Shown: positions 1 through 64,000 of the stretch, one piece after another
How positions within the stretch are numbered: the first letter of the stretch is position 1
Layout of the letters: each line of letters starts with the position of its first letter
Source of the DNA: Henriciella aquimarina
Lineage (GTDB): Bacteria; Pseudomonadota; Alphaproteobacteria; Caulobacterales; Hyphomonadaceae
NCBI RefSeq assembly: GCF_002088975.1
Contig: NZ_NCST01000001.1
Coordinates: forward strand, 1-64,000
Direction of reading: 5' to 3'
Length of the DNA: 64,000 nucleotides
Made by a program: the position numbers and the translations under genes
Notes under the pieces: generated by a model
The model's database searches: none
Told to the model about the DNA's origin: nothing
What the model saw: only the letters and a program-made list of their open reading frames with translations

Positions 1-2
1 CA

Positions 3-251
3 CGTGAAGACTGTGCACCGGGTTCGGTGACGATTGTCGGCCACACCGACACGTCGGGTGCTTCGGCCTATAACGCCCGTCTGTCGCAACGCCGTGCATC
101 GGCTGTGGCTGACGCGCTGACGAGCCGCGGTATCGGTTCCGACATGATCTCGACGGAAGGCCGTGGTGAGAACGATCTCGCCAAGGAGACCCGTGACGGT
201 GTCCGCGAGCCGCTCAACCGTCGTTCGGAAGTTGTGATCGTCGTCCGCTAA
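3..251 (+). CDS. OmpA-family protein, C-terminal part (cut by window start)
   Basis: The reading frame is open from the window edge and ends at 251, so only the last 82 residues are present. They form the distal half of an OmpA-like peptidoglycan-binding domain: VTIVGHTDTSG, then NARLSQRRASAVADAL, then STEGRGENDLA and NRRSEVVIVVR at the C-terminus. In this family the conserved Asp and Arg of the TDTSG and LSQRRA segments contact diaminopimelate of the cell wall. The protein would therefore tie the outer membrane to peptidoglycan. Whether the missing N-terminus is a beta-barrel, a lipoprotein signal or another module cannot be seen. A strong hairpin follows the stop. Confidence 0.9.
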   Translation, partial: REDCAPGSVTIVGHTDTSGASAYNARLSQRRASAVADALTSRGIGSDMISTEGRGENDLAKETRDGVREPLNRRSEVVIVVR

Positions 252-280
252 GCGGAAGATATCCAACAGGAAAATCGGAT

Positions 281-310
281 ATGGCCCGGCGCTTGCGCCG
301 GGCCATTTTC
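281..310 (+). terminator. Intrinsic terminator after the OmpA-family gene
   Basis: A perfect stem ATGGCCCGGCGC/GCGCCGGGCCAT with a two-base loop is followed by TTTTCG, 30 bases after the OmpA stop codon. It separates this gene from the convergent oligopeptidase gene. Confidence 0.8.
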
Positions 311-374
311 GTATGGGGTGCGCTTTCGGCATCAGGTCGCCCGCGCATGCCGGCCGTCTTTAACTCACCCCAAT

Positions 375-404
375 AAAAAAGGCGGGACGATTGCGCGTCC
401 CGCC
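375..404 (-). terminator. Intrinsic terminator of the oligopeptidase gene
   Basis: A 9-bp stem, GGCGGGACG/CGTCCCGCC with a six-base loop, lies 44 bases downstream of the minus-strand stop at 448. Six A on the plus strand at 375-380 give the U-run on the minus-strand transcript. Confidence 0.8.
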
Positions 405-447
405 TTCTTCATTGTCAGCCCCTGTCGAGGGGCTCGATTGGTGTCGC

Positions 448-2724
448 TCAGTCTTCCGCCTCGCGCGAGATATCGAGCGTGCCGGCCTTGTCCACGGCGG
501 CGAGCGCGAAAGCGTATTCGATGGCCGTTTCCTTCAGCCCCTCGAAACGGCCGGTCGAGCCGCCATGGCCAGCATCCATGTTGATGCGCAGGAAATAGGG
601 CCCGGCGTCCGGCGCTTCATGACGCAGCTTGGCGGCCCACTTTGCCGGCTCCCAATAGGTTACGCGCGGATCCGACAGCCCGCCGGTGATCAGCATCGCC
701 GGATAGTCCTTGTCGGCGACCTGGTCATAAGGGCTGTAGGCGAGGATGGTGTCATATGCCTTTTCATCCGTGATTGGATTGCCCCATTCGGGCCATTCCG
801 GCGGCGTGAGCGGCAGGCTCTCATCCGACATGGTGTTCAGCACGTCGACAAAGGGGACCGCAGCGATGATGCCGCCAAAGAGCTCGGGATCCATATTGGA
901 GACCGCGCCCATGAGGAGGCCGCCCGCCGAGCCGCCATGACCGACGACGCGGCCTTCCGCGCCATAGCCGTGGTCGACAAGATAGCGCCCGGCGGACACA
1001 TAATCCTTGAAGGTGTTGGTCTTCTTCTTGAGCTTGCCGTCGAGATACCATTGATAGCCCTTGGCCTGCGAGCCGCGCACATGGGCAATGGCATAGATGA
1101 AGCCGCGATCGACCAGCGACAGGCGCGAGGTCGAGAAGCTCGCCGGAATGGTTATCCCGTAGGAGCCATAGCCATAGAGCAGCAGCGGTGCCGACCCGTC
1201 GACCGGCGTGTCGGTCCGGCGCAGGATGGTGACCGGAACCGTCTCGCCGTCCCAGGCCGGCGCCTCGATCCGTTCGACGACATAGTCTTCCGGGGTATGC
1301 CCGGAGGGCACTTCGCGCGTCTTGCGCAGCGTCCGCTCCCGCGTGGCCATGTCATAGTCGTAGACCTGGTCGGGCCGGGCAGGAGAGGCGTATTCATAGC
1401 GCATCACGGTCGAGTCGAACTCGCCCGCGCCGAGGCCCAGATCATAGGCAGCTTCGTCCATCTCGATGGTGTGCTCCTCACCGCTCTCGCGGGCGCGGAT
1501 CACGATCCGGGGCAGGGCATTCTCCCGCTCCAGCCGGACAAGGTGATCCTTATAGGCATCGAGGCCGAGGACCAGCGTGCCGGGCCGGTGCGGGATGACC
1601 TCTTCCCAGTTCTCACGGCCGGGCGCATCGATGGGGGCCTTCATCACCTTGAAGTCCACCGCGCCGTCGGCATTGGTGAGGATGTAGAAGGCGTCGTTCC
1701 AGTGGGTGACGGAGTATTCCTCGTCCTCATTGCGCGGGGCGACCAGCTTCGGTTCCGGCGTGCGCGCATCGGCCGGAAAGACATAGACTTCGCCAGAGGT
1801 GTGCCCGCCGGTCTCGATCATGATGAAGTCTTCCGACTCTGTCTTGCCGACGCCGACAAAGAAGCCCGGATCCGCCTCGCGGTAGATCTCGATATCCTCG
1901 CCCGTTTCCAGGTTGCGCTGGAAGACGGCCGTGGGGCGGCCCATCTCGTCGCGTTCCACCCAGTAGAGCAGGTCGGAGCCGGCGCCCCATTCGAAGCTGC
2001 CATAGGTGCCTTCGATAGGTGTGCCGACGGTTTCGCCGGTTTCGATGTCGCGCACGCTGATGGTGTAATACTCGCTGCCCTGGGTATCGATGGCATAGGC
2101 GAGACGCTTGTGATCGGGCGAATTGTCCATGCCGCGAATGGAGAAATAGCTCTCGCCCTCGGCTTCCTTGTCGCCGTCGAAGAGCACGGTTTCGGCTGCG
2201 TCCGCGGCGAAAGCCTGGCTGGCCGGCTTGCGGGCAAAGATCGGATATTCGCCGCCTTCGCGGTAGCGCACATAATACGCCCAGGGCCCATCCTTGGCCG
2301 GCACTGAGCTATCGTCTTCCTTGATGCGTCCGCGCATTTCCTTGAGCAGGGTTTCGCGCAGGCCCTCGGTCGGGTCTTCAAGAGCGGCCTTGGTGTAGGC
2401 GTTCTCGGCCTCGAGATACTCACGGATGTCCTGGCGCAACACGGATGGGTCGCGCATCACCTGCTGCCAGTTCTCGTCCTTCATCCATTGATAGGCATCC
2501 GTGCGCGTGCGTCCGACCTGTTCGATCGTGACGTCTTCGCGCTTGGCGACGGGCGGGGTCAGCTTGGCGGCTTTCGTCTCTGTGGTGGCTGCGTCGTCGG
2601 TCTGCGGCGTTGGCGTGGCAGTATCGGTCATGGTGTCGCTCAGCTCGGCTGCTCCGGTTTGGGTGGTGCACCCTGCAAGTAGGGCGGCGCCGGCGGCGCT
2701 CGCCAGCAGAAATGTCAGACGCAT
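448..2724 (-). CDS. ptrB: Oligopeptidase B (S9A family), predicted lipoprotein
   Basis: Serine oligopeptidase of the prolyl oligopeptidase family, subtype oligopeptidase B, which cuts short peptides after basic residues. The 758-residue protein has the family beta-propeller in the first two thirds (signature RIKEDDSSVP) and an alpha/beta-hydrolase domain at the C-terminus. The triad can be placed: Ser599 in GHGGSAGG, Asp685 in LSDPRVTYW and His720 in DAGHGG. I chose the ATG at 2724 because it opens a lipoprotein signal, MRLTFLLASAAGAALLAGC, followed by a low-complexity linker; the frame is open further upstream but that extension does not look like protein. Export is unusual, since classical oligopeptidase B is cytosolic. 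It lies 83 bases downstream of msrB on the same strand and may share its transcript. Confidence 0.92.
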   Translation of the reverse strand: MRLTFLLASAAGAALLAGCTTQTGAAELSDTMTDTATPTPQTDDAATTETKAAKLTPPVAKREDVTIEQVGRTRTDAYQWMKDENWQQVMRDPSVLRQDIREYLEAENAYTKAALEDPTEGLRETLLKEMRGRIKEDDSSVPAKDGPWAYYVRYREGGEYPIFARKPASQAFAADAAETVLFDGDKEAEGESYFSIRGMDNSPDHKRLAYAIDTQGSEYYTISVRDIETGETVGTPIEGTYGSFEWGAGSDLLYWVERDEMGRPTAVFQRNLETGEDIEIYREADPGFFVGVGKTESEDFIMIETGGHTSGEVYVFPADARTPEPKLVAPRNEDEEYSVTHWNDAFYILTNADGAVDFKVMKAPIDAPGRENWEEVIPHRPGTLVLGLDAYKDHLVRLERENALPRIVIRARESGEEHTIEMDEAAYDLGLGAGEFDSTVMRYEYASPARPDQVYDYDMATRERTLRKTREVPSGHTPEDYVVERIEAPAWDGETVPVTILRRTDTPVDGSAPLLLYGYGSYGITIPASFSTSRLSLVDRGFIYAIAHVRGSQAKGYQWYLDGKLKKKTNTFKDYVSAGRYLVDHGYGAEGRVVGHGGSAGGLLMGAVSNMDPELFGGIIAAVPFVDVLNTMSDESLPLTPPEWPEWGNPITDEKAYDTILAYSPYDQVADKDYPAMLITGGLSDPRVTYWEPAKWAAKLRHEAPDAGPYFLRINMDAGHGGSTGRFEGLKETAIEYAFALAAVDKAGTLDISREAED

Positions 2725-2807
2725 GGATGTGAGACTCCCCTCGATATCGAATAACGGAAACTTATCCGGTTCAGGGAGGCTGTCCAGCGCGCTTGTACGG
2801 TAGGGTG

Positions 2808-3230
2808 TCAGGCGGGACGGAAATCCAGCACGACGCCATTGATGCACCAGCGCTGGCCGGTCGGGGGCGGGCCATCCTTGAAGACGTGGCCCATATGCAG
2901 CCCGCAGCCTGCACAATGACATTCGGTGCGCGGCATCAGCATCTTGAAGTCGGTCTTGGTCTCCATCGCGGTTTCCCGGATGGGCTGCCAGAAACTCGGC
3001 CAGCCGGAGCCGGAATCGTATTTGTGCTCCGAGGAGAAGAGCGGCGTGCCGCAGCCGACGCAATGATAGGTGCCGTCGCGTTTCTCGTCATTGAGATTGC
3101 CCGGCGTGAAGGCGCGTTCGGTGCCTTCCTTCACGCCGACGCGAAACTGTTCGTCGGTGAGGATTTCGCGCCATTCCTTTTCGGACTTTGCAACACGCTT
3201 GAAATTGTCGGCGGGCTTGGGCGGAAGCAT
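2808..3230 (-). CDS. msrB: Peptide-methionine (R)-S-oxide reductase
   Basis: MsrB reduces the R-epimer of methionine sulfoxide in oxidised proteins, using thioredoxin as electron donor. The 140-residue length is typical. Zinc ligands are visible as Cys57/Cys60 (CVGC) and Cys106/Cys109 (CAGC), and the catalytic cysteine is Cys129 in RWCINGVVLDF. The substrate-pocket motif SGSGWPSFW is intact. There is no signal peptide, so a cytoplasmic enzyme is expected. An AGGAG ribosome binding site sits 8 bases before the ATG at 3230. It lies upstream of the oligopeptidase gene on the same strand, so repair and peptide turnover may be expressed together; that link is inference. Confidence 0.95.
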   Translation of the reverse strand: MLPPKPADNFKRVAKSEKEWREILTDEQFRVGVKEGTERAFTPGNLNDEKRDGTYHCVGCGTPLFSSEHKYDSGSGWPSFWQPIRETAMETKTDFKMLMPRTECHCAGCGLHMGHVFKDGPPPTGQRWCINGVVLDFRPA

Positions 3231-3284
3231 GGGGCGGCTCCTTTGTCTGTCGTCTCAGGCAGATATAGGGCGGCGGCCGGCAAC

Positions 3285-3315
3285 AAAAAAGCCGGGCGCT
3301 TGAGGCCCGGCTTTT
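3285..3315 (-). terminator. Intrinsic terminator of the MaoC dehydratase gene
   Basis: GCCGGGC/GCCCGGC stem with a seven-base loop, flanked by A6 on the left and T4 on the right, so it could act in both directions. It lies just beyond the minus-strand stop at 3341. Confidence 0.8.
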
Positions 3316-3340
3316 CCGTCTTGATCCTTGAGAGGCCGGC

Positions 3341-3796
3341 CTAGCCGTAAAGGACGGTCAGCGTTTCGGCGACGAGCGCCGGGCGCTCCTGGCCTTCGAC
3401 TTCGATGGTGGCTTCCATGCGCATCTGCTTGCCACCGGCCTTGTCCTCGATGGCGAGACATTTCTGGCGCAGGCGAACCTTCGAGCCGACAGGCACCATA
3501 TTGGTGAAGCGCACCTTGTCGGAGCCGTAATTGATGCCGCGCGTGGTGCCTTCGACGCGCAGCACTTCCGCGCCCAGCATGGGCAGGAGCGACAGCGTCA
3601 GGAAGCCGTGGGCAATCGGGCCGCCCATTTCCTTGGTCGCGCGTTCGACATCGACGTGGATCCACTGATGGTCGCCCGTCGCATCGGCAAACTTGTTGAC
3701 GCGGTCCTGGTCGATCAGGTGCCAGTCGGACACGCCGACTTCCTGGCCGGCAATGGATTCGAGATCATTGTAATGAACTTTCTTCGGGTCAGCCAT
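3341..3796 (-). CDS. MaoC-family (R)-specific enoyl-CoA hydratase
   Basis: Single hot-dog-fold dehydratase of 151 residues that should hydrate trans-2-enoyl-CoA to (R)-3-hydroxyacyl-CoA. The catalytic Asp/His pair is in FADATGDHQWIHVD, and the hydratase-2 motif continues as GGPIAHGFLTLSLLP. The start at 3796 is fixed by a strong AGGAGG 11 bases upstream; the frame stays open beyond it but without family similarity. It is divergent from the GNAT gene at 3932 and close to an acyl-CoA synthetase, which suits a role in acyl-CoA or hydroxyalkanoate metabolism. NodN-like members share this architecture, so the true substrate is uncertain. Confidence 0.9.
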   Translation of the reverse strand: MADPKKVHYNDLESIAGQEVGVSDWHLIDQDRVNKFADATGDHQWIHVDVERATKEMGGPIAHGFLTLSLLPMLGAEVLRVEGTTRGINYGSDKVRFTNMVPVGSKVRLRQKCLAIEDKAGGKQMRMEATIEVEGQERPALVAETLTVLYG

Positions 3797-3854
3797 CTTT
3801 CGTATTTCCTCCTTGGGGGCAGACTTCACTGATGAAGACTTTTGCGGAACTTTC

Positions 3855-3869
3855 CCTTGCACTGCAAGG
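3855..3869. promoter_or_regulatory. Inverted repeat in a divergent promoter region
   Basis: CCTTGC-act-GCAAGG lies in the 135-bp region between the divergent MaoC and GNAT starts. It is placed like an operator for one or both genes, but no regulator is known. Short palindromes of this size can arise by chance. Confidence 0.3.
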
Positions 3870-3931
3870 CTTGGCGTCGCGACACTCCATCCTGTAGGAA
3901 TTAAACCAGAACGCACAATGGGGACGCATAT

Positions 3932-4441
3932 ATGGTCTTGGAAACTCCTTACCGGATAGAAGCTTTTCCTGTCAGCGAGGCACGAGAGGCCGTTCTGGAC
4001 CTTCACCGACGCACCTATTTCAATTTCGACGAGCGTTTCACGGGGCCTCTGCTCGACAGGATGACGGATGGGGTCGCGGGCATGCTCGACGAGGCCGAAG
4101 CGCTCGGCCCCGAGGCCTGCCGGGTCTGGCTGGCGCTCGGCCGGCAGGGGCCGGCCGGCAGTGCCGCCTGGCTGAAGCGCGATGAGCGTGCCCAGCTCCG
4201 ATGGGTGGCCGTGCTGCCGGAAGCGCGCGGTTACGGGCTTGGCCGTCAGCTGGTCGAAGCGGTTGTCGAGCATGCCCGGAAGAGCGGCAGTCAGGACATC
4301 TATCTCAAGACCGTCGACCGGCTCGAGATGTCGATGGCGCTCTACCACTCGATCGGCTTTGTCACGGTGCGCGAGGAAACCGCGCCGCTCTGGTACGGCG
4401 CGGGCCATGAGATCGAAATGGTCCTGCCGCTCGACCCGTAA
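3932..4441 (+). CDS. GNAT-family N-acetyltransferase
   Basis: A 169-residue protein with the GNAT acetyl-CoA pyrophosphate loop in VLPEARGYGLGRQLVEAVVEHA (pattern RGYGLG), preceded by the beta-strand RWVAVL and followed by IYLKTVDRLEMSMALYHSIGF, the usual C-terminal half. It would transfer an acetyl group from acetyl-CoA to an amine; the acceptor cannot be told from sequence. It is cytoplasmic, with no signal or membrane segment. It is divergent from the MaoC gene and convergent with the acyl-CoA synthetase at 4473-6023, so it is probably transcribed alone. Confidence 0.88.
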   Translation: MVLETPYRIEAFPVSEAREAVLDLHRRTYFNFDERFTGPLLDRMTDGVAGMLDEAEALGPEACRVWLALGRQGPAGSAAWLKRDERAQLRWVAVLPEARGYGLGRQLVEAVVEHARKSGSQDIYLKTVDRLEMSMALYHSIGFVTVREETAPLWYGAGHEIEMVLPLDP

Positions 4442-4472
4442 GCCGGCGGCAGGCCATGGGGCTCGCCGCGTG

Positions 4473-6023
4473 TCAGACGATCCGGCTGTCGGTCTTGCCC
4501 CAGTAGCGGTCCTGGACGAGACGCTTGTACAGTTTGCCGGTCGGGTGGCGCGGCAGGGCCGGGTCGAAGTCGACCGATTTCGGGCATTTGATCTTGGCCA
4601 GCTTCGAGCGGCAGAATTCCAGCAGCTCATCGGCCAGGGCCTCGGTCGGCTCGATCCCGTCGGCGGGCTGGATCACGGCTTTGACTTCTTCACCGAACTC
4701 GTCATGCGGCACGCCGATAACGGCTACGTCGGCCACCTTGGGATGGGTGATCAGCACGTTCTCGGCTTCCTGGGGATAGATGTTCACCCCGCCGGAAATG
4801 ATCATGAACGCCTTGCGGTCTGTCAGATAAAGGAAGCCGTCCTTGTCGACGCGGCCGACGTCCCCGAGGGTGGACCATTCCGGATGTTTCGGATTGAGGG
4901 CGCCTTTCGTCTTTTCCGGATCGTTGTGGTAGTTCGGCGGGGCGGTGCCGCCATAATATATGGTGCCGGGTTCGCCGACGGGCACTTCATTGCCCTCATC
5001 GTCGCAGATGTGCAGCTCGCCGTGGACCGGTTTGCCGACCGAGCCCTTGTGGTTGAGCCAGTCATGCGAGTTGATCCAGGTCATGCCGTTGCCTTCCGAG
5101 CCGGCATAATACTCCTCGATCACCGGGCCCCACCACTGGATCATCTGTTCCTTGACCGGGACGGGGCAGGGCGCGGCGGCGTGAATGGCCGAGCGGATAG
5201 ACGAGACATCGTATTTCTCGCGCACCTCTTTCGGCAGCTTCAGCATCCGCACGAACATGGTCGGCACCAGCTGGGTGTGGGTGACCTTGTACTTCTCGAC
5301 CAGTGCCAGGAACTGTTCCGGGTCGAACTTTTCCATGATGATCAGCGTCGCGCCGAACCGGGTAAAGGTCATGCACCAGCGCAGCGGGGCGGCATGATAG
5401 AGCGGGGCGGGCGAGAGGTAGACCATGTCCTGGCCGTCCGCCTTGGCAAGCGCCTTGGCCAGCGCGAGCAGGACGTTCGGGGCGTCGATCTTCTCGCCAA
5501 GCTCCAGCGGCGGGCGGATGCCCTTGGGCCGGCCGGTCGTGCCGGAAGAGTAGAGCATGTCGGTGCCAGCCATCTCGTCGGCGATCGGGGTGTCGGGCTG
5601 GGCGCTGCGCAGGCTTTCCAGCGCGTCGTAACCGGATATGTCACCATCGATGGACCAGTACTGATCGATATCCGTCAGCGTCTTGGTTTCGACCGCGACG
5701 TCCTTGAGCTTGCCGGACGCCACCAGAACCTTCGAACCGGAATCCTCGACGATGTACTGGACTTCCGGCGCCGTCAGGCGTGAGGAAATGCAGACATAAT
5801 ACAGGCCGGCCCGCTGGGCAGCCCAGACCACCTCGAAATAGCGTGGGCTGTTGTCGGCGAAGATGGCGATCGTGTCGCCCGGGTTGACGCCATGCTCACG
5901 GAAGAGGTGCGCAATCTGATTGGAGCGCTGGTTGAGCTGTTTGAAGGTCACGACCTCGCCGGAATTGGCCATGATGTAGGCGGGCTGGTCGGGTTTGGAC
6001 TTGGCGAAATGGCTTGGATGCAT
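4473..6023 (-). CDS. AMP-binding acyl-CoA synthetase
   Basis: ANL-superfamily adenylating enzyme, 516 residues, activating a carboxylic acid to acyl-AMP and then acyl-CoA. The phosphate-binding loop LYSSGTTGRPKG lies near residues 157-168. The hinge region is YLTDRKAFMIISGGVNIYP, and the catalytic-lysine motif RHPTGKLYKR is near the C-terminus. The family is assigned with certainty, but chain length is not: the N-terminus resembles FadD-like and long-chain fatty acyl-CoA ligases. It faces a GNAT gene and lies 120 bp from the unknown gene at 6144. With the MaoC, crotonase and sterol desaturase genes it forms a loose lipid-metabolism neighbourhood. Confidence 0.9.
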   Translation of the reverse strand: MHPSHFAKSKPDQPAYIMANSGEVVTFKQLNQRSNQIAHLFREHGVNPGDTIAIFADNSPRYFEVVWAAQRAGLYYVCISSRLTAPEVQYIVEDSGSKVLVASGKLKDVAVETKTLTDIDQYWSIDGDISGYDALESLRSAQPDTPIADEMAGTDMLYSSGTTGRPKGIRPPLELGEKIDAPNVLLALAKALAKADGQDMVYLSPAPLYHAAPLRWCMTFTRFGATLIIMEKFDPEQFLALVEKYKVTHTQLVPTMFVRMLKLPKEVREKYDVSSIRSAIHAAAPCPVPVKEQMIQWWGPVIEEYYAGSEGNGMTWINSHDWLNHKGSVGKPVHGELHICDDEGNEVPVGEPGTIYYGGTAPPNYHNDPEKTKGALNPKHPEWSTLGDVGRVDKDGFLYLTDRKAFMIISGGVNIYPQEAENVLITHPKVADVAVIGVPHDEFGEEVKAVIQPADGIEPTEALADELLEFCRSKLAKIKCPKSVDFDPALPRHPTGKLYKRLVQDRYWGKTDSRIV

Positions 6024-6143
6024 GGGCGGTGGTTCCTCCGGTAGCGCGCCAGCTCAACAGTCCGGCGCGTCTGATCTGTCTGGGAGGATTTTTAGCAAGC
6101 GCCGCAGAGGCGTCCATGCCCGACGCAGGGGAAAGGAAAGCGA

Positions 6144-6647
6144 TCAGGCCCGCCCGCCTTCAAGCGCATACAGCGTGCCTGGCCGCGCCATCTGGACCGG
6201 ACGGGCCCCGCTCGTCTGCGGCAGGTGGATATCGTAGCCATGATGGGCAAAGCTCATGGCGATCTGGTCGGCCAGGCCGGTCAGCGTTTCATCCGGCGAA
6301 CAGGCCGTCAGCCATGTCAGATGCGCATCCCTGAGCGCCTCGTCCTGCATCTGGCTGGCGGCGAAAACCGTAAGCAGCGAGAGCTCGTCGCGGGTGATGC
6401 GCACGCAGCCGGGTACGGCAAGGCTGACCTTGCGGCGCCCGTCATGGCCGATGAAGCGGGCGAGAGCGAGCAGGTTGCCGAGCAGGGGCGGACCCGTTTC
6501 GTCTCCGAAGGCACGTTCGAAGCCGCGCACGATGGTGCAGCAACCCGCGCCCCCGATCGCGCAGGCCCGGAAGCCCCAGATGGCGAGGCCGGCCCCGCGT
6601 CCGAGTTCGGGCAGGCAGGTGTCTGTCACGAAGGTGCTGTCACGCAT
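6144..6647 (-). CDS. Protein of unknown function, Cys-rich N-terminus, downstream of a Fur box
   Basis: I do not recognise this 167-residue protein. The N-terminal part carries Cys11, Cys29 and a Cys36-Cys37 pair (ACAIGGAGCCTIVRGFE). The middle has a mixed helical stretch, FGDETGPPLLGNLLALARFIGHDGRR, and there is no signal peptide or clear membrane span. It may bind a metal or cofactor, but that is a guess from the cysteines alone. It is the second gene behind the Fur-type box at 7024, after the 60-residue gene at 6809; a 93-base inverted-repeat element lies between them. Iron-responsive expression is therefore plausible. A GGAG lies about 10 bases before the ATG. Confidence 0.7.
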   Translation of the reverse strand: MRDSTFVTDTCLPELGRGAGLAIWGFRACAIGGAGCCTIVRGFERAFGDETGPPLLGNLLALARFIGHDGRRKVSLAVPGCVRITRDELSLLTVFAASQMQDEALRDAHLTWLTACSPDETLTGLADQIAMSFAHHGYDIHLPQTSGARPVQMARPGTLYALEGGRA

Positions 6648-6691
6648 GGGGCGGCTCCATCAGGATCAGGTTTGGGCGGGAAGAAAGGAAA

Positions 6692-6784
6692 TGCCGTGGC
6701 GCCTTGCGGTCCGGGACGAGCTGGGAGGAAACGCGCTACCCCGGCAGTCCGCTGTCAGGAGCGACCAAGACAGGCGCCACGGCA
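6692..6784 (-). ncRNA. Candidate structured RNA or intercistronic element
   Basis: On the minus strand TGCCGTGGCGCC (6784-6773) and GGCGCCACGGCA (6703-6692) form a perfect 12-bp stem around 69 bases. Two shorter helices can form inside, TGTC/GACA and CCGGG/CCCGG, giving a three-way junction. A pyrimidine-rich stretch, CATTTCCTTTCTTCCC, follows the 3' arm. It starts 24 bases after the stop of the 60-residue gene and ends 44 bases before the start of the 167-residue gene. It may be a riboswitch-like leader, an attenuator or a processed small RNA. It does not match a riboswitch consensus I know. Confidence 0.45.
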
Positions 6785-6808
6785 AAAGGAGGAGGATGAG
6801 ACGGGCGA

Positions 6809-6991
6809 TCAGGCTGCCCGCCGCACGAGATCGCCAAGCCGGGCTTCAAGCCAGTTTTCATGCCTGGCGATGGCCGCGGCCAGACGTGGATCTGTCTGGC
6901 CCTGGCGTTCCATCGACAGGCGCCAGCCTTTCATCTCGTCGAGCTGCGCATGCAGCCATTCCACGGCATAGATGTCTGGGTCGGAAGGCAT
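6809..6991 (-). CDS. Small unknown protein directly behind a Fur-type box
   Basis: A 60-residue, largely helical, charged protein (DIYAVEWLHAQLDEMKGWRL, then DPRLAAAIARHENWLEARL) with no Cys, no signal and no membrane segment. I do not recognise the family. Its start codon lies 33 bases from the perfect Fur-type inverted repeat at 7024-7044 and close to a TATAGT -10-like element, so it is the first gene of a likely iron-regulated transcript. Two Trp residues and the regular heptad-like spacing of Leu/Ala suggest a small helical bundle or a protein-binding partner. Coding status is supported by position and composition rather than by homology. Confidence 0.6.
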   Translation of the reverse strand: MPSDPDIYAVEWLHAQLDEMKGWRLSMERQGQTDPRLAAAIARHENWLEARLGDLVRRAA

Positions 6992-7023
6992 GATGAACCC
7001 CGTTTGGCTTCAGGGTCACTGTA

Positions 7024-7044
7024 TGCAAATGAGAATGATTTGCA
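7024..7044 (-). promoter_or_regulatory. Fur-type iron box with adjacent -10-like element
   Basis: Perfect inverted repeat TGCAAAT-N7-ATTTGCA, where N7 is GAGAATG. This agrees closely with the proteobacterial Fur consensus built on TGCAAATGAT-type half-sites. A TATAGT element read on the minus strand (7050-7045) abuts the box, so a bound repressor would block transcription start. The 60-residue gene begins 33 bases downstream. The call is from the motif; the responding regulator (Fur or another family member) is inferred. Confidence 0.75.
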
Positions 7045-7074
7045 ACTATAAAATTTTGCAATTTTCACAAGACC

Positions 7075-7106
7075 GGTCCGAGCGCTCACGCGAGACCGCT
7101 CGGACC
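7075..7106 (-). terminator. Hairpin terminator after the first sterol desaturase gene
   Basis: Ten-bp perfect stem GGTCCGAGCG/CGCTCGGACC with a 12-base loop, 76 bases beyond the minus-strand stop at 7182. The following minus-strand sequence, GGTCTTGTGAAAATT, is only moderately U-rich. It insulates the Fur-box promoter from upstream reading. Confidence 0.55.
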
Positions 7107-7181
7107 GCTGCTGGGCCGGGCGGGATGCAGAGAAATCGTTATGGGGGGCTGCTTCAGGCAGGGGGCGGCAGAACCGGCAGC

Positions 7182-8141
7182 TTACTCTGCGGCCACGCGG
7201 AAGGCGTCAGCCTCTGAGTCTTCCCGCAGAACCGTGCCACCTTGCAGGACGCCCTGGCGGGCGCGCCATTCAGCCTTGATCTCGTCGCTTCTGTAATGGT
7301 CGCCATCGGGCGACCAGCCGGGCGGGTTGAAGGCACGCATCGCCCAGCGGTGTGGACGAAGCCCGTCACGCCAGAAGTCTGCGAACAGGCCGGCAAAGCC
7401 GTGATAGGCAACGATCAACGGATTGTAGCTGTGCAGTGGTTTGACGATGCCGAAACGTGTCCGCTCGCCGCTTGCCTCGGGCACGAAGGTACCGAACAGC
7501 CGGTCCCAGACGATCAGCGTGCCGCCAAAATTGGCGTCGAGATATTGCGGATTGGTCGCGTGATGCACGCGGTGATGCGACGGTGTCACCAGCACCGCTT
7601 CAAAGGGGGCGGGCAGCTTGCCGATCGCTTCGGTGTGGATCCAGAGCTGGTAGATGAGGTGGAAGCTCGATGCGCCGAGGACGAGCGGGATCGGGAAACC
7701 GAGCAGCACCATCGGTCCGCCGGTCAGGATCAGCCCGGTGATTGGCCCGGTCCAGGGCTGACGCAGGGCCGTGGTGAGATTGTAGTGCTCGGAGGAATGA
7801 TGGGTGACATGTTCGGCCCAGAACCAGCGCGCCCGGTGGCCGATGCGGTGTTTCCAGTAATAGAGGAAGTCATGCACGACGACGGCACCGAGAATGCTCG
7901 CCACGCTGTAGCCGAAATCGAAGGCTCTCAGGCTTGCAGCTGCCGAGAGCACCCAGAAGGAGAGAAAGGCGAGCGCGGAATTGATCGCGATATTGCCCGC
8001 TCCCATGGTGAGCGAGGTCAGGGCGTCTTTGGTATTGTAGCGGCCGTGGATGCGGCCCTGGCGAACAGCCCACCATTCGGTCGCAATGGCTGCCAGCACA
8101 ATGGGTGTTGCGATCATCCCCAGCACTGGCAGGTCAGCCAT
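7182..8141 (-). CDS. Sterol desaturase / fatty acid hydroxylase family protein (copy 1)
   Basis: Integral membrane di-iron enzyme of 319 residues. Histidine clusters typical of the fatty acid hydroxylase superfamily are present: HDFLYYWKHRIGHR, AEHVTHHSSEHYN and SHHRVHHATNP. About five hydrophobic segments surround them. The family inserts hydroxyl groups or double bonds into lipids (sterols, fatty acids, carotenoids) using oxygen; the substrate here is unknown. An AAGGAG lies 8 bases before the ATG. It is a paralogue of the next gene upstream (8247-9170), with the same His clusters and the same TTALRQPW and YHRSDEIK-like tail. A palindrome at 8165-8189 lies just before its start. Confidence 0.88.
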   Translation of the reverse strand: MADLPVLGMIATPIVLAAIATEWWAVRQGRIHGRYNTKDALTSLTMGAGNIAINSALAFLSFWVLSAAASLRAFDFGYSVASILGAVVVHDFLYYWKHRIGHRARWFWAEHVTHHSSEHYNLTTALRQPWTGPITGLILTGGPMVLLGFPIPLVLGASSFHLIYQLWIHTEAIGKLPAPFEAVLVTPSHHRVHHATNPQYLDANFGGTLIVWDRLFGTFVPEASGERTRFGIVKPLHSYNPLIVAYHGFAGLFADFWRDGLRPHRWAMRAFNPPGWSPDGDHYRSDEIKAEWRARQGVLQGGTVLREDSEADAFRVAAE

Positions 8142-8164
8142 CCAGTCATCTCCTTACGGCATAC

Positions 8165-8189
8165 TCACGTTTGCTACACGTAAACGTGA
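8165..8189. promoter_or_regulatory. Inverted repeat with nested ACGT cores before a desaturase gene
   Basis: TCACGTTT and AAACGTGA form 8-base arms around a nine-base spacer that itself contains ACACGT, so three ACGT cores lie within 25 bases. It starts 24 bases upstream of the start codon at 8141, a position where a repressor would block the promoter. The regulator is unknown; TetR-type proteins often bind sites of this shape. Confidence 0.45.
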
Positions 8190-8246
8190 AGTCGGCAGAA
8201 AATAAAAGGTTCCCGGCTGCGACAGACTGTCGGAATTACTGCACGG

Positions 8247-9170
8247 TCAGGATTTGGGCAGGCCCGGCGTGCCCGCATGTTCCGGGTGGTCGCGGATATA
8301 GGCGGCCTTGAGCTCGTCAGAGCGTGTGTGCTGCCCGTCGGGGCTCCAGCCAGGCCCGTTTATGGCACGGCGGACCCAGCGGTCGGGGCGCAGGCCATCG
8401 TTCCAGCAGTCCCGGATAAGGCCGACCGCCTCGTGGAAGGCCACGGTAAACGGGTTGTGGCTCTTCAGCGGCTTGACGATGCCATAGGTGGGCGGGTCGC
8501 TTTCCATTTCCGGCACGAAGGTTCCGAACATCCGGTCCCAGATGATGAAGACGCCGGCATAGTTACGGTCGAGATAGCGCGGATTGGTGGCGTGATGGAC
8601 GCGGTGATGGCTGGGCGTGTTCATCACCGCTTCGACCCAGGCCGGCATCTTCCCGATCGATTCGGTATGGATCCAGAACTGGTAGACGAGGTTCAGTCCG
8701 CCCGCGAAAAAGATGAAGAGCGGGTGGAAGCCGAGAATGACCAGCGGCAGGCCGACAAGGATGAGGCCGGTAAACGGCCCGAACCAGGGTTGGCGAAGCG
8801 CGGTCGTGAGGTTGTAGTGCGTTGAGGAATGGTGCGTCACATGCTCCATCCAGAACCAGCGCATCCGGTGGGCGAGCCGGTGCTTCCAGTAATAGATGAA
8901 GTCATAGGCAATGAAGAGCACGATCAGGCTCCACCAGGTGACGGGTATCTCCATGACCCGGTATGGCCAGGCGAGCATCATCATCCACAGCGCAATGGCG
9001 CCGGTCAGCGTGTTCACGACAAGATTGCCCGTGCCCATGGCGAGCGAGGTGAAGGCATCCTTCGTCTCATAGCGCCCGCCTGCGCGGCCGGTTTTCACCG
9101 CCCACCATTCCCAGATGACGGCGAGCACAAAGGCCGGGGCGGCCAGCGTTGTGGGCGACGGAAACTCCAT
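8247..9170 (-). CDS. Sterol desaturase / fatty acid hydroxylase family protein (copy 2)
   Basis: A 307-residue membrane di-iron oxygenase-type protein with the same clusters as its neighbour: YDFIYYWKHRLAHR, MEHVTHHSSTHYN and SHHRVHHATNPRYLD. Hydrophobic segments near residues 5-20, 55-80 and 125-165 anchor it in the inner membrane with the metal site facing the cytoplasm, as known for the family. The pair arose by tandem duplication: both keep AIGK/SIGKMPA-like and FGTFVPE segments at the same places. The Shine-Dalgarno region is weak. It lies 105 bp upstream of copy 1 on the same strand and is divergent from the crotonase gene at 9306. Confidence 0.88.
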   Translation of the reverse strand: MEFPSPTTLAAPAFVLAVIWEWWAVKTGRAGGRYETKDAFTSLAMGTGNLVVNTLTGAIALWMMMLAWPYRVMEIPVTWWSLIVLFIAYDFIYYWKHRLAHRMRWFWMEHVTHHSSTHYNLTTALRQPWFGPFTGLILVGLPLVILGFHPLFIFFAGGLNLVYQFWIHTESIGKMPAWVEAVMNTPSHHRVHHATNPRYLDRNYAGVFIIWDRMFGTFVPEMESDPPTYGIVKPLKSHNPFTVAFHEAVGLIRDCWNDGLRPDRWVRRAINGPGWSPDGQHTRSDELKAAYIRDHPEHAGTPGLPKS

Positions 9171-9305
9171 GTTCAGGAAAATGACACGCCCGTCAGGATT
9201 TTTGAAGATAGCAAACGCCGTCGTCTTTGCGCTTGACGAACGCGGGGGAAGTCCGCCTCTGTGCCCGCAACCAAAGTCCTGGATCTAACAAGGAGAGAGG
9301 AGCCC

Positions 9306-10220
9306 ATGAGCGCCACCGTCATCAAGGAATTCGACGAGATCAAGCTGGAGAAGGAGAACGGCGTCGCCGTTCTGACGCTGTACCGGCCTGAAAAAATGAA
9401 CGCCTTCACCGGCAAGATGATGCAGGAGATGGTCGAAGCCTTCGACGAGACCGACAAGGATGACGATGTGAAGGTCGTTATCGTGACCGGCTCCGGCGAC
9501 CGGGCCTTCTGCGCGGGGGCCGACCTTTCGGAAGGGGCGAAGACCTTTGATTATGTCGCGCGCGCCGATGAGGCCAAGGCGGTGAAGAAGGAAGAAGACG
9601 GTCACCGTGACAGCGGCGGACGGCTGACGCTGCGCATCTTTGAAAGCCTCAAGCCGGTCATCGGTGCGATCAATGGCGCCGCTGTCGGCATCGGCGTGAC
9701 CATGCAGCTGCCGATGGATATCCGGATTGCCTCGGACAATGCGCGCTTCGGTTTCGTCTTCAACAAGCGCGGCATCAACCCGGAAGCCGCCTCCGGCTGG
9801 TTCCTGCCGAGGCTCGTCGGTATCTCCAAGGCCCTGGAATGGTGCTATACCGGCCGCGTCTTCCCGGCCGCCGAAGCGCTGGCTGGCGGGCTCGTCTCGG
9901 AGGTCGTGCCGCAGGCCGACCTGATGAGCCGCGCCCAGGAGCTGGCTCGCGAGATTGCCGACAATACCGCGCCGGTCTCGAATGCGCTGACCCGTCACAT
10001 GATGTGGCGCATGCTGGGCGCCGCTCACCCGATGGATGCGCACATCGTCGACTCCGCAGCCATCTATGAGCGCGGCCAGTCCGGCGATGCGAAAGAGGGG
10101 GTGACGAGCTTCCTCGAGAAGCGCCCGGCCGAATATACCGGCAAGGTTTCGAGCGAGATGCCGACCTTCTTCCCCTGGTGGGAAGATCCGGCCTTCAAGT
10201 GGATTTCCAAAAAAGGCTAG
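9306..10220 (+). CDS. Enoyl-CoA hydratase/isomerase (crotonase) family protein
   Basis: Crotonase-fold protein of 304 residues acting on acyl-CoA thioesters. The oxyanion-hole segments are RAFCAGADL (67-75) and INGAAVGIG (122-130). At the position that usually carries the first catalytic Glu there is Thr132; the second acidic site is Glu160 in INPEAASGWFLPRLVG. This pattern is seen in divergent hydratases and carnitine-racemase-like members, so simple hydratase activity is uncertain. The start at 9306 follows AAGGAGAGAGGAG; an in-frame start 45 bases earlier lacks such a site. The insertion at 80-105 (FDYVARADEAKAVKKEEDGH) is rich in charge and longer than in the classical enzyme. Confidence 0.88.
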   Translation: MSATVIKEFDEIKLEKENGVAVLTLYRPEKMNAFTGKMMQEMVEAFDETDKDDDVKVVIVTGSGDRAFCAGADLSEGAKTFDYVARADEAKAVKKEEDGHRDSGGRLTLRIFESLKPVIGAINGAAVGIGVTMQLPMDIRIASDNARFGFVFNKRGINPEAASGWFLPRLVGISKALEWCYTGRVFPAAEALAGGLVSEVVPQADLMSRAQELAREIADNTAPVSNALTRHMMWRMLGAAHPMDAHIVDSAAIYERGQSGDAKEGVTSFLEKRPAEYTGKVSSEMPTFFPWWEDPAFKWISKKG

Positions 10221-10228
10221 GGAAATTG

Positions 10229-10261
10229 GGCGGGCGGGCCGTGTCGTGCGGTCCGCCCGCC
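10229..10261 (+). terminator. Hairpin after the crotonase gene
   Basis: A 12-bp stem with one G-U pair (GGCGGGCGGGCC/GGTCCGCCCGCC) and a nine-base loop starts 8 bases after the crotonase stop. No U-run follows, so it may stabilise the 3' end rather than terminate alone. The rest of the 10221-10514 gap holds no gene that I can see. Confidence 0.45.
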
Positions 10262-10514
10262 AGCAGGGATCCGGCTGGGCGTCGGGGAGGAGGTTCGCCG
10301 GTTCCCTGTATTCCGTGTCTCCGATCGCGGGCGGCCATGTCTTTCCTGGCCGCTCCTGATGCGCTCGGCACATTACATTAGGCGCTAGCAGTCTAGCCCT
10401 CTGAAACAAAATGAATTGTTGGAAGGGTAGTTCCCTCGATCTGCCCTTGTGCACAGCACAAAGGCTCAATTGACGGGTTCAAACCTGCAGCGCTGCCTGC
10501 CTTTTAAACTTCCG

Positions 10515-11999
10515 TCATCTGGAGGCGCGTTTGAACTTTCCGGTCTGGGGCGGCACCACATGCTTCATGTTCCAGATCGGCGTGCGCACCACCATCCAGA
10601 CAATCAGGATCGTCATACCCAGGGCCGGAACGACGGCCACGCGCTGGGGCTGCTCGGGGAAGAAGTCGACCAGCCAGCCCATCAGCGCGGCACCGAAGGG
10701 GGCGCCCGCCATGAAGCCGAGCTGATAGATCGAAAGGACGCGGGCCAGCTGGTTCTTCGGGGCGGCATCCTGGACGATGGACCGGCTCATCGCGATCGAT
10801 ACGCCGGCGGCCAGCCCCCAGGCAAAGACGATGGCGAGGAAGATCCAGTGTGGCGGCTTGGCCAGCATGATGAGGATTGCGAGCGAACCGAGCAGTTGGG
10901 CTGTCAGCAGCAGGCGGCCCTGGCGCTTGATATGCCGGAAGACCGACAGCGCGACGGACGAGACGAAGGCGCCAAGCCAGAAGGTAACGAACATGTCCCG
11001 GATCCCGTCTGAGGAGAGCCCGTAAATGTCGCGGTTGATGATCGGCAGGACGACGAGGAAGGAACCGATGACGAAGATGCCGACCCCGAACATGAGCGCC
11101 GTCATCGCCCAGAGCTTGCTGTTCTCCAGGACGACCTGGAAGCCCTCCTTGATGTCGCCGACGGCGGCCCCGAGGCCGGAGCGTCCGGTTTTCACGCCGC
11201 GTCCGCGCCCGAGGAAGATGGCAAAGCCCGCGCCGAGCCCGACAATGATCCCCTGAAAGGCCAACAGCTCCCAGCTTGGAATCGGGCCAATGGAGAAGCC
11301 GCCCATCCAGTCCGGCATACGGGTCAGCTTGTCGGCATAGCCACCGACGATCAGCCCGGCGATCTGGGCGGCGAACTGGGCGATGGTGGCAAAGGCGACG
11401 CCTTGCTGCAGCGTGACGCCAGAGCCAATCCGCGAGCGGCGTTCGACAATCTCGTTGATGATCGAATCGCGTGCCGGCATCATGAACGCGCCGACCGTGC
11501 CCATCGCAAAGCCGTAGATCAGCATGAAGGGGTAGGCGAGATTCCCGTTAGCGATGACGAAGGCGAGTGCGATGGGCGGCAGCGCCGAGCACAGGTGCAG
11601 AGTCATCAGCAAGGGCTTGCCGCGGGTGCGTTCCGCGATCACCCCGCCCAGCAGCAGGAAGACAACCGACGGGCCGGACAGCGCCATGTTGGCGAGGCCG
11701 AGCTCGGTCCCGTCCAGGCCCAGCCGGTTGGTGATGAGATAGGGAAACAGCACCATCTGCAGGCCAAAGGCGGTGAACCAGCTGCACTGGATCATCAGAT
11801 AGGCCGGCAGTTCGGACTTCACGCGCCGGTGCGTGCGTCGGGCAAACAGCGAGCGTGCAGTAAACTGCAGGGTCGCGCCGGCCTCGGTCGCGCTGTCGAT
11901 GCCGCTGACCGGGGACTTCACCTGGCCTGTGCGGTCTTCCTCCAGACCGTCCAGATCCTCGCCCTCTTCGGGCTGCCAGTCTCCGTCCTGATTGGCCAT
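10515..11999 (-). CDS. MFS transporter
   Basis: Major facilitator superfamily permease, 494 residues, with about 12 membrane segments after a roughly 80-residue acidic cytoplasmic N-terminus (WQPEEGEDLDGLEEDRTGQ). The family loop between segments 2 and 3 is visible as GGVIAERTRGKPLL, and the central loop separates two halves of six segments. It resembles exporter-type MFS proteins of the enterobactin exporter class, but the substrate cannot be read. I start it at the ATG at 11999; the frame stays open another 29 codons without a ribosome site. It stands alone between convergent and divergent neighbours. Confidence 0.85.
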   Translation of the reverse strand: MANQDGDWQPEEGEDLDGLEEDRTGQVKSPVSGIDSATEAGATLQFTARSLFARRTHRRVKSELPAYLMIQCSWFTAFGLQMVLFPYLITNRLGLDGTELGLANMALSGPSVVFLLLGGVIAERTRGKPLLMTLHLCSALPPIALAFVIANGNLAYPFMLIYGFAMGTVGAFMMPARDSIINEIVERRSRIGSGVTLQQGVAFATIAQFAAQIAGLIVGGYADKLTRMPDWMGGFSIGPIPSWELLAFQGIIVGLGAGFAIFLGRGRGVKTGRSGLGAAVGDIKEGFQVVLENSKLWAMTALMFGVGIFVIGSFLVVLPIINRDIYGLSSDGIRDMFVTFWLGAFVSSVALSVFRHIKRQGRLLLTAQLLGSLAILIMLAKPPHWIFLAIVFAWGLAAGVSIAMSRSIVQDAAPKNQLARVLSIYQLGFMAGAPFGAALMGWLVDFFPEQPQRVAVVPALGMTILIVWMVVRTPIWNMKHVVPPQTGKFKRASR

Positions 12000-12185
12000 A
12001 CAAGCAAAGTTCCTACCTTGGAAATCTCGGGGGACTGTATCTGCCCCGGATGGTGAGAAAAGTAAAATTGCAGGCAGAAACTGCATGACGCAGCGCCAAC
12101 GACCGGCTGGTTAACGCCTCATTGTGTTCTTGCTGGCGGGCGTCTATCCTTTTCCCGGCGTTGAGGCGAGAGGGACGACACGGCC

Positions 12186-12656
12186 ATGCGCGGACTGCGA
12201 CTTCTGGTGAGCTGGCTGCTCGCCCTGTTCCTGATTTTCGTCTTCCTGCAGGTGACCGTACACCCGCTGCCCGACCCGCCAAAGGGCTGGGTTCTGCTGT
12301 TCGACCGGCCGGGCGAAAACATCCTCTTCCAGACCATGGCAGACAGGACGGGCCTGTTCTGGCTCGAACCGACGGGGCGGGTCATCGTGGCCGGGCTGCA
12401 GCTTCTGACCTGTCTTTTCCTGTTCTTTCCGCAGTCACGCCGCTTTGGCGCTGTCCTCGCCTTCCTGATCCTGGCGGGCGCGGTGGCGGTCCACCTGTCG
12501 CCCGACATTCTTGGCCGGGAGGTGCCGGCCTCGCTCGCGCCGGGGACCAACGAAACCGATGGCGGCCGTCTCTTCATGCTGGCCATTGCGACGCTGGCCA
12601 TGGCGATGCTGCTGATCTTCGTGCACCCGGGCAAGAAGCGTCACCCCTTCCGTTAA
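12186..12656 (+). CDS. Four-helix membrane protein, DoxX-like
   Basis: A 156-residue inner-membrane protein with four hydrophobic helices near residues 5-25, 65-85, 92-110 and 132-150. The loop between the first two (PPKGWVLLFDRPGENILFQTM) is hydrophilic and likely periplasmic. The four-helix layout and spacing recall the DoxX family, but no diagnostic motif is present. It ends 77 bp before the DUF2336 gene on the same strand. Function unknown. Confidence 0.7.
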   Translation: MRGLRLLVSWLLALFLIFVFLQVTVHPLPDPPKGWVLLFDRPGENILFQTMADRTGLFWLEPTGRVIVAGLQLLTCLFLFFPQSRRFGAVLAFLILAGAVAVHLSPDILGREVPASLAPGTNETDGGRLFMLAIATLAMAMLLIFVHPGKKRHPFR

Positions 12657-12733
12657 GCCCGGCCGGGCGCTCCATACGGCCTGTTAACCTCTGTGTGACA
12701 GCGTGCGGGCGTTAAGATTGACCCGGTTAGGAC

Positions 12734-13936
12734 ATGGCAGACATCTCAGAGTTTCCGGAAGCTCCGAAGATCGGGCGGGCCCGCCGCCTGTTGCTGCGCC
12801 GGCTGATCGATTTTGTTGCACTGCCCGCCACCGCCGTGGCGCCGCAGGACCGGTCGATGGCCGGGGACATCCTGCTGGACATGCTGTTCGATGCCACCGA
12901 CGAGGAGCGGGTCTTCTGCGCCAAGCGCCTGAAGATCACCAAGGAAGCCCCGCGCCGGCTGATGCGCTATCTCGCCCAGTGCGATCTCGCTATCGCGCGC
13001 TTTGTCCTTGAGGACAACGAAGTCTACGATTCGGCCGATCTCTGCGAGTTCATCGAGAATACGACGATGGACCACCGCCTGATGATCGCCAAACGCAAGC
13101 GGCTCGAGCCGACCGTCGCCGAGAAGCTGTCGGAACGCGAGGAGCCGTCCGTTCTCAAGGCGCTGCTACAGAATCAGGGCGCGATCATTCCGGAAGTCGG
13201 GATGGACCAGATCGTCCAGCATTCGCGCAAGATCGAGGGGCTGAGCAACCTGCTGATCAAGCGCCTCGAACTGATTCCCAGCCAGGCCATGGCCATGTTC
13301 TGGTGGTCGGACGGGCCGACGCGGCGTTTCATCCTGCAGCGCCAGGCAGCCGACCGGCTGGAACTGGTCGACCTTTGCTCGGATGTGTTCCCGATTGCGG
13401 CTGCCGAGAAATGGGCCGATCCGGTCGCACGCAAGACCCTGCAGCTGATCGAGCGGCGCCAGCGTAACCGGCAGGCCATCGAGAAGAGCCCGTATGACAG
13501 CCTCGAACATGCTGTGGAAGTGGCGGCTGAAAAGGGCCTCGACCCGGAACTGGCACAGGAGATCGGTTTCCTGGCAGGCGTGAAACCTGTGACGATCGCC
13601 AAGATCCTGTCCGATCCGGGCGGGGAAGGGCTGGCCGTGCTCTGCAAGGCGACCGGCCTCAAACGCCCTTATCTGACTTTGCTGTGGCAGGCGCTGCGCC
13701 GCCCGCTGGAGATCGATGACGGCGAGATGCACCCGCAATTCGCCTATGTGAAAGAGACCTATGAACTCCTCGCCGTGGCCAAGGCGCAGACGACGCTGCG
13801 TTACTGGAACTGGTCTCTGTCAGCCTCCTATTCGCCGCGCGCCGGCACGGCGGGGGAGGACGAAGAAGACCTCGATAACGGCATTGTGACCTTATCTGCG
13901 TCACAACGTACCGCGAGCCTCGTTTTCGGCCGTTAG
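12734..13936 (+). CDS. DUF2336 domain-containing protein
   Basis: A 400-residue, almost wholly helical cytoplasmic protein. Its tandem helical repeats (ERVFCAKRLKITKEAPRRLM, KALLQNQGAIIPEVGMDQI, ALLIKRLELIPSQAMAMFWW) are characteristic of DUF2336, a family confined largely to Alphaproteobacteria. HEAT-like repeats suggest a scaffold or adaptor role; in some relatives the domain is linked to signalling proteins. Residues 250-330 (LAQEIGFLAGVKPVTIAKIL, then GLAVLCKATGLKRPYLTLLW) form a second repeat block. It lies just upstream of the antiporter operon, 77 bp before mrpE, but no functional tie is evident. Confidence 0.85.
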   Translation: MADISEFPEAPKIGRARRLLLRRLIDFVALPATAVAPQDRSMAGDILLDMLFDATDEERVFCAKRLKITKEAPRRLMRYLAQCDLAIARFVLEDNEVYDSADLCEFIENTTMDHRLMIAKRKRLEPTVAEKLSEREEPSVLKALLQNQGAIIPEVGMDQIVQHSRKIEGLSNLLIKRLELIPSQAMAMFWWSDGPTRRFILQRQAADRLELVDLCSDVFPIAAAEKWADPVARKTLQLIERRQRNRQAIEKSPYDSLEHAVEVAAEKGLDPELAQEIGFLAGVKPVTIAKILSDPGGEGLAVLCKATGLKRPYLTLLWQALRRPLEIDDGEMHPQFAYVKETYELLAVAKAQTTLRYWNWSLSASYSPRAGTAGEDEEDLDNGIVTLSASQRTASLVFGR

Positions 13937-14012
13937 GGTCTGGTCAAACGAAAACCGAACCTATAACAGCAACGCAGAGCGTAGATTTCGGCAGAGTTCG
14001 GAGCGGGTTTTC

Positions 14013-14519
14013 GTGGGTTATTTTCTGGGGCTGATCGTCGTCTTGGGGGCGCTTTGGCTCGGCCTGTCCGGGATATATGAGCCGCTGATCCTGACATTGT
14101 CGGTGATTTCCCTGCTGGTCGTCCTGCTTCTGGCTTACCGCCTGGATACGGTCGACAAGGAAGGCTCGCCCTATGCGCGCACGCCACAGCTTTTCGCCTA
14201 CTGGGCTTGGCTCGTGGTGGAGATTTTCAAGGCCAACTGGCCGGTCATAAAGGCCTGCGTCAGCGCCGATCTCGACATCAATCCCGCGCTTGTGAAGGTG
14301 AAGACGCGCTGCGAAAGCGATCTCGCCAAGACCATCTTCGCCAACTCCATTACGCTGACGCCGGGCACGGTGACGGTCGAGGTGGAAGGCGACAAGCTGC
14401 TCGTCCACGCGCTGTTTGAGGAAGACGCGACGCCGGATTCCTTCGCCGAGATGGATGAACGTTCCTGGCGGGCGGCCGACGGGCGTCAGGCCCAGGCATC
14501 GAAACAGGTGCGCACATGA
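14013..14519 (+). CDS. mrpE: Na+/H+ antiporter subunit E
   Basis: MnhE/MrpE-type subunit of a multisubunit cation/proton antiporter, 168 residues. Two or three N-terminal membrane helices (GLIVVLGALWLGLSGIY, LILTLSVISLLVVLLLAY, YWAWLVVEIFKANWPVI) precede the conserved cytoplasmic part NSITLTPGTVTVEVEGDKLLVHAL. It starts with GTG preceded by GGAGCGG. It is the first gene of a ten-gene operon and overlaps mrpF by ATGA. Beginning with E-F-G is the order of the archaeal membrane-bound hydrogenase module rather than the bacterial MrpABCDEFG order. Confidence 0.93.
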   Translation: MGYFLGLIVVLGALWLGLSGIYEPLILTLSVISLLVVLLLAYRLDTVDKEGSPYARTPQLFAYWAWLVVEIFKANWPVIKACVSADLDINPALVKVKTRCESDLAKTIFANSITLTPGTVTVEVEGDKLLVHALFEEDATPDSFAEMDERSWRAADGRQAQASKQVRT

Positions 14520-14836
14520 TCGGAGCTGCCGCCATCGCCCTCATTGTGGCCATCGGCCTGATGCTGATTCGCGCGCTCAGCGGGCCGACCCTGTATGACC
14601 GCGTGCTGGCGATGAACTCGCTCGGCACCAAGATCGTCCTCTTCATCGGCGTGCTCGGCTTTGTGCTGGGGCGGCCGGATTTCCTCGATATTTCAGTGCT
14701 GTATGCGCTGATCAACTTTGTCTCGACCATCGCGATCCTGAAATTCTTCCGCTATCGCTCCTTCCAGGTGCCGCTGATGCGCAAGACCAATACGCCGCGC
14801 CAGCCGCGTGCGGCGGAAGGGGGTGAAGATGGGTGA
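14516..14836 (+). CDS. mrpF: Na+/H+ antiporter subunit F
   Basis: MrpF/PhaF-type small membrane subunit, 106 residues, three helices. The family core RALSGPTLYDRVLAMNSLGTK is followed by RPDFLDISVLYALINFVSTIAILKF. It starts inside the stop of mrpE (ATGA at 14516-14519), showing translational coupling, and overlaps the start of mrpG by eight bases. With E and G it forms the small-subunit cluster next to the antiporter-like pumps. Confidence 0.94.
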   Translation: MIGAAAIALIVAIGLMLIRALSGPTLYDRVLAMNSLGTKIVLFIGVLGFVLGRPDFLDISVLYALINFVSTIAILKFFRYRSFQVPLMRKTNTPRQPRAAEGGEDG

Positions 14837-15191
14837 GCTGCTTGGCTTCCTGATGGCGGCAAAGCCCGTTCTGGGCGCCTTCCTCTGCCTCGTCGGCGGC
14901 ACGCTGGCGATCATCGGCACGGTCGGCGTCCTGCGCTTTCCGGATTTTTATACACGCCTGCATGCCGCCAGTGTCACCGACACCGGCGCGGCCACGATCA
15001 CCATTATCGGCATGGCGCTGTTGGCGCCGAGCTGGCTGGTGGTTTTCAAGCTGGCGGCGATCTGGCTTTTCCTGTTCCTGACGGGACCGACAGGCACGCA
15101 TGCGCTGGCCAATGCCGCGCACACCGCCGGCCTGCAGCCTGTTATCGGACGCCAGCGTGACCTTGCAGAGCATGCAGAGGAGGACGCCTGA
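14829..15191 (+). CDS. mrpG: Na+/H+ antiporter subunit G
   Basis: MnhG/MrpG-type subunit, 120 residues, three helices. The signature GTVGVLRFPDFYTRLHAASVTDTGA is typical, with the first helix GAFLCLVGGTLAIIG and the third APSWLVVFKLAAIWLFLFLTGPT. I chose the ATG at 14829 with GGGGGTGAAG before it over a GTG 21 bases earlier. It overlaps mrpF at its start and the next gene by one base (ATGA region at 15191). Confidence 0.94.
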   Translation: MGELLGFLMAAKPVLGAFLCLVGGTLAIIGTVGVLRFPDFYTRLHAASVTDTGAATITIIGMALLAPSWLVVFKLAAIWLFLFLTGPTGTHALANAAHTAGLQPVIGRQRDLAEHAEEDA

Positions 15192-15787
15192 TGACCGGAT
15201 ATGAAGGGGCAGACCTCGCCATTGCGCTGATCAATGTCGTGCTGCTCGGGCTTCTTTTCGTTGTGGCCATTGCGATTGCGCGCATGCGCAGCCTGTTTGC
15301 CATCGTCATGCTGTCGAGCATCTATTCGCTGATTTCGGCGACCTGGTTCGTCGCGCTCGACGCCGTCGATGTGGCGTTTACCGAAGCCGCGGTGGGCGCC
15401 GGCATTTCAACGGCCCTGTTGCTGGGGGCGATGCTGCTGACCTCGCGCACGGCCAAGCCGGAACCGCGCAAGTTTGCCATCGTGCCGCTGCTCGTCTGCA
15501 TCGCGACGGGGCTTATCCTTGTCTATGCGACGATCGACCTGCCGGCCTTCGGCGACCCGGACAGCCCGGCCAACACCTATGTCGGCACCGATTATATCGA
15601 GCGCACACCTGAAGAGATCGGCGTGCCCAATATCGTGACCGCCGTTCTGGCCAGCTATCGGGGCTTCGATACGCTGGGCGAGACCGGCGTGGTCTTCTCT
15701 GCGGCGCTTGCCGTCATCCTTCTGCTCGGCTTCGGGGAGCGGTCGCTCTCGGCCTCCATCGGACGCCGGAAAGGCGGGAAGGAATGA
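15191..15787 (+). CDS. DUF4040/MbhD-MbhE-like antiporter subunit
   Basis: A 198-residue subunit with about five helices. It matches the DUF4040 part of MrpA/MrpB-type proteins, which in archaeal hydrogenases is MbhD followed by MbhE. The first half has MRSLFAIVMLSSIYSLISATW and VAFTEAAVGAGISTALLLGAM, the DUF4040 hallmark with the conserved Glu in FTEAAVG. The second half ends in TGVVFSAALAVILLLGFG, like MbhE. In classical Mrp this piece is fused to the C-terminus of MrpA; here it is a separate gene, so MrpA is split. Start and stop overlap both neighbours. Confidence 0.88.
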   Translation: MTGYEGADLAIALINVVLLGLLFVVAIAIARMRSLFAIVMLSSIYSLISATWFVALDAVDVAFTEAAVGAGISTALLLGAMLLTSRTAKPEPRKFAIVPLLVCIATGLILVYATIDLPAFGDPDSPANTYVGTDYIERTPEEIGVPNIVTAVLASYRGFDTLGETGVVFSAALAVILLLGFGERSLSASIGRRKGGKE

Positions 15788-16242
15788 GCATGCGGACCGA
15801 TCATCACATTATCCTGCGCGTCGTCGCCAAGCCGCTGATCCCGATCATCGCGCTGTTTGCGCTCTATGTTCAGTTTCACGGCGATTACAGCCCGGGCGGC
15901 GGTTTCCAGGCCGGGGTGATCATCGCCGTAGCCGTGATTCTCTATGCGCTGATTTTCGGCATTTCGCCGGCCATGCGCGCTGTGCCACCGGCCTTTACGC
16001 GCTCGCTGGCGGCGATCGGCTTCCTGCTTTATGCCGGCGTCGGCGTATGGGCGCTGCTGATGGGCGGCAATTTCCTCGACTATGACGCGCTGTTCAACGA
16101 GGCTGATGGCGGCCATCACGGGCAGCATTACGGCATTCTTCTCGTGGAGCTCGGCGTGCTCTTCGCCGTGGCGGGCTCGATGCTGTCGATCTTTTACGCC
16201 TTTGCCGGCCGCGTCACCGAGATCAAGGACGAGGACTGGTAA
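15784..16242 (+). CDS. mrpB: Na+/H+ antiporter subunit B (MnhB domain)
   Basis: MnhB-type subunit, 152 residues, four helices. The family signature HGDYSPGGGFQAGVIIAVAV follows the first helix, and the late segment GQHYGILLVELGVLFAVAGSM is also conserved. A short His-containing loop (NEADGGHHGQHYG) sits before the last helix. The ATG overlaps the previous stop by four bases and the stop overlaps the mrpC start by one. It corresponds to MbhF in the hydrogenase-type order. Confidence 0.93.
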   Translation: MSMRTDHHIILRVVAKPLIPIIALFALYVQFHGDYSPGGGFQAGVIIAVAVILYALIFGISPAMRAVPPAFTRSLAAIGFLLYAGVGVWALLMGGNFLDYDALFNEADGGHHGQHYGILLVELGVLFAVAGSMLSIFYAFAGRVTEIKDEDW

Positions 16243-16760
16243 TGCTGGAATTCATCCTCGAGCGTGGCAATTACTGGGCGATCATCGGGCTGATGATGAT
16301 CGGGCTCTACACCCTGTTTGCGGCCACCAATCTGATCAAGCGGCTGGTTGGCCTGTCCATCTTCCAGACCTCGATCATCCTGTTCTACATTTCGCTCAGC
16401 CGCATCGATGGCGGCACCGCGCCGATCCTCTATGGCGAGGATGCCAAGTCGCATGGCGGTGGCCATGGCGAAGAGGCCGCGGCCGGTCATGCCAGCGACG
16501 CGACCCATGCGGCTGCTGATGCCGCCCATGGCGCGGTCAATCACGGCATGGAGCACATCTACTCAAACCCGCTGCCGCATGTCCTGATGCTGACCGCCAT
16601 TGTGGTCGGTGTCGCGACCCTTTCGGTCGGGCTCGCCATCGTTGTGCGGATCCGCGAAGCCTATGGCACCATCGAAAGCGACGAGATCCGCGAGATGGAT
16701 CTTGATGTCGCCCTGGCCGAATATGCGGAAGATCATCCTGGCGAGGCAAACCCGGCATGA
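16242..16760 (+). CDS. mrpC: Na+/H+ antiporter subunit C (NuoK-like) with His-rich loop
   Basis: MnhC/NuoK-like subunit, 172 residues against about 110-125 for common MrpC. Three helices are clear: residues 11-30, 36-53 and 112-136. An insertion at residues 66-108 separates helices 2 and 3 and carries His71, 75, 83, 89, 96, 101 and 105 among Ala and Gly. It looks like a metal- or proton-binding loop and is not part of the family core. The C-terminal 35 residues are acidic. The gene overlaps mrpB and the first D-type gene by one and four bases. Confidence 0.9.
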   Translation: MLEFILERGNYWAIIGLMMIGLYTLFAATNLIKRLVGLSIFQTSIILFYISLSRIDGGTAPILYGEDAKSHGGGHGEEAAAGHASDATHAAADAAHGAVNHGMEHIYSNPLPHVLMLTAIVVGVATLSVGLAIVVRIREAYGTIESDEIREMDLDVALAEYAEDHPGEANPA

Positions 16761-18292
16761 TGAACTGGATTCTGCAGATGGCGCCGGCATGGGCCGAAGC
16801 GCATGCCCCGGCACTGATCGTTCTCCTGCCATTGCTGGCTGGGCCGCTTTCGGTCTTCATGCCGGGCAAGGGCCGCTTTGCCTGGGGCGTGACGGTGGGC
16901 GTTACCGCGCTCTGTACGCTGCTCGCCCTCGTCATGCTGGCGCAGGTCCGTTCGGTCGAGGGCGGGGCGGTCATCTCCTACGCCATGGGTGGATGGGCGC
17001 CGCCTTACGGCATCGAGTTCCGCATCGACGCGCTGAACGTGCTCGTCCTGTTGCTTGTCAGCTCGATTGCCTTCCTGACCAGTATCTTCGGCTGGCCGAC
17101 CATCGAAGCCGAGATCAATGCCGAAAAGCGCTCCATGTTCTTCGGCGCTTTCCAGGTCTGCTTCATGGGCTTGCTGGGCGTCACCGCCACCGGCGACGCG
17201 TTCAACCTCTTCGTCTTCCTCGAACTGTCATCGATTGCGACCTATGTGCTGGTCGCGCTCGGGGCGGGCAGGGACCGGCGGGCCTTGCCGGCGGCGATCA
17301 ACTACCTGCTCATGGGCACGATCGGCGCGAGCTTCTACGTCGTCGGCGTCGGCTTCCTCTATGCCGCGACCGGCACGCTCAATATGGCCGATCTCGCCGT
17401 GCACCTGCAGGATGTCGGCGGCAACCGGGCCGTCCAGGTCGGTTTTGCCTTCATCCTTGTCGGCCTCGGCCTCAAGGCGGCAATGTTCCCGCTGCACCAG
17501 TGGCTGCCGAACGCCTATTCCTACAGCCCGAGCTTCGTGACCGCCTTCCTGGCGGCCACCGCCACCAAGGTTGCGATCTACGCGCTCGTGCGCTTCCTCT
17601 TCTCGGTCTTCTCGCTGGAATACATCTTCGAGGGCGCCAGCCTCGCGCTGATCCTTGCGCCGATGGGCATTGCCGCGATGCTGGCCTGTTCCTTCCAGGC
17701 GATCTTCCAGACCGATGTGCGCCGCACGCTGGCCTACTCTTCGGTCGCCCAGGTCGGCTACATGCTGCTTGGCATTTCCATCGGCACCGCCGCGGGTGTC
17801 TCGGCCGGCCTGTTCCACCTCGTCAACCACGCCCTCATGAAGGGCGCGCTGTTCATGGCGGTCGCCGGTGTCGTGCTGACCTATCAGGGGACGCGCATCC
17901 ATGACATGGCCGGTCTCGGCCGCTCGGCCCCGTGGACCATGACCGCCTTTGCCATCGGCGCGCTGTCGCTGATCGGCGTGCCGCTGACGGCCGGCTTCCA
18001 GTCCAAGTTCGCCCTGGTTTCGGCGCTGCTGGCGAGCGGCTGGTGGTGGGCGGCGCTGATCGTGGTCTTCTCCTCGGTCCTCGCCGTCATCTATATGGGC
18101 CGAATCCTGGAGGCGGTCTTCTTCAAGCCGCCGAATAATCCGCAGAAACGACACAAGGAAGCGCCGATGCTGCTGCTCGTGCCGCTCTGGATTCTCGCGC
18201 TCGCCAATATCTGGGTCGGTGTGAATGGTGGCTTCGTCCAGGGGCTGGCCGAGGACGCCGCTCAGGCCCTCTTCATCGGAGGTGGCCAATGA
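16757..18292 (+). CDS. mrpD: Antiporter subunit D (first proton-translocating subunit)
   Basis: NuoN/MrpD-type proton-translocating subunit, 511 residues, about 14 helices. The two charged residues essential in this family are present: Glu156 in FVFLELSSI (helix 5) and Lys240 in GLGLKAAMFPLHQWLP (helix 7). A later DVRRTLAYSSVAQVGYMLLG segment carries the conserved helix-9 region. It should move protons or cations across the inner membrane as part of the complex. It overlaps mrpC and the next gene by four bases each. Confidence 0.93.
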   Translation: MMNWILQMAPAWAEAHAPALIVLLPLLAGPLSVFMPGKGRFAWGVTVGVTALCTLLALVMLAQVRSVEGGAVISYAMGGWAPPYGIEFRIDALNVLVLLLVSSIAFLTSIFGWPTIEAEINAEKRSMFFGAFQVCFMGLLGVTATGDAFNLFVFLELSSIATYVLVALGAGRDRRALPAAINYLLMGTIGASFYVVGVGFLYAATGTLNMADLAVHLQDVGGNRAVQVGFAFILVGLGLKAAMFPLHQWLPNAYSYSPSFVTAFLAATATKVAIYALVRFLFSVFSLEYIFEGASLALILAPMGIAAMLACSFQAIFQTDVRRTLAYSSVAQVGYMLLGISIGTAAGVSAGLFHLVNHALMKGALFMAVAGVVLTYQGTRIHDMAGLGRSAPWTMTAFAIGALSLIGVPLTAGFQSKFALVSALLASGWWWAALIVVFSSVLAVIYMGRILEAVFFKPPNNPQKRHKEAPMLLLVPLWILALANIWVGVNGGFVQGLAEDAAQALFIGGGQ

Positions 18293-19770
18293 GCGGTGAA
18301 GTCCTGATCCTGGCCGCGCTGATCGTCCCGCTTCTGACAGCGGCGGGTATCTTCTTTGCCGGCAAGCTGCCGGACGTACGCGAAGGCGTGACCCTGCTGG
18401 GCGCCGCGGCGCTCTTCTTCGTCTCCATCGGTCTGGCCGTCACGGTCAGCAGCGGCCAGCCGGCCGAATACCTGATGGGCACGTCGGTGCCTGGGCTCGA
18501 TTTCGCGTTCAAGATGGAGCCGCTCGGTGCGGTCTTCGCGCTGGTGGCGAGCGGTCTGTGGATCGTCAACAGCTTCTATTCTATCGGCTATATGCGCGGC
18601 AATCGCGAGCGTAACCAGACCCGCTTCTATATCTGCTTCGCCATCGCCCTGATGGGCGCGATGGGCGTCGCGATGGCGGCCAACCTGTTCACCCTGTTCG
18701 TTTTCTACGAAGTCCTGACGCTGTCGACCTTCCCGCTGGTCGCCCACAAGGAAGATGCCAAGGCGCTGCGCGGCGGGCGGATCTATCTGATGACGCTGCT
18801 TGGCACGTCGATCGGCCTGTTCCTCGTGGCGATCATCTGGACGGCGACGCTCGCGGGCAGCATGGATTTCGTGCCCGGCGGACTGCTCGCCCAGGCTGAG
18901 GGCATCACACCGGTCATCGCGAGCGCGCTGCTCATCCTGTTCGCCTTCGGCATCGGCAAGGCCGCGCTCATGCCGGTACACTTCTGGCTGCCCAATGCCA
19001 TGGTCGCACCGACGCCGGTCTCGGCGCTCTTGCACGCCGTGGCTGTGGTGAAGGCCGGTGTGTTCACCATGGCCAAGGTCGGGATCTATATCTTCGGCAC
19101 AGACCTGCTGAAGGAGACCCCGGCGCGCGACTTCATTCTCGGCGTGGCCTGTTTCACCATTGTGGTCTCGTCTCTGATCGCCCTGACCAAGGACAATCTC
19201 AAGGCGCGGCTCGCTTATTCGACGATCAGCCAGCTCTCCTACATCACCGCCGGTGTGATGCTCGCCAACCAGGCGGGTCTCATGGGCGGGGCGCTCCAGA
19301 TCCCGGCGCACGCTTTCGGCAAGATCACGCTCTTCATGTGTGCCGGTGCCATCTATGTCGCGACCGGCAAGTCCGAAATCTCGCAGATGCGCGGGCTGGG
19401 CCGGCGCATGCCTTGGGTGTTCGGCGCTTTCCTGGTCGGCTCGCTGTCGATCATTGGCTTGCCGCCCTTTGCCGGGGCATGGCCGAAAGTGCTGCTGATG
19501 CTCGGCTCGGCCGATTCCGGAGATAGCTATGTTGCCTGGGTGCTCGTCATCTCGTCACTGCTCAACATCGCCTATCTCCTGCCGATCGCGATCCTCGGCC
19601 TGATGCCGCCCAAGGGCAGCCCGGAGCCGGCGCCCTACAAGCGGCCGGAAGGTGCCCCGGTCTTCACCGTGGCCGCGCCGGTCTTTACAGCCTTCGGCAC
19701 GTTTGTCCTCTTCCTCTTCATGGGCGAGATATACAATTTCCTTCTGCCAGCCATTGGAGGCCAGCCATGA
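18289..19770 (+). CDS. Antiporter subunit, second D/NuoL-like paralogue
   Basis: Second proton-translocating paralogue, 493 residues, about 14 helices. Pump residues are kept: Glu141 in FVFYEVLTLSTFPLV and Lys224 in GIGKAALMPVHFWLP. The segment MVAPTPVSALLHAVAVVKAGVF is closer to MrpA/NuoL than to MrpD, so this gene may stand for the N-terminal part of a split MrpA. RARLAYSTISQLSYI-like sequence follows at KARLAYSTISQ. It overlaps the genes on both sides by four bases. Confidence 0.9.
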   Translation: MSGEVLILAALIVPLLTAAGIFFAGKLPDVREGVTLLGAAALFFVSIGLAVTVSSGQPAEYLMGTSVPGLDFAFKMEPLGAVFALVASGLWIVNSFYSIGYMRGNRERNQTRFYICFAIALMGAMGVAMAANLFTLFVFYEVLTLSTFPLVAHKEDAKALRGGRIYLMTLLGTSIGLFLVAIIWTATLAGSMDFVPGGLLAQAEGITPVIASALLILFAFGIGKAALMPVHFWLPNAMVAPTPVSALLHAVAVVKAGVFTMAKVGIYIFGTDLLKETPARDFILGVACFTIVVSSLIALTKDNLKARLAYSTISQLSYITAGVMLANQAGLMGGALQIPAHAFGKITLFMCAGAIYVATGKSEISQMRGLGRRMPWVFGAFLVGSLSIIGLPPFAGAWPKVLLMLGSADSGDSYVAWVLVISSLLNIAYLLPIAILGLMPPKGSPEPAPYKRPEGAPVFTVAAPVFTAFGTFVLFLFMGEIYNFLLPAIGGQP

Positions 19771-20153
19771 GCGATCCCGCCAAGCCGCCCCATCTGAGCG
19801 ATCACGGCGAACATGCGCTGCCGGATGACAGCCACACCACGCCAGTGGCGAAACTGCTCTTCGGCTGGACCTCGAAACCCTGGACGGGCCGGGTTGTCTT
19901 TATCGTTCTTGCCATTGTCTCGGTCGGCCTGATCTTCCTGGAGCCGCTGCTGGAAGCAGCCTCCGGCGAGGGCCATCACTTCCGCCACACCTATTTCGAC
20001 ATTGACGGGATTACCGCCTTCCACGCCTGGTGGGGCTTCGGTTCCTTCGCACTTGTTGTCCTGGCCGGCTGGCCGCTCGGACGGCTGATGCGGCGCGAGG
20101 AGGACTATTACGAGGACGAGGAAGAGCCCGCCGGTGAGGAGCCGCATCCATGA
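19767..20153 (+). CDS. Unknown two-helix membrane protein within the antiporter operon
   Basis: A 128-residue protein that I do not recognise from any described Mrp or Mbh subunit. The N-terminus is His/Asp-rich (HLSDHGEHALPDDSHTTP). Two helices follow (VVFIVLAIVSVGLIFLEPLL and WGFGSFALVVLAGWPLG), with a periplasmic-type loop between them containing GEGHHFRHTYFDIDG. The C-terminus is strongly acidic (EEDYYEDEEEPAGEE). Four-base overlaps with both antiporter-like genes show it is translated with them, so it is likely an accessory subunit. Confidence 0.8.
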   Translation: MSDPAKPPHLSDHGEHALPDDSHTTPVAKLLFGWTSKPWTGRVVFIVLAIVSVGLIFLEPLLEAASGEGHHFRHTYFDIDGITAFHAWWGFGSFALVVLAGWPLGRLMRREEDYYEDEEEPAGEEPHP

Positions 20154-21898
20154 GCGGGCTGATCGACACCATCAATCCGGGCCTTGTGCTCATTCTGGCC
20201 GGTCTCCTGGCCGGGCTGACGCCGATCCAGCGCGTGCGCCAGGGGCTCACCCTCGGTGCGCCTGTCGTGGCGCTGATCATGCTGCTGACGGCAACGCGCG
20301 ACACCGACCTCGCGACCATGAGCATGCTCGGCTTCGACATGGTGCTCTACCGTGTCGACTCGCTCTCCTTCATCTTCGCGCTCGCCTTCCTCATCGCGGC
20401 TTTCATCAATGCCGTCTACGCGCTGCATAATGACAGCCAGCTCGAGGACTCCATGGCGCTCAGCTATATGGGCGCGGCCGTGGCGGCCTGTTTCTGCCGG
20501 GACTTCATCAGCCTCTTCGTCTTCTGGGAGCTGACGGCGATCACCTCGGTCTTCCTGATCTTCCTGTCGGGCACACGCGCGGCCTACAAGGCCGCCATGC
20601 GCTATCTGGCGCTGCATGTGTTCTCGGGCGTGCTGCTGCTCTTCGGGGCGATGCAGATCTATTTTGACACCGGCGACATGAGCGTGCGCCATCTGGAGCT
20701 GGGCGATCCGGGCGTATTGCTCGTCTTCATTGCCTTCGGCATCAAGGCTGGCTTCCCCTTCCTGCACACTTGGCTGGCCGACGCCTATCCGAAGGCCACG
20801 GTCACCGGCACGGTGGTGCTCTCGGCGTTCACGACCAAGCTCGCCATCTATGCGCTCGCGCGCACCTTTGCCGGCGAGACGAGTCTGGTCTGGATCGGCG
20901 CGATCATGACTGTCTATCCTGTCTTCTTCGCCGTGGTCGAGAACGATCTGCGCAAAGTGCTGTCCTTCTCGCTGAACAACCAGCTTGGCTTCATGGTCTG
21001 TGCGATCGGGGTGGGCACGCCGCTGGCGCTGAACGGCGCGGCGGCCCACGCCTTCTGCCACATCATGTACAAGTCGCTCCTGTTCATGAGCATGGGCGCG
21101 GTGCTCTACCGCACCGGTACGACCAAGGCGACCGAACTGGGCGGGCTCTACCGCACCATGCCGTGGACGACCGTCTTCTGTCTGATCGGGGCGGCTTCGA
21201 TCTCGGCCTTCCCGCTTTTCTCCGGCTTTGTTTCCAAGTCGCTCTCGATGAGTGCGCTGGCGGGCGCCGGCTTCCTGATCCCGTGGCTGATGCTGCTCTT
21301 CGCCTCGGCGGGCGTTCTGGAGCATTCGGGCATCAAGATCCCGTACTTTGCCTTCTTCGGGCATGACAGCGGCAAACGGCCCAAAGAGGCCCCGTTCAAC
21401 ATGCTGCTTGCCATGGGCGCGGCCGCTTTCATTTGCGTCGGTGTCGGCCTGCCAGCCTTCCTGAATGGCTTCGGCTTTGACTGGCTTTACTCGATCCTGC
21501 CTTATGCCGAGGATCCGAAGACCGTCAGTTACGAGCCCTATACGGCCGACCACATCCTGACACAGATGCAGCTCCTGATGCTGGCGGTGTTTGCCTTCGT
21601 CGTGCTGCAGCGCATCGGGGCCTATCCCCCCGAGAAGCGGGGCATCATCCTCGATACCGACATTGTCTTCCGCAAGCTCGGCTATGGCCTGGCTCGGTGG
21701 ACAGGCTCGGTGTGGAACAAGGCCGGACCGGCCATCGGGTCCGCCTTTGGCGGTGTGTCGGCGCGGGCCTTCTCCAGGCTGGAGGCGGCCTTCAGTCCAC
21801 GCGGGACACTGGCGCGGGGCGGGTTCAGCAACAGCATGGCGATCTGGACCGCCGTTCTGCTGGCGCTCGCCTTGCTGGTCGCGTTCTTCATCCGTTAG
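20150..21898 (+). CDS. Antiporter subunit, third D/NuoL-like paralogue
   Basis: Third proton-translocating paralogue, 582 residues, last gene of the operon. Pump residues are present as Glu127 in FVFWELTAITSVFLIF and Lys199 in AFGIKAGFPFLHTWLADAYP. The C-terminal extension (from about residue 440) contains an extra loop, LYSILPYAEDPKTVSYEPY, and a final helix, MAIWTAVLLALALLVAFFI, longer than in the two upstream paralogues. Three pumps, instead of the two (MrpA and MrpD) of the standard complex, set this operon apart. Confidence 0.92.
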   Translation: MSGLIDTINPGLVLILAGLLAGLTPIQRVRQGLTLGAPVVALIMLLTATRDTDLATMSMLGFDMVLYRVDSLSFIFALAFLIAAFINAVYALHNDSQLEDSMALSYMGAAVAACFCRDFISLFVFWELTAITSVFLIFLSGTRAAYKAAMRYLALHVFSGVLLLFGAMQIYFDTGDMSVRHLELGDPGVLLVFIAFGIKAGFPFLHTWLADAYPKATVTGTVVLSAFTTKLAIYALARTFAGETSLVWIGAIMTVYPVFFAVVENDLRKVLSFSLNNQLGFMVCAIGVGTPLALNGAAAHAFCHIMYKSLLFMSMGAVLYRTGTTKATELGGLYRTMPWTTVFCLIGAASISAFPLFSGFVSKSLSMSALAGAGFLIPWLMLLFASAGVLEHSGIKIPYFAFFGHDSGKRPKEAPFNMLLAMGAAAFICVGVGLPAFLNGFGFDWLYSILPYAEDPKTVSYEPYTADHILTQMQLLMLAVFAFVVLQRIGAYPPEKRGIILDTDIVFRKLGYGLARWTGSVWNKAGPAIGSAFGGVSARAFSRLEAAFSPRGTLARGGFSNSMAIWTAVLLALALLVAFFIR

Positions 21899-22095
21899 CG
21901 GGCAGGTATCGGCGTTTCGCGTCTTCTGTGAAGCTGAAGGTTTCGATCACGAGCATTATGCCGTGTCGAAGTAACTTGTGTTAAACTGTCAGCATTGTTT
22001 TTCAGAGAGGTCTACGGTTTTTGGGCCGAAGACTATTTACACTTGTGTTTATTTATCCGATGAGACGTCATCAAAGAGCAATATTGGAGTGCGAT

Positions 22096-22509
22096 ATGGA
22101 CGCAACCGCAGAAAATGGCGTTTCGTCGACAGATGCCCTTGAGCTGACGACAGAAATCGTGGCGGCATATGTCAGCAACAATCCTGTCCAGAGCAGCGAA
22201 CTCTCGAACCTGATCCGCAATGTGCACGACACCCTGCAGGGGCTATCGGGCACGCGCCCGGAAACCGTCGAGATGAAACCGGCCATCCCGGTGAAGAAGT
22301 CCGTGACCGATGATTACATTGTCTGTCTCGAAGATGGGAAGAAGTTCAAGTCTCTGAAGCGTCATCTGCGGGCCAAGTATGACATGACGCCCGAAGAATA
22401 CCGCGAGAAGTGGGGCCTGCCGTACGACTATCCCATGGTCGCGCCGAGCTATGCCCGCAAGCGCTCCAAGCTCGCCAAGCAAATGGGCTTGGGCACTGGC
22501 AAGAAGTAA
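22096..22509 (+). CDS. mucR: MucR/Ros-family transcriptional regulator
   Basis: Zinc-finger-like regulator of 137 residues, the family that controls exopolysaccharide, motility and cell-cycle genes in Alphaproteobacteria. The DNA-binding part is [18 protein letters not shown], then [19 protein letters not shown] and [15 protein letters not shown]. Cys77, Asp80 and His90 match ligand positions, but the usual fourth ligand near residue 94 is Lys. So zinc binding may be incomplete, as reported for some Ros homologues. I start at 22096 (GGAG before it) rather than at in-frame codons upstream. The 197-bp region before it is AT-rich, as expected for a gene bound by its own product. Confidence 0.92.
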
Positions 22510-22676
22510 TCGTTCTACTTATTAAATACTGAATATTGTTTCTGTGTCGTAACGTTTCGGTCCCGAAACAAAGTATTTCTTCAAACTAGATTAACTTTTT
22601 ACACGCCGGAGTCTTGCGGCGAAAATCGAATTCAGCCACACCTGTAAGTGACAAATCACCACGGGGGTGGCTGACG

Positions 22677-23171
22677 ATGTATAAGACTTCAGGTTTTCGC
22701 GGGCTCAGCGCTGCACAGCGCGAGATCATCACACACTGGAATACGGTTCGTGGCGACCGGGTCATGCCGGACAAGTCCGACATTGATCCGGGAACGCTGC
22801 GGGCGCATCTGGGCTCGATCTCCATTGTCGAGATCGACCGCTGGGGCGAGGCCCGCTTCCGCATTGCCGGAACGAAGTTGCGCCAGATCTTCGGCGGCGA
22901 GGTCCGCGGCCTCAGCCTGAAAGAGATTGCGCCCGACAAGGCGGAAATGTGGTCGCTCGGCCTGTCGGCGAGCCATGAACGTGGCGAACCGGTCGGCGGC
23001 ATCATCGAGCGGCGCTTCGACCGGCATGCTTGGCTGCGCCTGCCGCTTCATCCCGGCCCCGGTTTTTCCGGCCTGGTGCTCTGCCATGACCTGATCCTGG
23101 TGCCGGAAAAGCAGGATGATCCGGATCGCTCCAGCCTGTTTTCCACGATTTCCGGAAGCCTTGCCGCCTGA
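22677..23171 (+). CDS. PAS domain protein (PAS_5 type)
   Basis: A 164-residue protein of the short alphaproteobacterial PAS family (PF07310 type): LTAAQREIITHWNTVRGDR-like N-terminus, RFRIAGTKLRQIFGGEVRGLSLKEIAPD in the core, and FSGLVLCHDLILVPE near the end. It lacks any output domain, so it probably acts by binding a ligand or partner. The ATG at 22677 is preferred; a TTG 63 bases upstream is possible. It lies between mucR and the HdaB-like gene on the same strand. A small stem GTTTCG/CGAAAC at 22554-22569 separates it from mucR. Confidence 0.82.
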   Translation: MYKTSGFRGLSAAQREIITHWNTVRGDRVMPDKSDIDPGTLRAHLGSISIVEIDRWGEARFRIAGTKLRQIFGGEVRGLSLKEIAPDKAEMWSLGLSASHERGEPVGGIIERRFDRHAWLRLPLHPGPGFSGLVLCHDLILVPEKQDDPDRSSLFSTISGSLAA

Positions 23172-23262
23172 TCTATTGGGGATTGTCTTCCCATAATAGG
23201 AAAAATATCCTACACTTGGTCCAGTCGTCTAAGCTCGCAGGCATTGGACCGGGAGATGGATC

Positions 23263-23637
23263 ATGAGACGACCAAAATATCAGAATGACGAATACATCGT
23301 CCGCCTGGCGGCCGGGCTGACCGGCTATGCCCTGCGCATTCCGGCGGAGACCATACTGAGCTTCAACCAGCGCGAACACCGCGTGGCCCGCGCCCGGCAG
23401 GTGACGATGTATCTCAGCCATGTGGCCCTGGGCATGAGCCTCGCGCGGATTGCCAGCGCCATGGGCCGCGACCGGTCGACCGTCGCGCATGGCTGTCACC
23501 GTATAGAGGATTTCCGCGACGATCCGGATATCGATGCCTGGCTCGACGAATTGGAAGGCCGGTTGCGCAGTGCGGCCATGCTGGAAGCAGACGCTGAGTC
23601 TATTCCGGCACCGATTGAGCGGCTGCAACTGACCTGA
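23263..23637 (+). CDS. DnaA domain IV-related protein, HdaB-like
   Basis: A 124-residue protein built around a DnaA-type C-terminal helix-turn-helix: ARQVTMYLSHVALGMSLARIASAMGRDRSTVAHGCHRIE. GRDRSTVAHGCHRIE corresponds to the DnaA signature that reads the DnaA box. No AAA+ domain is present. Such stand-alone proteins occur in Alphaproteobacteria; Caulobacter HdaB is one and affects regulated inactivation of DnaA through Hda. Equivalence to HdaB is inference from size and domain. It is preceded by an AT-rich 91-bp gap, and its 3' end overlaps the convergent sufE by 38 bases. Confidence 0.85.
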   Translation: MRRPKYQNDEYIVRLAAGLTGYALRIPAETILSFNQREHRVARARQVTMYLSHVALGMSLARIASAMGRDRSTVAHGCHRIEDFRDDPDIDAWLDELEGRLRSAAMLEADAESIPAPIERLQLT

Positions 23638-24025
23638 TGCGCTCAAGCATGGCGTTGAGTCCGTTGGACCGCTGCGCCGACAGCGCGCCCGTGACGCCGA
23701 TCTGTTCGAGGAAGGCCGGGGCATCGAAGTCGAGAATTTCCTGCTTCGGCGCTTCGGAGAACAGCCGGATCAGGAGCGCGATCAGGCCGGACACGATCAT
23801 GGCGTCCGACTCGGCGCGGATCTTCAGGCGGTCGTCCGGTTCTTCCTCGAGCACCATCCAGACCTGCGAGGCACAGCCGCGCACGCGGGTCTCCTCGCTG
23901 CGTTCATCGGGCTCGAGGGTCGGGTTCTGCTTGCCGAGATCGATGATGTGCGCATAGCGCGTTTCCCAGTCATCGAGGAAATCGAACTCGGCGGCGATGT
24001 CGTCTGCGCGGTCCTGAACAGTCAT
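23600..24025 (-). CDS. sufE: SufE family sulfur acceptor
   Basis: SufE takes persulfide sulfur from the SufS desulfurase for Fe-S cluster assembly. The 141-residue protein has the SufE fold: DFLDDWETRYAHIIDLGKQ, then the active-site loop VRGCASQVWMV with Cys51, then SGLIALLIRLFS. The start at 24025 gives the normal N-terminus. Earlier in-frame codons run through a terminator hairpin and are unlikely. Its 3' end overlaps the coding end of the HdaB-like gene by 38 bases in convergent orientation. No other suf gene is near. Confidence 0.92.
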   Translation of the reverse strand: MTVQDRADDIAAEFDFLDDWETRYAHIIDLGKQNPTLEPDERSEETRVRGCASQVWMVLEEEPDDRLKIRAESDAMIVSGLIALLIRLFSEAPKQEILDFDAPAFLEQIGVTGALSAQRSNGLNAMLERIRSVAAAQSVPE

Positions 24026-24059
24026 GAATCTGTATTTGGGGCAGGGGAAAGAAAAAGAA

Positions 24060-24091
24060 AACCCCGGCATCCCTTTATGGAATGCCGGGGT
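24060..24091 (-). terminator. Intrinsic terminator between the exported-protein gene and sufE
   Basis: CCCCGGCAT/ATGCCGGGG stem (with a short internal mismatch) around TTTA. The plus strand to the left is GAAAGAAAAAGAAAA, so a minus-strand transcript ends in a U-rich run. It lies 27 bases after the stop at 24118. Confidence 0.8.
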
Positions 24092-24117
24092 ATAAGAGAT
24101 TGAAAGAGTGTCAGACT

Positions 24118-25140
24118 TTACTGGCTGACATTGCTGATGCAACTGCCGACCTCAGCCAGCGCATGCTCGCCGATGCAGAAAGGCACCTCAAAGTGCTGAT
24201 AGGCAGCGGCCACGCAGGCCTGCAGCTTGAGCTGGGCCATGTTGATACAGCTGGCCGTCTGCTTTTCGCTCATGGCGCTCTGCATCGGAGCGGCCGAGGC
24301 GCCTTCGCTGCCGAGGATGCGATAGGCGGCAAGTGTCGCGATCTGGTCGGCGATCGGCTCCTTGCCCTTGGCGACATTGCTCTTGGAGATGCCGAGGGCG
24401 CCACTCACATCCGGAACGCGCACGGCCTTGGCGGCACCGGAGATATTCTCCCAGACCGACGGGCCGCCGGACTTGCCGGCATTGACGAGAACCGAGTCGA
24501 TGCCCGGGGCGGAGAAGGTCGTCATCATCGCATCACTGGCTGCGCGGCCGTTGAGGGATTCGGCGCGAAGACGGGTTGCGATAGCGCCGGCATCGCCGAC
24601 CTTGCCCTTCGCCCAGCCTGAGCCCTGAAGCGAATAGGCCTGTTCCTTCACGAAGGCGGCGGTTTCCCTGAGGCGTTTGGCATCTGAGTCGATGGCGCTG
24701 AGGGATGACTTCACGGCGGTGGTGCCGCCATTCAGCGAGCGGGCATAGCGAACATCGTTCTGCAGGCCACGCACGAGGACATCCTTGCCGTAGAAGCCTT
24801 CAATGTCGCGCACGGCGGCGCGGAATTCAGGGTTCTGGGAGGCGACCAGGGCGGAATAGGCCATCCAGCCACGGGTGAGCTGGTCGGAATTCTGTCCGCC
24901 CAGATTGTCCAGCGCCGACTGAATATCCCCCGAATTCTTGAAGGAATTGTGCCGGACGTCCGTGACGTCGCTGTGATATGTGGCGTAGACGGCGGCAGCC
25001 GACGACAGCGGATCGGGCGCCATGACCGAATCATTCGCTGAGGCAGGCTGTACCTTGGCTTCTGTTTCGGTTTGCGCGTTTGCGGCCAGGCCCAGTGCAA
25101 ACACGCCTAGTGTCGCCGCACTCATTCTTCTGAATTTCAT
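24118..25140 (-). CDS. Exported protein of unknown function with C-terminal cysteine cluster
   Basis: A 340-residue secreted protein I do not recognise. A Sec signal, MSAATLGVFALGLAANAQ, follows MKFRR, with GAGGGAG upstream of the ATG at 25140. The body is helical (SALDNLGGQNSDQLTRGWMAY, VRGLQNDVRYARSLNGGT). The last 60 residues hold four cysteines (ASCINMAQLKLQAC, PFCIGEHALAEVGSC), suggesting two disulfides in the periplasm. Asp/Ser/Ala-rich linkers occupy residues 20-45. It has its own terminator and is divergent from the sensor kinase, with 118 bp between the starts. Confidence 0.75.
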   Translation of the reverse strand: MKFRRMSAATLGVFALGLAANAQTETEAKVQPASANDSVMAPDPLSSAAAVYATYHSDVTDVRHNSFKNSGDIQSALDNLGGQNSDQLTRGWMAYSALVASQNPEFRAAVRDIEGFYGKDVLVRGLQNDVRYARSLNGGTTAVKSSLSAIDSDAKRLRETAAFVKEQAYSLQGSGWAKGKVGDAGAIATRLRAESLNGRAASDAMMTTFSAPGIDSVLVNAGKSGGPSVWENISGAAKAVRVPDVSGALGISKSNVAKGKEPIADQIATLAAYRILGSEGASAAPMQSAMSEKQTASCINMAQLKLQACVAAAYQHFEVPFCIGEHALAEVGSCISNVSQ

Positions 25141-25258
25141 CGTCAGGCTCCCTCGATCTACCGACATAAGAGTGACCTATCTTTCCGGGTTTGCAAAGCG
25201 TATCCTAAGCCCTGAAAGCGGTTGTGACTGAAACTTTAATCTTTCAGCCAAAATTAAA

Positions 25259-26971
25259 ATGACTAACAAATATCACCGGTCTGTTAACAAAGCCCCGGAA
25301 TTCACCTTGTCCGGCACACTCCTTCTCTGGCTGATCCTGATTATGGTCGCCAGCGTCTTCGTGATGCTGGGCGGCGTGACCGTGTCTGTGGCCCTGCTGG
25401 GCGCAGGGCTTTGCGCGCTGCCGCTAGTCACCACGCTCATTGTGGCGGGCTATGGTCGTGAGTGGCCGCGCGGGCGGCGGGCGGCGCTCGCCTGCCTGCC
25501 ATGGATCCTGATGAGCACGCTGTTCATCGCACTCTCCGGCGGGCTTGCCTCTCCGGCTCTGGCCTTTGCCATCTTCCCGCCGGTTTTCGCCATGGCCTTT
25601 GGCTGGAAGCGGCTGGCGGTGGAAGCGGCAGTCTTCTCGCTCATTGCCGTGATCGGCGCGGTCTGCCTGCCGCTTGTGCTGCCAGAGATGCAGGGCTTTG
25701 ACCTGCTGGCGCCGGTCAGCGGCATGTATGCCTTCGCCGCGCTTTGTGCCTTGCCCTTCATTGTCTACGGGCTGGTGTCCTCCCGGCTCAGCGAGCCCGC
25801 CTCTGGCATGGCCGAGCCTGCCCGCGAGCCGACGAGGCGCGCTTCCGGCCAGCAGGGCTGGCCGGTGACGCCGCTGCAGGACCCGGCGGCCGGGCTGGAC
25901 CCGATCGAGCCGGCGCCCTCGGACGAGGCGGAAACCGGGAACACGATCATCGATGTGACCCGGGAAGGCCGGATTCGCTCGTCCAGCGGGCCGGTCCCGG
26001 CGGGGCTTTCCTTCCGCCCGGGCCGGGTTTTTCTCGATGCCTTTCCGGAAGACATCCGCGGCGAGGTCGCCGCCCAGCTCGACAGCGGCGCGCCCTTCCG
26101 CCTGCCCCTCGGCGAGGGCCGCACGGTCGAGCTGACCGTCGACCGGCACGATCTTGGCATGCGCATCTTCCTCTCGGAGGTAGATGTGTCAGTGGAAAAC
26201 GAGACGATTCGCCCGGAAGAGACCGACAAGCGCGTCGAGGCGCTTGAGACCGAGCTGGCCGAACGCACGGCCTTCTTCGCCGGTCTCGGCCATGAGCTGA
26301 AGACGCCACTCAATGCCATTCTCGGCTTTACCGAAATCATGCGTGCTGAGCTGCGCGGGCCGATGCCCGAGGGCTACAAGGACTATTCCAATCTCATCCA
26401 TGAAAGCGGGCAGGACCTGCTTTTGATGATCGAGGACATTCTCGACTATGCCAAGGCCGAGGCCGGCCATTCGCGTCTCGAGCTTGAGCCGGTCGATCTC
26501 GTCGCCAGCGGGGAATCGGTCCTCGCCCAGCTCTCCGGCCAGGCCCAGCGCTTGGGCGTGACGGTGGCGCTGAAAGCCGAAGGCGAGGTCTGGGCGCGCG
26601 CCGATGCCCGGGCGATCCGCCAGATCTGGCAGAACCTTTTGTCCAATGCGATCAAGTATTCCGAACCGGGCGGCACGGTCACGCTGCTCGCGCGCGAGGG
26701 CCGCAACGCGGTGGCGCTTTCAGTGAAAGACGAGGGCGCGGGCATGGATGCGGAAGACCTCGAACGCGTGGCGCGTCCCTTCCAGCAGGGCCGCAACGCC
26801 AAGGGCCGCGCGGGCACGGGGCTCGGCCTCGCCGTGGTGCGCAGCTTCGCCGAAGCGATGAAAGGCAAGGTTGTCATCGACACCGCGCCGGGCGAGGGCA
26901 CACGGGTGCGGGTCATCCTGCCAAAGGCCAACAAGCAGGATCTCGGTGATGTCGAGGATGCCGCCCAGTAG
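25259..26971 (+). CDS. Membrane sensor histidine kinase, DivJ/PleC-like
   Basis: Membrane kinase of 570 residues. About six hydrophobic helices span residues 15-175 and end with LPFIVYGLVSSRLSE. A linker with Pro/Asp-rich sequence follows, then a HisKA domain: GLGHELKTPLNAILGFTEIM with phospho-acceptor His345, and LIHESGQDLLLMIEDILDYAKAEAG. The ATP-binding domain has NLLSNAIKYSEPGG, DEGAGMD and AGTGLGLAVVRS. The HisKA part is closest in style to DivJ and PleC, which feed the DivK/CtrA system, but the identity is not proven. No response regulator is adjacent. There is little Shine-Dalgarno sequence before the ATG. Confidence 0.88.
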   Translation: MTNKYHRSVNKAPEFTLSGTLLLWLILIMVASVFVMLGGVTVSVALLGAGLCALPLVTTLIVAGYGREWPRGRRAALACLPWILMSTLFIALSGGLASPALAFAIFPPVFAMAFGWKRLAVEAAVFSLIAVIGAVCLPLVLPEMQGFDLLAPVSGMYAFAALCALPFIVYGLVSSRLSEPASGMAEPAREPTRRASGQQGWPVTPLQDPAAGLDPIEPAPSDEAETGNTIIDVTREGRIRSSSGPVPAGLSFRPGRVFLDAFPEDIRGEVAAQLDSGAPFRLPLGEGRTVELTVDRHDLGMRIFLSEVDVSVENETIRPEETDKRVEALETELAERTAFFAGLGHELKTPLNAILGFTEIMRAELRGPMPEGYKDYSNLIHESGQDLLLMIEDILDYAKAEAGHSRLELEPVDLVASGESVLAQLSGQAQRLGVTVALKAEGEVWARADARAIRQIWQNLLSNAIKYSEPGGTVTLLAREGRNAVALSVKDEGAGMDAEDLERVARPFQQGRNAKGRAGTGLGLAVVRSFAEAMKGKVVIDTAPGEGTRVRVILPKANKQDLGDVEDAAQ

Positions 26972-26982
26972 GGCGCAGGCCT

Positions 26983-27216
26983 TCAGCGTGACTGGCGCTC
27001 GATGCGCGACTCGCGGACCAGCAGGGCGAAGCCGGAGACGATCAGGCAGCCCAGAACCACAACGGCCACCCCGAGCGGAAAAACGCCCGACACGATGGTT
27101 TCATTCGCCTTGGCCGCAAGGTAATCCGATCCGGCTGTCGACAGGCTGGACGCCTTGGGGCCGGTATTCGCAGCCTGGGCGTTTGCGGTATGGATCAGCG
27201 TGGAGATCAGGGGCAT
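26983..27216 (-). CDS. Small single-span membrane protein
   Basis: A 77-residue protein with one helix, VFPLGVAVVVLGCLIVSGFALLV, at residues 44-66, preceded by a Ser/Ala/Thr-rich region (ANTGPKASSLSTAGSDYLAAK) and followed by basic RESRIERQSR. This suggests an Nout-Cin topology. It is tail-to-tail with the kinase gene, 11 bp away. AAGGCGCC precedes the ATG at 27216. Function unknown. Confidence 0.6.
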   Translation of the reverse strand: MPLISTLIHTANAQAANTGPKASSLSTAGSDYLAAKANETIVSGVFPLGVAVVVLGCLIVSGFALLVRESRIERQSR

Positions 27217-27310
27217 TCCGGCAGGCGCCTTTTCATGGTTAGCAGGGTCTTAATCTGAGACATGATGTGCAAGCGCCATGCCGGTTGGCGCCAGACAGGA
27301 GAAGGTCCCC

Positions 27311-27670
27311 ATGCAGGAAGACAGGTTGCCGAGCTGGCTCTGGGTGGACGCGCTGATCCGGCGCGTCGAGGTCGCCGGCTCGTCCTGTTTCGTGGTGCAG
27401 AAGGGCGACCGCTCGCGCGGGGACATCCTGCTCAAGGTTTCCGACCTGCAGGGCGGGGCGCGCGCTTACGTGCCCCGCACCAATATGGAAGGCGAGCGCA
27501 TCTTCGCCGATGTGCGCCTTCAGGGGATTGGCGAGAGCGAGGCCGAGGTGGACGACTATGTCCGCCGCGCGCGTGAGCGCGACCCGGATCTCTGGGTGCT
27601 GGAAGTCGAAGACCGCGACGGCCGGCATTTCCTGACCGAGGAGGTCGAGACACCCGGCGAGCCGGAGTGA
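27311..27670 (+). CDS. DUF1491 family protein
   Basis: A 119-residue cytoplasmic protein of the alphaproteobacterial DUF1491 family. The signature pieces are LPSWLWVDALIRRVEVAGSS, QKGDRSRGDILLKV and RARERDPDLWVLEVEDRDGR. The family has no assigned function. The ATG at 27311 is preceded by GGAGAAGG; codons upstream in frame lack support. It is transcribed with tdk (start 27750) or from its own promoter; the 79-bp gap holds no terminator. Confidence 0.88.
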   Translation: MQEDRLPSWLWVDALIRRVEVAGSSCFVVQKGDRSRGDILLKVSDLQGGARAYVPRTNMEGERIFADVRLQGIGESEAEVDDYVRRARERDPDLWVLEVEDRDGRHFLTEEVETPGEPE

Positions 27671-27749
27671 AATGCAGGTCCGGGCTTGGCAGCCGCGCCG
27701 CATCCCCGCATGAGCGGGAGAGGAGACAAGCGGCAACAGGGCAGGGGTG

Positions 27750-28334
27750 ATGGCAAAGCTCTATTTCATCTATTCGGCGATGAATGCCGGCAAATCCACG
27801 ATCCTGCTTCAGTCGGCCTATAATTACCGCGAACGCGGCATGCAGGTGATGCTGTGGACCTCGGGCCATTACCGCGATGGGGAAGCCGATACCGCCGACA
27901 TCTGCTCGCGTATAGGCCTGAAGGCGGAGGCTCATCTGTACCGTGAGCGCGATGACCTGTTCGAGACCATCGCTGCCTGCAAGAACGATCAGCCCATCGA
28001 CGCGGTTTTCGTGGACGAGGCGCAATTCCTGGTGCGCGATCAGGTCTGGCAGCTCGCCCGCGTAGCCGATGCGCTGGGCGTGCCGGTGATGTGCTACGGC
28101 CTGCGCACCGATTTTCAGGGCAAGCTGTTTCCCGGCTCGGCCGAACTGCTCGCCATTGCCGACCAGTTGCGCGAGGTGCGCACCATTTGCCATTGCGGAC
28201 GCAAGGCGACGATGACCGCGCGGCTCGATGCGGAAGGCAAGGCGATCACCGAGGGCGCGCAGGTCGATGTCAAGAAATCGCACTATGTCTCGCTCTGCCG
28301 TCGCCACTGGGAAGAGGTGACGGATATTCACTGA
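27750..28334 (+). CDS. tdk: Thymidine kinase (type II)
   Basis: Phosphorylates thymidine with ATP in the pyrimidine salvage pathway. The 194-residue protein has the P-loop SAMNAGKST at residues 11-19, the DEAQF motif in DAVFVDEAQFL and the lasso/zinc region ICHCGRKATMTARLD with a later SLCRRHW, which supplies the zinc ligands. The ATG at 27750 directly follows a GTG that is also in frame; GGCAGGG precedes both, so either may start. Single gene, type II as in most bacteria. Confidence 0.95.
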   Translation: MAKLYFIYSAMNAGKSTILLQSAYNYRERGMQVMLWTSGHYRDGEADTADICSRIGLKAEAHLYRERDDLFETIAACKNDQPIDAVFVDEAQFLVRDQVWQLARVADALGVPVMCYGLRTDFQGKLFPGSAELLAIADQLREVRTICHCGRKATMTARLDAEGKAITEGAQVDVKKSHYVSLCRRHWEEVTDIH

Positions 28335-28476
28335 AGCCCCCCCGGCAAAAGATTCTCCACGCCGGACAAGCCACGATGCCCTTTGGGCATAATATCCCGC
28401 AATCGCCCGCGACTGACCGTATTCCTGCCCAAATTCGGGGCCAGCTTTCCCATGCTGGGAAAGAGGAGACAGCCCC

Positions 28477-29016
28477 ATGGGTGCCCGCCGCAACACAATA
28501 CTCGGACTGGCCGCGATCGTGGCCTTTGTGGCGTCCGGCCTGCTCGCCAATGCGCAGGAAAGCCAGCCCGTCGCCGGCTCGCCCGAGATCGACTATCAGG
28601 GCTTCTCCGAGATGACGGACAAGGTCATGGCCTACCGCGAAGGCCGGCTGGTCAGCCTGGCGGCCTTCAACGAGATGAAGAGCGAGCCCGACACCATCCT
28701 GCTCGATACACGCAGCCGGCTCGCCTATGACATGGGCCATATCGACGGCGCGGTGCATCTCGACTTTTCGGATTTCACCGACGAGAAGCTTGCCGACGTG
28801 ATCCCGTCAAAGGGCACGCGCATCCTCATCTACTGCAACAACAATTTCGCCGACGATATCGAGCCGGTGATGCTCAAGCGCGCCCCGCTCGCGCTCAATA
28901 TCCCGACCTTCATCAACCTGTATGGCTATGGCTACGAGAACATCTACGAGCTTGGCGAAATGGTCTCGGCCGAAGACGAGGCCGTGAACTGGGTGAGTAC
29001 GCTGCAGACGCCCTGA
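28477..29016 (+). CDS. Exported rhodanese-domain protein
   Basis: A 179-residue periplasmic protein: signal peptide NTILGLAAIVAFVASGLLANAQ, then a rhodanese domain with ILLDTRSRLAYDMGHIDGAVHLDF and the active-site Cys120 in ILIYCNNNFADD. The active loop C-N-N-N-F-A differs from the C-R-x-G-x-R of typical sulfurtransferases, so another role (phosphatase-like or protein-binding) is possible. GAAAGAGGAGAC precedes the ATG. A terminator follows at 29042. Confidence 0.85.
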   Translation: MGARRNTILGLAAIVAFVASGLLANAQESQPVAGSPEIDYQGFSEMTDKVMAYREGRLVSLAAFNEMKSEPDTILLDTRSRLAYDMGHIDGAVHLDFSDFTDEKLADVIPSKGTRILIYCNNNFADDIEPVMLKRAPLALNIPTFINLYGYGYENIYELGEMVSAEDEAVNWVSTLQTP

Positions 29017-29041
29017 CCCCCGTGCAGCGGTCGCCCCGTAG

Positions 29042-29071
29042 ACGGGCGCAGCGGGCCCTCGCTGCGCCCGT
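29042..29071 (+). terminator. Hairpin after the rhodanese gene
   Basis: ACGGGCGCAGCG/CGCTGCGCCCGT stem of 12 bp with a six-base loop, 26 bases after the stop at 29016, followed by TGTCCTGTCT. The U-run is broken. Confidence 0.65.
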
Positions 29072-29119
29072 TGTCCTGTCTGCAGCCCGACGCTGGATGA
29101 GCGCAGGCGCCACTTGTGT

Positions 29120-29140
29120 TGCAAATGATACGCATGTGCG
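29120..29140 (+). promoter_or_regulatory. Fur-like box upstream of ferredoxin-NADP reductase
   Basis: TGCAAATGAT-A-CGCATGTGCG is an imperfect inverted repeat that keeps the full left half-site TGCAAAT of the box at 7024. It ends 120 bases before the fpr start. Compared position by position with the reverse complement of the first box, 16 of 21 bases agree. Iron or redox control of fpr would make sense, but this site is weaker than the first. Confidence 0.45.
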
Positions 29141-29260
29141 GTACGGCGTTTCCCGTATCCGAACGACTATTAGTTCTGCTAATGCGATCATTTGCTGCCT
29201 TGCACAAAAGCTGCATCGCGGTCATGTGACCCCGCGAACCGACTATTTCAGGATCAGAGC

Positions 29261-30076
29261 ATGACATCTGCCAGTAGTGAAACAGCCGCCCCGCGCGTCA
29301 ATCCGAATGCGCCGACAGAAGAAACCGTGCTGGAGGTCCAGCACTATACCGACCGGCTCTTCTCCTTCCGGATCAGCCGTCCGCAGAGCTTCCGCTTCCG
29401 TTCGGGCGAATTCGTCATGATCGGCCTGCCGCGCGAGAACGGCAAGCCGCTGCTGCGGGCCTATTCGGTCGCGTCGCCAGCCTGGGACGACTCGCTGGAA
29501 TTCTACTCGATCAAGGTGCCGGACGGCCCGCTGACCTCACGGCTCCAGAACATCCAGCCGGGCGACAAGGTCCTGCTCGGCAAGAAGCCGACCGGCACAC
29601 TGGTGCTCGATGCGCTGACGCCCGGCAAGCGGCTCTACATGTTTTCCACCGGCACGGGCTTTGCGCCGTTTGCGAGCCTGGTGCGCGACCCGGAGACCTA
29701 TGAAAAGTTCGAGGACGTGATCGTCACCCATACCTGCCGGCAGAATGGCGAGCTGCAATATTCGACCAAGCTGGTCGAGGATCTCGTCAACGATCCGCTG
29801 GTCGGCGAGATGGTGCACGGCAAGCTGAAGCTCTTCACCACCTGCACGCAGGAAGACTTCGAGCGCATGGGCCGGCCGACCGATCTCATCCGCTCCGGTG
29901 AGCTGTTCAAGACGCTCGATCTGCCGCCGCTCGATTCGTCGACCGACCGAGCCATGATCTGCGGCTCGATGCCGATGACGCTCGAGATGAAGGATCTGAT
30001 GATCGAAGCCGGCCTCACCGAGGGCTCCAACGCCGCGCCGGCCGAATTCGTCATTGAAAAGGCCTTTGTGGGCTAG
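29261..30076 (+). CDS. fpr: Ferredoxin-NADP+ reductase
   Basis: FAD enzyme that moves electrons between NADPH and ferredoxin or flavodoxin. The 271-residue protein has the FAD-binding motif LLRAYSVASPAW, the pyrophosphate loop FSTGTGFAPFASLVR and the subclass tail PAEFVIEKAFVG. The start at 29261 (GGATCAGAGC before it) gives the usual N-terminus; the frame extends 23 codons upstream. A Fur-like box lies in the 245-bp region before it, so supply of reduced ferredoxin for Fe-S repair or haem use may respond to iron. Confidence 0.93.
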   Translation: MTSASSETAAPRVNPNAPTEETVLEVQHYTDRLFSFRISRPQSFRFRSGEFVMIGLPRENGKPLLRAYSVASPAWDDSLEFYSIKVPDGPLTSRLQNIQPGDKVLLGKKPTGTLVLDALTPGKRLYMFSTGTGFAPFASLVRDPETYEKFEDVIVTHTCRQNGELQYSTKLVEDLVNDPLVGEMVHGKLKLFTTCTQEDFERMGRPTDLIRSGELFKTLDLPPLDSSTDRAMICGSMPMTLEMKDLMIEAGLTEGSNAAPAEFVIEKAFVG

Positions 30077-30243
30077 CATCCTCGGCGGACCATGTCTGGT
30101 CTTCAGGATTTCAAGCTGTCGGATCGCGCGCCATCCCGTCTCGGGCTGAGTGGCGTGCGCGCAGCCGGCGCGATGCGTGTTCATTGCCACAACTTCCGGA
30201 AAGTCCGGGCGCTTTGAGGGCCGGGCCGGGCACATCCCTGCGC

Positions 30244-30465
30244 ATGGTCGCGCTCGTCATCGGCGCAGTTTTCGTCCTGACCGGGGTGGCTGCGCTTGTC
30301 GGCGATCCGGCAGGCGCCGAGTCGAGCCGGTGGACCGCGATCTATGTCCGGACCTTGCAGCTCCTGCGCCAGACCTTCGGAGATCCGGGGGCCGGCATCG
30401 CGATGATCGTGATCGGTTTGTTGCTGGGCGGCTTTCTCTACCGCGCCGCCGGGCGGAAGGGCTGA
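30244..30465 (+). CDS. Small two-helix membrane protein
   Basis: A 73-residue protein with helices MVALVIGAVFVLTGVAALVG and GAGIAMIVIGLLLGGFLYRAAG, joined by a hydrophilic stretch containing SSRWTAIYVRTLQLL. Its stop codon abuts the aroC stop tail-to-tail (TGATCA at 30463-30468). The start is uncertain: in-frame codons exist back to 30184 but without helix or ribosome site. Function unknown. Confidence 0.55.
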   Translation: MVALVIGAVFVLTGVAALVGDPAGAESSRWTAIYVRTLQLLRQTFGDPGAGIAMIVIGLLLGGFLYRAAGRKG

Positions 30466-31554
30466 TCAGCCGACCTGGCCGCGATGACGCAGCTTGGCAT
30501 CGGCCAGCACGCAGGCGAGCATCGCTTCGGCGACCGGCACGGCGCGGATGCCGACGCACGGGTCGTGGCGGCCCTTGGTGCGCACATCGACCTCTTCGCC
30601 GCCGCGCGTGATCGATTTCGTCATGGACAGGATGGAGGAGGTCGGCTTGATCGCGAGACGCACAACGACATCCTGGCCGGTGGAGATGCCCCCGGCGACC
30701 CCGCCATTATTGTTCGACAGGAAGCGCACGCCCTCATCGGCCATGCGCATCTCGTCGGCATTCTCTTCGCCCGACAGGCTCGCCGCGCCGAAACCGGCGC
30801 CGATCTCGACGCCCTTGGCGGCATTGATACTCATCATCGCCCCGGCGAGTTCGGCATCGAGCTTGCCATAGACGGGCGCGCCCCAGCCAGCGGGCACGCC
30901 GGAGGCGCGAACCTCGACAATGGCGCCAGCGCTGGAACCGGCCTTGCGCGTCTCGTCCAGGAAGTTTTCCCATTTGGCGGCCGCTGCCGCATCCGGGCAC
31001 CAGAACGGGTTCCTGGTCGTCTCGTCCCAGTCCCAGGCGGCGCGGTCGATGGCATGCGGGCCGATCTGGACAACGGCGCCGCGGATCTCGACCGCGTCCC
31101 CGAGTACGCGGCGCGCGACGGCGCCAGCGGCCACACGGGCCGCGGTTTCGCGGGCCGAGCTTCTTCCCCCGCCACGATAGTCACGAATGCCATATTTCGC
31201 GTCATAGGCGAAATCGGCATGACCGGGCCGATAGCGGTCGCGGATCTCGGAATAGTCCTTGGAGCGCTGGTCAACATTCTCGATCATCATCGAGATCGGT
31301 GTGCCGGTCGTGACCTGACCATCGGTGCGGTCATCCTCGAAGACGCCGGACAGGATCTTCACCTGGTCCGGCTCCTTGCGCTGGGTGACGAAGCGGCTGG
31401 TGCCGGGCTTCCTGCGGTCGAGGAAGCCCTGCACAAAAGCCTCGTCGAGAGAGAGGCCGGGCGGACAGCCATCGACCACGCAGCCGAGGGCCGCCCCGTG
31501 GCTTTCGCCCCAGGTCGTCACGCGGAAAAGGTGGCCGAAGGTGTTGTGAGACAT
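30466..31554 (-). CDS. aroC: Chorismate synthase
   Basis: Last step of the shikimate pathway, converting 5-enolpyruvylshikimate 3-phosphate to chorismate with reduced FMN. The 362-residue length is normal. Signatures [18 protein letters not shown] (residues 16-33), [16 protein letters not shown] and [19 protein letters not shown] are all intact, as is the C-terminal [18 protein letters not shown]. It is transcribed on the minus strand just downstream of mdh, 30 bp apart, and may share its transcript. It ends tail-to-tail with a small membrane gene. Confidence 0.97.
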
Positions 31555-31584
31555 GAACTGTCCGCCTTTATGCCTGTCGGCTCT

Positions 31585-32568
31585 TTAAGAGCCGAGCAGG
31601 TCCTTTACGGCTTCGCGCTCTTCGCGCAGTTCCTTCTCGGTGGCATCCATGCGCCCGCGCGAGAACTCATTGATCTCGAGGCCTTGGACGATCTCGTACT
31701 TGCCGTCCTTGCAGGTGCACGGATAGCCGTAGATGACGCCCGGTTCGATGCCGTAGGAGCCGTCGGCCGGGATGCCCATGGAGACCCAGTCGCCGTCTTC
31801 GGTGCCGAGCGCCCAGCTCTTCATGTGGTCGATGGCGGCCGAGGCGGCCGAGGCGGCAGACGAAGCGCCGCGCGCCTTGATGATGGCCGCGCCGCGTTGC
31901 TGGACGTCCGGAATGAAGGTCGATTCGTACCAGTCCTGATCGATCTTGGACATGGCCGGCTCGCCCTTGACGGTGGCGTGATGCAGGTCCGGATACTGGG
32001 TCGAGGAGTGGTTGCCCCAGATCGTCATCTTCTTGATGTCGGTATTGTGCGTGCCGGTCTTCTCGGCGAGCTGGCTCATCGCGCGGTTATGGTCGAGACG
32101 GACCATGGCGGTGAAGCATTTCGGGTCGAGGTCCGGAGCGGCCTGCTGCGCGATCAGCGCATTGGTGTTGGCCGGGTTGCCGACAACGAGAACTTTCACG
32201 TCGCGCTTGGCGTGGTCGTTGATGGCCTTGCCTTGCGGGCCGAAGATCGAGCCGTTCGCGGCCAGCAGGTCCTTGCGCTCCATGCCCTGCTTGCGCGGCA
32301 TGGCACCGACCAGAAGCCCGAAGTCTGCATCCTTGAAGGCGACATTCGGATCATCGGTGGCGACGATGTTGTTCAGGAGCGGGAAGGCACAGTCGTTCAG
32401 TTCCATGACAACGCCGTTCAGCGCTTCCAGGGCCGGGGTGATTTCGAGCAGGTGCAGATCGACCGGCTGGTCCGGGCCCAGCATGTCGCCGGCGGCGATG
32501 CGGAAGAGCAGGGCGTAGCCGATCTGGCCGGCGGCTCCGGTGACGGCGACTTTTACAGGCTGTTTCAT
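31585..32568 (-). CDS. mdh: Malate dehydrogenase (cytosolic-type, NAD)
   Basis: Oxidises malate to oxaloacetate with NAD. The 327-residue protein starts [22 protein letters not shown] and has [27 protein letters not shown] and [11 protein letters not shown] followed by IWGNHSS with the catalytic His. This is the group close to plant NADP and cytosolic malate dehydrogenases, not the lactate-dehydrogenase-like form usual in Alphaproteobacteria. AGAAGGA precedes the ATG at 32568. It is followed by aroC; no other citric-acid-cycle gene is near. Confidence 0.95.
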
Positions 32569-32750
32569 GGGAGTATCCTTCTGGCAAAGGTGGAATTTGC
32601 GCGCATCAATGGCGAATTTGTGCCGTGAGGGCAAGCAGGGCTGCGTCTATGCCGCATGTTTGCAGCGGCTACAGCCGAGATTCGCGATTGGCGCCCCTCT
32701 CCAAAGCCCCTAGGGTCACGCGATAAGACAAAGCGGAGGCGCCCGTCAGC

Positions 32751-33509
32751 ATGACCTACGACTTTTCAGGCAAGAATGCCGTTGTGACCGGAGCGAGCCG
32801 GGGCATCGGCGCTGCGATTGCCCGCACCCTGGCCGAGGATGGCGCGCGCGTGGCCCTGGTCGCCCGCGACACCGAAGCGCTGGAAGCGCTCGCCAAGGAG
32901 CTGCCGAACGACCCCGTTGTATTGCATGCCGACCTCTCTTCCTCCGATGGCTGGAAGCCGCTGGCCGAAGCCATTGTCGAACAACTCGGCCCCGTCGACA
33001 TCCTGGTCAATAATGCAGGCGTCAATGTGCATGAGCCGGCCGGCGAGGTGAGTGAGGAGGGGCTCGATTCCACGCTCAGCGTGAATGTGCGCAACCTCAT
33101 CCTGCTGACCAATGCGCTGAGCGAGAGCCTGAAGTCGCGCAAGGGCAATGTCGTCAACATCTCCTCGGTCTCGGCGAGCACCGGCAGTATCGGGCAGATC
33201 GCCTATTCGGCGTCCAAGGGCGCGGTCAATTCCATGACCCGCAACCTCTCGATCGATATCGGCCGGTATGGCGTGCGCGTGAATGCCGTGGCGCCGGGCG
33301 TCATCGATGACGGCATGTGGACCACCGCCTTCGAAAGCGGCGCCGTCGACCGGGAGAAGACGATGGAGCGGATCAGCCGCGTCATCCCGCTGGAAGGGCG
33401 CTGGGGCAAGGCGCAGAACATCGCCGACGCCGTCGCCTTCCTCGCCTCCGACAAGGCCGATTACATCACAGGTCAGGTGCTGCGCGTCGATGGCGGTATT
33501 CTCGCCTGA
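32751..33509 (+). CDS. SDR family oxidoreductase (FabG-like)
   Basis: Classical short-chain dehydrogenase, 252 residues. Motifs: GASRGIGAAIA for the dinucleotide fold, NNAGVNV, catalytic Ser in ISSVSASTGS, Tyr/Lys in YSASKGAVNSMTR, and the C-terminal GQVLRVDGGIL. The Asp after the second strand is absent (VARD at the end of beta-2), so NADP is favoured weakly. It resembles 3-oxoacyl-ACP reductases but is not a confirmed fatty-acid enzyme. It lies 49 bp upstream of pdxH on the same strand. Confidence 0.9.
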   Translation: MTYDFSGKNAVVTGASRGIGAAIARTLAEDGARVALVARDTEALEALAKELPNDPVVLHADLSSSDGWKPLAEAIVEQLGPVDILVNNAGVNVHEPAGEVSEEGLDSTLSVNVRNLILLTNALSESLKSRKGNVVNISSVSASTGSIGQIAYSASKGAVNSMTRNLSIDIGRYGVRVNAVAPGVIDDGMWTTAFESGAVDREKTMERISRVIPLEGRWGKAQNIADAVAFLASDKADYITGQVLRVDGGILA

Positions 33510-33558
33510 CATCTGCGCCTATATGGGCCGAAGACCTGGTTTTAGGAGTTTCAGAGCG

Positions 33559-34230
33559 ATGAGTGATCAAAGCCCGTCCGATGTCATCCCACCCAGCCCG
33601 AGCGCTGAAGAGTATGGCGCCGATGCAACCGGCAAGCCGCTGATCCCGGACCTGACCGACCCGGTCCAGCTGTTCCGCGACTGGATGGCGGCCGCGCGCG
33701 AGAGCGAGCCGAACGATGCCAACGCCATGTCGCTGGCGACCGTCGACGTGCATGGCCGTCCGGACGTGCGGGTCGTTCTGCTCAAGGACATCTCGGCGGA
33801 GGGCTTTACCTTCTACACCAATTTCGAGAGCGTGAAGGGCGTCCAGCTCAAGGACAATCCGGTCGCCGCGCTCGGTTTTCACTGGAAGTCGCTGCGCCGT
33901 CAGGTGCGGGTCCGCGGGTCCGTCGAGCGGGTGACAGAGGCCGAGGCCGATACCTATTTCGCCTCGCGCGCCCGGATCAGCCGGCTGAGCGCGATTGCGT
34001 CCGACCAGTCGCGGCCGCTGCCGTCGCGCGATGTCTTCGAAGACCGCATCAAGGCGCTCGAGGCCGAGTATGAGGGGCGTGAGGACATTCCCCGGCCGTC
34101 ACACTGGGGCGGCTATCGCGTCGTGCCGGACGAGATGGAGTTCTGGCAGGACCAGGCTTTCCGCATGCATGACCGGCTGAAATTCGTCATGAAGAATGGC
34201 GTCTGGACGACCGACCGCCTCTATCCCTGA
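33559..34230 (+). CDS. pdxH: Pyridoxamine 5'-phosphate oxidase
   Basis: FMN enzyme that makes pyridoxal 5'-phosphate from the amine or alcohol form. The 223-residue protein has DANAMSLATVDVHGRPDVRVVLLKDI, FYTNFESVKG, FHWKSLRRQVRVRG and the C-terminal HWGGYRVVPDEMEFWQ with RLYP at the end. The start follows TTTAGGAGTTTCAGAGCG. Its product feeds the PLP enzymes in this window, such as ArgD. It ends 9 bp before the convergent desaturase gene. Confidence 0.97.
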   Translation: MSDQSPSDVIPPSPSAEEYGADATGKPLIPDLTDPVQLFRDWMAAARESEPNDANAMSLATVDVHGRPDVRVVLLKDISAEGFTFYTNFESVKGVQLKDNPVAALGFHWKSLRRQVRVRGSVERVTEAEADTYFASRARISRLSAIASDQSRPLPSRDVFEDRIKALEAEYEGREDIPRPSHWGGYRVVPDEMEFWQDQAFRMHDRLKFVMKNGVWTTDRLYP

Positions 34231-34239
34231 CCTTGGACC

Positions 34240-35112
34240 TCAGAGACTGTGAACGTCCGCCCCGCGGGCCAGCAGGATCGGCTTCATCTGCCAGTAGGCC
34301 ATCGGCGTGCGATAGAGCGGGATGCGTGGGTGCAGGTGATGCACGATATGATACTGCATGCCAAATGAGCCGAGATTGCCGAGGACCGACCGGAAGCTGC
34401 GCGTCGTGCGGTAGCGGGCGGTCTCATTCGCCGGGTGATGCGGCGCCCAGCTCAGGAAAAACTGGATATAGGTGTAGGCGAGGTGATGCGGCAGCCACCA
34501 GAGCGCCGCGGCCTCGATGGCATGCCCGGACCAGGCCAGCGCGATCAGCGTGGCAAACCAGGTCAGCCGGTAAAGCGCCGCCTCCCGCAGGATGCCGATC
34601 TTCTTCAGCCGGATCAGCGTGCGCGCATAGGCGTTGAAGGCGCCTTCCCCGCGCGGCTGGCGGTTCTGGATCGAGCGCCAGATGGCGTGCCACGGGCCCC
34701 GGGCGCGCGAGGAGATGTCCGGGTCGAGCTCCGGGTGATTGGTGTGGCGGTGATGTTCGAGATGGGTCGCCTTGGCCACGCTATAGGGCAGGGCGAGCGG
34801 AATGGTGGAGAGATGGCCGACCGCTTCGTTCAGCCAGTAGAGCTTCGAGCCGGGCCGCGCGATGATGTCGTGCTGGGCCTCGTGTGAGGCCAGATAGCTG
34901 AGTGTGGCGTTGATCGTGGCAATGAGCAGCCCGGCCCAGACCGGGAGGACGCCCATGAAGACGAGCGGCCAGAGCGACAGCCAGACAGCCAGATTCGCAA
35001 ACGATCCGATGACGACCAGCCAGGGAAACTTCCCGATATGCTGGCGGGCGATATCGCGCTCGAGGCGGGCGAGTTCGGTAGGCGAGAGCAGGGTGAGATC
35101 GCGTTCGCTCAT
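34240..35112 (-). CDS. Fatty acid desaturase family membrane protein
   Basis: A 290-residue membrane di-iron protein. Three His clusters are visible: HEAQHD (77-82), HLEHHRHTNH (117-126) and HIVHHLHP near 265. Helices lie at residues 30-72, 92-112 and 195-225. This is the class that includes fatty acyl desaturases and carotenoid ketolases/hydroxylases; the ordering fits either. It starts inside the stop of the small gene upstream (TAATG at 35114-35110), so the two are translated together. Confidence 0.85.
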   Translation of the reverse strand: MSERDLTLLSPTELARLERDIARQHIGKFPWLVVIGSFANLAVWLSLWPLVFMGVLPVWAGLLIATINATLSYLASHEAQHDIIARPGSKLYWLNEAVGHLSTIPLALPYSVAKATHLEHHRHTNHPELDPDISSRARGPWHAIWRSIQNRQPRGEGAFNAYARTLIRLKKIGILREAALYRLTWFATLIALAWSGHAIEAAALWWLPHHLAYTYIQFFLSWAPHHPANETARYRTTRSFRSVLGNLGSFGMQYHIVHHLHPRIPLYRTPMAYWQMKPILLARGADVHSL

Positions 35113-35306
35113 TAGATCCAGCGCCCCCTGATCTGGGCCGGGATGCCGAGGGCGGCGGCCACAATGATTCCCACAGTAAGCGGAGACAGGTCGAAGGGCG
35201 GGGTCCAGGCCATACGCTTGATCAGCTGGGCGGTCAGCGGCGTCAGGAAGCCGAACGCGAAGATTATCGGCCCGAGATAGAAGAGCGCCTTCATCAGCGT
35301 GATCAT
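35112..35306 (-). CDS. Small membrane protein coupled to the desaturase
   Basis: A 64-residue protein with two helices (ALFYLGPIIFAFGFLTPLTAQL and LTVGIIVAAALGIPAQI) around the basic-acidic turn KRMAWTPPFDL. Its stop shares a base with the desaturase start. The start is uncertain: ATG at 35306 or at 35294, neither with a strong ribosome site. It may be a structural partner or regulator of the desaturase. Not recognised. Confidence 0.65.
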   Translation of the reverse strand: MITLMKALFYLGPIIFAFGFLTPLTAQLIKRMAWTPPFDLSPLTVGIIVAAALGIPAQIRGRWI

Positions 35307-35367
35307 GATTGTGAGCCCCCACCTGACTGTGTCTACAGCAGTCTCCGAGCACGTCGCAGGCTGCATC

Positions 35368-35380
35368 TGACAGTGTGTCA
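35368..35380. promoter_or_regulatory. Short palindrome upstream of the desaturase pair
   Basis: TGACA-gtg-TGTCA sits 62 bases before the start at 35306. It is placed as an operator could be. Weak evidence from length alone. Confidence 0.3.
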
Positions 35381-35482
35381 CGGAATTTAGCCTCAGATCG
35401 GTAAATAACCGGTTTCATCCGGAAAATTTTCTCAATCCGATCAACGGCTTTCGGGCGGGAGATTAACCATGACCGCCGGTCT

Positions 35483-35514
35483 GGAGACCCATCCTGCAGG
35501 CAGAATGGGTCTCC
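35483..35514 (-). terminator. Hairpin after the Glyoxalase_8-type gene
   Basis: GGAGACCCAT/ATGGGTCTCC stem of 10 bp with a 12-base loop, 8 bases after the minus-strand stop at 35522. No strong U-run follows. Confidence 0.6.
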
Positions 35515-35521
35515 TTATGGT

Positions 35522-35974
35522 TTAAATGATGCCGGCATCCTCGCGCTGAACGATCAGATGCGGGACGCCATCGCTGGTCTTGTTCCAGGAGACGCCGTCT
35601 TCGCCGATCATGCCGGTCACGCGCTGGCGCATGCCCGAAAAGCTTTCGAATTCAACCACGTCGACCGGCACGTCGAAGTGCAGCGTCACCTCGTAGCCCA
35701 TGCCGCCGGCCAGCTCGCGCACGGCGTGGACGCGGCCTTCATAAGGCTGCTTGAGATAGCGCCCGGTAACCCGTTCGCCGACCTGTAGCGGGATTTCCGG
35801 CTGGTTGGACAGCCTGGCCGAGGCGGTGTTCCAGTCGCGATAGCCGAGTTCGGCGGCTACGAGTTCCAGCGCCTTTGAGTGGCTGATGGAGGGGCCGCGC
35901 GCGGCATGTTCCGCGCGGATTTCACGGGCGCGTGCCTTGGCCTGGGCCCGTGTGGTGGGAGGGTTGGATGTCAT
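35522..35974 (-). CDS. Glyoxalase-superfamily (Glyoxalase_8-type N-terminus) protein
   Basis: A 150-residue cytoplasmic protein. Residues 5-55 (AQAKARAREIRAEHAARGPS, then SHSKALELVAAELGYRDWNT) form the short helical module found at the N-terminus of Glyoxalase_8-type proteins. The rest (GERVTGRYLKQPYEGRVHAV and YEVTLHFDVPVDVVEF) is a small beta-rich domain of unknown role. AAAGGTC precedes the ATG. It is transcribed alone between GDPD and the desaturase genes. Confidence 0.75.
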   Translation of the reverse strand: MTSNPPTTRAQAKARAREIRAEHAARGPSISHSKALELVAAELGYRDWNTASARLSNQPEIPLQVGERVTGRYLKQPYEGRVHAVRELAGGMGYEVTLHFDVPVDVVEFESFSGMRQRVTGMIGEDGVSWNKTSDGVPHLIVQREDAGII

Positions 35975-36070
35975 GGCGATGACCTTTCGCGAGTCGCTTC
36001 CGGTCGTTTCTCAGCGGGCGTTCGCCTTGCCGCAGACCGGTCGATGACACGTCAAAGGTCTGGTCAGTGG

Positions 36071-36119
36071 CGCAAGCGTGGATGCTTGCGGAGATCTTCA
36101 CCCTCGGATGGTCCCATCC
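36071..36119 (-). other. Two small hairpins between GDPD and the Glyoxalase_8-type gene
   Basis: GGATG/CATCC (36106-36119) and CGCAAGC/GCTTGCG (36071-36090) lie in the 229-bp intercistronic region. They may end the GDPD transcript or form part of the next gene's leader; there is no U-run, so I cannot choose. Confidence 0.3.
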
Positions 36120-36203
36120 GGCGAACGGCAGGTGTCTCGAACCTGAGCGCGGGCTAATATGCCTGCGCCGGGGGTTCGTCAAGCCTGCCGGCACGCCGGA
36201 AGA

Positions 36204-37187
36204 TCAGAAGTCGCGCATGCATTCCTTGCGGGCGATGTCCTGGGCAGTACCGATCCAGCCATCGGCCCGCGCGAGGCGGTAAGGCACGTCGGTCGCCAGC
36301 ATGGTCAGTCCGTCGCGGGCCAGCGCGCTGTATTCGGACGGATCGCCATCGGCCCAGTAAGTGTCGTCCAGCCGCTCGCCGGGCCGGCCGAGCGTGCCGA
36401 AAGCGCTTTCGATTCCCTTGTCCGCAAGCGCCTGCCACTTGCCAGGCGAAGGGGAGTTGGTGCCGGTCCAGGCGATGAGGTGGTCGGGATCGATTCCGTC
36501 CGCGAGCAGTTCGGCCTCATCTTGCGGCCCGCCAATGCCGGCGGTCATCATCAGCTCGGGCGCGAGCTTGGCGACCTGTCGGGCCTCACTGTCATTATAG
36601 GTGATCAGGATGACGTTCGATTCCGCCCCAGCCGCCCGCACCGCGTCGATGATGTTGCGGAAGCTGGTCGTTTCCTTGCGGTCGAGCTCCAGGATCGCAC
36701 CGTTCTCGACCGCCCAGGCCAGCGCGTCTGACAGTTTCGGCGGATGGAAACCGGTGACCGTGCCCTCATTGTCGACAAGATCGAGCGCGGCGATGTCGGT
36801 CCAGTCGGTATCGGCGACCGGGCCGGAGCCGGTCGTCGTGCGCCCGAGCGAGCGGTCGTGCATGAGGAAGAGCGTGCCGTCGCGGCTTTCGGCAATGTCG
36901 ACTTCCATGATGAAGGCGGCATTCGACAGCGTGTTCTCCAGCGTCTCGATGGCATTTTCCGGATAGCCGGGCATCGGCCCGCCACGGTGAGCCGCCAGCA
37001 TCAGGCCACCTTCCTCGCGCACACAGTCGAACAGGGCAGGCAGCTTGCTGGTTGTGTCTTCCACCGAGACCGCCTCCACCGCATCGGCACTGGCCGTGCC
37101 GGAAGTTGAGGTGGCGGCCGGCTGCTCGCAGGCGGCGAGCCATGCGACACCAAGCACTGAAAAAACAACGGGTTTGAGACGCTTCAT
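36204..37187 (-). CDS. Glycerophosphodiester phosphodiesterase family lipoprotein
   Basis: Hydrolyses glycerophosphodiesters to an alcohol and glycerol 3-phosphate. The 327-residue protein has a lipobox in VLGVAWLAAC, then a Ser/Thr/Glu-rich linker. The GDPD core is LAAHRGGPMPGYPENAIETL, with HR and PEN residues, then EVDIAESRDGTLFLMHDRSLGR with the Glu-x-Asp and His ligands. The TIM barrel continues to the C-terminus. The start is 37187 or 37190 (ATGATG, preceded by GAGGA). The frame stays open far upstream but that part is the antisense of the next gene. Confidence 0.92.
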   Translation of the reverse strand: MKRLKPVVFSVLGVAWLAACEQPAATSTSGTASADAVEAVSVEDTTSKLPALFDCVREEGGLMLAAHRGGPMPGYPENAIETLENTLSNAAFIMEVDIAESRDGTLFLMHDRSLGRTTTGSGPVADTDWTDIAALDLVDNEGTVTGFHPPKLSDALAWAVENGAILELDRKETTSFRNIIDAVRAAGAESNVILITYNDSEARQVAKLAPELMMTAGIGGPQDEAELLADGIDPDHLIAWTGTNSPSPGKWQALADKGIESAFGTLGRPGERLDDTYWADGDPSEYSALARDGLTMLATDVPYRLARADGWIGTAQDIARKECMRDF

Positions 37188-37295
37188 CATGTCCTCAGGC
37201 TTTGACTTTCTTGCTGGGAACCCTAACCGCTCATACAAGGAAAGTGAACGCCGCGTCACGCAACGGAAGATAAAGACCACTCGGAGGAGAATACG

Positions 37296-38921
<1,626 letters not shown>

Positions 38922-38926
38922 GACCC

Positions 38927-39700
38927 ATGGATTTTGATCTCAAGGACAAGACCGTTTTCGTTGCCGGGGCGAGCCGCGGCATCGGTTTGGGGATCGTGGA
39001 ATCCCTGCTGGCAGAAGGCGCTCGCGTGGCCATGGCGGCGCGCGGCGCCGAGAAGCTTGAAGAGGAACGCGCGCGCCTCGCCGCCAAATATGGCGAAGAC
39101 CGCGTCTGGGCCCGGGCCGGAGACCTCCGCGATAGTGCGACGCTCGACAGCATGGTCGAGGCGATCGAGACCGGCTTCGGCCCGCTCTGGGGCGCGGTCG
39201 CCAATGTCGGTATCCATCCCTGCCCGCCGGGCTTCGACATTGACGACGAGACCTGGTCTGCGGGAATGCAGCAGAACCTCGACAGTGCCTACCGGCTTGC
39301 CCGCAGCGTTCTGAAGCGCATGCAGCCACGCGGCGAGGGGGCCATCGTGATGATCTCCTCCATCGCCGGTGTCGACGCGCTCGGCTCGCCGCTGACTTAT
39401 GGCACGGGCAAGGCGGCCATGAATCACATGGCCAGGGAACTGGCCCGGATCGTCGGTCCGTCGGGTATTCGCGTAAATGTGATCGCGCCGGGAAACATCA
39501 TCTTTCCGGGCGGCACGTGGGAAGCGGCCATCAATAGCGAGCGCGGTGAGGCCTGGCAGAAATGGGTACGCCGGGAGGTGCCATTGCAGCGTTTCGGACA
39601 GGTTCAGGAGATCGGCGATGCCGCCGCCTTCCTGCTCAGTTCGCGTGCGAGCTTCCTTACGGGCGCCGTCATCCCGGTCGATGGCGGACAGACCCGCTGA
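38927..39700 (+). CDS. SDR family oxidoreductase
   Basis: Short-chain dehydrogenase of 257 residues. Motifs: VAGASRGIGLGIVE, then the Ser of MISSIAGVDALG and Tyr/Lys of LTYGTGKAAMNHMAREL. NAG is replaced by ANVGIHP, a common variation. The C-terminus (GAVIPVDGGQTR) is typical. It starts 5 bp after the acyl-CoA ligase stop, so they form an operon and may act on the same acyl intermediate; substrate unknown. Confidence 0.9.
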   Translation: MDFDLKDKTVFVAGASRGIGLGIVESLLAEGARVAMAARGAEKLEEERARLAAKYGEDRVWARAGDLRDSATLDSMVEAIETGFGPLWGAVANVGIHPCPPGFDIDDETWSAGMQQNLDSAYRLARSVLKRMQPRGEGAIVMISSIAGVDALGSPLTYGTGKAAMNHMARELARIVGPSGIRVNVIAPGNIIFPGGTWEAAINSERGEAWQKWVRREVPLQRFGQVQEIGDAAAFLLSSRASFLTGAVIPVDGGQTR

Positions 39701-39800
39701 GCGGGCTCACCCCTCGTCAATCCTAGCCGGGGCCTTTGCGAAAACCGCGGGGCAGGATAAGGCTCAGGGCGTTTGAAGGGTAACGGTCGGGGAGTAGACC

Positions 39801-40697
39801 ATGAGTGAAGCCATTCCGAAGGCAGGCTGGCGCCTGAAACTGGCAGGCGGCGCGCTGGCCTTGTCCGTCATCGCGGTGCTGTGGTTCATCGCTGCGGCGC
39901 TGGGCACCAAGATGGGCCTGTGGAGCTGGCAGTTCGGGCTTGGCACCATGACGATTGGCTGGGGGCCGAAGATCGCTTTCGTTGCGACCGGTCTGGCCGT
40001 GGTCGCCCTTGTCCTCGGTTTCACCAAGGCGCCGCGCACCAAGCCGGTCATACTCTCTCTGGCGGCGCTGCTGATCGCCCTCATGGTCCTGTTCCGCCTG
40101 ATCGGGTTCGGGGCGCAGGCCGCGAGCCTGCCGCCGATCCACGATGTCCAGACCGACTGGTCCGAACCGGTTCGCTTCTCCGAAGCGCTCCTGGCCCAGC
40201 GCAAGAGTGCGGACGCCATGAACCCGGTCGAGGATGAACCGGTGATCCCGGAAGCCGCCGATGAACGCTGGCCCGGCACCGGTGGGCGTCTGGTCTCGGA
40301 AGTCCAGGAAGAAGCCGAGCATGAACGCACCGTCGATGGCGAAACCGTGCCGCCGGCCTATGACCGCCCGATCGAGCCGCTCTATTTCGACCAGCCGGTC
40401 AGCCAGGTGGCCGAGCTTGCCGTGACGCTGGCGGAGAAGCGCGGCTGGGACATCTTCTCGCGGCCGCAGACGGACGGGGAGACCGAGCAGACCGTGCTGG
40501 AGGCTACGGCCACAACGGGCTGGTTCGGCTTCAAGGACGACATCGCCGTGCGCATCCGCGATATGGATGGTACGACGCGCGTCGACATGCGCTCGATCAG
40601 CCGTGTCGGCCTGTCCGATCTCGGGGCGAATGCGAAACGGGTCTCGGACTTCCTGACCGAGCTTGAGGACCGCGGCGACGGGCGTCTGGAGCCCTGA
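39801..40697 (+). CDS. DUF1499 membrane protein
   Basis: A 298-residue protein with an N-terminal membrane part (three or four helices, residues 13-115) and a C-terminal DUF1499 domain: LPPIHDVQTDWSEPVRFSEALL, then PLYFDQPVSQVAELAVTLAE and VRIRDMDGTTRVDMRSISRVG, which continues to residue 290. The family is of unknown function, and the soluble part probably faces the periplasm. The region between residues 140 and 185 is Pro/Glu-rich. It lies 100 bp after the SDR gene. Confidence 0.85.
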   Translation: MSEAIPKAGWRLKLAGGALALSVIAVLWFIAAALGTKMGLWSWQFGLGTMTIGWGPKIAFVATGLAVVALVLGFTKAPRTKPVILSLAALLIALMVLFRLIGFGAQAASLPPIHDVQTDWSEPVRFSEALLAQRKSADAMNPVEDEPVIPEAADERWPGTGGRLVSEVQEEAEHERTVDGETVPPAYDRPIEPLYFDQPVSQVAELAVTLAEKRGWDIFSRPQTDGETEQTVLEATATTGWFGFKDDIAVRIRDMDGTTRVDMRSISRVGLSDLGANAKRVSDFLTELEDRGDGRLEP

Positions 40698-40830
40698 TCG
40701 ACGCCGGGCCCGTTTCGGGCTATGGAAAGAGGGCTGCGTGACTGGCGCTTGAGGTGGGCCACCACCGGGGAGCGCAGCCTGACAACGCCGTGCGCCTGGG
40801 CATGAACCTCGATGAAAAGGAGGGTTGCCC

Positions 40831-41532
40831 ATGCCCGACCTCTCGCCGCTCTCTGTCGCTTTCCTCGTCTTTCCGAACGTCACCCAGCTGGACCTGACCG
40901 GTCCGGCGCAGGTGCTGTCGCGGCTCGGCAATACATCGGTCGACCTCGTCTGGAAGACCCGTGAGCCCGTCGCGACCGATTCCGGTTTCCCGCTCCTGCC
41001 CACGAAGACCTTCGAGGATGTGGACCGTGCCGATATCCTGTGCGTGCCCGGCGGCTTCGGCACGATGGATGTGATGCAGGATGCCGCCGCGCTCGACTGG
41101 GTGCGCCAGGTGGGCAAGGGGGCCGGCTGGGTCACGAGCGTCTGCACCGGCGCCCTGGTCCTCGGCGCGGCGGGCCTGCTCCAGGGCTACCGCGCGACGA
41201 CGCACTGGGCCTCGCATGACCAGCTCGCCTTCTTCGGGGCGACGCCTGTGAAAGAGCGCGTCGTGATCGACCGCAACCGCGCAACCGGCGGCGGGGTGAC
41301 CTCCGGCATCGATTTCGGCTTGCAGCTCGTTTCGGAGATCCGCGGCGAGGCGCATGCCCGCTTCGTCCAGCTTTCCATCGAATACGATCCACACCCGCCT
41401 TTTGACTCCGGCACGCCGGAGAAGGCGGATGCGGACACGCTCGAGCGCTATTGGGCGCTCGTCAACAAGGCGGCGCCAGGGCGCGTGGACAAGGTGAGGT
41501 CGATTGCGAAGGGGCTGGGCTTCGACGCCTAG
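40831..41532 (+). CDS. DJ-1/PfpI family protein
   Basis: A 233-residue class I glutamine amidotransferase-like protein of the isonitrile hydratase type. The nucleophile elbow is TSVCTGALVLGAAGLL (Cys near 103), preceded by FPNVTQLDLTGPAQVLSRL and LCVPGGFGT. Active as isonitrile hydratase, glyoxalase III-like or chaperone in relatives; here unknown. The start at 40831 follows AAAAGGAGGG. It ends in a four-base overlap with the convergent MBL hydrolase gene. Confidence 0.88.
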   Translation: MPDLSPLSVAFLVFPNVTQLDLTGPAQVLSRLGNTSVDLVWKTREPVATDSGFPLLPTKTFEDVDRADILCVPGGFGTMDVMQDAAALDWVRQVGKGAGWVTSVCTGALVLGAAGLLQGYRATTHWASHDQLAFFGATPVKERVVIDRNRATGGGVTSGIDFGLQLVSEIRGEAHARFVQLSIEYDPHPPFDSGTPEKADADTLERYWALVNKAAPGRVDKVRSIAKGLGFDA

Positions 41533-42440
41533 GCGGTTTTCTGAAGCGCCTTCCAGGTGAAGTCGGAGCGCACGGTTGGCTGCGCGTCCGGCGTCTCGAC
41601 ATAACCTTCCTCGACCAGCTTCAGCATCTGTCCGAGCACGGACATGGCCGCGGCCGGATGCAAGCGCTTGTCGACATCGGCATACATGGTCTCGACCATG
41701 CGCGGGATCTTGGTTTCGCCGGCCTTGAGATGCTTCACGATGGCGGCTTCGCGGTCGAGCCGGTGCTGGCGATAGGCTTGGATGAAGCCCTTCACGTCTT
41801 CGCGGACCGGGGCACCATGGGTTGGCCAGAGGATGTCGAAGTTGTGTTCCTCGATCTTGGTAAGCGAGCGCATATAGTCGGCCATGTTGCCATCCGGTGG
41901 CGCGACGATAGTGGTCGACCAGCCCATGATGTGATCGCCCGACAGGCAGGCATTTTCTTCACGCAGGCCGAAGCAGAGATGGTTGCTGGTGTGGCCCGGC
42001 GTCTCGATCACGTCGATCGTCCAGCCCGGCCCGGATATCACGTCGCCATCGCCGACCTTCACGTCCGGCATGAAGCCGAGATCGTCGGCCGAGCCAAGCT
42101 CTCCCTTGGCGGTCGGGACGCCGCAATTCTTCGCATAGGTCTTGCAGCCGGCCCAGTCCGCCAGCGGCTGGGCCAGCGGGGAATGGTCGGAGTGGCCGTG
42201 GGAAACGAGCACATGGGTAATCGTCTCGTCCTTCAGGGCCGCCTTCAGCGCCTCGAAATGCTCGTCCAGGACCGGACCCGGATCGAGCACGGCGACCTCG
42301 CCATGGCCGATGATGTAGACGCCGGTACCGACAAAGGTGAACGGCCCCGGATTGTTCGCGACGACGCGGCGGATCAGCGGGGAAACCTGTTCGACCTTTC
42401 CATATTCAAAGTCGAATTCCTTGATGAATGGAATGCCCAT
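41529..42440 (-). CDS. MBL-fold metallo-hydrolase
   Basis: A 303-residue metallo-beta-lactamase-fold hydrolase. Metal ligands are visible in VSHGHSDHSPLA (HxHxDH), ETPGHTSNHLCF and SGDHIMGW, plus the final ligand in WPTHGAP. The LACTB2-like C-terminal helical part follows (YRQHRLDREAAIVKHL), as in RNA- or nucleotide-hydrolysing relatives. Specificity unknown. Its stop overlaps that of the DJ-1 gene by four bases, and it is preceded by the ATP-grasp-like gene on the same strand 44 bp away. Confidence 0.9.
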   Translation of the reverse strand: MGIPFIKEFDFEYGKVEQVSPLIRRVVANNPGPFTFVGTGVYIIGHGEVAVLDPGPVLDEHFEALKAALKDETITHVLVSHGHSDHSPLAQPLADWAGCKTYAKNCGVPTAKGELGSADDLGFMPDVKVGDGDVISGPGWTIDVIETPGHTSNHLCFGLREENACLSGDHIMGWSTTIVAPPDGNMADYMRSLTKIEEHNFDILWPTHGAPVREDVKGFIQAYRQHRLDREAAIVKHLKAGETKIPRMVETMYADVDKRLHPAAAMSVLGQMLKLVEEGYVETPDAQPTVRSDFTWKALQKTA

Positions 42441-42484
42441 GGGACCTCTTCGGCATTTTTTCGAATCGTCTCCTGGAGACGATC

Positions 42485-43420
42485 TTATGATGGCCGCTTA
42501 CCGGTAAACGCGGTGACAAATGCGCGCGCCATGCGGCGGGTTGCTCTCAACTTGTGGGCAAGCTTGAGCGCCACGGGCGGGCCCATATCCGTCTTGTTCG
42601 CGTCGACGATAAAGATTCGGCCTGAAGCCCGGTCGCGTAGCACGTCGACGCCGCCCCAATCCAGCCCGAGATCTGCAGCGAACCGCCGGATGACGGCAAT
42701 TTCATCACTGGAGTAGCAATTCTTGGGTTCGTCGAGGAGGACCTCGGCATTCTCGTTCAGGAAGCGCCGGGCCAGCGGGCGGCGCTTGCGGAAGGACACG
42801 GTCGGTTCGCCGCCGACGATGCAGCAGCGCAGATCCTCGACCAGGCCGCCCTCGATCTCATTGTCGATCAGGCGTTGATAGGTCTTGCCCTCGACCGGCT
42901 CCATCGGGCCTTCGATGATCCGGCCGTCATGGCAGGCATTCTTTTCCGACTTCTCGACCATCGGCCCTTCATAGGTGCGCGGATCAACCCGGAGATTGTA
43001 GCCGGCTGCGCGCTCGAAGGCGTCGGCGACATTCGTCTTGGAGATGTCGGTGCAGTCGAAATTGACCAGCCGGGCGCCGGGCTTGATCTGCGGCATGGCG
43101 TGCTGGCTTGTGGTCGAATCGTCGAACTGGAAGACGATGTCGGCCTTGGAGACGTCGGAAATCAGCTTCGCGCCGGACGCATGCATGACCGGCCAGATGA
43201 AATACCAGGGCCGCGGCTTGTCGGGATGGAAGGCAATGGTGGGGCGCTTGTGGCCGGTGATGCGCCGCCAGGTGCGCCAGGACTGGGCGGCTGTATAGAA
43301 GGCCAGCCAGGTGAAGATGTCATTGACCAGCTGATAGTTGGCGGGAACCCGGTGACCGGTCTTTTTGACCAGCCAGGCGCCGTCTTCATACTTGAAGTCT
43401 GTCAGCCAGTTTCGTGACAT
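42485..43420 (-). CDS. ATP-grasp-like protein of unknown function
   Basis: A 311-residue protein. The C-terminal third has the shape of an ATP-grasp fold: FAADLGLDWGGVDVLRDRAS, then RIFIVDANKTDMGPP with Asp and Asn suited to metal-ATP binding. A Lys-rich segment FRKRRPLARRFL lies before it. The N-terminal half contains SDVSKADIVFQFDDSTTSQ and NFDCTDISKTNVADAFERA. No signal peptide. ATP-grasp enzymes make amide or thioester bonds; the substrate here cannot be guessed. Similar proteins are known only as hypothetical in Alphaproteobacteria. Confidence 0.65.
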   Translation of the reverse strand: MSRNWLTDFKYEDGAWLVKKTGHRVPANYQLVNDIFTWLAFYTAAQSWRTWRRITGHKRPTIAFHPDKPRPWYFIWPVMHASGAKLISDVSKADIVFQFDDSTTSQHAMPQIKPGARLVNFDCTDISKTNVADAFERAAGYNLRVDPRTYEGPMVEKSEKNACHDGRIIEGPMEPVEGKTYQRLIDNEIEGGLVEDLRCCIVGGEPTVSFRKRRPLARRFLNENAEVLLDEPKNCYSSDEIAVIRRFAADLGLDWGGVDVLRDRASGRIFIVDANKTDMGPPVALKLAHKLRATRRMARAFVTAFTGKRPS

Positions 43421-43561
43421 TCATTCACTCCCTCGCGCCCTTGCCCCTCGCAGCGCACTCAAAGCGTAGCTGCCGTGAATCGCACGCCGTGCCCATAGTT
43501 TCAACCATTTAGGGCTGCAGGTCATGTGAGCAATCGTTCACAAAAGGCCACGTATCCGTGA

Positions 43562-43972
43562 TCAAAGCAGGTGCTTGATGCTCGACAGGTCATAGCCGGC
43601 ATGCGCGGCAGCATCTACGATTTCGTCGGAGTGGCCCTGGCCTGCATGGGTCAGCGCCCAGGCCGTGATCGAGCGCGTCCCGGTGCGGCAATAAGCCAGG
43701 ACCGGAGTCGGCGCTTCGGCGAGAATCGACTGCATGCGTTCGATAATTTCCGGGGTCGGCGCGCCGGAAAAGGGCAGGGCGACAAAGGTCAGGCCTTTTT
43801 CTTCGGCGCGCGTGCGAATCGAGCCCATGCGCGGCTGGTCCACGCCGCCTTCGCCATCCGGCCGGTTGGCCACGATTGTCTTGAACCCGGCCTTGGCAAT
43901 CTGATCGATGTCAGACTCCTCGAGCTGTGGCGCCACAGAAAAATAATCTGTCACTGTGCGGATGTCGGCCAT
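43562..43972 (-). CDS. DUF442/TIGR01244-type phosphatase-like sulfurtransferase
   Basis: A 136-residue protein of the beta-lactamase hydrolase-like (DUF442) family, a dual-specificity phosphatase fold. The signature loop is AYCRTGTRSITAW with Cys95 and Arg100; NRPDGEGGVDQP is the conserved N-terminal segment. In other bacteria it is linked to sulfide or persulfide metabolism or fused to MBL proteins. No MBL fusion here, although an MBL hydrolase lies 1.1 kb away. Single gene on the minus strand. Confidence 0.88.
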   Translation of the reverse strand: MADIRTVTDYFSVAPQLEESDIDQIAKAGFKTIVANRPDGEGGVDQPRMGSIRTRAEEKGLTFVALPFSGAPTPEIIERMQSILAEAPTPVLAYCRTGTRSITAWALTHAGQGHSDEIVDAAAHAGYDLSSIKHLL

Positions 43973-44095
43973 GTGTTACCTCGGTGTCATGTGACGTTGA
44001 CAAGCGTCGTCTCGGCGTGAACCTAGGCATGCCCTGTCAGGCTGCCAAGGCCCGATAGCCGCTTCTGGTGAAACGGAAAAGAGAAAATCACCGAC

Positions 44096-45067
44096 GTGTC
44101 AGCGCTGCAGCGAAGCCTATCCCGCATTCCATGGGCCTATGTCATACGGCGTCTGCTTTTCGCCATTCCCACACTTCTGGTGATCATCGCCGTCGCCTTC
44201 TTCATGATGCGCATGGCGCCGGGCGGCCCCTTCGATGGCGAGCGCAAGCTGAACGCGGCGACCGAAGCCGCCATCAAGGCGAAGTTCGGTCTCGACCAGC
44301 CGCTCTGGAAACAGTTTTGGGACTATCTGCTCGGCGTGCTTCAGGGCGATTTCGGCCCTTCGATGAAAACGCTCGGCAAATCGGTGAATGACCTCATCGC
44401 CGACGGCCTGCCGGTCAGCCTCACCGTCGGCGCCTTTGCCATGCTGGTCGCCATCGTCGTCGGCACCGCGCTGGGCGTCTTTGCCGGGCTGCGCCAGAAC
44501 ACCGCGGGCGATTACACCGTGATGGGCTTTGCCATGGCCGGCATCTCCATCCCGACCTTCGTGACCGGGCCGATCCTCATCCTCACCCTGGCGCTCGGGG
44601 CCGGGCTGTTTGCGGTCGGCGGGCTGGGAGAATACCCCAATATCGGGATGAGCGTTCACAACATGACGCTGCCCGTGCTGACGCTGGCCTTGCCGCAGAT
44701 CGCCATCATCTCGCGCCTGATGCGCGCCTCCGTCATCGAGATGATGCGCTCGCCGCATGTGCGCACCGCGCGCGCCAAGGGCCTGGCCGAGCGCACCGTC
44801 ATCCTGCGCCACGTGCTGCCCGCCGCCATCCTGCCGTTGGTCTCTTACGCTGGCCCGGCCATGGCGCGGGTGATGACCGGCTCGCTCGTCATCGAGCGCA
44901 TCTTCGGCCTGCCGGGCATGGGCTCCTACTTCGTCGATGGCGCGATCAACCGGGACTATACGCTCGTCATGGGCGCGCTCATCATCTATGCGACGCTGAT
45001 CGTGCTGTTCAATCTGGTCGCCGACATCCTCTATGCGCTGCTCGATCCGAAGGTGAAGTACGACTGA
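44096..45067 (+). CDS. oppB: ABC transporter permease, OppB/DppB type
   Basis: Inner-membrane permease of 323 residues with six helices. The N-terminal region ends FFMMRMAPGGPFDGER, typical of OppB. The EAA-type coupling loop is RTARAKGLAERTVILRHVLPAA near residue 225. It is the first of a peptide/nickel-type permease pair with the OppC gene; a GTG start at 44096 has only a weak ribosome site, and a later start is possible. No substrate-binding protein or ATPase is next to it. Confidence 0.9.
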   Translation: MSALQRSLSRIPWAYVIRRLLFAIPTLLVIIAVAFFMMRMAPGGPFDGERKLNAATEAAIKAKFGLDQPLWKQFWDYLLGVLQGDFGPSMKTLGKSVNDLIADGLPVSLTVGAFAMLVAIVVGTALGVFAGLRQNTAGDYTVMGFAMAGISIPTFVTGPILILTLALGAGLFAVGGLGEYPNIGMSVHNMTLPVLTLALPQIAIISRLMRASVIEMMRSPHVRTARAKGLAERTVILRHVLPAAILPLVSYAGPAMARVMTGSLVIERIFGLPGMGSYFVDGAINRDYTLVMGALIIYATLIVLFNLVADILYALLDPKVKYD

Positions 45068-45969
45068 TGGTAGACACACTCGACATGACAGGCCGCAAGG
45101 ACCCGGTCGAGCAGTCGCTCGCGGGCGGGCGTTCGCTCTGGGACGATGCGCGCCGGCGCCTGTTCAACAACAAGGCGGCCGTGGTCTCGATGTGGGTGCT
45201 GGGCGTGCTCATCCTGCTCGCCCTGTTCGGCCCGATGCTCTGGGTACACGACTACAGCCGGATTTCCGGCGATGTGGAGCTCGCGCCCACCCTGACAGAC
45301 TGGCACCTGCTGGGCACCGACGAGCAGGGCAGGGATCTTGTCGCACGCAACCTGCTGGGCCTGCGCATCTCGCTGGCGGTCGGGCTTGTCGCGACACTCG
45401 TCTCGCTCGTCATCGGCGTGACATGGGGCGCGGTGGCCGGCTTTGTCGGCGGGCGCACGGACAATCTCATGATGCGCTTCGTGGACGTGCTCTATGCGAT
45501 GCCCTTCATCTTCTTCGTCATCCTCCTGCTGACCGTGTTCGGGCGCAACATCATCCTGATTTTCGCGGCCATCGGCGCGGTCGAGTGGCTGACCATGTCG
45601 CGCATCGTTCGCGGCCAGACGCTCGCCATCAAGGGCAAGGAATATATCGAGGCCGCGCGGGCGGCCGGCGTTTCCGGTCCGGCCATCATCCGCCGCCACA
45701 TCCTGCCCAATGTCGTCGGTCCGGTCGCGGTCTATGTGACGCTTACCATCCCGGTCGTGATCATGGCCGAAAGCTTCCTCTCCTTCCTGGGCCTCGGTGT
45801 GAACGAGCCGCTGACCTCGCTTGGCGTGCTGATCTCCTATGGCGCGAAGGAAATGCAGGACAAGCCGTGGCTGCTCATGGCGCCGGCAATGCTGATGGCG
45901 GTGACGCTGCTGTGTCTCAACTTCATCGGTGACGGGTTGAGGGATGCACTCGACCCGAAAGAACGCTAA
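45067..45969 (+). CDS. oppC: ABC transporter permease, OppC/DppC type
   Basis: Partner permease, 300 residues, with a cytoplasmic N-terminus (GRSLWDDARRRLFNNKAAVV) and six helices. It carries the OppC hallmark HLLGTDEQGRDLVARNLLGLRISLAVG and the EAA loop EAARAAGVSGPAIIRRHILPN. It starts within the oppB stop (TGATG). The downstream acyl-CoA thioesterase is 12 bp away and probably in the same transcript, but no ATPase or binding protein is present. Confidence 0.92.
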   Translation: MVDTLDMTGRKDPVEQSLAGGRSLWDDARRRLFNNKAAVVSMWVLGVLILLALFGPMLWVHDYSRISGDVELAPTLTDWHLLGTDEQGRDLVARNLLGLRISLAVGLVATLVSLVIGVTWGAVAGFVGGRTDNLMMRFVDVLYAMPFIFFVILLLTVFGRNIILIFAAIGAVEWLTMSRIVRGQTLAIKGKEYIEAARAAGVSGPAIIRRHILPNVVGPVAVYVTLTIPVVIMAESFLSFLGLGVNEPLTSLGVLISYGAKEMQDKPWLLMAPAMLMAVTLLCLNFIGDGLRDALDPKER

Positions 45970-45981
45970 AGCCTCTCGGCC

Positions 45982-46830
45982 ATGAGCAAGACACCTTTCA
46001 TCGACCTGCAGTCGACGCACAATCCGCACCGCTGGTATCTCAAGGTGGAGCCGCGCATCTGCGTCGGCCCGCCGGGGCAGAAATTCCTGTTCGGCGGGGT
46101 GGGCCTCGCCTCGGCGATCAAGGCGCTGGAGCAGACCACGGGCCGGCCCTGCATCTGGGCCACCGCGCAATACCTCTCCTTCGCCAACCCGCCGGACATC
46201 GTCGACCTTGACGTCCGTTCGCCCGTGGTTGGCAAGAACATCACTCAGGCGCGCGTGCTCGCCCATGTGAAGGACCGCGAGATCTTCACTGCCAATGCCG
46301 CGGTCGGGGCGCGCGACTCCCACCCGTCGCACCAGTGGCTGACCATGCCGGACGTGCCGCGCCCGGAAGACTGCCCGCCCATGCCGCGCTTCGACGAGAC
46401 GAGCGAGGACCTGCACGCCACGCTCGACATGCGCGTTGCCCAGGGCCGCTATGCCGCGCGCCGGGAAGTGAAGGGCGGTCGCAGCGACGATGGCCGCGTC
46501 GTCCTGTGGGGGCGCTCCAAGCTCGGCGCGCCGATCGACTCCGCCATGCTGGCTGTGATCAATGATTTCGTGCCCTCGGGCACCAGTCACGCGCTGGGCC
46601 TGCCGGCGGGCGCAAACTCGCTCGACAACACGCTGCGCATCCGCCGTATCGTGGAGACCGAGTGGGTCTGCTGCGATATCCAGATCGAGGGCGTGCACAA
46701 TGGCTTCGTGCATGGCCGCATCGCCATGTTTGCCGATGACGGCACGCTGATGGCCACTGGCAGTCAGTCCGGCATCGTCCGCATCTTCGATCCGGACGCC
46801 TTCAAGGAGCGGTTCCCGAAAGAGGGCTAA
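45982..46830 (+). CDS. Acyl-CoA thioesterase II-like (double hot-dog)
   Basis: A 282-residue thioesterase of TesB type, hydrolysing acyl-CoA to free acid. Two hot-dog repeats are evident: GGVGLASAIKALEQTTGRPCIWATAQYLSFANP and the later LGAPIDSAMLAVINDFVPSGTSH. The first repeat carries the Asp and Gln of the family active site only in part, so activity on a specific chain length is unclear. It follows oppC by 12 bp on the same strand. Confidence 0.8.
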   Translation: MSKTPFIDLQSTHNPHRWYLKVEPRICVGPPGQKFLFGGVGLASAIKALEQTTGRPCIWATAQYLSFANPPDIVDLDVRSPVVGKNITQARVLAHVKDREIFTANAAVGARDSHPSHQWLTMPDVPRPEDCPPMPRFDETSEDLHATLDMRVAQGRYAARREVKGGRSDDGRVVLWGRSKLGAPIDSAMLAVINDFVPSGTSHALGLPAGANSLDNTLRIRRIVETEWVCCDIQIEGVHNGFVHGRIAMFADDGTLMATGSQSGIVRIFDPDAFKERFPKEG

Positions 46831-46935
46831 CGGACGGCGGGTTTGTCACACGGCTGTTGCCGATCCAGGAAGACGCTTCGAAAATGCGCTTTTCCATGCC
46901 TTGTCCATGGGATCCATCCCCTGAAGTCCGCTCTT

Positions 46936-46984
46936 GTCGCCTCATCTGGAGGTGGGCACCACGGACAAGCCGTGGTGAGGCGAC
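46936..46984. other. Extended bulged hairpin between convergent genes
   Basis: CACCACGG/CCGTGGTG with a five-base loop (46957-46977) is extended by GTCGCCT (46936-46942) pairing with AGGCGAC (46978-46984), leaving a 14-base bulge on the left side. It lies between the thioesterase stop (46830) and the exported-protein stop (46994). No T-run is present on either side. It may be a transcription end or RNA-stability element. Confidence 0.4.
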
Positions 46985-46993
46985 CGATGATCC

Positions 46994-47482
46994 TTACTTC
47001 AGCGCGGCGCGCGCTGCGTCCGCGCTGACGGGGCAGGAGACCGCGTCGAGCTCTGCCGCAGGCCCGTCATGACGGTTGGCATATTGCGCCGCCACCGCGA
47101 TGGCTTCGGCATCGGAAAACATGGTGGCGAGCCGCACGAGGCTCTGGCGTTTCGCGCGTGTGCTGTCGGCGCCGGAAAGCGCGTCGAGCTGCACCTCGCC
47201 TTCCTCGGCCATGCCGCGGAAGATGCAGCCGAGATCGGAGGGGCCCTCATTGCCGTCGATCCAGTGGCCGAGCCGGGTCGCCGTCATCGCGAAGCGTCCA
47301 ATCTCGATTTCGTAATCGTCGGAAATGTCGGCCTTGCCCGAGGCATCGATGGCCGCGATCAGATTGGCGGTTTCCTCTCGCAAGTCCCCGGCCTTGATGC
47401 CCCAGTCGCTCGCCAGCTGCGGAGACGCAGAGGCGGCAAAGGGCAGGGCGGCGAGGACAAGCGCAACAGCAAAGCGTTTCAT
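46994..47482 (-). CDS. Exported protein of unknown function
   Basis: A 162-residue secreted protein: signal peptide MKRFAVALVLAALPFAASASP, then a helical body (NLIAAIDASGKADISDDYEI, VRLATMFSDAEAIAVAAQYAN). Cys in DLGCIFRG and VSCPVSADA could form a disulfide. CAAGGAGA precedes the start. I do not recognise the family. It lies in front of the Tat aminotransferase on the same strand, 72 bp apart (aminotransferase upstream). Confidence 0.7.
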   Translation of the reverse strand: MKRFAVALVLAALPFAASASPQLASDWGIKAGDLREETANLIAAIDASGKADISDDYEIEIGRFAMTATRLGHWIDGNEGPSDLGCIFRGMAEEGEVQLDALSGADSTRAKRQSLVRLATMFSDAEAIAVAAQYANRHDGPAAELDAVSCPVSADAARAALK

Positions 47483-47553
47483 GACGGCACGGGTCTCCTT
47501 GTTCGCCTGACAGGCGAAGCAAGCCCCGTGCCGCCCCCTTGCGGGCGAGTGAC

Positions 47554-48729
47554 TTATGCCTTGCTGAGCACCACCCGGGCGGCTTCGTGGCAGGCTTCGA
47601 TCTCGCGGTCGAAGCCGACACAGAGACGGGTCCAGCTGTCATAGCCCGGCCAGGTGCGGCCCACGACGCGGACATTCAGCTTGGCCATCTCCTCGGCGAA
47701 GACGGCATGGTCCATGCCGGTATCCATATAGATGAAGCTGCCTTGCGGCTTTGGCGCGATGGGCCGGCCGAGATCGGCGGCCATGGCGATCAGCTTTTCG
47801 CGGCCGCGAATATTCTTCGCCCGCATCTCGTCGAACCCGGCCGAGTCCTCGAGCGAGGCGGTGCCGGCGATGAGGCCAAGATGGTTGACCGAGCTCAACT
47901 GGCCCGACTGGCGCATCCAGGTGACCATCTCGGCGGGCATGACGGCATAGCCGAGACGCTGGCCGGCAAGGCCGTAGAGCTTGGAGAAAGTCCGGCAAAC
48001 GATGACATTCTTGCCGTCCGAGACGAGCGACTTCATCGTATTGTTCGGATAGTCGTCCGACATTTCCAGATAGGCTTCGTCGATGAAGACCATGGCTGTC
48101 TTGGAGGCTTCTTCGGCAAAGCTCTTGAGCTTCGCCGCATCGACCGTGCGGCCCGTCGGATTGTTCGGGTTGCAGATATAGACGCTGGAGATGTCCGGGC
48201 CCATGCGTTCGGCCATGGCGTCGAGGTCGATGCCCATTTCCGAGTCGAGCGGGGTATAGATTACCTCGCCGCCGAAGTGTTCGGTGGTGCGCGGCACGGC
48301 TTCATAGGTGGCCATGGAGGTCAGCAGCGCGCCTTCCTGCTTGGCGGCCCACATGCCGAACAGGCCGAGAATGGGCGAGGAGCCATTGGTGACGAGCACC
48401 TCTTCAGGCGCCACGCCTTCCAGCTCCGCAACCTTTTCGCCAAAGCCGATCAGCGAGCCATAGGAATAGCGGTTCACGCCGGCGACTTCCGCCTTCATGG
48501 CTTCCATCGCTTTCGGGAAGGGGCCGAACGGGTTCTCGTTCGAGGACAGGATGGCGATGCTTGAGGCGGCCGTCGCAGCGGTCTGGGCTTCGGCTTTCGG
48601 AGCGGCTTCGCCCGTGCAGCCTGTCGCGGCCAGCGTGGCGAGCCCGGCCGAGCCGGCCCCGGCCAGCCTGAGGATGTCGCGGCGCGAAGCGCAGAGGGAT
48701 TCGGACGGGGAGAAGAGGAGCGGTTTCAT
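47554..48729 (-). CDS. Tat-exported lipoprotein aminotransferase, HisC-like (class I/II)
   Basis: PLP-dependent aminotransferase of 391 residues with histidinol-phosphate aminotransferase-like features. SNENPFGPFPKAME, NGSSPILGLF, ICNPNNPTGRT, VFIDEAYLEMS and the PLP lysine Lys250 in RTFSKLYGLAGQRLGYA are all present. The N-terminus is a twin-arginine signal, SRRDILRLAGAGSAGLATLA, running into a lipobox at Cys38 (AATGC). So it should be folded with PLP in the cytoplasm, exported and lipid-anchored. It is just upstream of the histidine operon but on the other strand. I started at 48729; the frame opens 14 codons earlier. Confidence 0.88.
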   Translation of the reverse strand: MKPLLFSPSESLCASRRDILRLAGAGSAGLATLAATGCTGEAAPKAEAQTAATAASSIAILSSNENPFGPFPKAMEAMKAEVAGVNRYSYGSLIGFGEKVAELEGVAPEEVLVTNGSSPILGLFGMWAAKQEGALLTSMATYEAVPRTTEHFGGEVIYTPLDSEMGIDLDAMAERMGPDISSVYICNPNNPTGRTVDAAKLKSFAEEASKTAMVFIDEAYLEMSDDYPNNTMKSLVSDGKNVIVCRTFSKLYGLAGQRLGYAVMPAEMVTWMRQSGQLSSVNHLGLIAGTASLEDSAGFDEMRAKNIRGREKLIAMAADLGRPIAPKPQGSFIYMDTGMDHAVFAEEMAKLNVRVVGRTWPGYDSWTRLCVGFDREIEACHEAARVVLSKA

Positions 48730-48953
48730 GACATGGTTCCGGATTGAAGTGACTAGACGTGGCCCGGACACGGCGGCTGGACCTGATTGGGAAAGCTACT
48801 GCGCGCCAGTGGGGGCTCCGCCGCGTCAGCCGTCAAACGGGAATTCGAAAGCTATGCGAATTTGCAGGTTTATTTTGGCCGATTGCCCTGAAAGCAGGCG
48901 GGTTTGCATCCATTCCGTCAGGCCGGGGCCCGCCGAGACGGGACTTGCCCGGC

Positions 48954-48982
48954 TTGACTTCGCCGCCGCCCCGCCATATTCG
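48954..48982 (+). promoter_or_regulatory. Predicted sigma-70 promoter of the histidine operon
   Basis: TTGACT (48954-48959), 17-bp spacer, TATTCG (48977-48982). A start about 7 bases later falls at 48989-48990, two or three bases before the leader ATG at 48992. The transcript would therefore be leaderless or nearly so. An inverted repeat AATTCG/CGAATT lies upstream at 48842-48862. The rest of the 48730-48953 stretch shows no gene. Confidence 0.6.
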
Positions 48983-48991
48983 CCGTTCGCA

Positions 48992-49030
48992 ATGAACACG
49001 ATGCTGCACCACCATCACCACCACGCGTGA
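48992..49030 (+). CDS. hisL: Histidine operon leader peptide
   Basis: A 12-residue reading frame encoding MNTMLHHHHHHA, with six consecutive His codons (CAC, CAC, CAT, CAC, CAC, CAC), stop at 49030. Its position right after a promoter and before mutually exclusive hairpins and hisS identifies it as a regulatory leader: when charged His-tRNA is scarce the ribosome stalls at the His codons. A second in-frame ATG at 49001 would also include all six His codons. There is no Shine-Dalgarno; the predicted mRNA start is at or beside the ATG. Confidence 0.85.
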   Translation: MNTMLHHHHHHA

Positions 49031-49107
49031 CGCGCCCGGCGAGGCGCGAACCGGTCCGGCTGCGCCTCTTCCAAGTGTTCATTCCTTCCCGTTGAACCGC
49101 CAGAGGC
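49031..49107 (+). promoter_or_regulatory. Transcription attenuator of the hisS-hisZ-hisG operon
   Basis: Four pairing segments follow hisL: 1 CGCGCC (49031-49036), 2 GAGGCGCG (49041-49048), 3 GCGCCTCT (49062-49069) and 4 AGAGGC (49102-49107). Pairing 1:2 (6 bp) excludes 2:3 (7 bp), and 2:3 excludes 3:4 (6 bp, with an inner GTTCA/TGAAC helix at 49077-49081/49093-49097). Segment 1 starts right after the leader stop. No clear U-run follows segment 4, so termination may need Rho or the switch may act on translation. A further hairpin GCTTCG/CGAAGC (49167-49185) sits near hisS. Confidence 0.7.
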
Positions 49108-49209
49108 AGACAGGCTGACGGCCCGGTATCGCGTCTTGTCGACACGTCGCCTTCACACCCCTACCGGCTTCGTCTAAGGCGAAGCGCGAATGACGAGACA
49201 GGACGCAAG

Positions 49210-50700
49210 ATGAGCAAGAAGAAACAGGACCCGGACGCGCCCAGATCGGGCAAGGATCTCGCCCGCAAGCCGCGCGGCTTCCCTGACCGGCGCGAAGGCC
49301 TCATCCATGCCCAGGCCGAGATGATCGACCGGGTCACCTCCGTCTATCGCCGCTGGGGCTTCGAGGCGCTCGATACCGGCGCGTTCGAATATGCCGACGC
49401 GCTGGGCAAGTTCCTGCCCGACGACGACCGCCCGAATGCCGGGGTCTTTTCCCTGATCGACGATGACGAGCAGTGGATCTCGCTGCGCTATGACCTGACG
49501 GCGCCGCTCGCCCGCTTTGCCGCCGAGAACTGGCAGACCCTGCCCAAGCCTTTCCGGCGCTATGCCGCCGGGCCGGTCTGGCGCAACGAGAAGCCGGGGC
49601 CGGGCCGTTTCCGGGAGTTCCTGCAATGCGATGCCGATACGGTCGGCGCCGCCGGCGCGCATGCCGATGCGGAGATGGTCGCCATGGCCGCCGAAGCGAT
49701 GCGCGCGGCAGGCGCTGGCGATGGTGAGTTTGCGGTGCGTGTGAACACTCGCCGCCTGCTCAACGCAGTCCTCGATGGCGTCGGCGCGAATGGCGAGGCC
49801 GTGCGTCTCACCATATTGCGCGCGCTCGACAAGCTCGACCGGCTCGGCGAGGAGGGCGTGAAGCTGCTGCTCGGTCCAGGCCGCGAGGATGAGAGCGGCG
49901 ACTTCACCAAGGGCGCCGGGCTCGATGCCGACGGGGTCGCCAAGGTGATGGCCTTCGCCCAGGCCGGCCGTCCGACGCGCGGCGAGACGCTGGAAGCCCT
50001 CGGCCAGGCCGTGGGGACGGGCGACGAAGCGAAAGCCGGGCTTGATGAACTCACCGCCATTGCGCGTGGGCTCGAAGCCTTCAACTGCCCGGACAGCGAT
50101 GTCCTGTTCGACCCGTCCGTCGTACGCGGCCTTGAATATTATACCGGCCCGGTCTTCGAGGCAGAGCTGTTGCGCGAGACCGTCGACGAGGATGGCAATG
50201 TGGTCCGTATCGGTTCGGTCGGCGGCGGCGGGCGCTATGACGATCTCGTCGCGCGCTTCACCGGCGAGAAGGTGCCGGCGACCGGCTTCTCGGTCGGTAT
50301 CTCGCGTCTGGCGACAGCGTTCGCGATCACCGGCAAGGTCGATCAGCTGAACGGTCCGGTCGTTGTGCTGAACCTCAACCGCGAGGACCCGAGCGAAGCC
50401 CTCAAGCTCGCCACAGAGTTGCGCGCCGCGGGCATTCGCGCCGAAGCCTATATGGGCAGCTCCGGCATGCGCCCGCAGATGAAATATGCCGACCGCCGGG
50501 GCGCGCCTGTCGCCGTCATGGTCGGCGAGGACGAGATCGCCAAGGGCGTCGTCACCATCAAGGATTTGAAGGAGGGCGCGAAACAGGCTGCCGCCATCAA
50601 GTCCAACGAGGAATACCGCGAAGCCCGCCCCGGCCAGTTCGAGGCCCCGCGCAGCGAGATGATCGCCCGCGTCCGCGAAATCGTGGAGGCGGCCGAATGA
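49210..50700 (+). CDS. hisS: Histidyl-tRNA synthetase
   Basis: Class II synthetase charging tRNA-His, 496 residues. Motif 1 precedes residue 60; motif 2 is GPVWRNEKPGPGRFREFLQCDADT around residues 121-144. The His-specific signature is RGLEYYTGPVFEAEL from Arg306. Alphaproteobacterial HisRS is known to diverge where others read G-1 of tRNA-His; this sequence is of that type, with RNEKPGPGRF instead of the canonical RRERPQ. It overlaps hisZ by four bases (ATGA) and is the first gene after the leader region. Confidence 0.94.
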   Translation: MSKKKQDPDAPRSGKDLARKPRGFPDRREGLIHAQAEMIDRVTSVYRRWGFEALDTGAFEYADALGKFLPDDDRPNAGVFSLIDDDEQWISLRYDLTAPLARFAAENWQTLPKPFRRYAAGPVWRNEKPGPGRFREFLQCDADTVGAAGAHADAEMVAMAAEAMRAAGAGDGEFAVRVNTRRLLNAVLDGVGANGEAVRLTILRALDKLDRLGEEGVKLLLGPGREDESGDFTKGAGLDADGVAKVMAFAQAGRPTRGETLEALGQAVGTGDEAKAGLDELTAIARGLEAFNCPDSDVLFDPSVVRGLEYYTGPVFEAELLRETVDEDGNVVRIGSVGGGGRYDDLVARFTGEKVPATGFSVGISRLATAFAITGKVDQLNGPVVVLNLNREDPSEALKLATELRAAGIRAEAYMGSSGMRPQMKYADRRGAPVAVMVGEDEIAKGVVTIKDLKEGAKQAAAIKSNEEYREARPGQFEAPRSEMIARVREIVEAAE

Positions 50701-51797
50701 GCACTCCGGAAGACATCTTTTCGAAGCTTGGCGGTGAGGTGGTCGACCCGCCCATCGTCATGCCGGCAAACCAGCCGCTGGAGCTTTCCGGCGAGGCAGT
50801 GCGTGCGCGCCTTTGCGTCTTCATGGGCGAGAATGGTGAGGAATGCGCGCTTCGCCCGGACCTCACCCTGCCGGTCGCCATGGCGCAGGCCGAGGCCGGC
50901 GTGTCGTCGGAAACCATCAAGCGCTATGCCGCCCGTGCCTTCCGCCTGCCGGCGGTGGCCGGTGATCCGATGGAGTTCACGCAGGTTGGCTTCGAGCGCT
51001 ATGGCGCGCCCTCGACGGCGGAGACCGATGCCGAAGCCTTCGCGCTGGTCTGCGAGGCCGCAGTCGCGGCTGGCGTGAGCGAGAGCGAGACCCGCATGGG
51101 CGACCTCGCCATCTTTCCGGCTTTCGTCGATGCGCTGAACCTTGCCCCCGGCCTTGCCGAAGCGCTGAAGCGCGCCTTCCGGCAGGTGGGCGGGGTGTCC
51201 GCGCTCCTGAAGGCGAAGCCCTCGCAGCCCGCCCATGGGCTGGCCGCCCGGCTGAAGGGCGCACGCCCGGAGGAGGCGCGGGCGATCGTCTCCGATATCT
51301 TCGCGCTCTCCGGCATCCAGCCGCAGGGTACGCGCACGCTCGATGAGATCGTGGAAGGCCTGCTCGCCCAGGCCGCCGATGCCGAACATGGCGGCGCGCC
51401 GGACCTTGCCCGCCAGACACTGGAAGCGGTGATGGCGGTCGATTGCGCGCCGGAACAGGCCGCCGATTCGCTCAACGCCATTGCGCGCCAGGCCGGGATC
51501 GATGGGGTCGACGGGGCGCTCGCTCGCCTCGATGAGCGGGTGACGAAGATGAAAACACTGGCCCCGGCCTTCCTGAAGGAAGCCCGGTTCGGCACGCCCT
51601 TCGGGCGGCGCTTCAACTATTATGATGGCTTCCTGTTCGAACTATTCCGGCCCGGTGAAACCGCCGGCCGCAAACCGTTCGGATCGGGCGGGCGCTATGA
51701 CACGCTGCTGTCGAAACTCTCCGACGGAGCCGTGGACGCCACCGCGATCGGCGGCGTCGTGCGCCCAGACCGTCTGGCACAAGGAGGGGCATCATGA
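50697..51797 (+). CDS. hisZ: ATP phosphoribosyltransferase regulatory subunit
   Basis: HisZ is a HisRS paralogue lacking aminoacylation and needed by HisG for histidine feedback. The 366-residue protein has the class II core without a complete motif 2: ALRPDLTLPVAMAQAEAG, DPMEFTQVGFERYGAPST, YYDGFLFELFRPGET and GSGGRYDTLLSKL. Four-base overlaps with hisS and hisG show coupled translation, matching stoichiometric assembly of HisG-HisZ. Presence of HisZ tells that this organism uses the HisZ-dependent HisG. Confidence 0.93.
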   Translation: MSTPEDIFSKLGGEVVDPPIVMPANQPLELSGEAVRARLCVFMGENGEECALRPDLTLPVAMAQAEAGVSSETIKRYAARAFRLPAVAGDPMEFTQVGFERYGAPSTAETDAEAFALVCEAAVAAGVSESETRMGDLAIFPAFVDALNLAPGLAEALKRAFRQVGGVSALLKAKPSQPAHGLAARLKGARPEEARAIVSDIFALSGIQPQGTRTLDEIVEGLLAQAADAEHGGAPDLARQTLEAVMAVDCAPEQAADSLNAIARQAGIDGVDGALARLDERVTKMKTLAPAFLKEARFGTPFGRRFNYYDGFLFELFRPGETAGRKPFGSGGRYDTLLSKLSDGAVDATAIGGVVRPDRLAQGGAS

Positions 51798-52738
51798 GCC
51801 GCCTGACCATCGCCATCCCGTCCAAGGGGCGGCTCAAGGACAATGCCGAGACCTGGTTCGCGAAAGCGGGCTTCACCCTGAAACAGGCCGGCGGCGAGCG
51901 CGGCTATACGGCGGTCCTGAAGGGCCTGCCTGAAGCCGAGGTGCTGCTGCTCTCGGCGCGCGAGATCGCGCAGGGGCTGATCGACGGTTCTTTCCATATC
52001 GGCGTGACGGGCGAGGACTTGCTCAACGATCTTTCGCCGAATCTCGCGCTCGATGCGTCCGTCATTCAGCGGCTCGGCTTCGGCGGGGCCGATGTGGTCG
52101 TCGCCGTCCCGGCCGCCTGGCTCGACGTGAACACGATGAGCGAGCTGGAGGCCGCCGGCGCCCAGTTCCGCCAGCGTCATGGCCGGCGCATGAAGGTGGC
52201 GACCAAATATCTGCGCTTGACGCGGAATTATTTCGCCCAGAAGTCGGTCGGCGAATACCGCCTGATCGAGAGCGCCGGGGCGACCGAAGCCGCGCCGAGC
52301 TCGGGGCAGGCGGAAGTTATCGTCGACATCACCTCCACCGGAGCGACGCTGAAGGCCAACGGTCTGAAGGTGCTCGATGACGGGGTGATTCTGAAAAGCC
52401 AGGCGGCACTCACCGGATCGCTGAAGGCGGCCTGGGACATGCAGGCGCTGGAGGCCCTTCAGAAGCTGCTCGCAGCCGTCGAGGCGGTCGATGCGGCCGG
52501 GGCGAGAAAAGTGCTCATGGCGGCCAAACCGATCCCGGATTCGCTTCTCGGGGGAAAAGGGATCGAGGTCATATCGGCAACATCTGTTCTCGCGCCTTCC
52601 TCAAGCGCGGGAGAATATGCCCGAAAAATCGCTGAATCGGGGGCAGGACCTGTCTCCATCACCAGTGCCGAGTTCATTTTTGACCAGGAAACGCCCAGCT
52701 TTGAGAATTTTGTTACCAATCTGAAATCGGGCGCTTGA
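51794..52738 (+). CDS. hisG: ATP phosphoribosyltransferase
   Basis: First step of histidine synthesis: ATP plus phosphoribosyl pyrophosphate to phosphoribosyl-ATP. The 314-residue protein has TIAIPSKGRLKDNAETWF at the start, then GVTGEDLL and the PRPP loop EVIVDITSTGATLKANGL. It lacks the C-terminal ACT-like regulatory domain of long HisG and depends on HisZ. It is longer than common short forms because of an extra C-terminal region (LLAAVEAVDAAGARKVLMA onward), which is usual in Alphaproteobacteria. A strong terminator follows at 52809. Confidence 0.93.
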   Translation: MSRLTIAIPSKGRLKDNAETWFAKAGFTLKQAGGERGYTAVLKGLPEAEVLLLSAREIAQGLIDGSFHIGVTGEDLLNDLSPNLALDASVIQRLGFGGADVVVAVPAAWLDVNTMSELEAAGAQFRQRHGRRMKVATKYLRLTRNYFAQKSVGEYRLIESAGATEAAPSSGQAEVIVDITSTGATLKANGLKVLDDGVILKSQAALTGSLKAAWDMQALEALQKLLAAVEAVDAAGARKVLMAAKPIPDSLLGGKGIEVISATSVLAPSSSAGEYARKIAESGAGPVSITSAEFIFDQETPSFENFVTNLKSGA

Positions 52739-52808
52739 CATTATGACGGAAAATTGGCGTTATCAGTCCTGCAAGTTTCTGGGAGGAAACGCTGCAAGAA
52801 CTCTTACA

Positions 52809-52838
52809 GGCGCGACCCGAGGGTCGCGCCAATTTTTT
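52809..52838 (+). terminator. Intrinsic terminator of the histidine operon
   Basis: GGCGCGACC/GGTCGCGCC stem with four-base loop followed by AATTTTTTAT, 71 bases after the hisG stop. Confidence 0.9.
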
Positions 52839-52972
52839 ATCCGGTTCTGGCGATTTCTCCTGCCACAGGCACCGGTCATGCTCTTCACATTTTGAGATGG
52901 GGAATGCGCCGACAGGCGCAAGAGACCGGGCCCGGTTTTTCGGGTAAGGCCGTGCGCCGACGGGTAAGAGCG

Positions 52973-53096
52973 AAAAACAAAGAAAAGGCCCCTTTCGGGG
53001 CCTGGTGTGGTGGAGTTTCTCTGAAGAGTGGGAACCCGATCAGTGGCTCAGGGTCAGGGCGTCAGGGGTGTCACCGACCGGGTTCCTTGTTGTTAT
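52973..53096 (-). ncRNA. Predicted small RNA between hisG and argD
   Basis: A minus-strand unit with promoter (53103-53131), a 5' hairpin and an intrinsic terminator. The hairpin is GGAACCCG (53086-53079) pairing with CGGGTTCC (53038-53031), extended by CGGTG/CACTG. Its 26-base apical loop is C-rich and carries three CCCTGA or CCTGA repeats. A single-stranded linker with CTCC follows. The terminator stem AGGCCCC/GGGGCCT (53003-52986) ends in TTTTCTTTGTTTTT. No coding frame fits. The C-rich loop and linker suit pairing with G-rich ribosome sites. Layout recalls GsrN-type regulators, but no homology is shown. Confidence 0.65.
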
Positions 53097-53102
53097 TGTT
53101 TT

Positions 53103-53131
53103 TCAATATAACTCTTATCGAATAACGTCAA
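53103..53131 (-). promoter_or_regulatory. Predicted sigma-70 promoter of the small RNA
   Basis: On the minus strand TTGACG (53131-53126), 17-bp spacer, TATTGA (53108-53103). Surroundings are AT-rich, unlike the rest of the window. Start expected near 53096. The stretch 53132-53386 up to argD shows only an imperfect repeat TTGCG/CGCAA and no gene. Confidence 0.6.
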
Positions 53132-53386
53132 GTCCATATCGAAAAACATTTATTAAACTTGCGTAAGCGATTGCATTCGCAACCAGTCACAGGGACATAG
53201 GGAGCCGGCGCCGGCCTTGCCAGTCGATATGTGTCATGTCGCCCATGCATAATTGCAGCAGAAACGATCAAAAGTGTGGCCCGATCCGACAAGCGCCTGC
53301 GCTCGGTCCGGGGCATCTGTGTTGACTTTGATTCTTCACCCCGCCATGCGGATGTCTTTACAACCCCTGACCACTTGGAGTCATGC

Positions 53387-54577
53387 ATGTCAGATCCACG
53401 CGCCCATATCATGCCCGTCTACGCCCCGCCGTCGGAAGCGTTCGTACGCGGTGAGGGGGTGCGCCTCTACACTGAAGAGGACAAGGCGTATCTCGATTTC
53501 ATCGCGGGCATCGCGGTGAGCTCGCTGGGCCACTCGCACCCGAAGCTCGTCTCTGCCCTTCAGGACCAGGCTGGAAAGCTCTGGCACCTGTCCAACATGT
53601 TCCGCGTCCCGGCCGGTGAGGAGCTGGCTGACAAGATCTGCGCGCGCACCTTTGCCGACCGGGTCTTCTTCACCAATTCCGGCACCGAGGCGGTCGAGTG
53701 CGCGCTCAAGGCGGCGCGCAAGTATCACTGGGCGAACGGCGATCCGGAGCGGATCGAGTTCGTGACCTTCACCGGCGCCTTCCATGGCCGTTCGCTCGGC
53801 GCGATCAATGCCGGCGGCAACCCGAAATACCTCGAAGGCTTCGGCCCGCCGATCGAAGGCTTCACCCAGATCGAATGGGGCGACAAGGAGGCCCTTGATG
53901 CGGCCGTCACCGACAAGACCGCGGCCGTCTTCATCGAGCCCGTCCAGGGCGAGGGCGGCGTGCGTGCCCTGCCGGAGGAAGAGCTGACCGCCCTGCGCAA
54001 GCTTTGCGACGAGCGCGGCGCGCTGCTCATCTATGATGAGATCCAGTGCGGCATGGGCCGGACCGGCAAGCTCTTCGCGCATGAATGGGTCGAGGGTGCC
54101 GAGCCGGACATCATGTGCCTGGCCAAGGGCATTGGCGGCGGCTTCCCGCTGGGCGCCTGCCTCGTTACCGAACAGATCGGCATCGTCATGCAGCCGGGCT
54201 CGCACGGCTCGACCTATGGCGGCAACCCGCTCGCCATGGCGGTCGGCAATGCCGTCTGGGACACGATTTCGGACGAGGCCTTCCTGGAAGAAGTCCGCCG
54301 TGTCAGCGGCACGCTCACCCAGGGCCTGAAGTCGCTCGCCGACAGCCATGCCGACAAGGTCGAAGGCGTCACGGGCAAGGGCCTGCTGACCGGCCTCAGG
54401 CTGAAGGCCGCGCCGAAGCCGGTGCAGAATGCCTGCCGCGACAAGGGCCTGCTCGTCGGCGTCGCCGGCAACAATGTCCTGCGTCTGGCCCCCCCGCTGA
54501 TCATCAATGACGATGATGTGCGTGAGGCCGTGCGCGTCATGGACGAAGCGCTCTCGGAATGGGAGATGGAGGCTTAA
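53387..54577 (+). CDS. argD: Acetylornithine aminotransferase
   Basis: PLP enzyme converting N-acetylglutamate semialdehyde to N-acetylornithine in arginine synthesis; may also serve lysine. The 396-residue protein has FTNSGTEAVECALKAARKYH, the FHGRSLGAINAGGNPKY region, IYDEIQCGMGRTG and PLP-lysine Lys247 in CLAKGIGGGFPLGA. The start at 53387 (CTTGGAG before it) gives MSDPRAHIMPVYAPP; in-frame codons upstream are noncoding. In many relatives argF follows; here an SRAP gene follows by 45 bp. Confidence 0.94.
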   Translation: MSDPRAHIMPVYAPPSEAFVRGEGVRLYTEEDKAYLDFIAGIAVSSLGHSHPKLVSALQDQAGKLWHLSNMFRVPAGEELADKICARTFADRVFFTNSGTEAVECALKAARKYHWANGDPERIEFVTFTGAFHGRSLGAINAGGNPKYLEGFGPPIEGFTQIEWGDKEALDAAVTDKTAAVFIEPVQGEGGVRALPEEELTALRKLCDERGALLIYDEIQCGMGRTGKLFAHEWVEGAEPDIMCLAKGIGGGFPLGACLVTEQIGIVMQPGSHGSTYGGNPLAMAVGNAVWDTISDEAFLEEVRRVSGTLTQGLKSLADSHADKVEGVTGKGLLTGLRLKAAPKPVQNACRDKGLLVGVAGNNVLRLAPPLIINDDDVREAVRVMDEALSEWEMEA

Positions 54578-54622
54578 ACAGCCTCTGGACTTTCCGGTGG
54601 CCGCGGGGTGAAGCTCGCGGCC

Positions 54623-55312
54623 ATGAGCGGGCGATTCTTCCGGCATGATGTGAGCTGGGCGGACTATCAGTCCGCCTTCTCCATCCTTCAGGCGCCGCCC
54701 GGCATCGCCCCGCCGGAAGCCGCCTACAATATTGCGCCCGGCCAGATCGTCCCGATTCTCAGGCACCTGCCGGACCGGCCGGGCCGTGCGCCCATCGGCG
54801 AGCTGGCGCCCGCCCTCTGGGGGCTCGTGCCCTCCTGGTGGAAGAAGCCGCTCAGCGAAAAGAATTTCGAGACCTTCAAGGCCCGCTGCGAAACAGTGGC
54901 CGAGAGCAACACCTTCCGCGGTGCCTTCCGCCACCACCGCTGCCTCGTCCCGGCGAGCGGCTTCTATGAATGGTCCGGGCCGAGGGGCAGGCGCCAGCCC
55001 TTTGCCGCCGGCCTGCGCAACCGGCGATGGTTCTGTTTTGCCGGGCTGTGGGACCGGGCGATGATCGACGGCTCCGAGATCGACACCTTCGCCATCCTCA
55101 CCACGCGCCCGAATGACGTCATGGCCGGTATCAGCACCCGCATGCCGGTCATCCTGCGCCCGGAAGACTATGCGCGCTGGCTGGACGTGGAAGAGCGCAG
55201 GGTCAGTGACCTGTTCGCGCCTTTCCCGGCCGCCGACATGCATGCCTGGCCAGTTGGCCCCGACGTCGGCAATGTCCGCAACCAGGGCCCTGAGCTTGCG
55301 CAGGAGGTGTGA
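54623..55312 (+). CDS. SRAP (YedK/HMCES) family protein with altered active site
   Basis: A 229-residue protein of the SRAP family, whose members cross-link to abasic sites in single-stranded DNA through Cys2. The scaffold is intact: EAAYNIAPGQIVPIL, LWGLVPSWWKKP, LVPASGFYEW with Glu116, and NVRNQGPEL. But the N-terminus is MSGRFF, so the nucleophile is Ser2; the NAR motif is KAR (Lys86), and the IHDRMP motif is ISTRMP (Ser171). Arg88, Glu90 and Glu116 are kept. It may be an inactive binder or use another chemistry. I chose ATG at 54623; GTG at 54608 is possible. It follows argD by 45 bp. Confidence 0.87.
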   Translation: MSGRFFRHDVSWADYQSAFSILQAPPGIAPPEAAYNIAPGQIVPILRHLPDRPGRAPIGELAPALWGLVPSWWKKPLSEKNFETFKARCETVAESNTFRGAFRHHRCLVPASGFYEWSGPRGRRQPFAAGLRNRRWFCFAGLWDRAMIDGSEIDTFAILTTRPNDVMAGISTRMPVILRPEDYARWLDVEERRVSDLFAPFPAADMHAWPVGPDVGNVRNQGPELAQEV

Positions 55313-55326
55313 GCGGGCTCATGTAA

Positions 55327-55354
55327 AAAGCCGGCACCCTTGGGCGCCGGCTTT
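55327..55354. terminator. Bidirectional terminator
   Basis: AAAGCCGGC/GCCGGCTTT stem with a ten-base loop, between the SRAP stop (55312) and the convergent acyl-CoA dehydrogenase stop (55378). Confidence 0.8.
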
Positions 55355-55377
55355 CCGTTTGTCCGATGCAGGGGCGG

Positions 55378-56655
55378 CTAGCCCTTCTTCTGCATGCCGA
55401 GGCGGCCGAGCTCGTTGCGGCCGACCACCATGTGGTGAACCTCGTCCGGGCCGTCGGCGAGACGCAGCGTGCGCTGGCTGGTGTACATGTCGGCCAGCGG
55501 CGTCCATTGCGACACGCCGGTGGCCCCATGGATCTGGATCGCGTCATCGATGATCTTGCAGACCCGCTCCGGCACCATGGCCTTCACCATGGAGATCCAG
55601 ACACGCGCCTCGCGGTTGCCGAGCACGTCCATCGCCTTCGCGGCTTTCAGCACCATCAGCTTGCAGGCCTCGATCTCGATACGGGCGCGCGAGATCTTCT
55701 CAAGGTTGCCGCCCAGCTTGGCGAGCGGCTGGCCAAAGGCATCGCGTGAGGCGCCGCGCTGGACCATCAGGTCGAGGGCTTTCTCGGCCGCGCCGATGGA
55801 GCGCATGCAGTGGTGGATGCGGCCAGGGCCGAGACGCAGCTGCGAGATCTCGAAGCCGCGGCCGACGCCGAGCAGGATGTTTTCCTCGGGCACGCGCACA
55901 TTATTGAAGCGGATATGCATGTGGCCGTGTGGGGCGTCGTCCTTGCCGAAGACTTCCATGCCTTCGAGGACTTCCACGCCGGGCGTATCCATCGGCACCA
56001 GGATCTGGCTTTGCTGCTGGTGGGACGGCCCGTCCGGATCGGTCTGCACCATGGTGATCATGACCTTGCAGCGCGGATCGCCGGCCCCCGAGATGTAGAA
56101 CTTCTCGCCATTGATCACCCATTCACCCTTCTCGAGCCGGGCGACGGTGCGCACATTGCGCGCGTCAGAGCAGGCGGTTCCCGGCTCGGTCATGGCGAAG
56201 GCCGAGCGGATCTCGCCATTCAGGAGCGGCTCCAGCCATTGCTTCTTCTGGGCTTCGGTGCCGACGCGTTCGAGCACTTCCATATTGCCGGTGTCGGGGG
56301 CCGAGCAGTTCATGCACTCCGAGGCCAGCCGGTTCTTGCCGAGTTCGGCGGCGATATAGGCATAGTCGAGATTGGGCAGACCCTCGCCGGTTTCGGCATT
56401 CGGCAGGAAGAAGTTCCAGAGGCCCTGGTCTTTCGCCTTCTTCTTCACCCCGTCGAGCAGTTCGAGCTGGCCGGGCGCATAGGACCAGCGGTCGGCGCGG
56501 CCTTCGCCCAGCTCGTGGAATTTCTCGGTGATCGGGTCGATCTCTTCCTTGATGAACTTTCTCACGTGCTCATAGAGCGGCACGGACTTTTCCGACATGC
56601 GCAGATCGTTGAGATCGTCGCGCACATTCAATTGGTCGAGGCTTCCGGTATCCAT
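55378..56655 (-). CDS. Acyl-CoA dehydrogenase (ACAD10/11-like)
   Basis: FAD-dependent dehydrogenase, 425 residues, oxidising acyl-CoA to enoyl-CoA. Motifs: SAFAMTEPGTACSDARNVRT for FAD binding, VINGEKFYISGAGDPRCKV, RIHHCMRSIGAAEKAL and IHGATGVSQWTPLADMYTSQRTLRLADGPDEVH at the C-terminus, as in the ACAD10/11 group with long- or branched-chain substrates. It is divergent from a marR gene 135 bp away that shares a palindromic operator, so it is likely MarR-controlled. Confidence 0.92.
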   Translation of the reverse strand: MDTGSLDQLNVRDDLNDLRMSEKSVPLYEHVRKFIKEEIDPITEKFHELGEGRADRWSYAPGQLELLDGVKKKAKDQGLWNFFLPNAETGEGLPNLDYAYIAAELGKNRLASECMNCSAPDTGNMEVLERVGTEAQKKQWLEPLLNGEIRSAFAMTEPGTACSDARNVRTVARLEKGEWVINGEKFYISGAGDPRCKVMITMVQTDPDGPSHQQQSQILVPMDTPGVEVLEGMEVFGKDDAPHGHMHIRFNNVRVPEENILLGVGRGFEISQLRLGPGRIHHCMRSIGAAEKALDLMVQRGASRDAFGQPLAKLGGNLEKISRARIEIEACKLMVLKAAKAMDVLGNREARVWISMVKAMVPERVCKIIDDAIQIHGATGVSQWTPLADMYTSQRTLRLADGPDEVHHMVVGRNELGRLGMQKKG

Positions 56656-56741
56656 GGTTTTCTTCTCCTCCCAGAGGAACTAGCGTGGGGATCTTCGGGC
56701 TGGGGCCGGCAATTGCCTGTCCGGCCGCAGCACATTATTGT

Positions 56742-56753
56742 TTCACTAGTGAA
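56742..56753. promoter_or_regulatory. Palindromic operator between acyl-CoA dehydrogenase and marR
   Basis: Perfect 12-bp palindrome TTCACTAGTGAA in the 134-bp divergent region, 86 bases from the dehydrogenase start and 36 from the marR start. MarR proteins bind sites of this size and usually sit next to the gene they control. Confidence 0.6.
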
Positions 56754-56789
56754 GAATATCCGTCCGACAGGCACAAGGCAAGGCAGGGC

Positions 56790-57248
56790 ATGGTTGCAAC
56801 CTCGAAAAATCCGCGACTCTATTCGCGACTCCAGATCGCGGCCCAGCAACTGCGCAAGGTCACTGACCGCCAGTTGGTCGAGGCGGCCGGGATCACGGCG
56901 CCGCAATATGGCGTGCTGGTGCGGGTGGCCGCGGCCGAGGAGCTCAACCAGACGAGCCTGGCGCGTGAGCTGCGCCTGAACGACTCTGCCATCACGGCCA
57001 TGGTGAAGCGGCTGATCGGGCTTGGCATGCTGAAGAAGGCCCGCAGCAAGGCCGACAGCCGCGCCTGGGTGCTGACCCTGACGGCGGAAGGCGAACGTGC
57101 GATGGAGCGGGTGCACGGCACCGTCCTGTCGATCAACGAGAAGATCGATGCCGAATTCGGGCCCGGCAAGCTCGACGATTTCGTCGACAAGCTGAACCGC
57201 CTGATTGCCCTCTGCGACGAGGAACAGGCCGCAGACGCCGAGGCCTGA
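56790..57248 (+). CDS. MarR family transcriptional regulator
   Basis: A 152-residue winged-helix regulator. Core: RLQIAAQQLRKVTDRQLVEAAGITAPQYGVLV, LARELRLNDSAITAMVKRLI (recognition helix) and the wing KKARSKADSRAWVLTLTAEGERAM. Likely a repressor released by an acyl-CoA or related lipid, given the divergent dehydrogenase; this is inference. The start at 56790 gives a normal N-terminus; in-frame codons before it cover the operator and are untranslated. Confidence 0.9.
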   Translation: MVATSKNPRLYSRLQIAAQQLRKVTDRQLVEAAGITAPQYGVLVRVAAAEELNQTSLARELRLNDSAITAMVKRLIGLGMLKKARSKADSRAWVLTLTAEGERAMERVHGTVLSINEKIDAEFGPGKLDDFVDKLNRLIALCDEEQAADAEA

Positions 57249-57260
57249 CGGGCCGGAGGG

Positions 57261-57752
57261 CTAGAAGACCTTCAGGGTAAAGGCCGTCTGGACCAGACCG
57301 AACGCGGCCAGAAGAACGGACATGACAGTCCAGAACGTCATGTCGACATGCACGGCGAAAGTCGCCCGCTTGTTGATCTTTGCGGCATCGTCGGCGCTTA
57401 GGTCGAGCGTTTCCGGCGCGTTGCGGACCTGGTCGAGGAAGGTTTCCCAGCCCTTGATCTCTGCCTCTTTCAGGAAGTGGGCCTCGATGCCCTTGATGTA
57501 ATGGGCATGGACAAACACCATGCTCGACAGGCGGGCCGTGATGGTCAGAAACAGCAGCGAGATCACGAGCGGGAACCATGCGCCCATGATCTGGTGGACG
57601 GGGTCTTCCGGCCCGGCGCTGCCGAAATACCAGGCCGCGTAGAAGCCGACACCAACAACGAAGATCTGCTGCAGGCGGCGAATGTCGCCGAAAATGTCGT
57701 AGATATTTCCGCGCAGGATGGCGTGCTCCTGCCTCAGGAAGTCGTCCTTCAT
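57261..57752 (-). CDS. Unknown three-helix membrane protein
   Basis: A 163-residue protein with a cytoplasmic amphipathic N-terminus (DFLRQEHAILRGNIYDIFGDIRRLQ) and helices IFVVGVGFYAAWYF, FPLVISLLFLTITARLSSM and TFWTVMSVLLAAFGLVQTAF. A helical cytoplasmic part (KGIEAHFLKEAEIKGWETFL) lies between helices 2 and 3. Not recognised. It is convergent with marR and separated by 12 bp. The start could also be 57767. Confidence 0.65.
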   Translation of the reverse strand: MKDDFLRQEHAILRGNIYDIFGDIRRLQQIFVVGVGFYAAWYFGSAGPEDPVHQIMGAWFPLVISLLFLTITARLSSMVFVHAHYIKGIEAHFLKEAEIKGWETFLDQVRNAPETLDLSADDAAKINKRATFAVHVDMTFWTVMSVLLAAFGLVQTAFTLKVF

Positions 57753-57823
57753 CCGGTCTGTCCCCATCTGCCCGTGCGCAAGCTTAGGACAGTCTGTCAC
57801 GCCCGCCAAGCTGGCGGGCCGGA

Positions 57824-58735
57824 CTAGTCGCCGGTGTGTTCCTTCGCGCGCACTTCGCGTGAGAGCACACCATTCGTCTCGGCCCCGACGCAGATCGCGA
57901 CCGCCGAGAGCCAGAGCCACATGAGCAGGGCGACTGCCGCGCCCAGCGAGCCGAAGGTCTGGTTATAGTCGGCGAAGTTGCCGAGATAGAAGGAAAAGCC
58001 GACAGAGGCGGCCAGCCAGATCGTCCCGGCGACCAGCGTGCCCGGCAGCACGGGCCGCCGCCGCGCCTGCGCATAAGCCACCCCGTGCGGACGGGCGATG
58101 CGGTAGAAAACATAGATGCCGCCGAGGAACAGGCTCAGCAGGCCGATCCAGCGGAGGATGCGCAGGAGGGCGTCGATAAAGGCGCCGAGCTGCAGGGCCT
58201 CGATGATCGGCGGCACCGCCCCGATGGCGGCGAGCGACAGCAGCGCGAAGATGATGCCCCCGGCGGTAAAGCCGAGCGCGATGAGGTTCTGCTGGATGAA
58301 GCCGCGCTTGTCGTGGCGGTCATAGGTGACGGCGACGGCGATGAGCAGCGCATTGGCCGCGCGCGAGGCCGACCACAGCGCCAGTAGCAGCGAGAACAGC
58401 GCGCCCCAGGAAAGGCCGGCCGTCTGGCTGTCGGCGATGCGCACCATCTGGTCGGAGATCAGCCTGTAGGCCGAATCCGGCACGACTGAATTCAGGAGGC
58501 CGAGATAGGTGCGCAGCTCGGTCTCGGTGGTGAAGACGCCCCAGACCATCAGCGCGCAGGCAATCGCCGGGAAGATGGAGAGAAAGGCGTAGAAGGCGAC
58601 GCCGCCCGCGACCAGCGCGACATCGTCCTCGCCGGCCTTGCCGGCGATGCGCATCGTGGTTCGCATGACGGGCGCACCGACGTGTCGCCAGGCAGGGGTA
58701 TTGCGGAGTGTTGCGATCGGGCCGGGCCATTCCAT
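57824..58735 (-). CDS. YihY/BrkB family membrane protein
   Basis: A 303-residue inner-membrane protein with six or so helices, of the YihY/BrkB family (formerly RNase BN annotation). Motifs: VALVAGGVAFYAFLSIFPAI, SASRAANALLIAVAVTYD, VAYAQARRRPVLPGTLVAGTIWLAAS and the last helix LGAAVALLMWLWLSAVAICVGAE. Family function uncertain (proposed transporter). Divergent from the LapA-domain gene. Confidence 0.9.
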   Translation of the reverse strand: MEWPGPIATLRNTPAWRHVGAPVMRTTMRIAGKAGEDDVALVAGGVAFYAFLSIFPAIACALMVWGVFTTETELRTYLGLLNSVVPDSAYRLISDQMVRIADSQTAGLSWGALFSLLLALWSASRAANALLIAVAVTYDRHDKRGFIQQNLIALGFTAGGIIFALLSLAAIGAVPPIIEALQLGAFIDALLRILRWIGLLSLFLGGIYVFYRIARPHGVAYAQARRRPVLPGTLVAGTIWLAASVGFSFYLGNFADYNQTFGSLGAAVALLMWLWLSAVAICVGAETNGVLSREVRAKEHTGD

Positions 58736-58848
58736 GGCAGCTAAACGGACGAGCCGTCAGCGATGTTCCGGCGGCCGGGCCCTTGACCTCGCCAGCCGGA
58801 AGACCAGCATGGAGACAAGACCAAACAGACTTCGGAGAGGCCGGACCC

Positions 58849-59040
58849 ATGAGAGACGTCAAACACTGGCTTGCGCTTGTTCTTATCGCCATTTTCATCA
58901 TCTTCGCGATCCAGAACATGGCCCAGATACACGTCAACTTTCTCGGCTTCGAGTTCGCGACAAGCCGGATCGTTCTGATGGTGATCTGCGTCCTGATCGG
59001 CTTCGGCATCGGCAAGATGGTTCGCTTCCGGCGCCACTGA
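58849..59040 (+). CDS. LapA-domain (DUF1049) small membrane protein
   Basis: A 63-residue protein: helix LALVLIAIFIIFAIQNMAQ, the family motif QNMAQIHVNFLGFEFATSRI, then helix VLMVICVLIGFGIGKMVRF. LapA/YciS proteins help regulate lipopolysaccharide assembly with LapB; lapB is not in the window. CGGAGAGG precedes the ATG. Probably monocistronic, 104 bp before the S41 gene. Confidence 0.85.
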   Translation: MRDVKHWLALVLIAIFIIFAIQNMAQIHVNFLGFEFATSRIVLMVICVLIGFGIGKMVRFRRH

Positions 59041-59144
59041 GCGCAGGCTGCGCCGGCCATTGGACTTCGCCCGGGGGCGGGCGCATAGTCCGGGCCAAGG
59101 GGAGGGCGCTGCCGGCTTTGAGGGAGGTCAGGCTGCCACGTCTT

Positions 59145-60416
59145 TTGAAACGGATCGCCGGGTGCACCGTGCTCGCGCTTTTCTGCACCCTCATCACTGC
59201 ACCGTCATTACTGCACCCTCCAGGCCCTGGTTTTCCGGTCAGATATGCGCATGCCGATACCGCCGCAGAGCCGAGCCTCATCCAGCAGGATGTCGAGGCC
59301 GCCTGCGACCTCGTCGAAAGTCATTACGCCTATTACGAGACCCGCGCCGTGATCTGGCCGGCCGCCTGCGACATGGCCCGCGCGGAGGCCAAGGCTGTGC
59401 GCGACGAGGCTCAGCCCGACCATCTCGCCATCCTCGAACGCCTGCTCGACCAGCTCTATGACGACCACGTCTCGCTTGGCAGCAACACGGCCAGCTCGCC
59501 GCGCCTGGTACCCTCAGGCAGCGACTATCACCTCACCTTCGTCTCCGGTGTGGCGGTCGTCACCGCCGTCCGGCGCGGCTCTGGCGCGGCCCGGGCCGGG
59601 CTTGCGGTGGGCGATATCGTGACCGCGCTGAATGGCGAACCGGTGCTCGTCGCCGCCACCCGCCGCATCCGTGCCGCCCCCAACCTTGTCAGCCGGACGC
59701 GCCTCGACTGGGCGGTCAATGCGCAGGCGGCCGGCTATCGCGACACCCGGCGCCATCTCACCATCCGGCGGGGGCAGGAGAGGATCGCGCTTGCGCTGGA
59801 TGCGCCGGCCCCGCCCAAGGCGCCGTCCCCGGTGACCGCTCACAGGATGGACGATAATCTCGGCTATATCCGCTTCGAGGATTCTCTTGGCGAGGCAGAG
59901 ACCGTCAAGGCGTTCGATGCCGCGCTGGAGCGTCTGCGCGGGGTCGATGGCTGGATCATCGATCTCCGCAACACGCCGGGCGGCGGCAATACGGATGTCG
60001 CCGAGCCGGTGCTGGCGCGCTTCATCCGCGGCGTGAAGGCCTATCAGCGCATCGGCCCGCGCTGGGAGGGCGAGAAGGTCCGCCGTGTCGCTTCGCGCGG
60101 GCCCTGGCGGATCAGGAAGCCGGTCGCGGTGCTCGCCGGACGCTGGACCGGTAGCATGGGCGAGGGCATGGCGGTCGGCTTTGACGGGCTGAAGCGGGCG
60201 CGCGTCTTCGGCGCGCCCATGGCCGGGCTCGCGGGCGGTGTCGAAGGCTATGACCTGCCGAGCGGGCTCACGCTGCGCCTGCCGGCCTACAACCTCCTGC
60301 ACCTCGACGGCACCGACCGGGACGACTGGCGCCCGCCCTATGCGGTCCTGGCCGACAATGGCGACGGGCCGGACCTCGCGCTCGAGGCCGCGAAGGACTG
60401 GCTGGAACGGCGTTAG
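59145..60416 (+). CDS. S41 family (C-terminal processing) peptidase
   Basis: A 423-residue exported peptidase: signal helix GCTVLALFCTLITAPSLL, a helical cap, a PDZ domain (VAVVTAVRRGSGAARAGLAVGDIVTALNGEPV) and the S41 core with WIIDLRNTPGGGNTDVAEPV and Ser of the WTGSMGEGMAVGFDG motif. Cleaves proteins at C-termini in the periplasm. No ATG is available: I start at TTG 59145; CTG at 59133, 4 bases after GGGAGGT, is the alternative. The stop overlaps the convergent gene by four bases. Confidence 0.8.
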   Translation: MKRIAGCTVLALFCTLITAPSLLHPPGPGFPVRYAHADTAAEPSLIQQDVEAACDLVESHYAYYETRAVIWPAACDMARAEAKAVRDEAQPDHLAILERLLDQLYDDHVSLGSNTASSPRLVPSGSDYHLTFVSGVAVVTAVRRGSGAARAGLAVGDIVTALNGEPVLVAATRRIRAAPNLVSRTRLDWAVNAQAAGYRDTRRHLTIRRGQERIALALDAPAPPKAPSPVTAHRMDDNLGYIRFEDSLGEAETVKAFDAALERLRGVDGWIIDLRNTPGGGNTDVAEPVLARFIRGVKAYQRIGPRWEGEKVRRVASRGPWRIRKPVAVLAGRWTGSMGEGMAVGFDGLKRARVFGAPMAGLAGGVEGYDLPSGLTLRLPAYNLLHLDGTDRDDWRPPYAVLADNGDGPDLALEAAKDWLERR

Positions 60417-60856
60417 CGGCGTGGGGCGCCCGGATCGTAGGCGAGGAACGATTTTGTCGGCCTGCCTTCCTTATCGCGGCCGACTATACCCACCCATGTC
60501 CTCACCGTGTAGCATACATCGATAAAGCATATGGCCATCGCCGCTACAGCGCTCCAGAAAGCGGAGATGTAGAACGGCATGCCACTCAGCGCTGAAAGAA
60601 CGATCAGCGAGCTTGCGAAAATTACGCCCGCAAAAATCGGAATTCGCAATTCCATAGGCAGGACAAGCAGGGGGCTGAACGAACTGGCAAAGGAGGCCGG
60701 AAGAAAAATCATCCCAGCCAGTAACAGGCTGGCCTCGGGGCTCTGCCAGAGGACAGCGATGATGAAGGTCGGCACCAGAATGATCCCCGCCATCCAGGCG
60801 AAGGTACGAGCCTCAAGCCTGAACAGCCGTGTGCCGCCGTCGGATCGCTCTGCCAC
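60413..60856 (-). CDS. Unknown four-helix membrane protein
   Basis: A 147-residue protein with helices TFAWMAGIILVPTFIIAVLW, EASLLLAGMIFLPASFASSF, IPIFAGVIFASSLIVLSAL and ISAFWSAVAAMAICFIDVCY and a basic C-terminus (GRDKEGRPTKSFL). It starts with GTG directly after the mscS stop (TAGGTG), so it is the third gene of the zntB-mscS operon. Not recognised; perhaps a channel accessory or unrelated. Confidence 0.7.
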   Translation of the reverse strand: MAERSDGGTRLFRLEARTFAWMAGIILVPTFIIAVLWQSPEASLLLAGMIFLPASFASSFSPLLVLPMELRIPIFAGVIFASSLIVLSALSGMPFYISAFWSAVAAMAICFIDVCYTVRTWVGIVGRDKEGRPTKSFLAYDPGAPRR

Positions 60857-62341
60857 CTAGCTCTCCGAGGTGTCCGGGCTGTCGGCCTTGTCCTCTGCCT
60901 TCGCCTGCAATTCCTGCATGCGCACGAAGAATTCGCCGGCATTGCGGAAATTGAGGTCGCGCTGCGGGAAGGGGATCTCGATCTCGTACTTGTAGAGCGC
61001 AGTGTGCAGCTCCCAGTAATAGTCGGCTTTCACCCGGCCCGGTTTCTTGACGGCGTCATCGCTCAGCCAGACCACCAGTTCGAAGTCGAGGCTGGAATCG
61101 CCAAAGCCGACGAACCAGACCTGCGGCTCCTGGCCGGGCACGCCCTTAAAGGTCCATTCCACCGCATCGGCGGCTTCAAGGCCGGCCTTGCGGACAAGCT
61201 CCTTGTCGGTGCCATAGGCCACGCCGAACTCGATATGCATGCGCCGGCGGGCATCGCGCAGCGTCCAGTTGATGACCTGCGCCTTGATGAACTCCTCGTT
61301 CGGCACGAGGATGTCGACATTGTCGTTTGTGGTCACGAGGGTGGAGCGGATATTGATCTCCTTCACCAGCCCCGTCACGCCGGACTGGAGCTCGATGAAA
61401 TCGCCGACCTTCACCGAGCGCTCGAACAGGATGATCACGCCGGATATGAAGTTCGAGAAGATCGACTGAAGCCCGAAACCGATGCCGACGCCGAGGGCGC
61501 CGCCGAAGACGGCGAGCGTGGTCAGGTCGACGCCCAGCGTCGAGATCGCGATCAGGATCGCCACCACCATGAAGCTGACTTTCAGGACCTGGCCGAGCAG
61601 GCCGGCCATGGAGGGGTTCAGCGTCTTGTTGGATTTGAGCTGCGATTGCGCGGCGTCGCCCGCCACCCGGCCGATCCAGAGCGCGATGACTGCGATCATG
61701 ATGCTCGTGATGACGCGCAGCAGCGTGATCTTCACCCCGGCCACCGAGAAGGCTGCGGCGTTCAGCCCGTCCATCACCGGCTCGAGCAGGTGGAGGATGT
61801 AGAGTGCGGCGATGACCCAGGCGAGCACGGCGATGGCAGTCTGCCAGAAGCCGTCCTTCATGTTGGCGGTGACGAAGCGCACCACGATCCAGGCATTCAA
61901 CAGGCTTGCCGCGATCCGCAGGCCCTCATTGGGCAAGGCCATGGCATTGAAGACCGCCGTGGCGACCCACAGGAAGATTACGGTGAAGACCGGCCAGACG
62001 ATCTTGGCAATCGACAGGGCGAGCCGCTTCAGGATGTCGTCATGCGCGCGGCTCTCGGCATATTTGTGCAGCCGGGCTGCCGGGTAGCGCGCGCACAGCC
62101 AGCCAAGCGCGGCCGCAGCCAGGATGGCCAGCACCTGCCAGAGCGAGCCCAGGGAAATGAAGTTCTCCTGGACGTCGCTATAGGTCTCGATGGCCTGGTC
62201 TTTCAGCGCCGCCCAGTCGAGGTGGCTTTGCAGGACGTCTTCGCCGCTGGTGCCGTCTCCCTCCGGACCGTCGGGGGCAGGCGCCCCTGACGGATCCTCC
62301 TGCTGGCGGGCGATGAAGGTGATCCAGTTTGCTAGAGCCAT
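60857..62341 (-). CDS. Mechanosensitive ion channel, MscS family
   Basis: A 494-residue MscS-type channel. About five helices precede the pore: the pore helix region is VDLTTLAVFGGALGVGIGFGLQS, followed by FSNFISGVIILFERSVKVGDFIEL and the beta domain GLVKEINIRSTLVTTNDNVDILVPN. The C-terminal alpha/beta domain ends DLNFRNAGEFFVRMQEL. It opens on osmotic downshock. The N-terminus (EDPSGAPAPDGPEGDGTSGEDV) is an acidic periplasmic tail. It overlaps zntB by ten bases. Confidence 0.93.
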   Translation of the reverse strand: MALANWITFIARQQEDPSGAPAPDGPEGDGTSGEDVLQSHLDWAALKDQAIETYSDVQENFISLGSLWQVLAILAAAALGWLCARYPAARLHKYAESRAHDDILKRLALSIAKIVWPVFTVIFLWVATAVFNAMALPNEGLRIAASLLNAWIVVRFVTANMKDGFWQTAIAVLAWVIAALYILHLLEPVMDGLNAAAFSVAGVKITLLRVITSIMIAVIALWIGRVAGDAAQSQLKSNKTLNPSMAGLLGQVLKVSFMVVAILIAISTLGVDLTTLAVFGGALGVGIGFGLQSIFSNFISGVIILFERSVKVGDFIELQSGVTGLVKEINIRSTLVTTNDNVDILVPNEEFIKAQVINWTLRDARRRMHIEFGVAYGTDKELVRKAGLEAADAVEWTFKGVPGQEPQVWFVGFGDSSLDFELVVWLSDDAVKKPGRVKADYYWELHTALYKYEIEIPFPQRDLNFRNAGEFFVRMQELQAKAEDKADSPDTSES

Positions 62342-63357
62342 TTAAGTTTCCTGAAGATCCAGAATTGTACGCCCATCAGGACGACCAGCATGCCGACGGT
62401 GATCCAGAAGGCGGAGCCGGAATGCAGGCCGGGCATGCCGCCGACATTGATGCCGAGCAGGCCGGTCACGAAGCTGAGCGGCAGGAAGATCGCCGCGACG
62501 ATGGAGAGCATGTACATCGTCTGGTTCATGCGTGCGGCGGTGCGGTTGTTGAGGTCATCCTGCAGTACGATGGCGCTTTCCTTCGACACGTCGAGATCGT
62601 CGAGATAGCGCCGCAGGCGTTCGCCGGTCTCGCGGATGTCGGCCAGATTCTCCTCCGACAGCCAGCCGGGCGGGTGTTTCTGGATCAGGAGAAGCGCTTC
62701 ATGCTGGGGCGACATATACCGTTGCAGCGCCAGGCAGTTGCGGCGGATATCGGCGATCCTGCTCAGCATCTCGTCGGTGTCGCGCTCATCCTCGTCCTCG
62801 GCTTCCATCGCGTCGATATGATCGTTCATGTCGACAATGGCGCGATTCATCTTCGCGACCATCTGTTCGAGAAGCGCGGTGAAAAGATCCCCCACCGTGC
62901 AGGGGCCGTTGCCGGCGAGCAGTTCGGCGTGCACGTCGCGCGGGGTCTGCAGGCGGCGCCGGCGCAGCGTGATCAGCCGCGTGCCGTCGCACCAGATCTG
63001 CATGGCGATCATGTCTTCCAGTTCGGCGCCGGGATTGAAGTTGATGCCGCGCAGCACAGTGACCAGGTGGTCGCTTTCGCGGAAGGCGCGCGGGCGCGTC
63101 TCGTTCGACAGGAGCAGGTCGGCCGTGGCTTCGTTGAGGTCGAGGGAATCTTCCAGCCAGTCGTCGAGCCCGGGATAGACCCGGTCGAGATGCAGCCACA
63201 ACGTTTCGTCCGGCTGGTCTGGCGTCCAGGCCTGACTTTCCTGCCAGCTTCGGGGCGAACATCCGCCCTTGCCATCCAGCACGCAGCCAAACAGCAGCGG
63301 GCCGTCTGCCGGCGCATCGGCTGCGCTGGCGGAAGAAGGGGGCGCGCGATCGGTCAT
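62332..63357 (-). CDS. zntB: CorA-family zinc transporter
   Basis: Two-helix CorA-family transporter, 341 residues. The large cytoplasmic N-terminus ends in the long helix (LSRIADIRRNCLALQRYM onward). Helix 1 is MYMLSIVAAIFLPLSFVTGLLGINVGGMPG, with GIN, as in ZntB, in place of the GMN of CorA. ZntB moves zinc with protons. It is first in an operon with mscS and a membrane protein, a pairing that may link ion and osmotic balance. Confidence 0.9.
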   Translation of the reverse strand: MTDRAPPSSASAADAPADGPLLFGCVLDGKGGCSPRSWQESQAWTPDQPDETLWLHLDRVYPGLDDWLEDSLDLNEATADLLLSNETRPRAFRESDHLVTVLRGINFNPGAELEDMIAMQIWCDGTRLITLRRRRLQTPRDVHAELLAGNGPCTVGDLFTALLEQMVAKMNRAIVDMNDHIDAMEAEDEDERDTDEMLSRIADIRRNCLALQRYMSPQHEALLLIQKHPPGWLSEENLADIRETGERLRRYLDDLDVSKESAIVLQDDLNNRTAARMNQTMYMLSIVAAIFLPLSFVTGLLGINVGGMPGLHSGSAFWITVGMLVVLMGVQFWIFRKLKWL

Positions 63358-63404
63358 CCCCGGTCAATCTACCCTGCAATGGAGGCGAGGCAAGCGAAGG
63401 CCGT

Positions 63405-64000
63405 TCAGGCCCGGGCCAGTTGCAGGGCCGCCTCCAGCTTGTCGGTCAGCGTCTCACCCCGATAGGGCTTGCTGAGGATCGGCACATTGGGAAACCTGGC
63501 GGCGAGCGCGGAGCCGTCGCCATACCCCGTCGCAAAGACGAAGGGGACCCCGCGTTCGACAAGGGCGTCGGCGACCGGCTCGCTGGTCTCCTTGCCAAGA
63601 TTTACGTCCAGCAGGGCAATGGTGAAGTCCTGCTCCCTGATGGCCTCCAGGGCCTGTTCGACGCTGGCGCAGATACTGACACTGCTCGCGCCGGCCTCCA
63701 TGACGAGCCCTTCGGCATTCATGGCGATGATCATATTGTCCTCGAGCACCAGGACCGGCCCGGAGAGGAGCCCGTCTGTCCGGCTGGCTTTCGGGTGCCG
63801 AGCGGCTTCTGGCGAGTCTTCTTCCACCTCGATGAAGCTCTGGACGAAGGCGTTCGGCACCGTGAAGTCGGCTTCGAGACCGGTCAGCTGGAAGCGGACA
63901 TCCGCGCTGCCGCCGAGTTCGTAGGGGATGGACTTCTCGATAATGGTGGAGCCGAAGCCCTGCCTCGCCGGGGCCTGCACGGGCGGGCCGCCGCGTTCGC
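63405..64000 (-). CDS. HWE-family histidine kinase/receiver protein, C-terminal part (cut by window end)
   Basis: The frame enters from the window edge; 197 residues remain. The first 40 or so are the end of an HWE-type ATPase domain: ERGGPPVQAPARQGFGSTI, IEKSIPYELGG, then FQLTGLEADFTVP. A linker (EEDSPEAARHPKASRTDGLL) leads to a receiver domain: VLVLEDNMIIAMNAE, LLDVNLGKE with the phosphoacceptor Asp and LSKPYRGETLTDKLEAA with the conserved Lys. Kinase plus receiver in one chain suggests a hybrid signalling protein; N-terminal sensory domains lie beyond the window. Confidence 0.88.
   Translation of the reverse strand, partial: ERGGPPVQAPARQGFGSTIIEKSIPYELGGSADVRFQLTGLEADFTVPNAFVQSFIEVEEDSPEAARHPKASRTDGLLSGPVLVLEDNMIIAMNAEGLVMEAGASSVSICASVEQALEAIREQDFTIALLDVNLGKETSEPVADALVERGVPFVFATGYGDGSALAARFPNVPILSKPYRGETLTDKLEAALQLARA

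Follow-up and report, generated by a model that had tools for sequence, protein, structure and literature searches.

Histidine attenuators and other leaders described so far

Attenuation through a run of His codons is classical in gammaproteobacteria. The his attenuator of Escherichia coli (RF00514) has a His-rich leader peptide and mutually exclusive helices, and it controls histidine genes. These features recur at the locus analyzed here, a leader at 48954-49107 on the forward strand of a 64,000-nt stretch of Henriciella aquimarina DNA (the window). Unlike in E. coli, the genes behind the leader are hisS-hisZ-hisG, the ATG is predicted to lie at or near the 5′-end, an extra helix (0:X) can be drawn, and a conserved 1:2 helix and a U-run are lacking. 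The Rfam model his_leader (RF00514) had no match at gathering score in the whole window and none up to E 10 in 48900-49230. The T-box was likewise without a match in both searches, and the second one picked up just two microRNA families, as by chance. His-codon attenuation in gammaproteobacteria is covered in PMC9413887.

Three other systems come close in one respect or another. Sinorhizobium meliloti, also an alphaproteobacterium, has a trpL leader with a 14-codon ORF, and the RNA of this leader is reported to start at the AUG (PMC10117765); it differs in amino acid and genes, and the 5′-end here is predicted from promoter spacing. In bacilli, the hisS*/hisZ leaders carry His codons before a histidyl-tRNA synthetase paralogue (PMC2965389), but these belong to Firmicutes, and the screen reported by Naville and Gautheret (2010) sought T-rich terminators, which are lacking here. 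The third is the ilvB leader of the same genus, also a leader attenuator in the same organism. A scan found its ORF with an ATG or GTG start in 8 of 16 loci; in others, including the window's genome, a TTG start is seen by eye (13 of the 16 loci viewed). It differs from the his leader in having a purine-rich GGAGG or GGAAA before the start (by eye) rather than a start at the 5′-end, and in having a hairpin followed by 8 T in 9 nt. When trpS was taken as a second control, no convincing Trp leader was found in 16 loci.

For Caulobacter, 375 leaderless mRNAs have been reported, together with leader peptides before trpS and the ilv operon (PMC4117421); the words hisS and histid- are absent from the main text of that paper. 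Among the papers listed by our literature searches, we recognized no description of the present leader for Caulobacterales. Attenuation of amino-acid and aminoacyl-tRNA operons is reportedly treated by Lopatovskaya et al. 2010, and that work or Vitreschak et al. 2004 may already predict part of what follows. What is known, then, is His-codon attenuation and the leaders of hisS paralogues in bacilli; what appears to be new is the candidate 0:X helix.

The His-codon frame before hisS

The leader peptide of the window reads M-N-T-M-L-H6-A. The earlier note had placed a 12-codon frame with six consecutive His codons between a TTGACT-N17-TATTCG promoter and hisS, and the sequence bears this out, including the 17-nt spacer (Table 1). 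The genes behind the leader act on histidine, the same amino acid as in the codon run; hisS scores 360.6 bits against its model (cut-off 286.75) and hisG 162.6 bits (cut-off 75.75). On the other side the leader adjoins a divergent gene (47554-48771, minus strand). By eye its product looks like an aminotransferase of the HisC type that bears a twin-arginine signal and a lipobox-like cysteine, and an enzyme of this type would be unexpected there. Elsewhere the window holds a ZMP/ZTP riboswitch (40728-40808; Rfam RF01750, 66.8 bits).

Table 1. Features of the his leader region and the genes behind it, in window positions.
Feature	Positions	Strand	Evidence
-35 element TTGACT	48954..48959	+	window sequence; TTGAC 35-39 nt before leader ATG in 63/63 leaders
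-10 element TATTCG (core CATAT 48975-48979)	48977..48982	+	sequence and alignment with relatives
predicted transcription start, 0-3 nt before ATG	48989..48992	+	promoter geometry
leader ORF MNTMLHHHHHHA, stop included (ATG 48992, stop TGA 49028-49030)	48992..49030	+	sequence and relatives
segment 0, start-codon octamer ATGAACAC, candidate partner of X	48992..48999	+	folds and comparison
six His codons	49007..49024	+	sequence; CAC/CAT changes among relatives
segment 2, CGCGCC	49031..49036	+	fold and alignment
segment 3, GAGGCGCG, partner of segment 2 or 4	49041..49048	+	fold and alignment
small inner stem CCG-GTC-CGG within hairpin 3:4	49051..49059	+	fold and alignment
segment 4, GCGCCTC, no U-run behind	49062..49068	+	fold, alignment and T counts
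X, GTGTTCAT, reverse complement of segment 0; alternative partner Y	49075..49082	+	folds and comparison
Y, TGAAC, competing partner of X	49093..49097	+	alignment test
segment 5, AGAGGC, alternative partner for the second half of segment 4	49102..49107	+	fold and alignment
segment 6, CCGGTATCGCG, could pair late with segment 3 and its loop	49123..49133	+	weak support
CTTCACAC, then hairpin GCTTCG-TCTAAGG-CGAAGC: RNA hairpin and/or second promoter	49151..49185	+	relatives' sequences
hisS, histidine--tRNA ligase	49210..50700	+	NCBIfam TIGR00442
hisZ, regulatory subunit of ATP phosphoribosyltransferase	50697..51797	+	best matches are hisZ models, all below cut-off
hisG, ATP phosphoribosyltransferase	51794..52738	+	TIGR00070
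ordinary terminator hairpin with T6, 3′ of hisG	52810..52838	+	by eye; contrast to leader

Relatives were scanned for the frame, as the earlier note had suggested. The census searched 101 genomes of the family, with a hisS match in 96 and none in five, and upstream DNA was examined in 94, two genomes (G024 and G060) with a partial hisS on the contig being left out. In 63 of these 94 Hyphomonadaceae genomes, hisS has in front of it a short frame that starts with ATG and contains His codons; 31 lack such a frame. HisS proteins up to 95% identical to that of the window occur in named Henriciella records. The frame is present in 28/28 genomes of the window's genus, in 2/2 of a sister genus (g8) and in 33/36 of a genus taken as Hyphomonas (g5), and in 0/28 genomes of six other genera of the family. 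The weakest leader counted (L184) has two His; a frame reading MRHGQRHDER (L229), whose two His are scattered, was not counted. Twenty-one genomes are common to this census and a separate contig search, and the census counts refer to the family-genome set only.

Together the 63 leaders hold 335 His codons, almost evenly CAC (173) and CAT (162). Within the closest clade (n = 14), exchange of CAC and CAT is the only variation at the six His positions, save one TAT; outside that clade, single His give way to other residues. A kind of frame conserved in this way before hisS is, judged by the comparison, more than chance. His-codon runs starting with CAT occur five more times in the window's own genome, by a pattern that cannot match the window's own run, and this count was set aside. 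No viral contig searched held an exact copy of the 28-base hairpin, and the leader had no match among plasmid records.

All 31 Caulobacteraceae-type loci that had enough upstream DNA, drawn from the best 80 of 175 relatives, have a longer frame rich in His, which runs to about 24-26 codons and has its His in two groups. The records carry the names Caulobacter, Phenylobacterium or Caulobacteraceae, or simply Alphaproteobacteria/Proteobacteria; the upstream DNA of L094 and L100 was too short, and L112, a Hyphomonas-type locus, was not counted here. A search of 190 genomes of the class gave 28 further loci, of which only L140 has a credible His frame, L128 being doubtful. L140 comes from a distant alphaproteobacterium whose genome measures about 1.2 Mb and has the His-rich frame MKNIVLNHTHHHTHAKHGLGN before hisS, perhaps of independent origin. 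Four loci (L072, L074, L075, and L112) bear Acidobacteria or Sulfopaludibacter names yet have a Hyphomonas-type hisS and are probably misnamed bins; the leader is present in three of them and not in L074.

The frame also keeps its distance from the promoter. Measured between the first T of TTGAC and the A of the ATG, the distance is 37 nt in 37 leaders, 36 in 12, 39 in 7, 38 in 4 (the window among these) and 35 in 3. Since it is 35-39 nt in 63/63 leaders, the start codon probably sits no more than three bases or so from the 5′-end; at the spacing usual for promoters, transcription should begin 0-3 nt before the ATG. The predicted near-leaderless start that the earlier note had put two or three bases before the ATG thus fits the promoter geometry of every aligned leader.

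Exclusive helices and a candidate helix at the start codon

Behind the ORF are two mutually exclusive helices, 2:3 and 3:4. In the predicted fold of the window, 2:3 has 6 bp (-10.5 kcal/mol) and 3:4 has 7-8 bp (-15.7 kcal/mol); the means over the 63 leaders are -11.1 and -15.5 kcal/mol, respectively, with 3:4 the more stable in 60. The earlier note had proposed four segments with 1:2, 2:3, and 3:4 pairing, and the latter two are confirmed. The 1:2 part was wrong: the longest uninterrupted pairing for such a pause or protector helix is CGCG/CGCG, 4 bp in the window and unconserved, with 5 bp reached in 1 of 63 leaders. That model also overlooked 0:X, the competing downstream partners, and the tRNA-Gln gene of some relatives, all described below.

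How the two helices are conserved differs between groups. In 30 aligned leaders of Henriciella and Hyphomonas, 2:3 is invariant and 100% paired, and in 3:4, where 98.7% of cells pair, double changes are absent. Because the helices hardly vary, their pairing in these genera is read from sequence alone, and the sequence appears conserved beyond pairing needs. The Caulobacteraceae-type sequences have diverged. Their alignment has 30 loci in 29 distinct rows, L082 being omitted as its hairpin was not matched by the pattern. Here 3:4 is 97.2% paired with 12 double-change cells, a number reached by 0/500 shuffles, and 2:3 is 95.8% paired with four (3/500 shuffles). A control in which 2:3 was slid by +2 gave six double-change cells and a slightly higher score, with only 50% of cells paired.

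The new element is 0:X. X, which lies just behind hairpin 3:4, exactly reverse-complements segment 0, the octamer that opens with the start codon. The two can pair, and as the relatives' sequences suggest, both sides change together. The window's clade and Hyphomonas mostly have ATGAACAC/GTGTTC(AT), and the other Henriciella clade has ATGAAAAC/GTTTTCAT; L033 has GAGCA/TGCTC and L184 has ATGAG/CTCAT. Over 61 distinct rows, 86.5% of cells are paired and 15 are double-change cells, each value reached by 0/500 shuffles; a double change is seen in four of the eight pairs, which 4/500 shuffles reach. Kinship alone can beat shuffles without any structure. Slid versions of 0:X keep the kinship, and these are 29-44% paired with at most five double-change cells. 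The 30 sequences of the two clades alone are 94.4% paired with no double change, and covariation emerges once the other Henriciella clade and the outliers join the alignment. The independent events are therefore few, since most double changes come from one clade.

The match can also be counted without an alignment. Segment 0 and X match at 8/8 positions in 31 of the 63 leaders, at seven in 11, at six in 18 and at four in three (L031, L032, and L035, where 0:X is weak). Among other octamers of these leaders, seven or eight matches occur in 1.6% and six in 13.9%, and when octamers were swapped between two clades, 8/8 was never reached (0/517 both ways). No 0:X at a constant place was found in the Caulobacteraceae-type loci.

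Folding suggests when the helix could exist. In transcripts ending just past X, 0:X has a mean pairing probability of at least 0.5 in 60/63 leaders without a ribosome, against 10/63 once nt 4-8 are scrambled, and it is likely in 58/63 with a ribosome at the stop codon. (With a ribosome on the first His codon it is impossible by construction of the mask). In longer transcripts it is predicted in only 21/63 without a ribosome and 7/63 with one at the stop codon. The helix may thus be short-lived in these models, and since the prediction drops on longer transcripts, its effect would fall in the time when RNA polymerase has only just passed X.

Further downstream there are competing partners. One is TGAAC (or GAAC), with which X could pair instead; segment 5 in turn can pair with segment 4. 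X:Y together with 4:5 is 85.5% paired against 28-52% in slid versions (3/500 shuffles); covariation is scant, the single double-change cell being equaled or exceeded in 383/500 shuffles. Segment 6 with segment 3 is 89.3% paired, with one double-change cell (261/500 shuffles as high).

A proposed ribosome-gated switch and its rivals

The His-rich frame, the near-fixed distance between promoter and ATG, the exclusive helices 2:3 and 3:4, and 0:X, all seen by comparison, make it likely that the leader is a His-responsive, ribosome-mediated attenuator of hisS-hisZ-hisG. The earlier note had proposed a His attenuator before these genes, and conservation supports it well. When charged His-tRNA is scarce, a ribosome would halt on the His codons; as the ORF begins at the 5′-end and is barely longer than the ribosome's footprint, the halted ribosome would cover segment 0 and leave segment 2 free. 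Helices 2:3, X:Y and 4:5 would then form, letting RNA polymerase proceed. When charged tRNA is plentiful, the ribosome would reach the stop codon, covering segment 2 and freeing segment 0; 3:4 and 0:X would form and expression would halt. As 0:X also would hide the start codon, it may block a second ribosome. A possible reason for starting at the very 5′-end is that the rear edge of the ribosome can join the sensor.

Folds with a ribosome mask mostly follow this scheme. With the mask at the first His codon, 2:3 forms in 41/63 folds and 3:4 in 12; with the mask at the stop codon, 3:4 forms in 54/63 and 2:3 in none. Without a ribosome, 2:3 forms in 45/63 and 3:4 in 15, so that an untranslated leader would not be off by energy alone, the 45 having the ON form. 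Against the simple model, the window's own leader keeps 3:4 under all three conditions; with the stalled ribosome, 3:4 is the lowest-energy fold in 12/63 leaders, the window's among them.

How would expression be halted? The absence of a U-run behind segment 4, remarked on in the earlier note, is real. Across the 63 leaders, the 9 nt behind the segment hold 3.2 T on average; for the ilvB leaders of the genus the mean is 8.0 (15/15 measured; one of the 16 loci was not matched by the pattern). The longest T run is 1 in 39 leaders, 2 in 10, 3 in 4, and 4 in 10. As the ilvB leaders have 8/9 T, the organism uses U-runs elsewhere. The his leader thus probably stops expression without one, through Rho, U-less termination, or an effect on hisS. 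Our first choice, plausible without being firm, is Rho-dependent termination behind X. It is a guess, since C exceeds G only slightly there (C 0.33-0.35, G 0.26-0.31 in five loci). U-less termination or pausing would be a rather unlikely route, and an effect on translation or stability of hisS mRNA an unlikely one.

The rival that survives best is an ordinary his attenuator in which 3:4 is a working intrinsic terminator despite its weak U-tract and the 0:X match is incidental. We hold it to be improbable. Helices 2:3 and 3:4 are conserved, as it would have them; in one clade GTTTTC follows a few bases after the stem, and the leaders with a four-T run within the 9 nt would also suit it. The T counts given above speak against it, the more so as the hisG terminator by contrast has T6, and 0:X covaries.

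In a second rival, which we consider quite unlikely, the leader controls translation or stability of the hisS mRNA, the OFF fold affecting the ribosome-binding site or permitting cutting. In the window's fold, GCGTCTTGTC (49131-49140) pairs with GACAGGACGC (49197-49206) at the ribosome-binding site of hisS, and in the Caulobacteraceae-type loci hairpin 3:4 ends near the hisS start. By eye, however, the pairing is intact in part of the close clade and none is seen in Hyphomonas. General sequestration of the hisS ribosome-binding site was therefore rejected as a candidate, being present in the window's fold but not kept in all relatives.

Also counting against that rival, in 7/105 family genomes (L020, L021, L022, L025, L028, L032, and L035) the switch and hisS are separated by an intact tRNA-Gln(ttg) gene of the same strand. 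Processing of the tRNA would part the leader from hisS, which we infer to favor control at transcription. The leader-region tRNA-Gln(ttg) has no second match within its own genome in any of the seven; in one of them, G041, where 30 of 36 tRNA matches were read, there is one more, dissimilar tRNA-Gln(ttg). Decayed tRNA-Gln remnants are seen by eye in some sister loci. The leader has Gln codons in all seven loci with the tRNA gene and in 2/56 without it (L029 and L249). On a hisS tree of 40 rows, Gln codons and tRNA-Gln each change three times, which gives too few independent pairs, and a link between them is suggestive only.

The repeat of segment 0 and X could also be taken at the DNA level, as two half-sites of a repressor that binds at the transcription start. 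The first copy does lie at the predicted start site and the pair is an inverted repeat in DNA, but the copies co-change between clades and outliers and keep G-U pairs between them, a pattern of RNA pairing that makes a repressor site very improbable. Equally hard to credit is the notion, drawn by analogy with rnTrpL/peTrpL of Sinorhizobium meliloti, a leaderless tryptophan attenuator with reported trans functions (PMC7298713, PMC10117765), that the peptide, or the short RNA left by attenuation, has functions in trans as well; action in cis explains the conservation found.

One more element bears on attenuation as the favored reading. In most of the 63 relatives, CTTCACAC (or CTTCCAA) and a hairpin with the loop UCUAWG occupy a comparable position before hisS, and by eye the arms of the hairpin covary (GCUUCG/CGAAGC, GCACCG/CGGUGC, GCAUCG/CGGUGC). 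The stretch 49151-49185 could be a second promoter that keeps hisS on. Such a promoter would bypass the switch and to that extent counts against control by the attenuator.

Taken jointly, the observations allow a more speculative extension of the attenuator, which we put forward tentatively: a two-handed switch, in which one ribosome on a leader of about its own footprint would work with both edges. The front edge would gate segment 2, and the rear edge would gate the 5′-end, otherwise paired with X; in the OFF state, transcription would stop without a U-run and with the start codon hidden. In the relatives with tRNA-Gln, the leader may also sense glutamine and act on a tRNA gene of its own operon.

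If the attenuator holds, it is one that operates with neither a protector helix nor a U-run. One His-sensing leader would then govern the first step of histidine synthesis together with histidyl-tRNA synthetase, in an arrangement that would span several genera of Hyphomonadaceae and also Caulobacteraceae, the family of the model bacterium Caulobacter.
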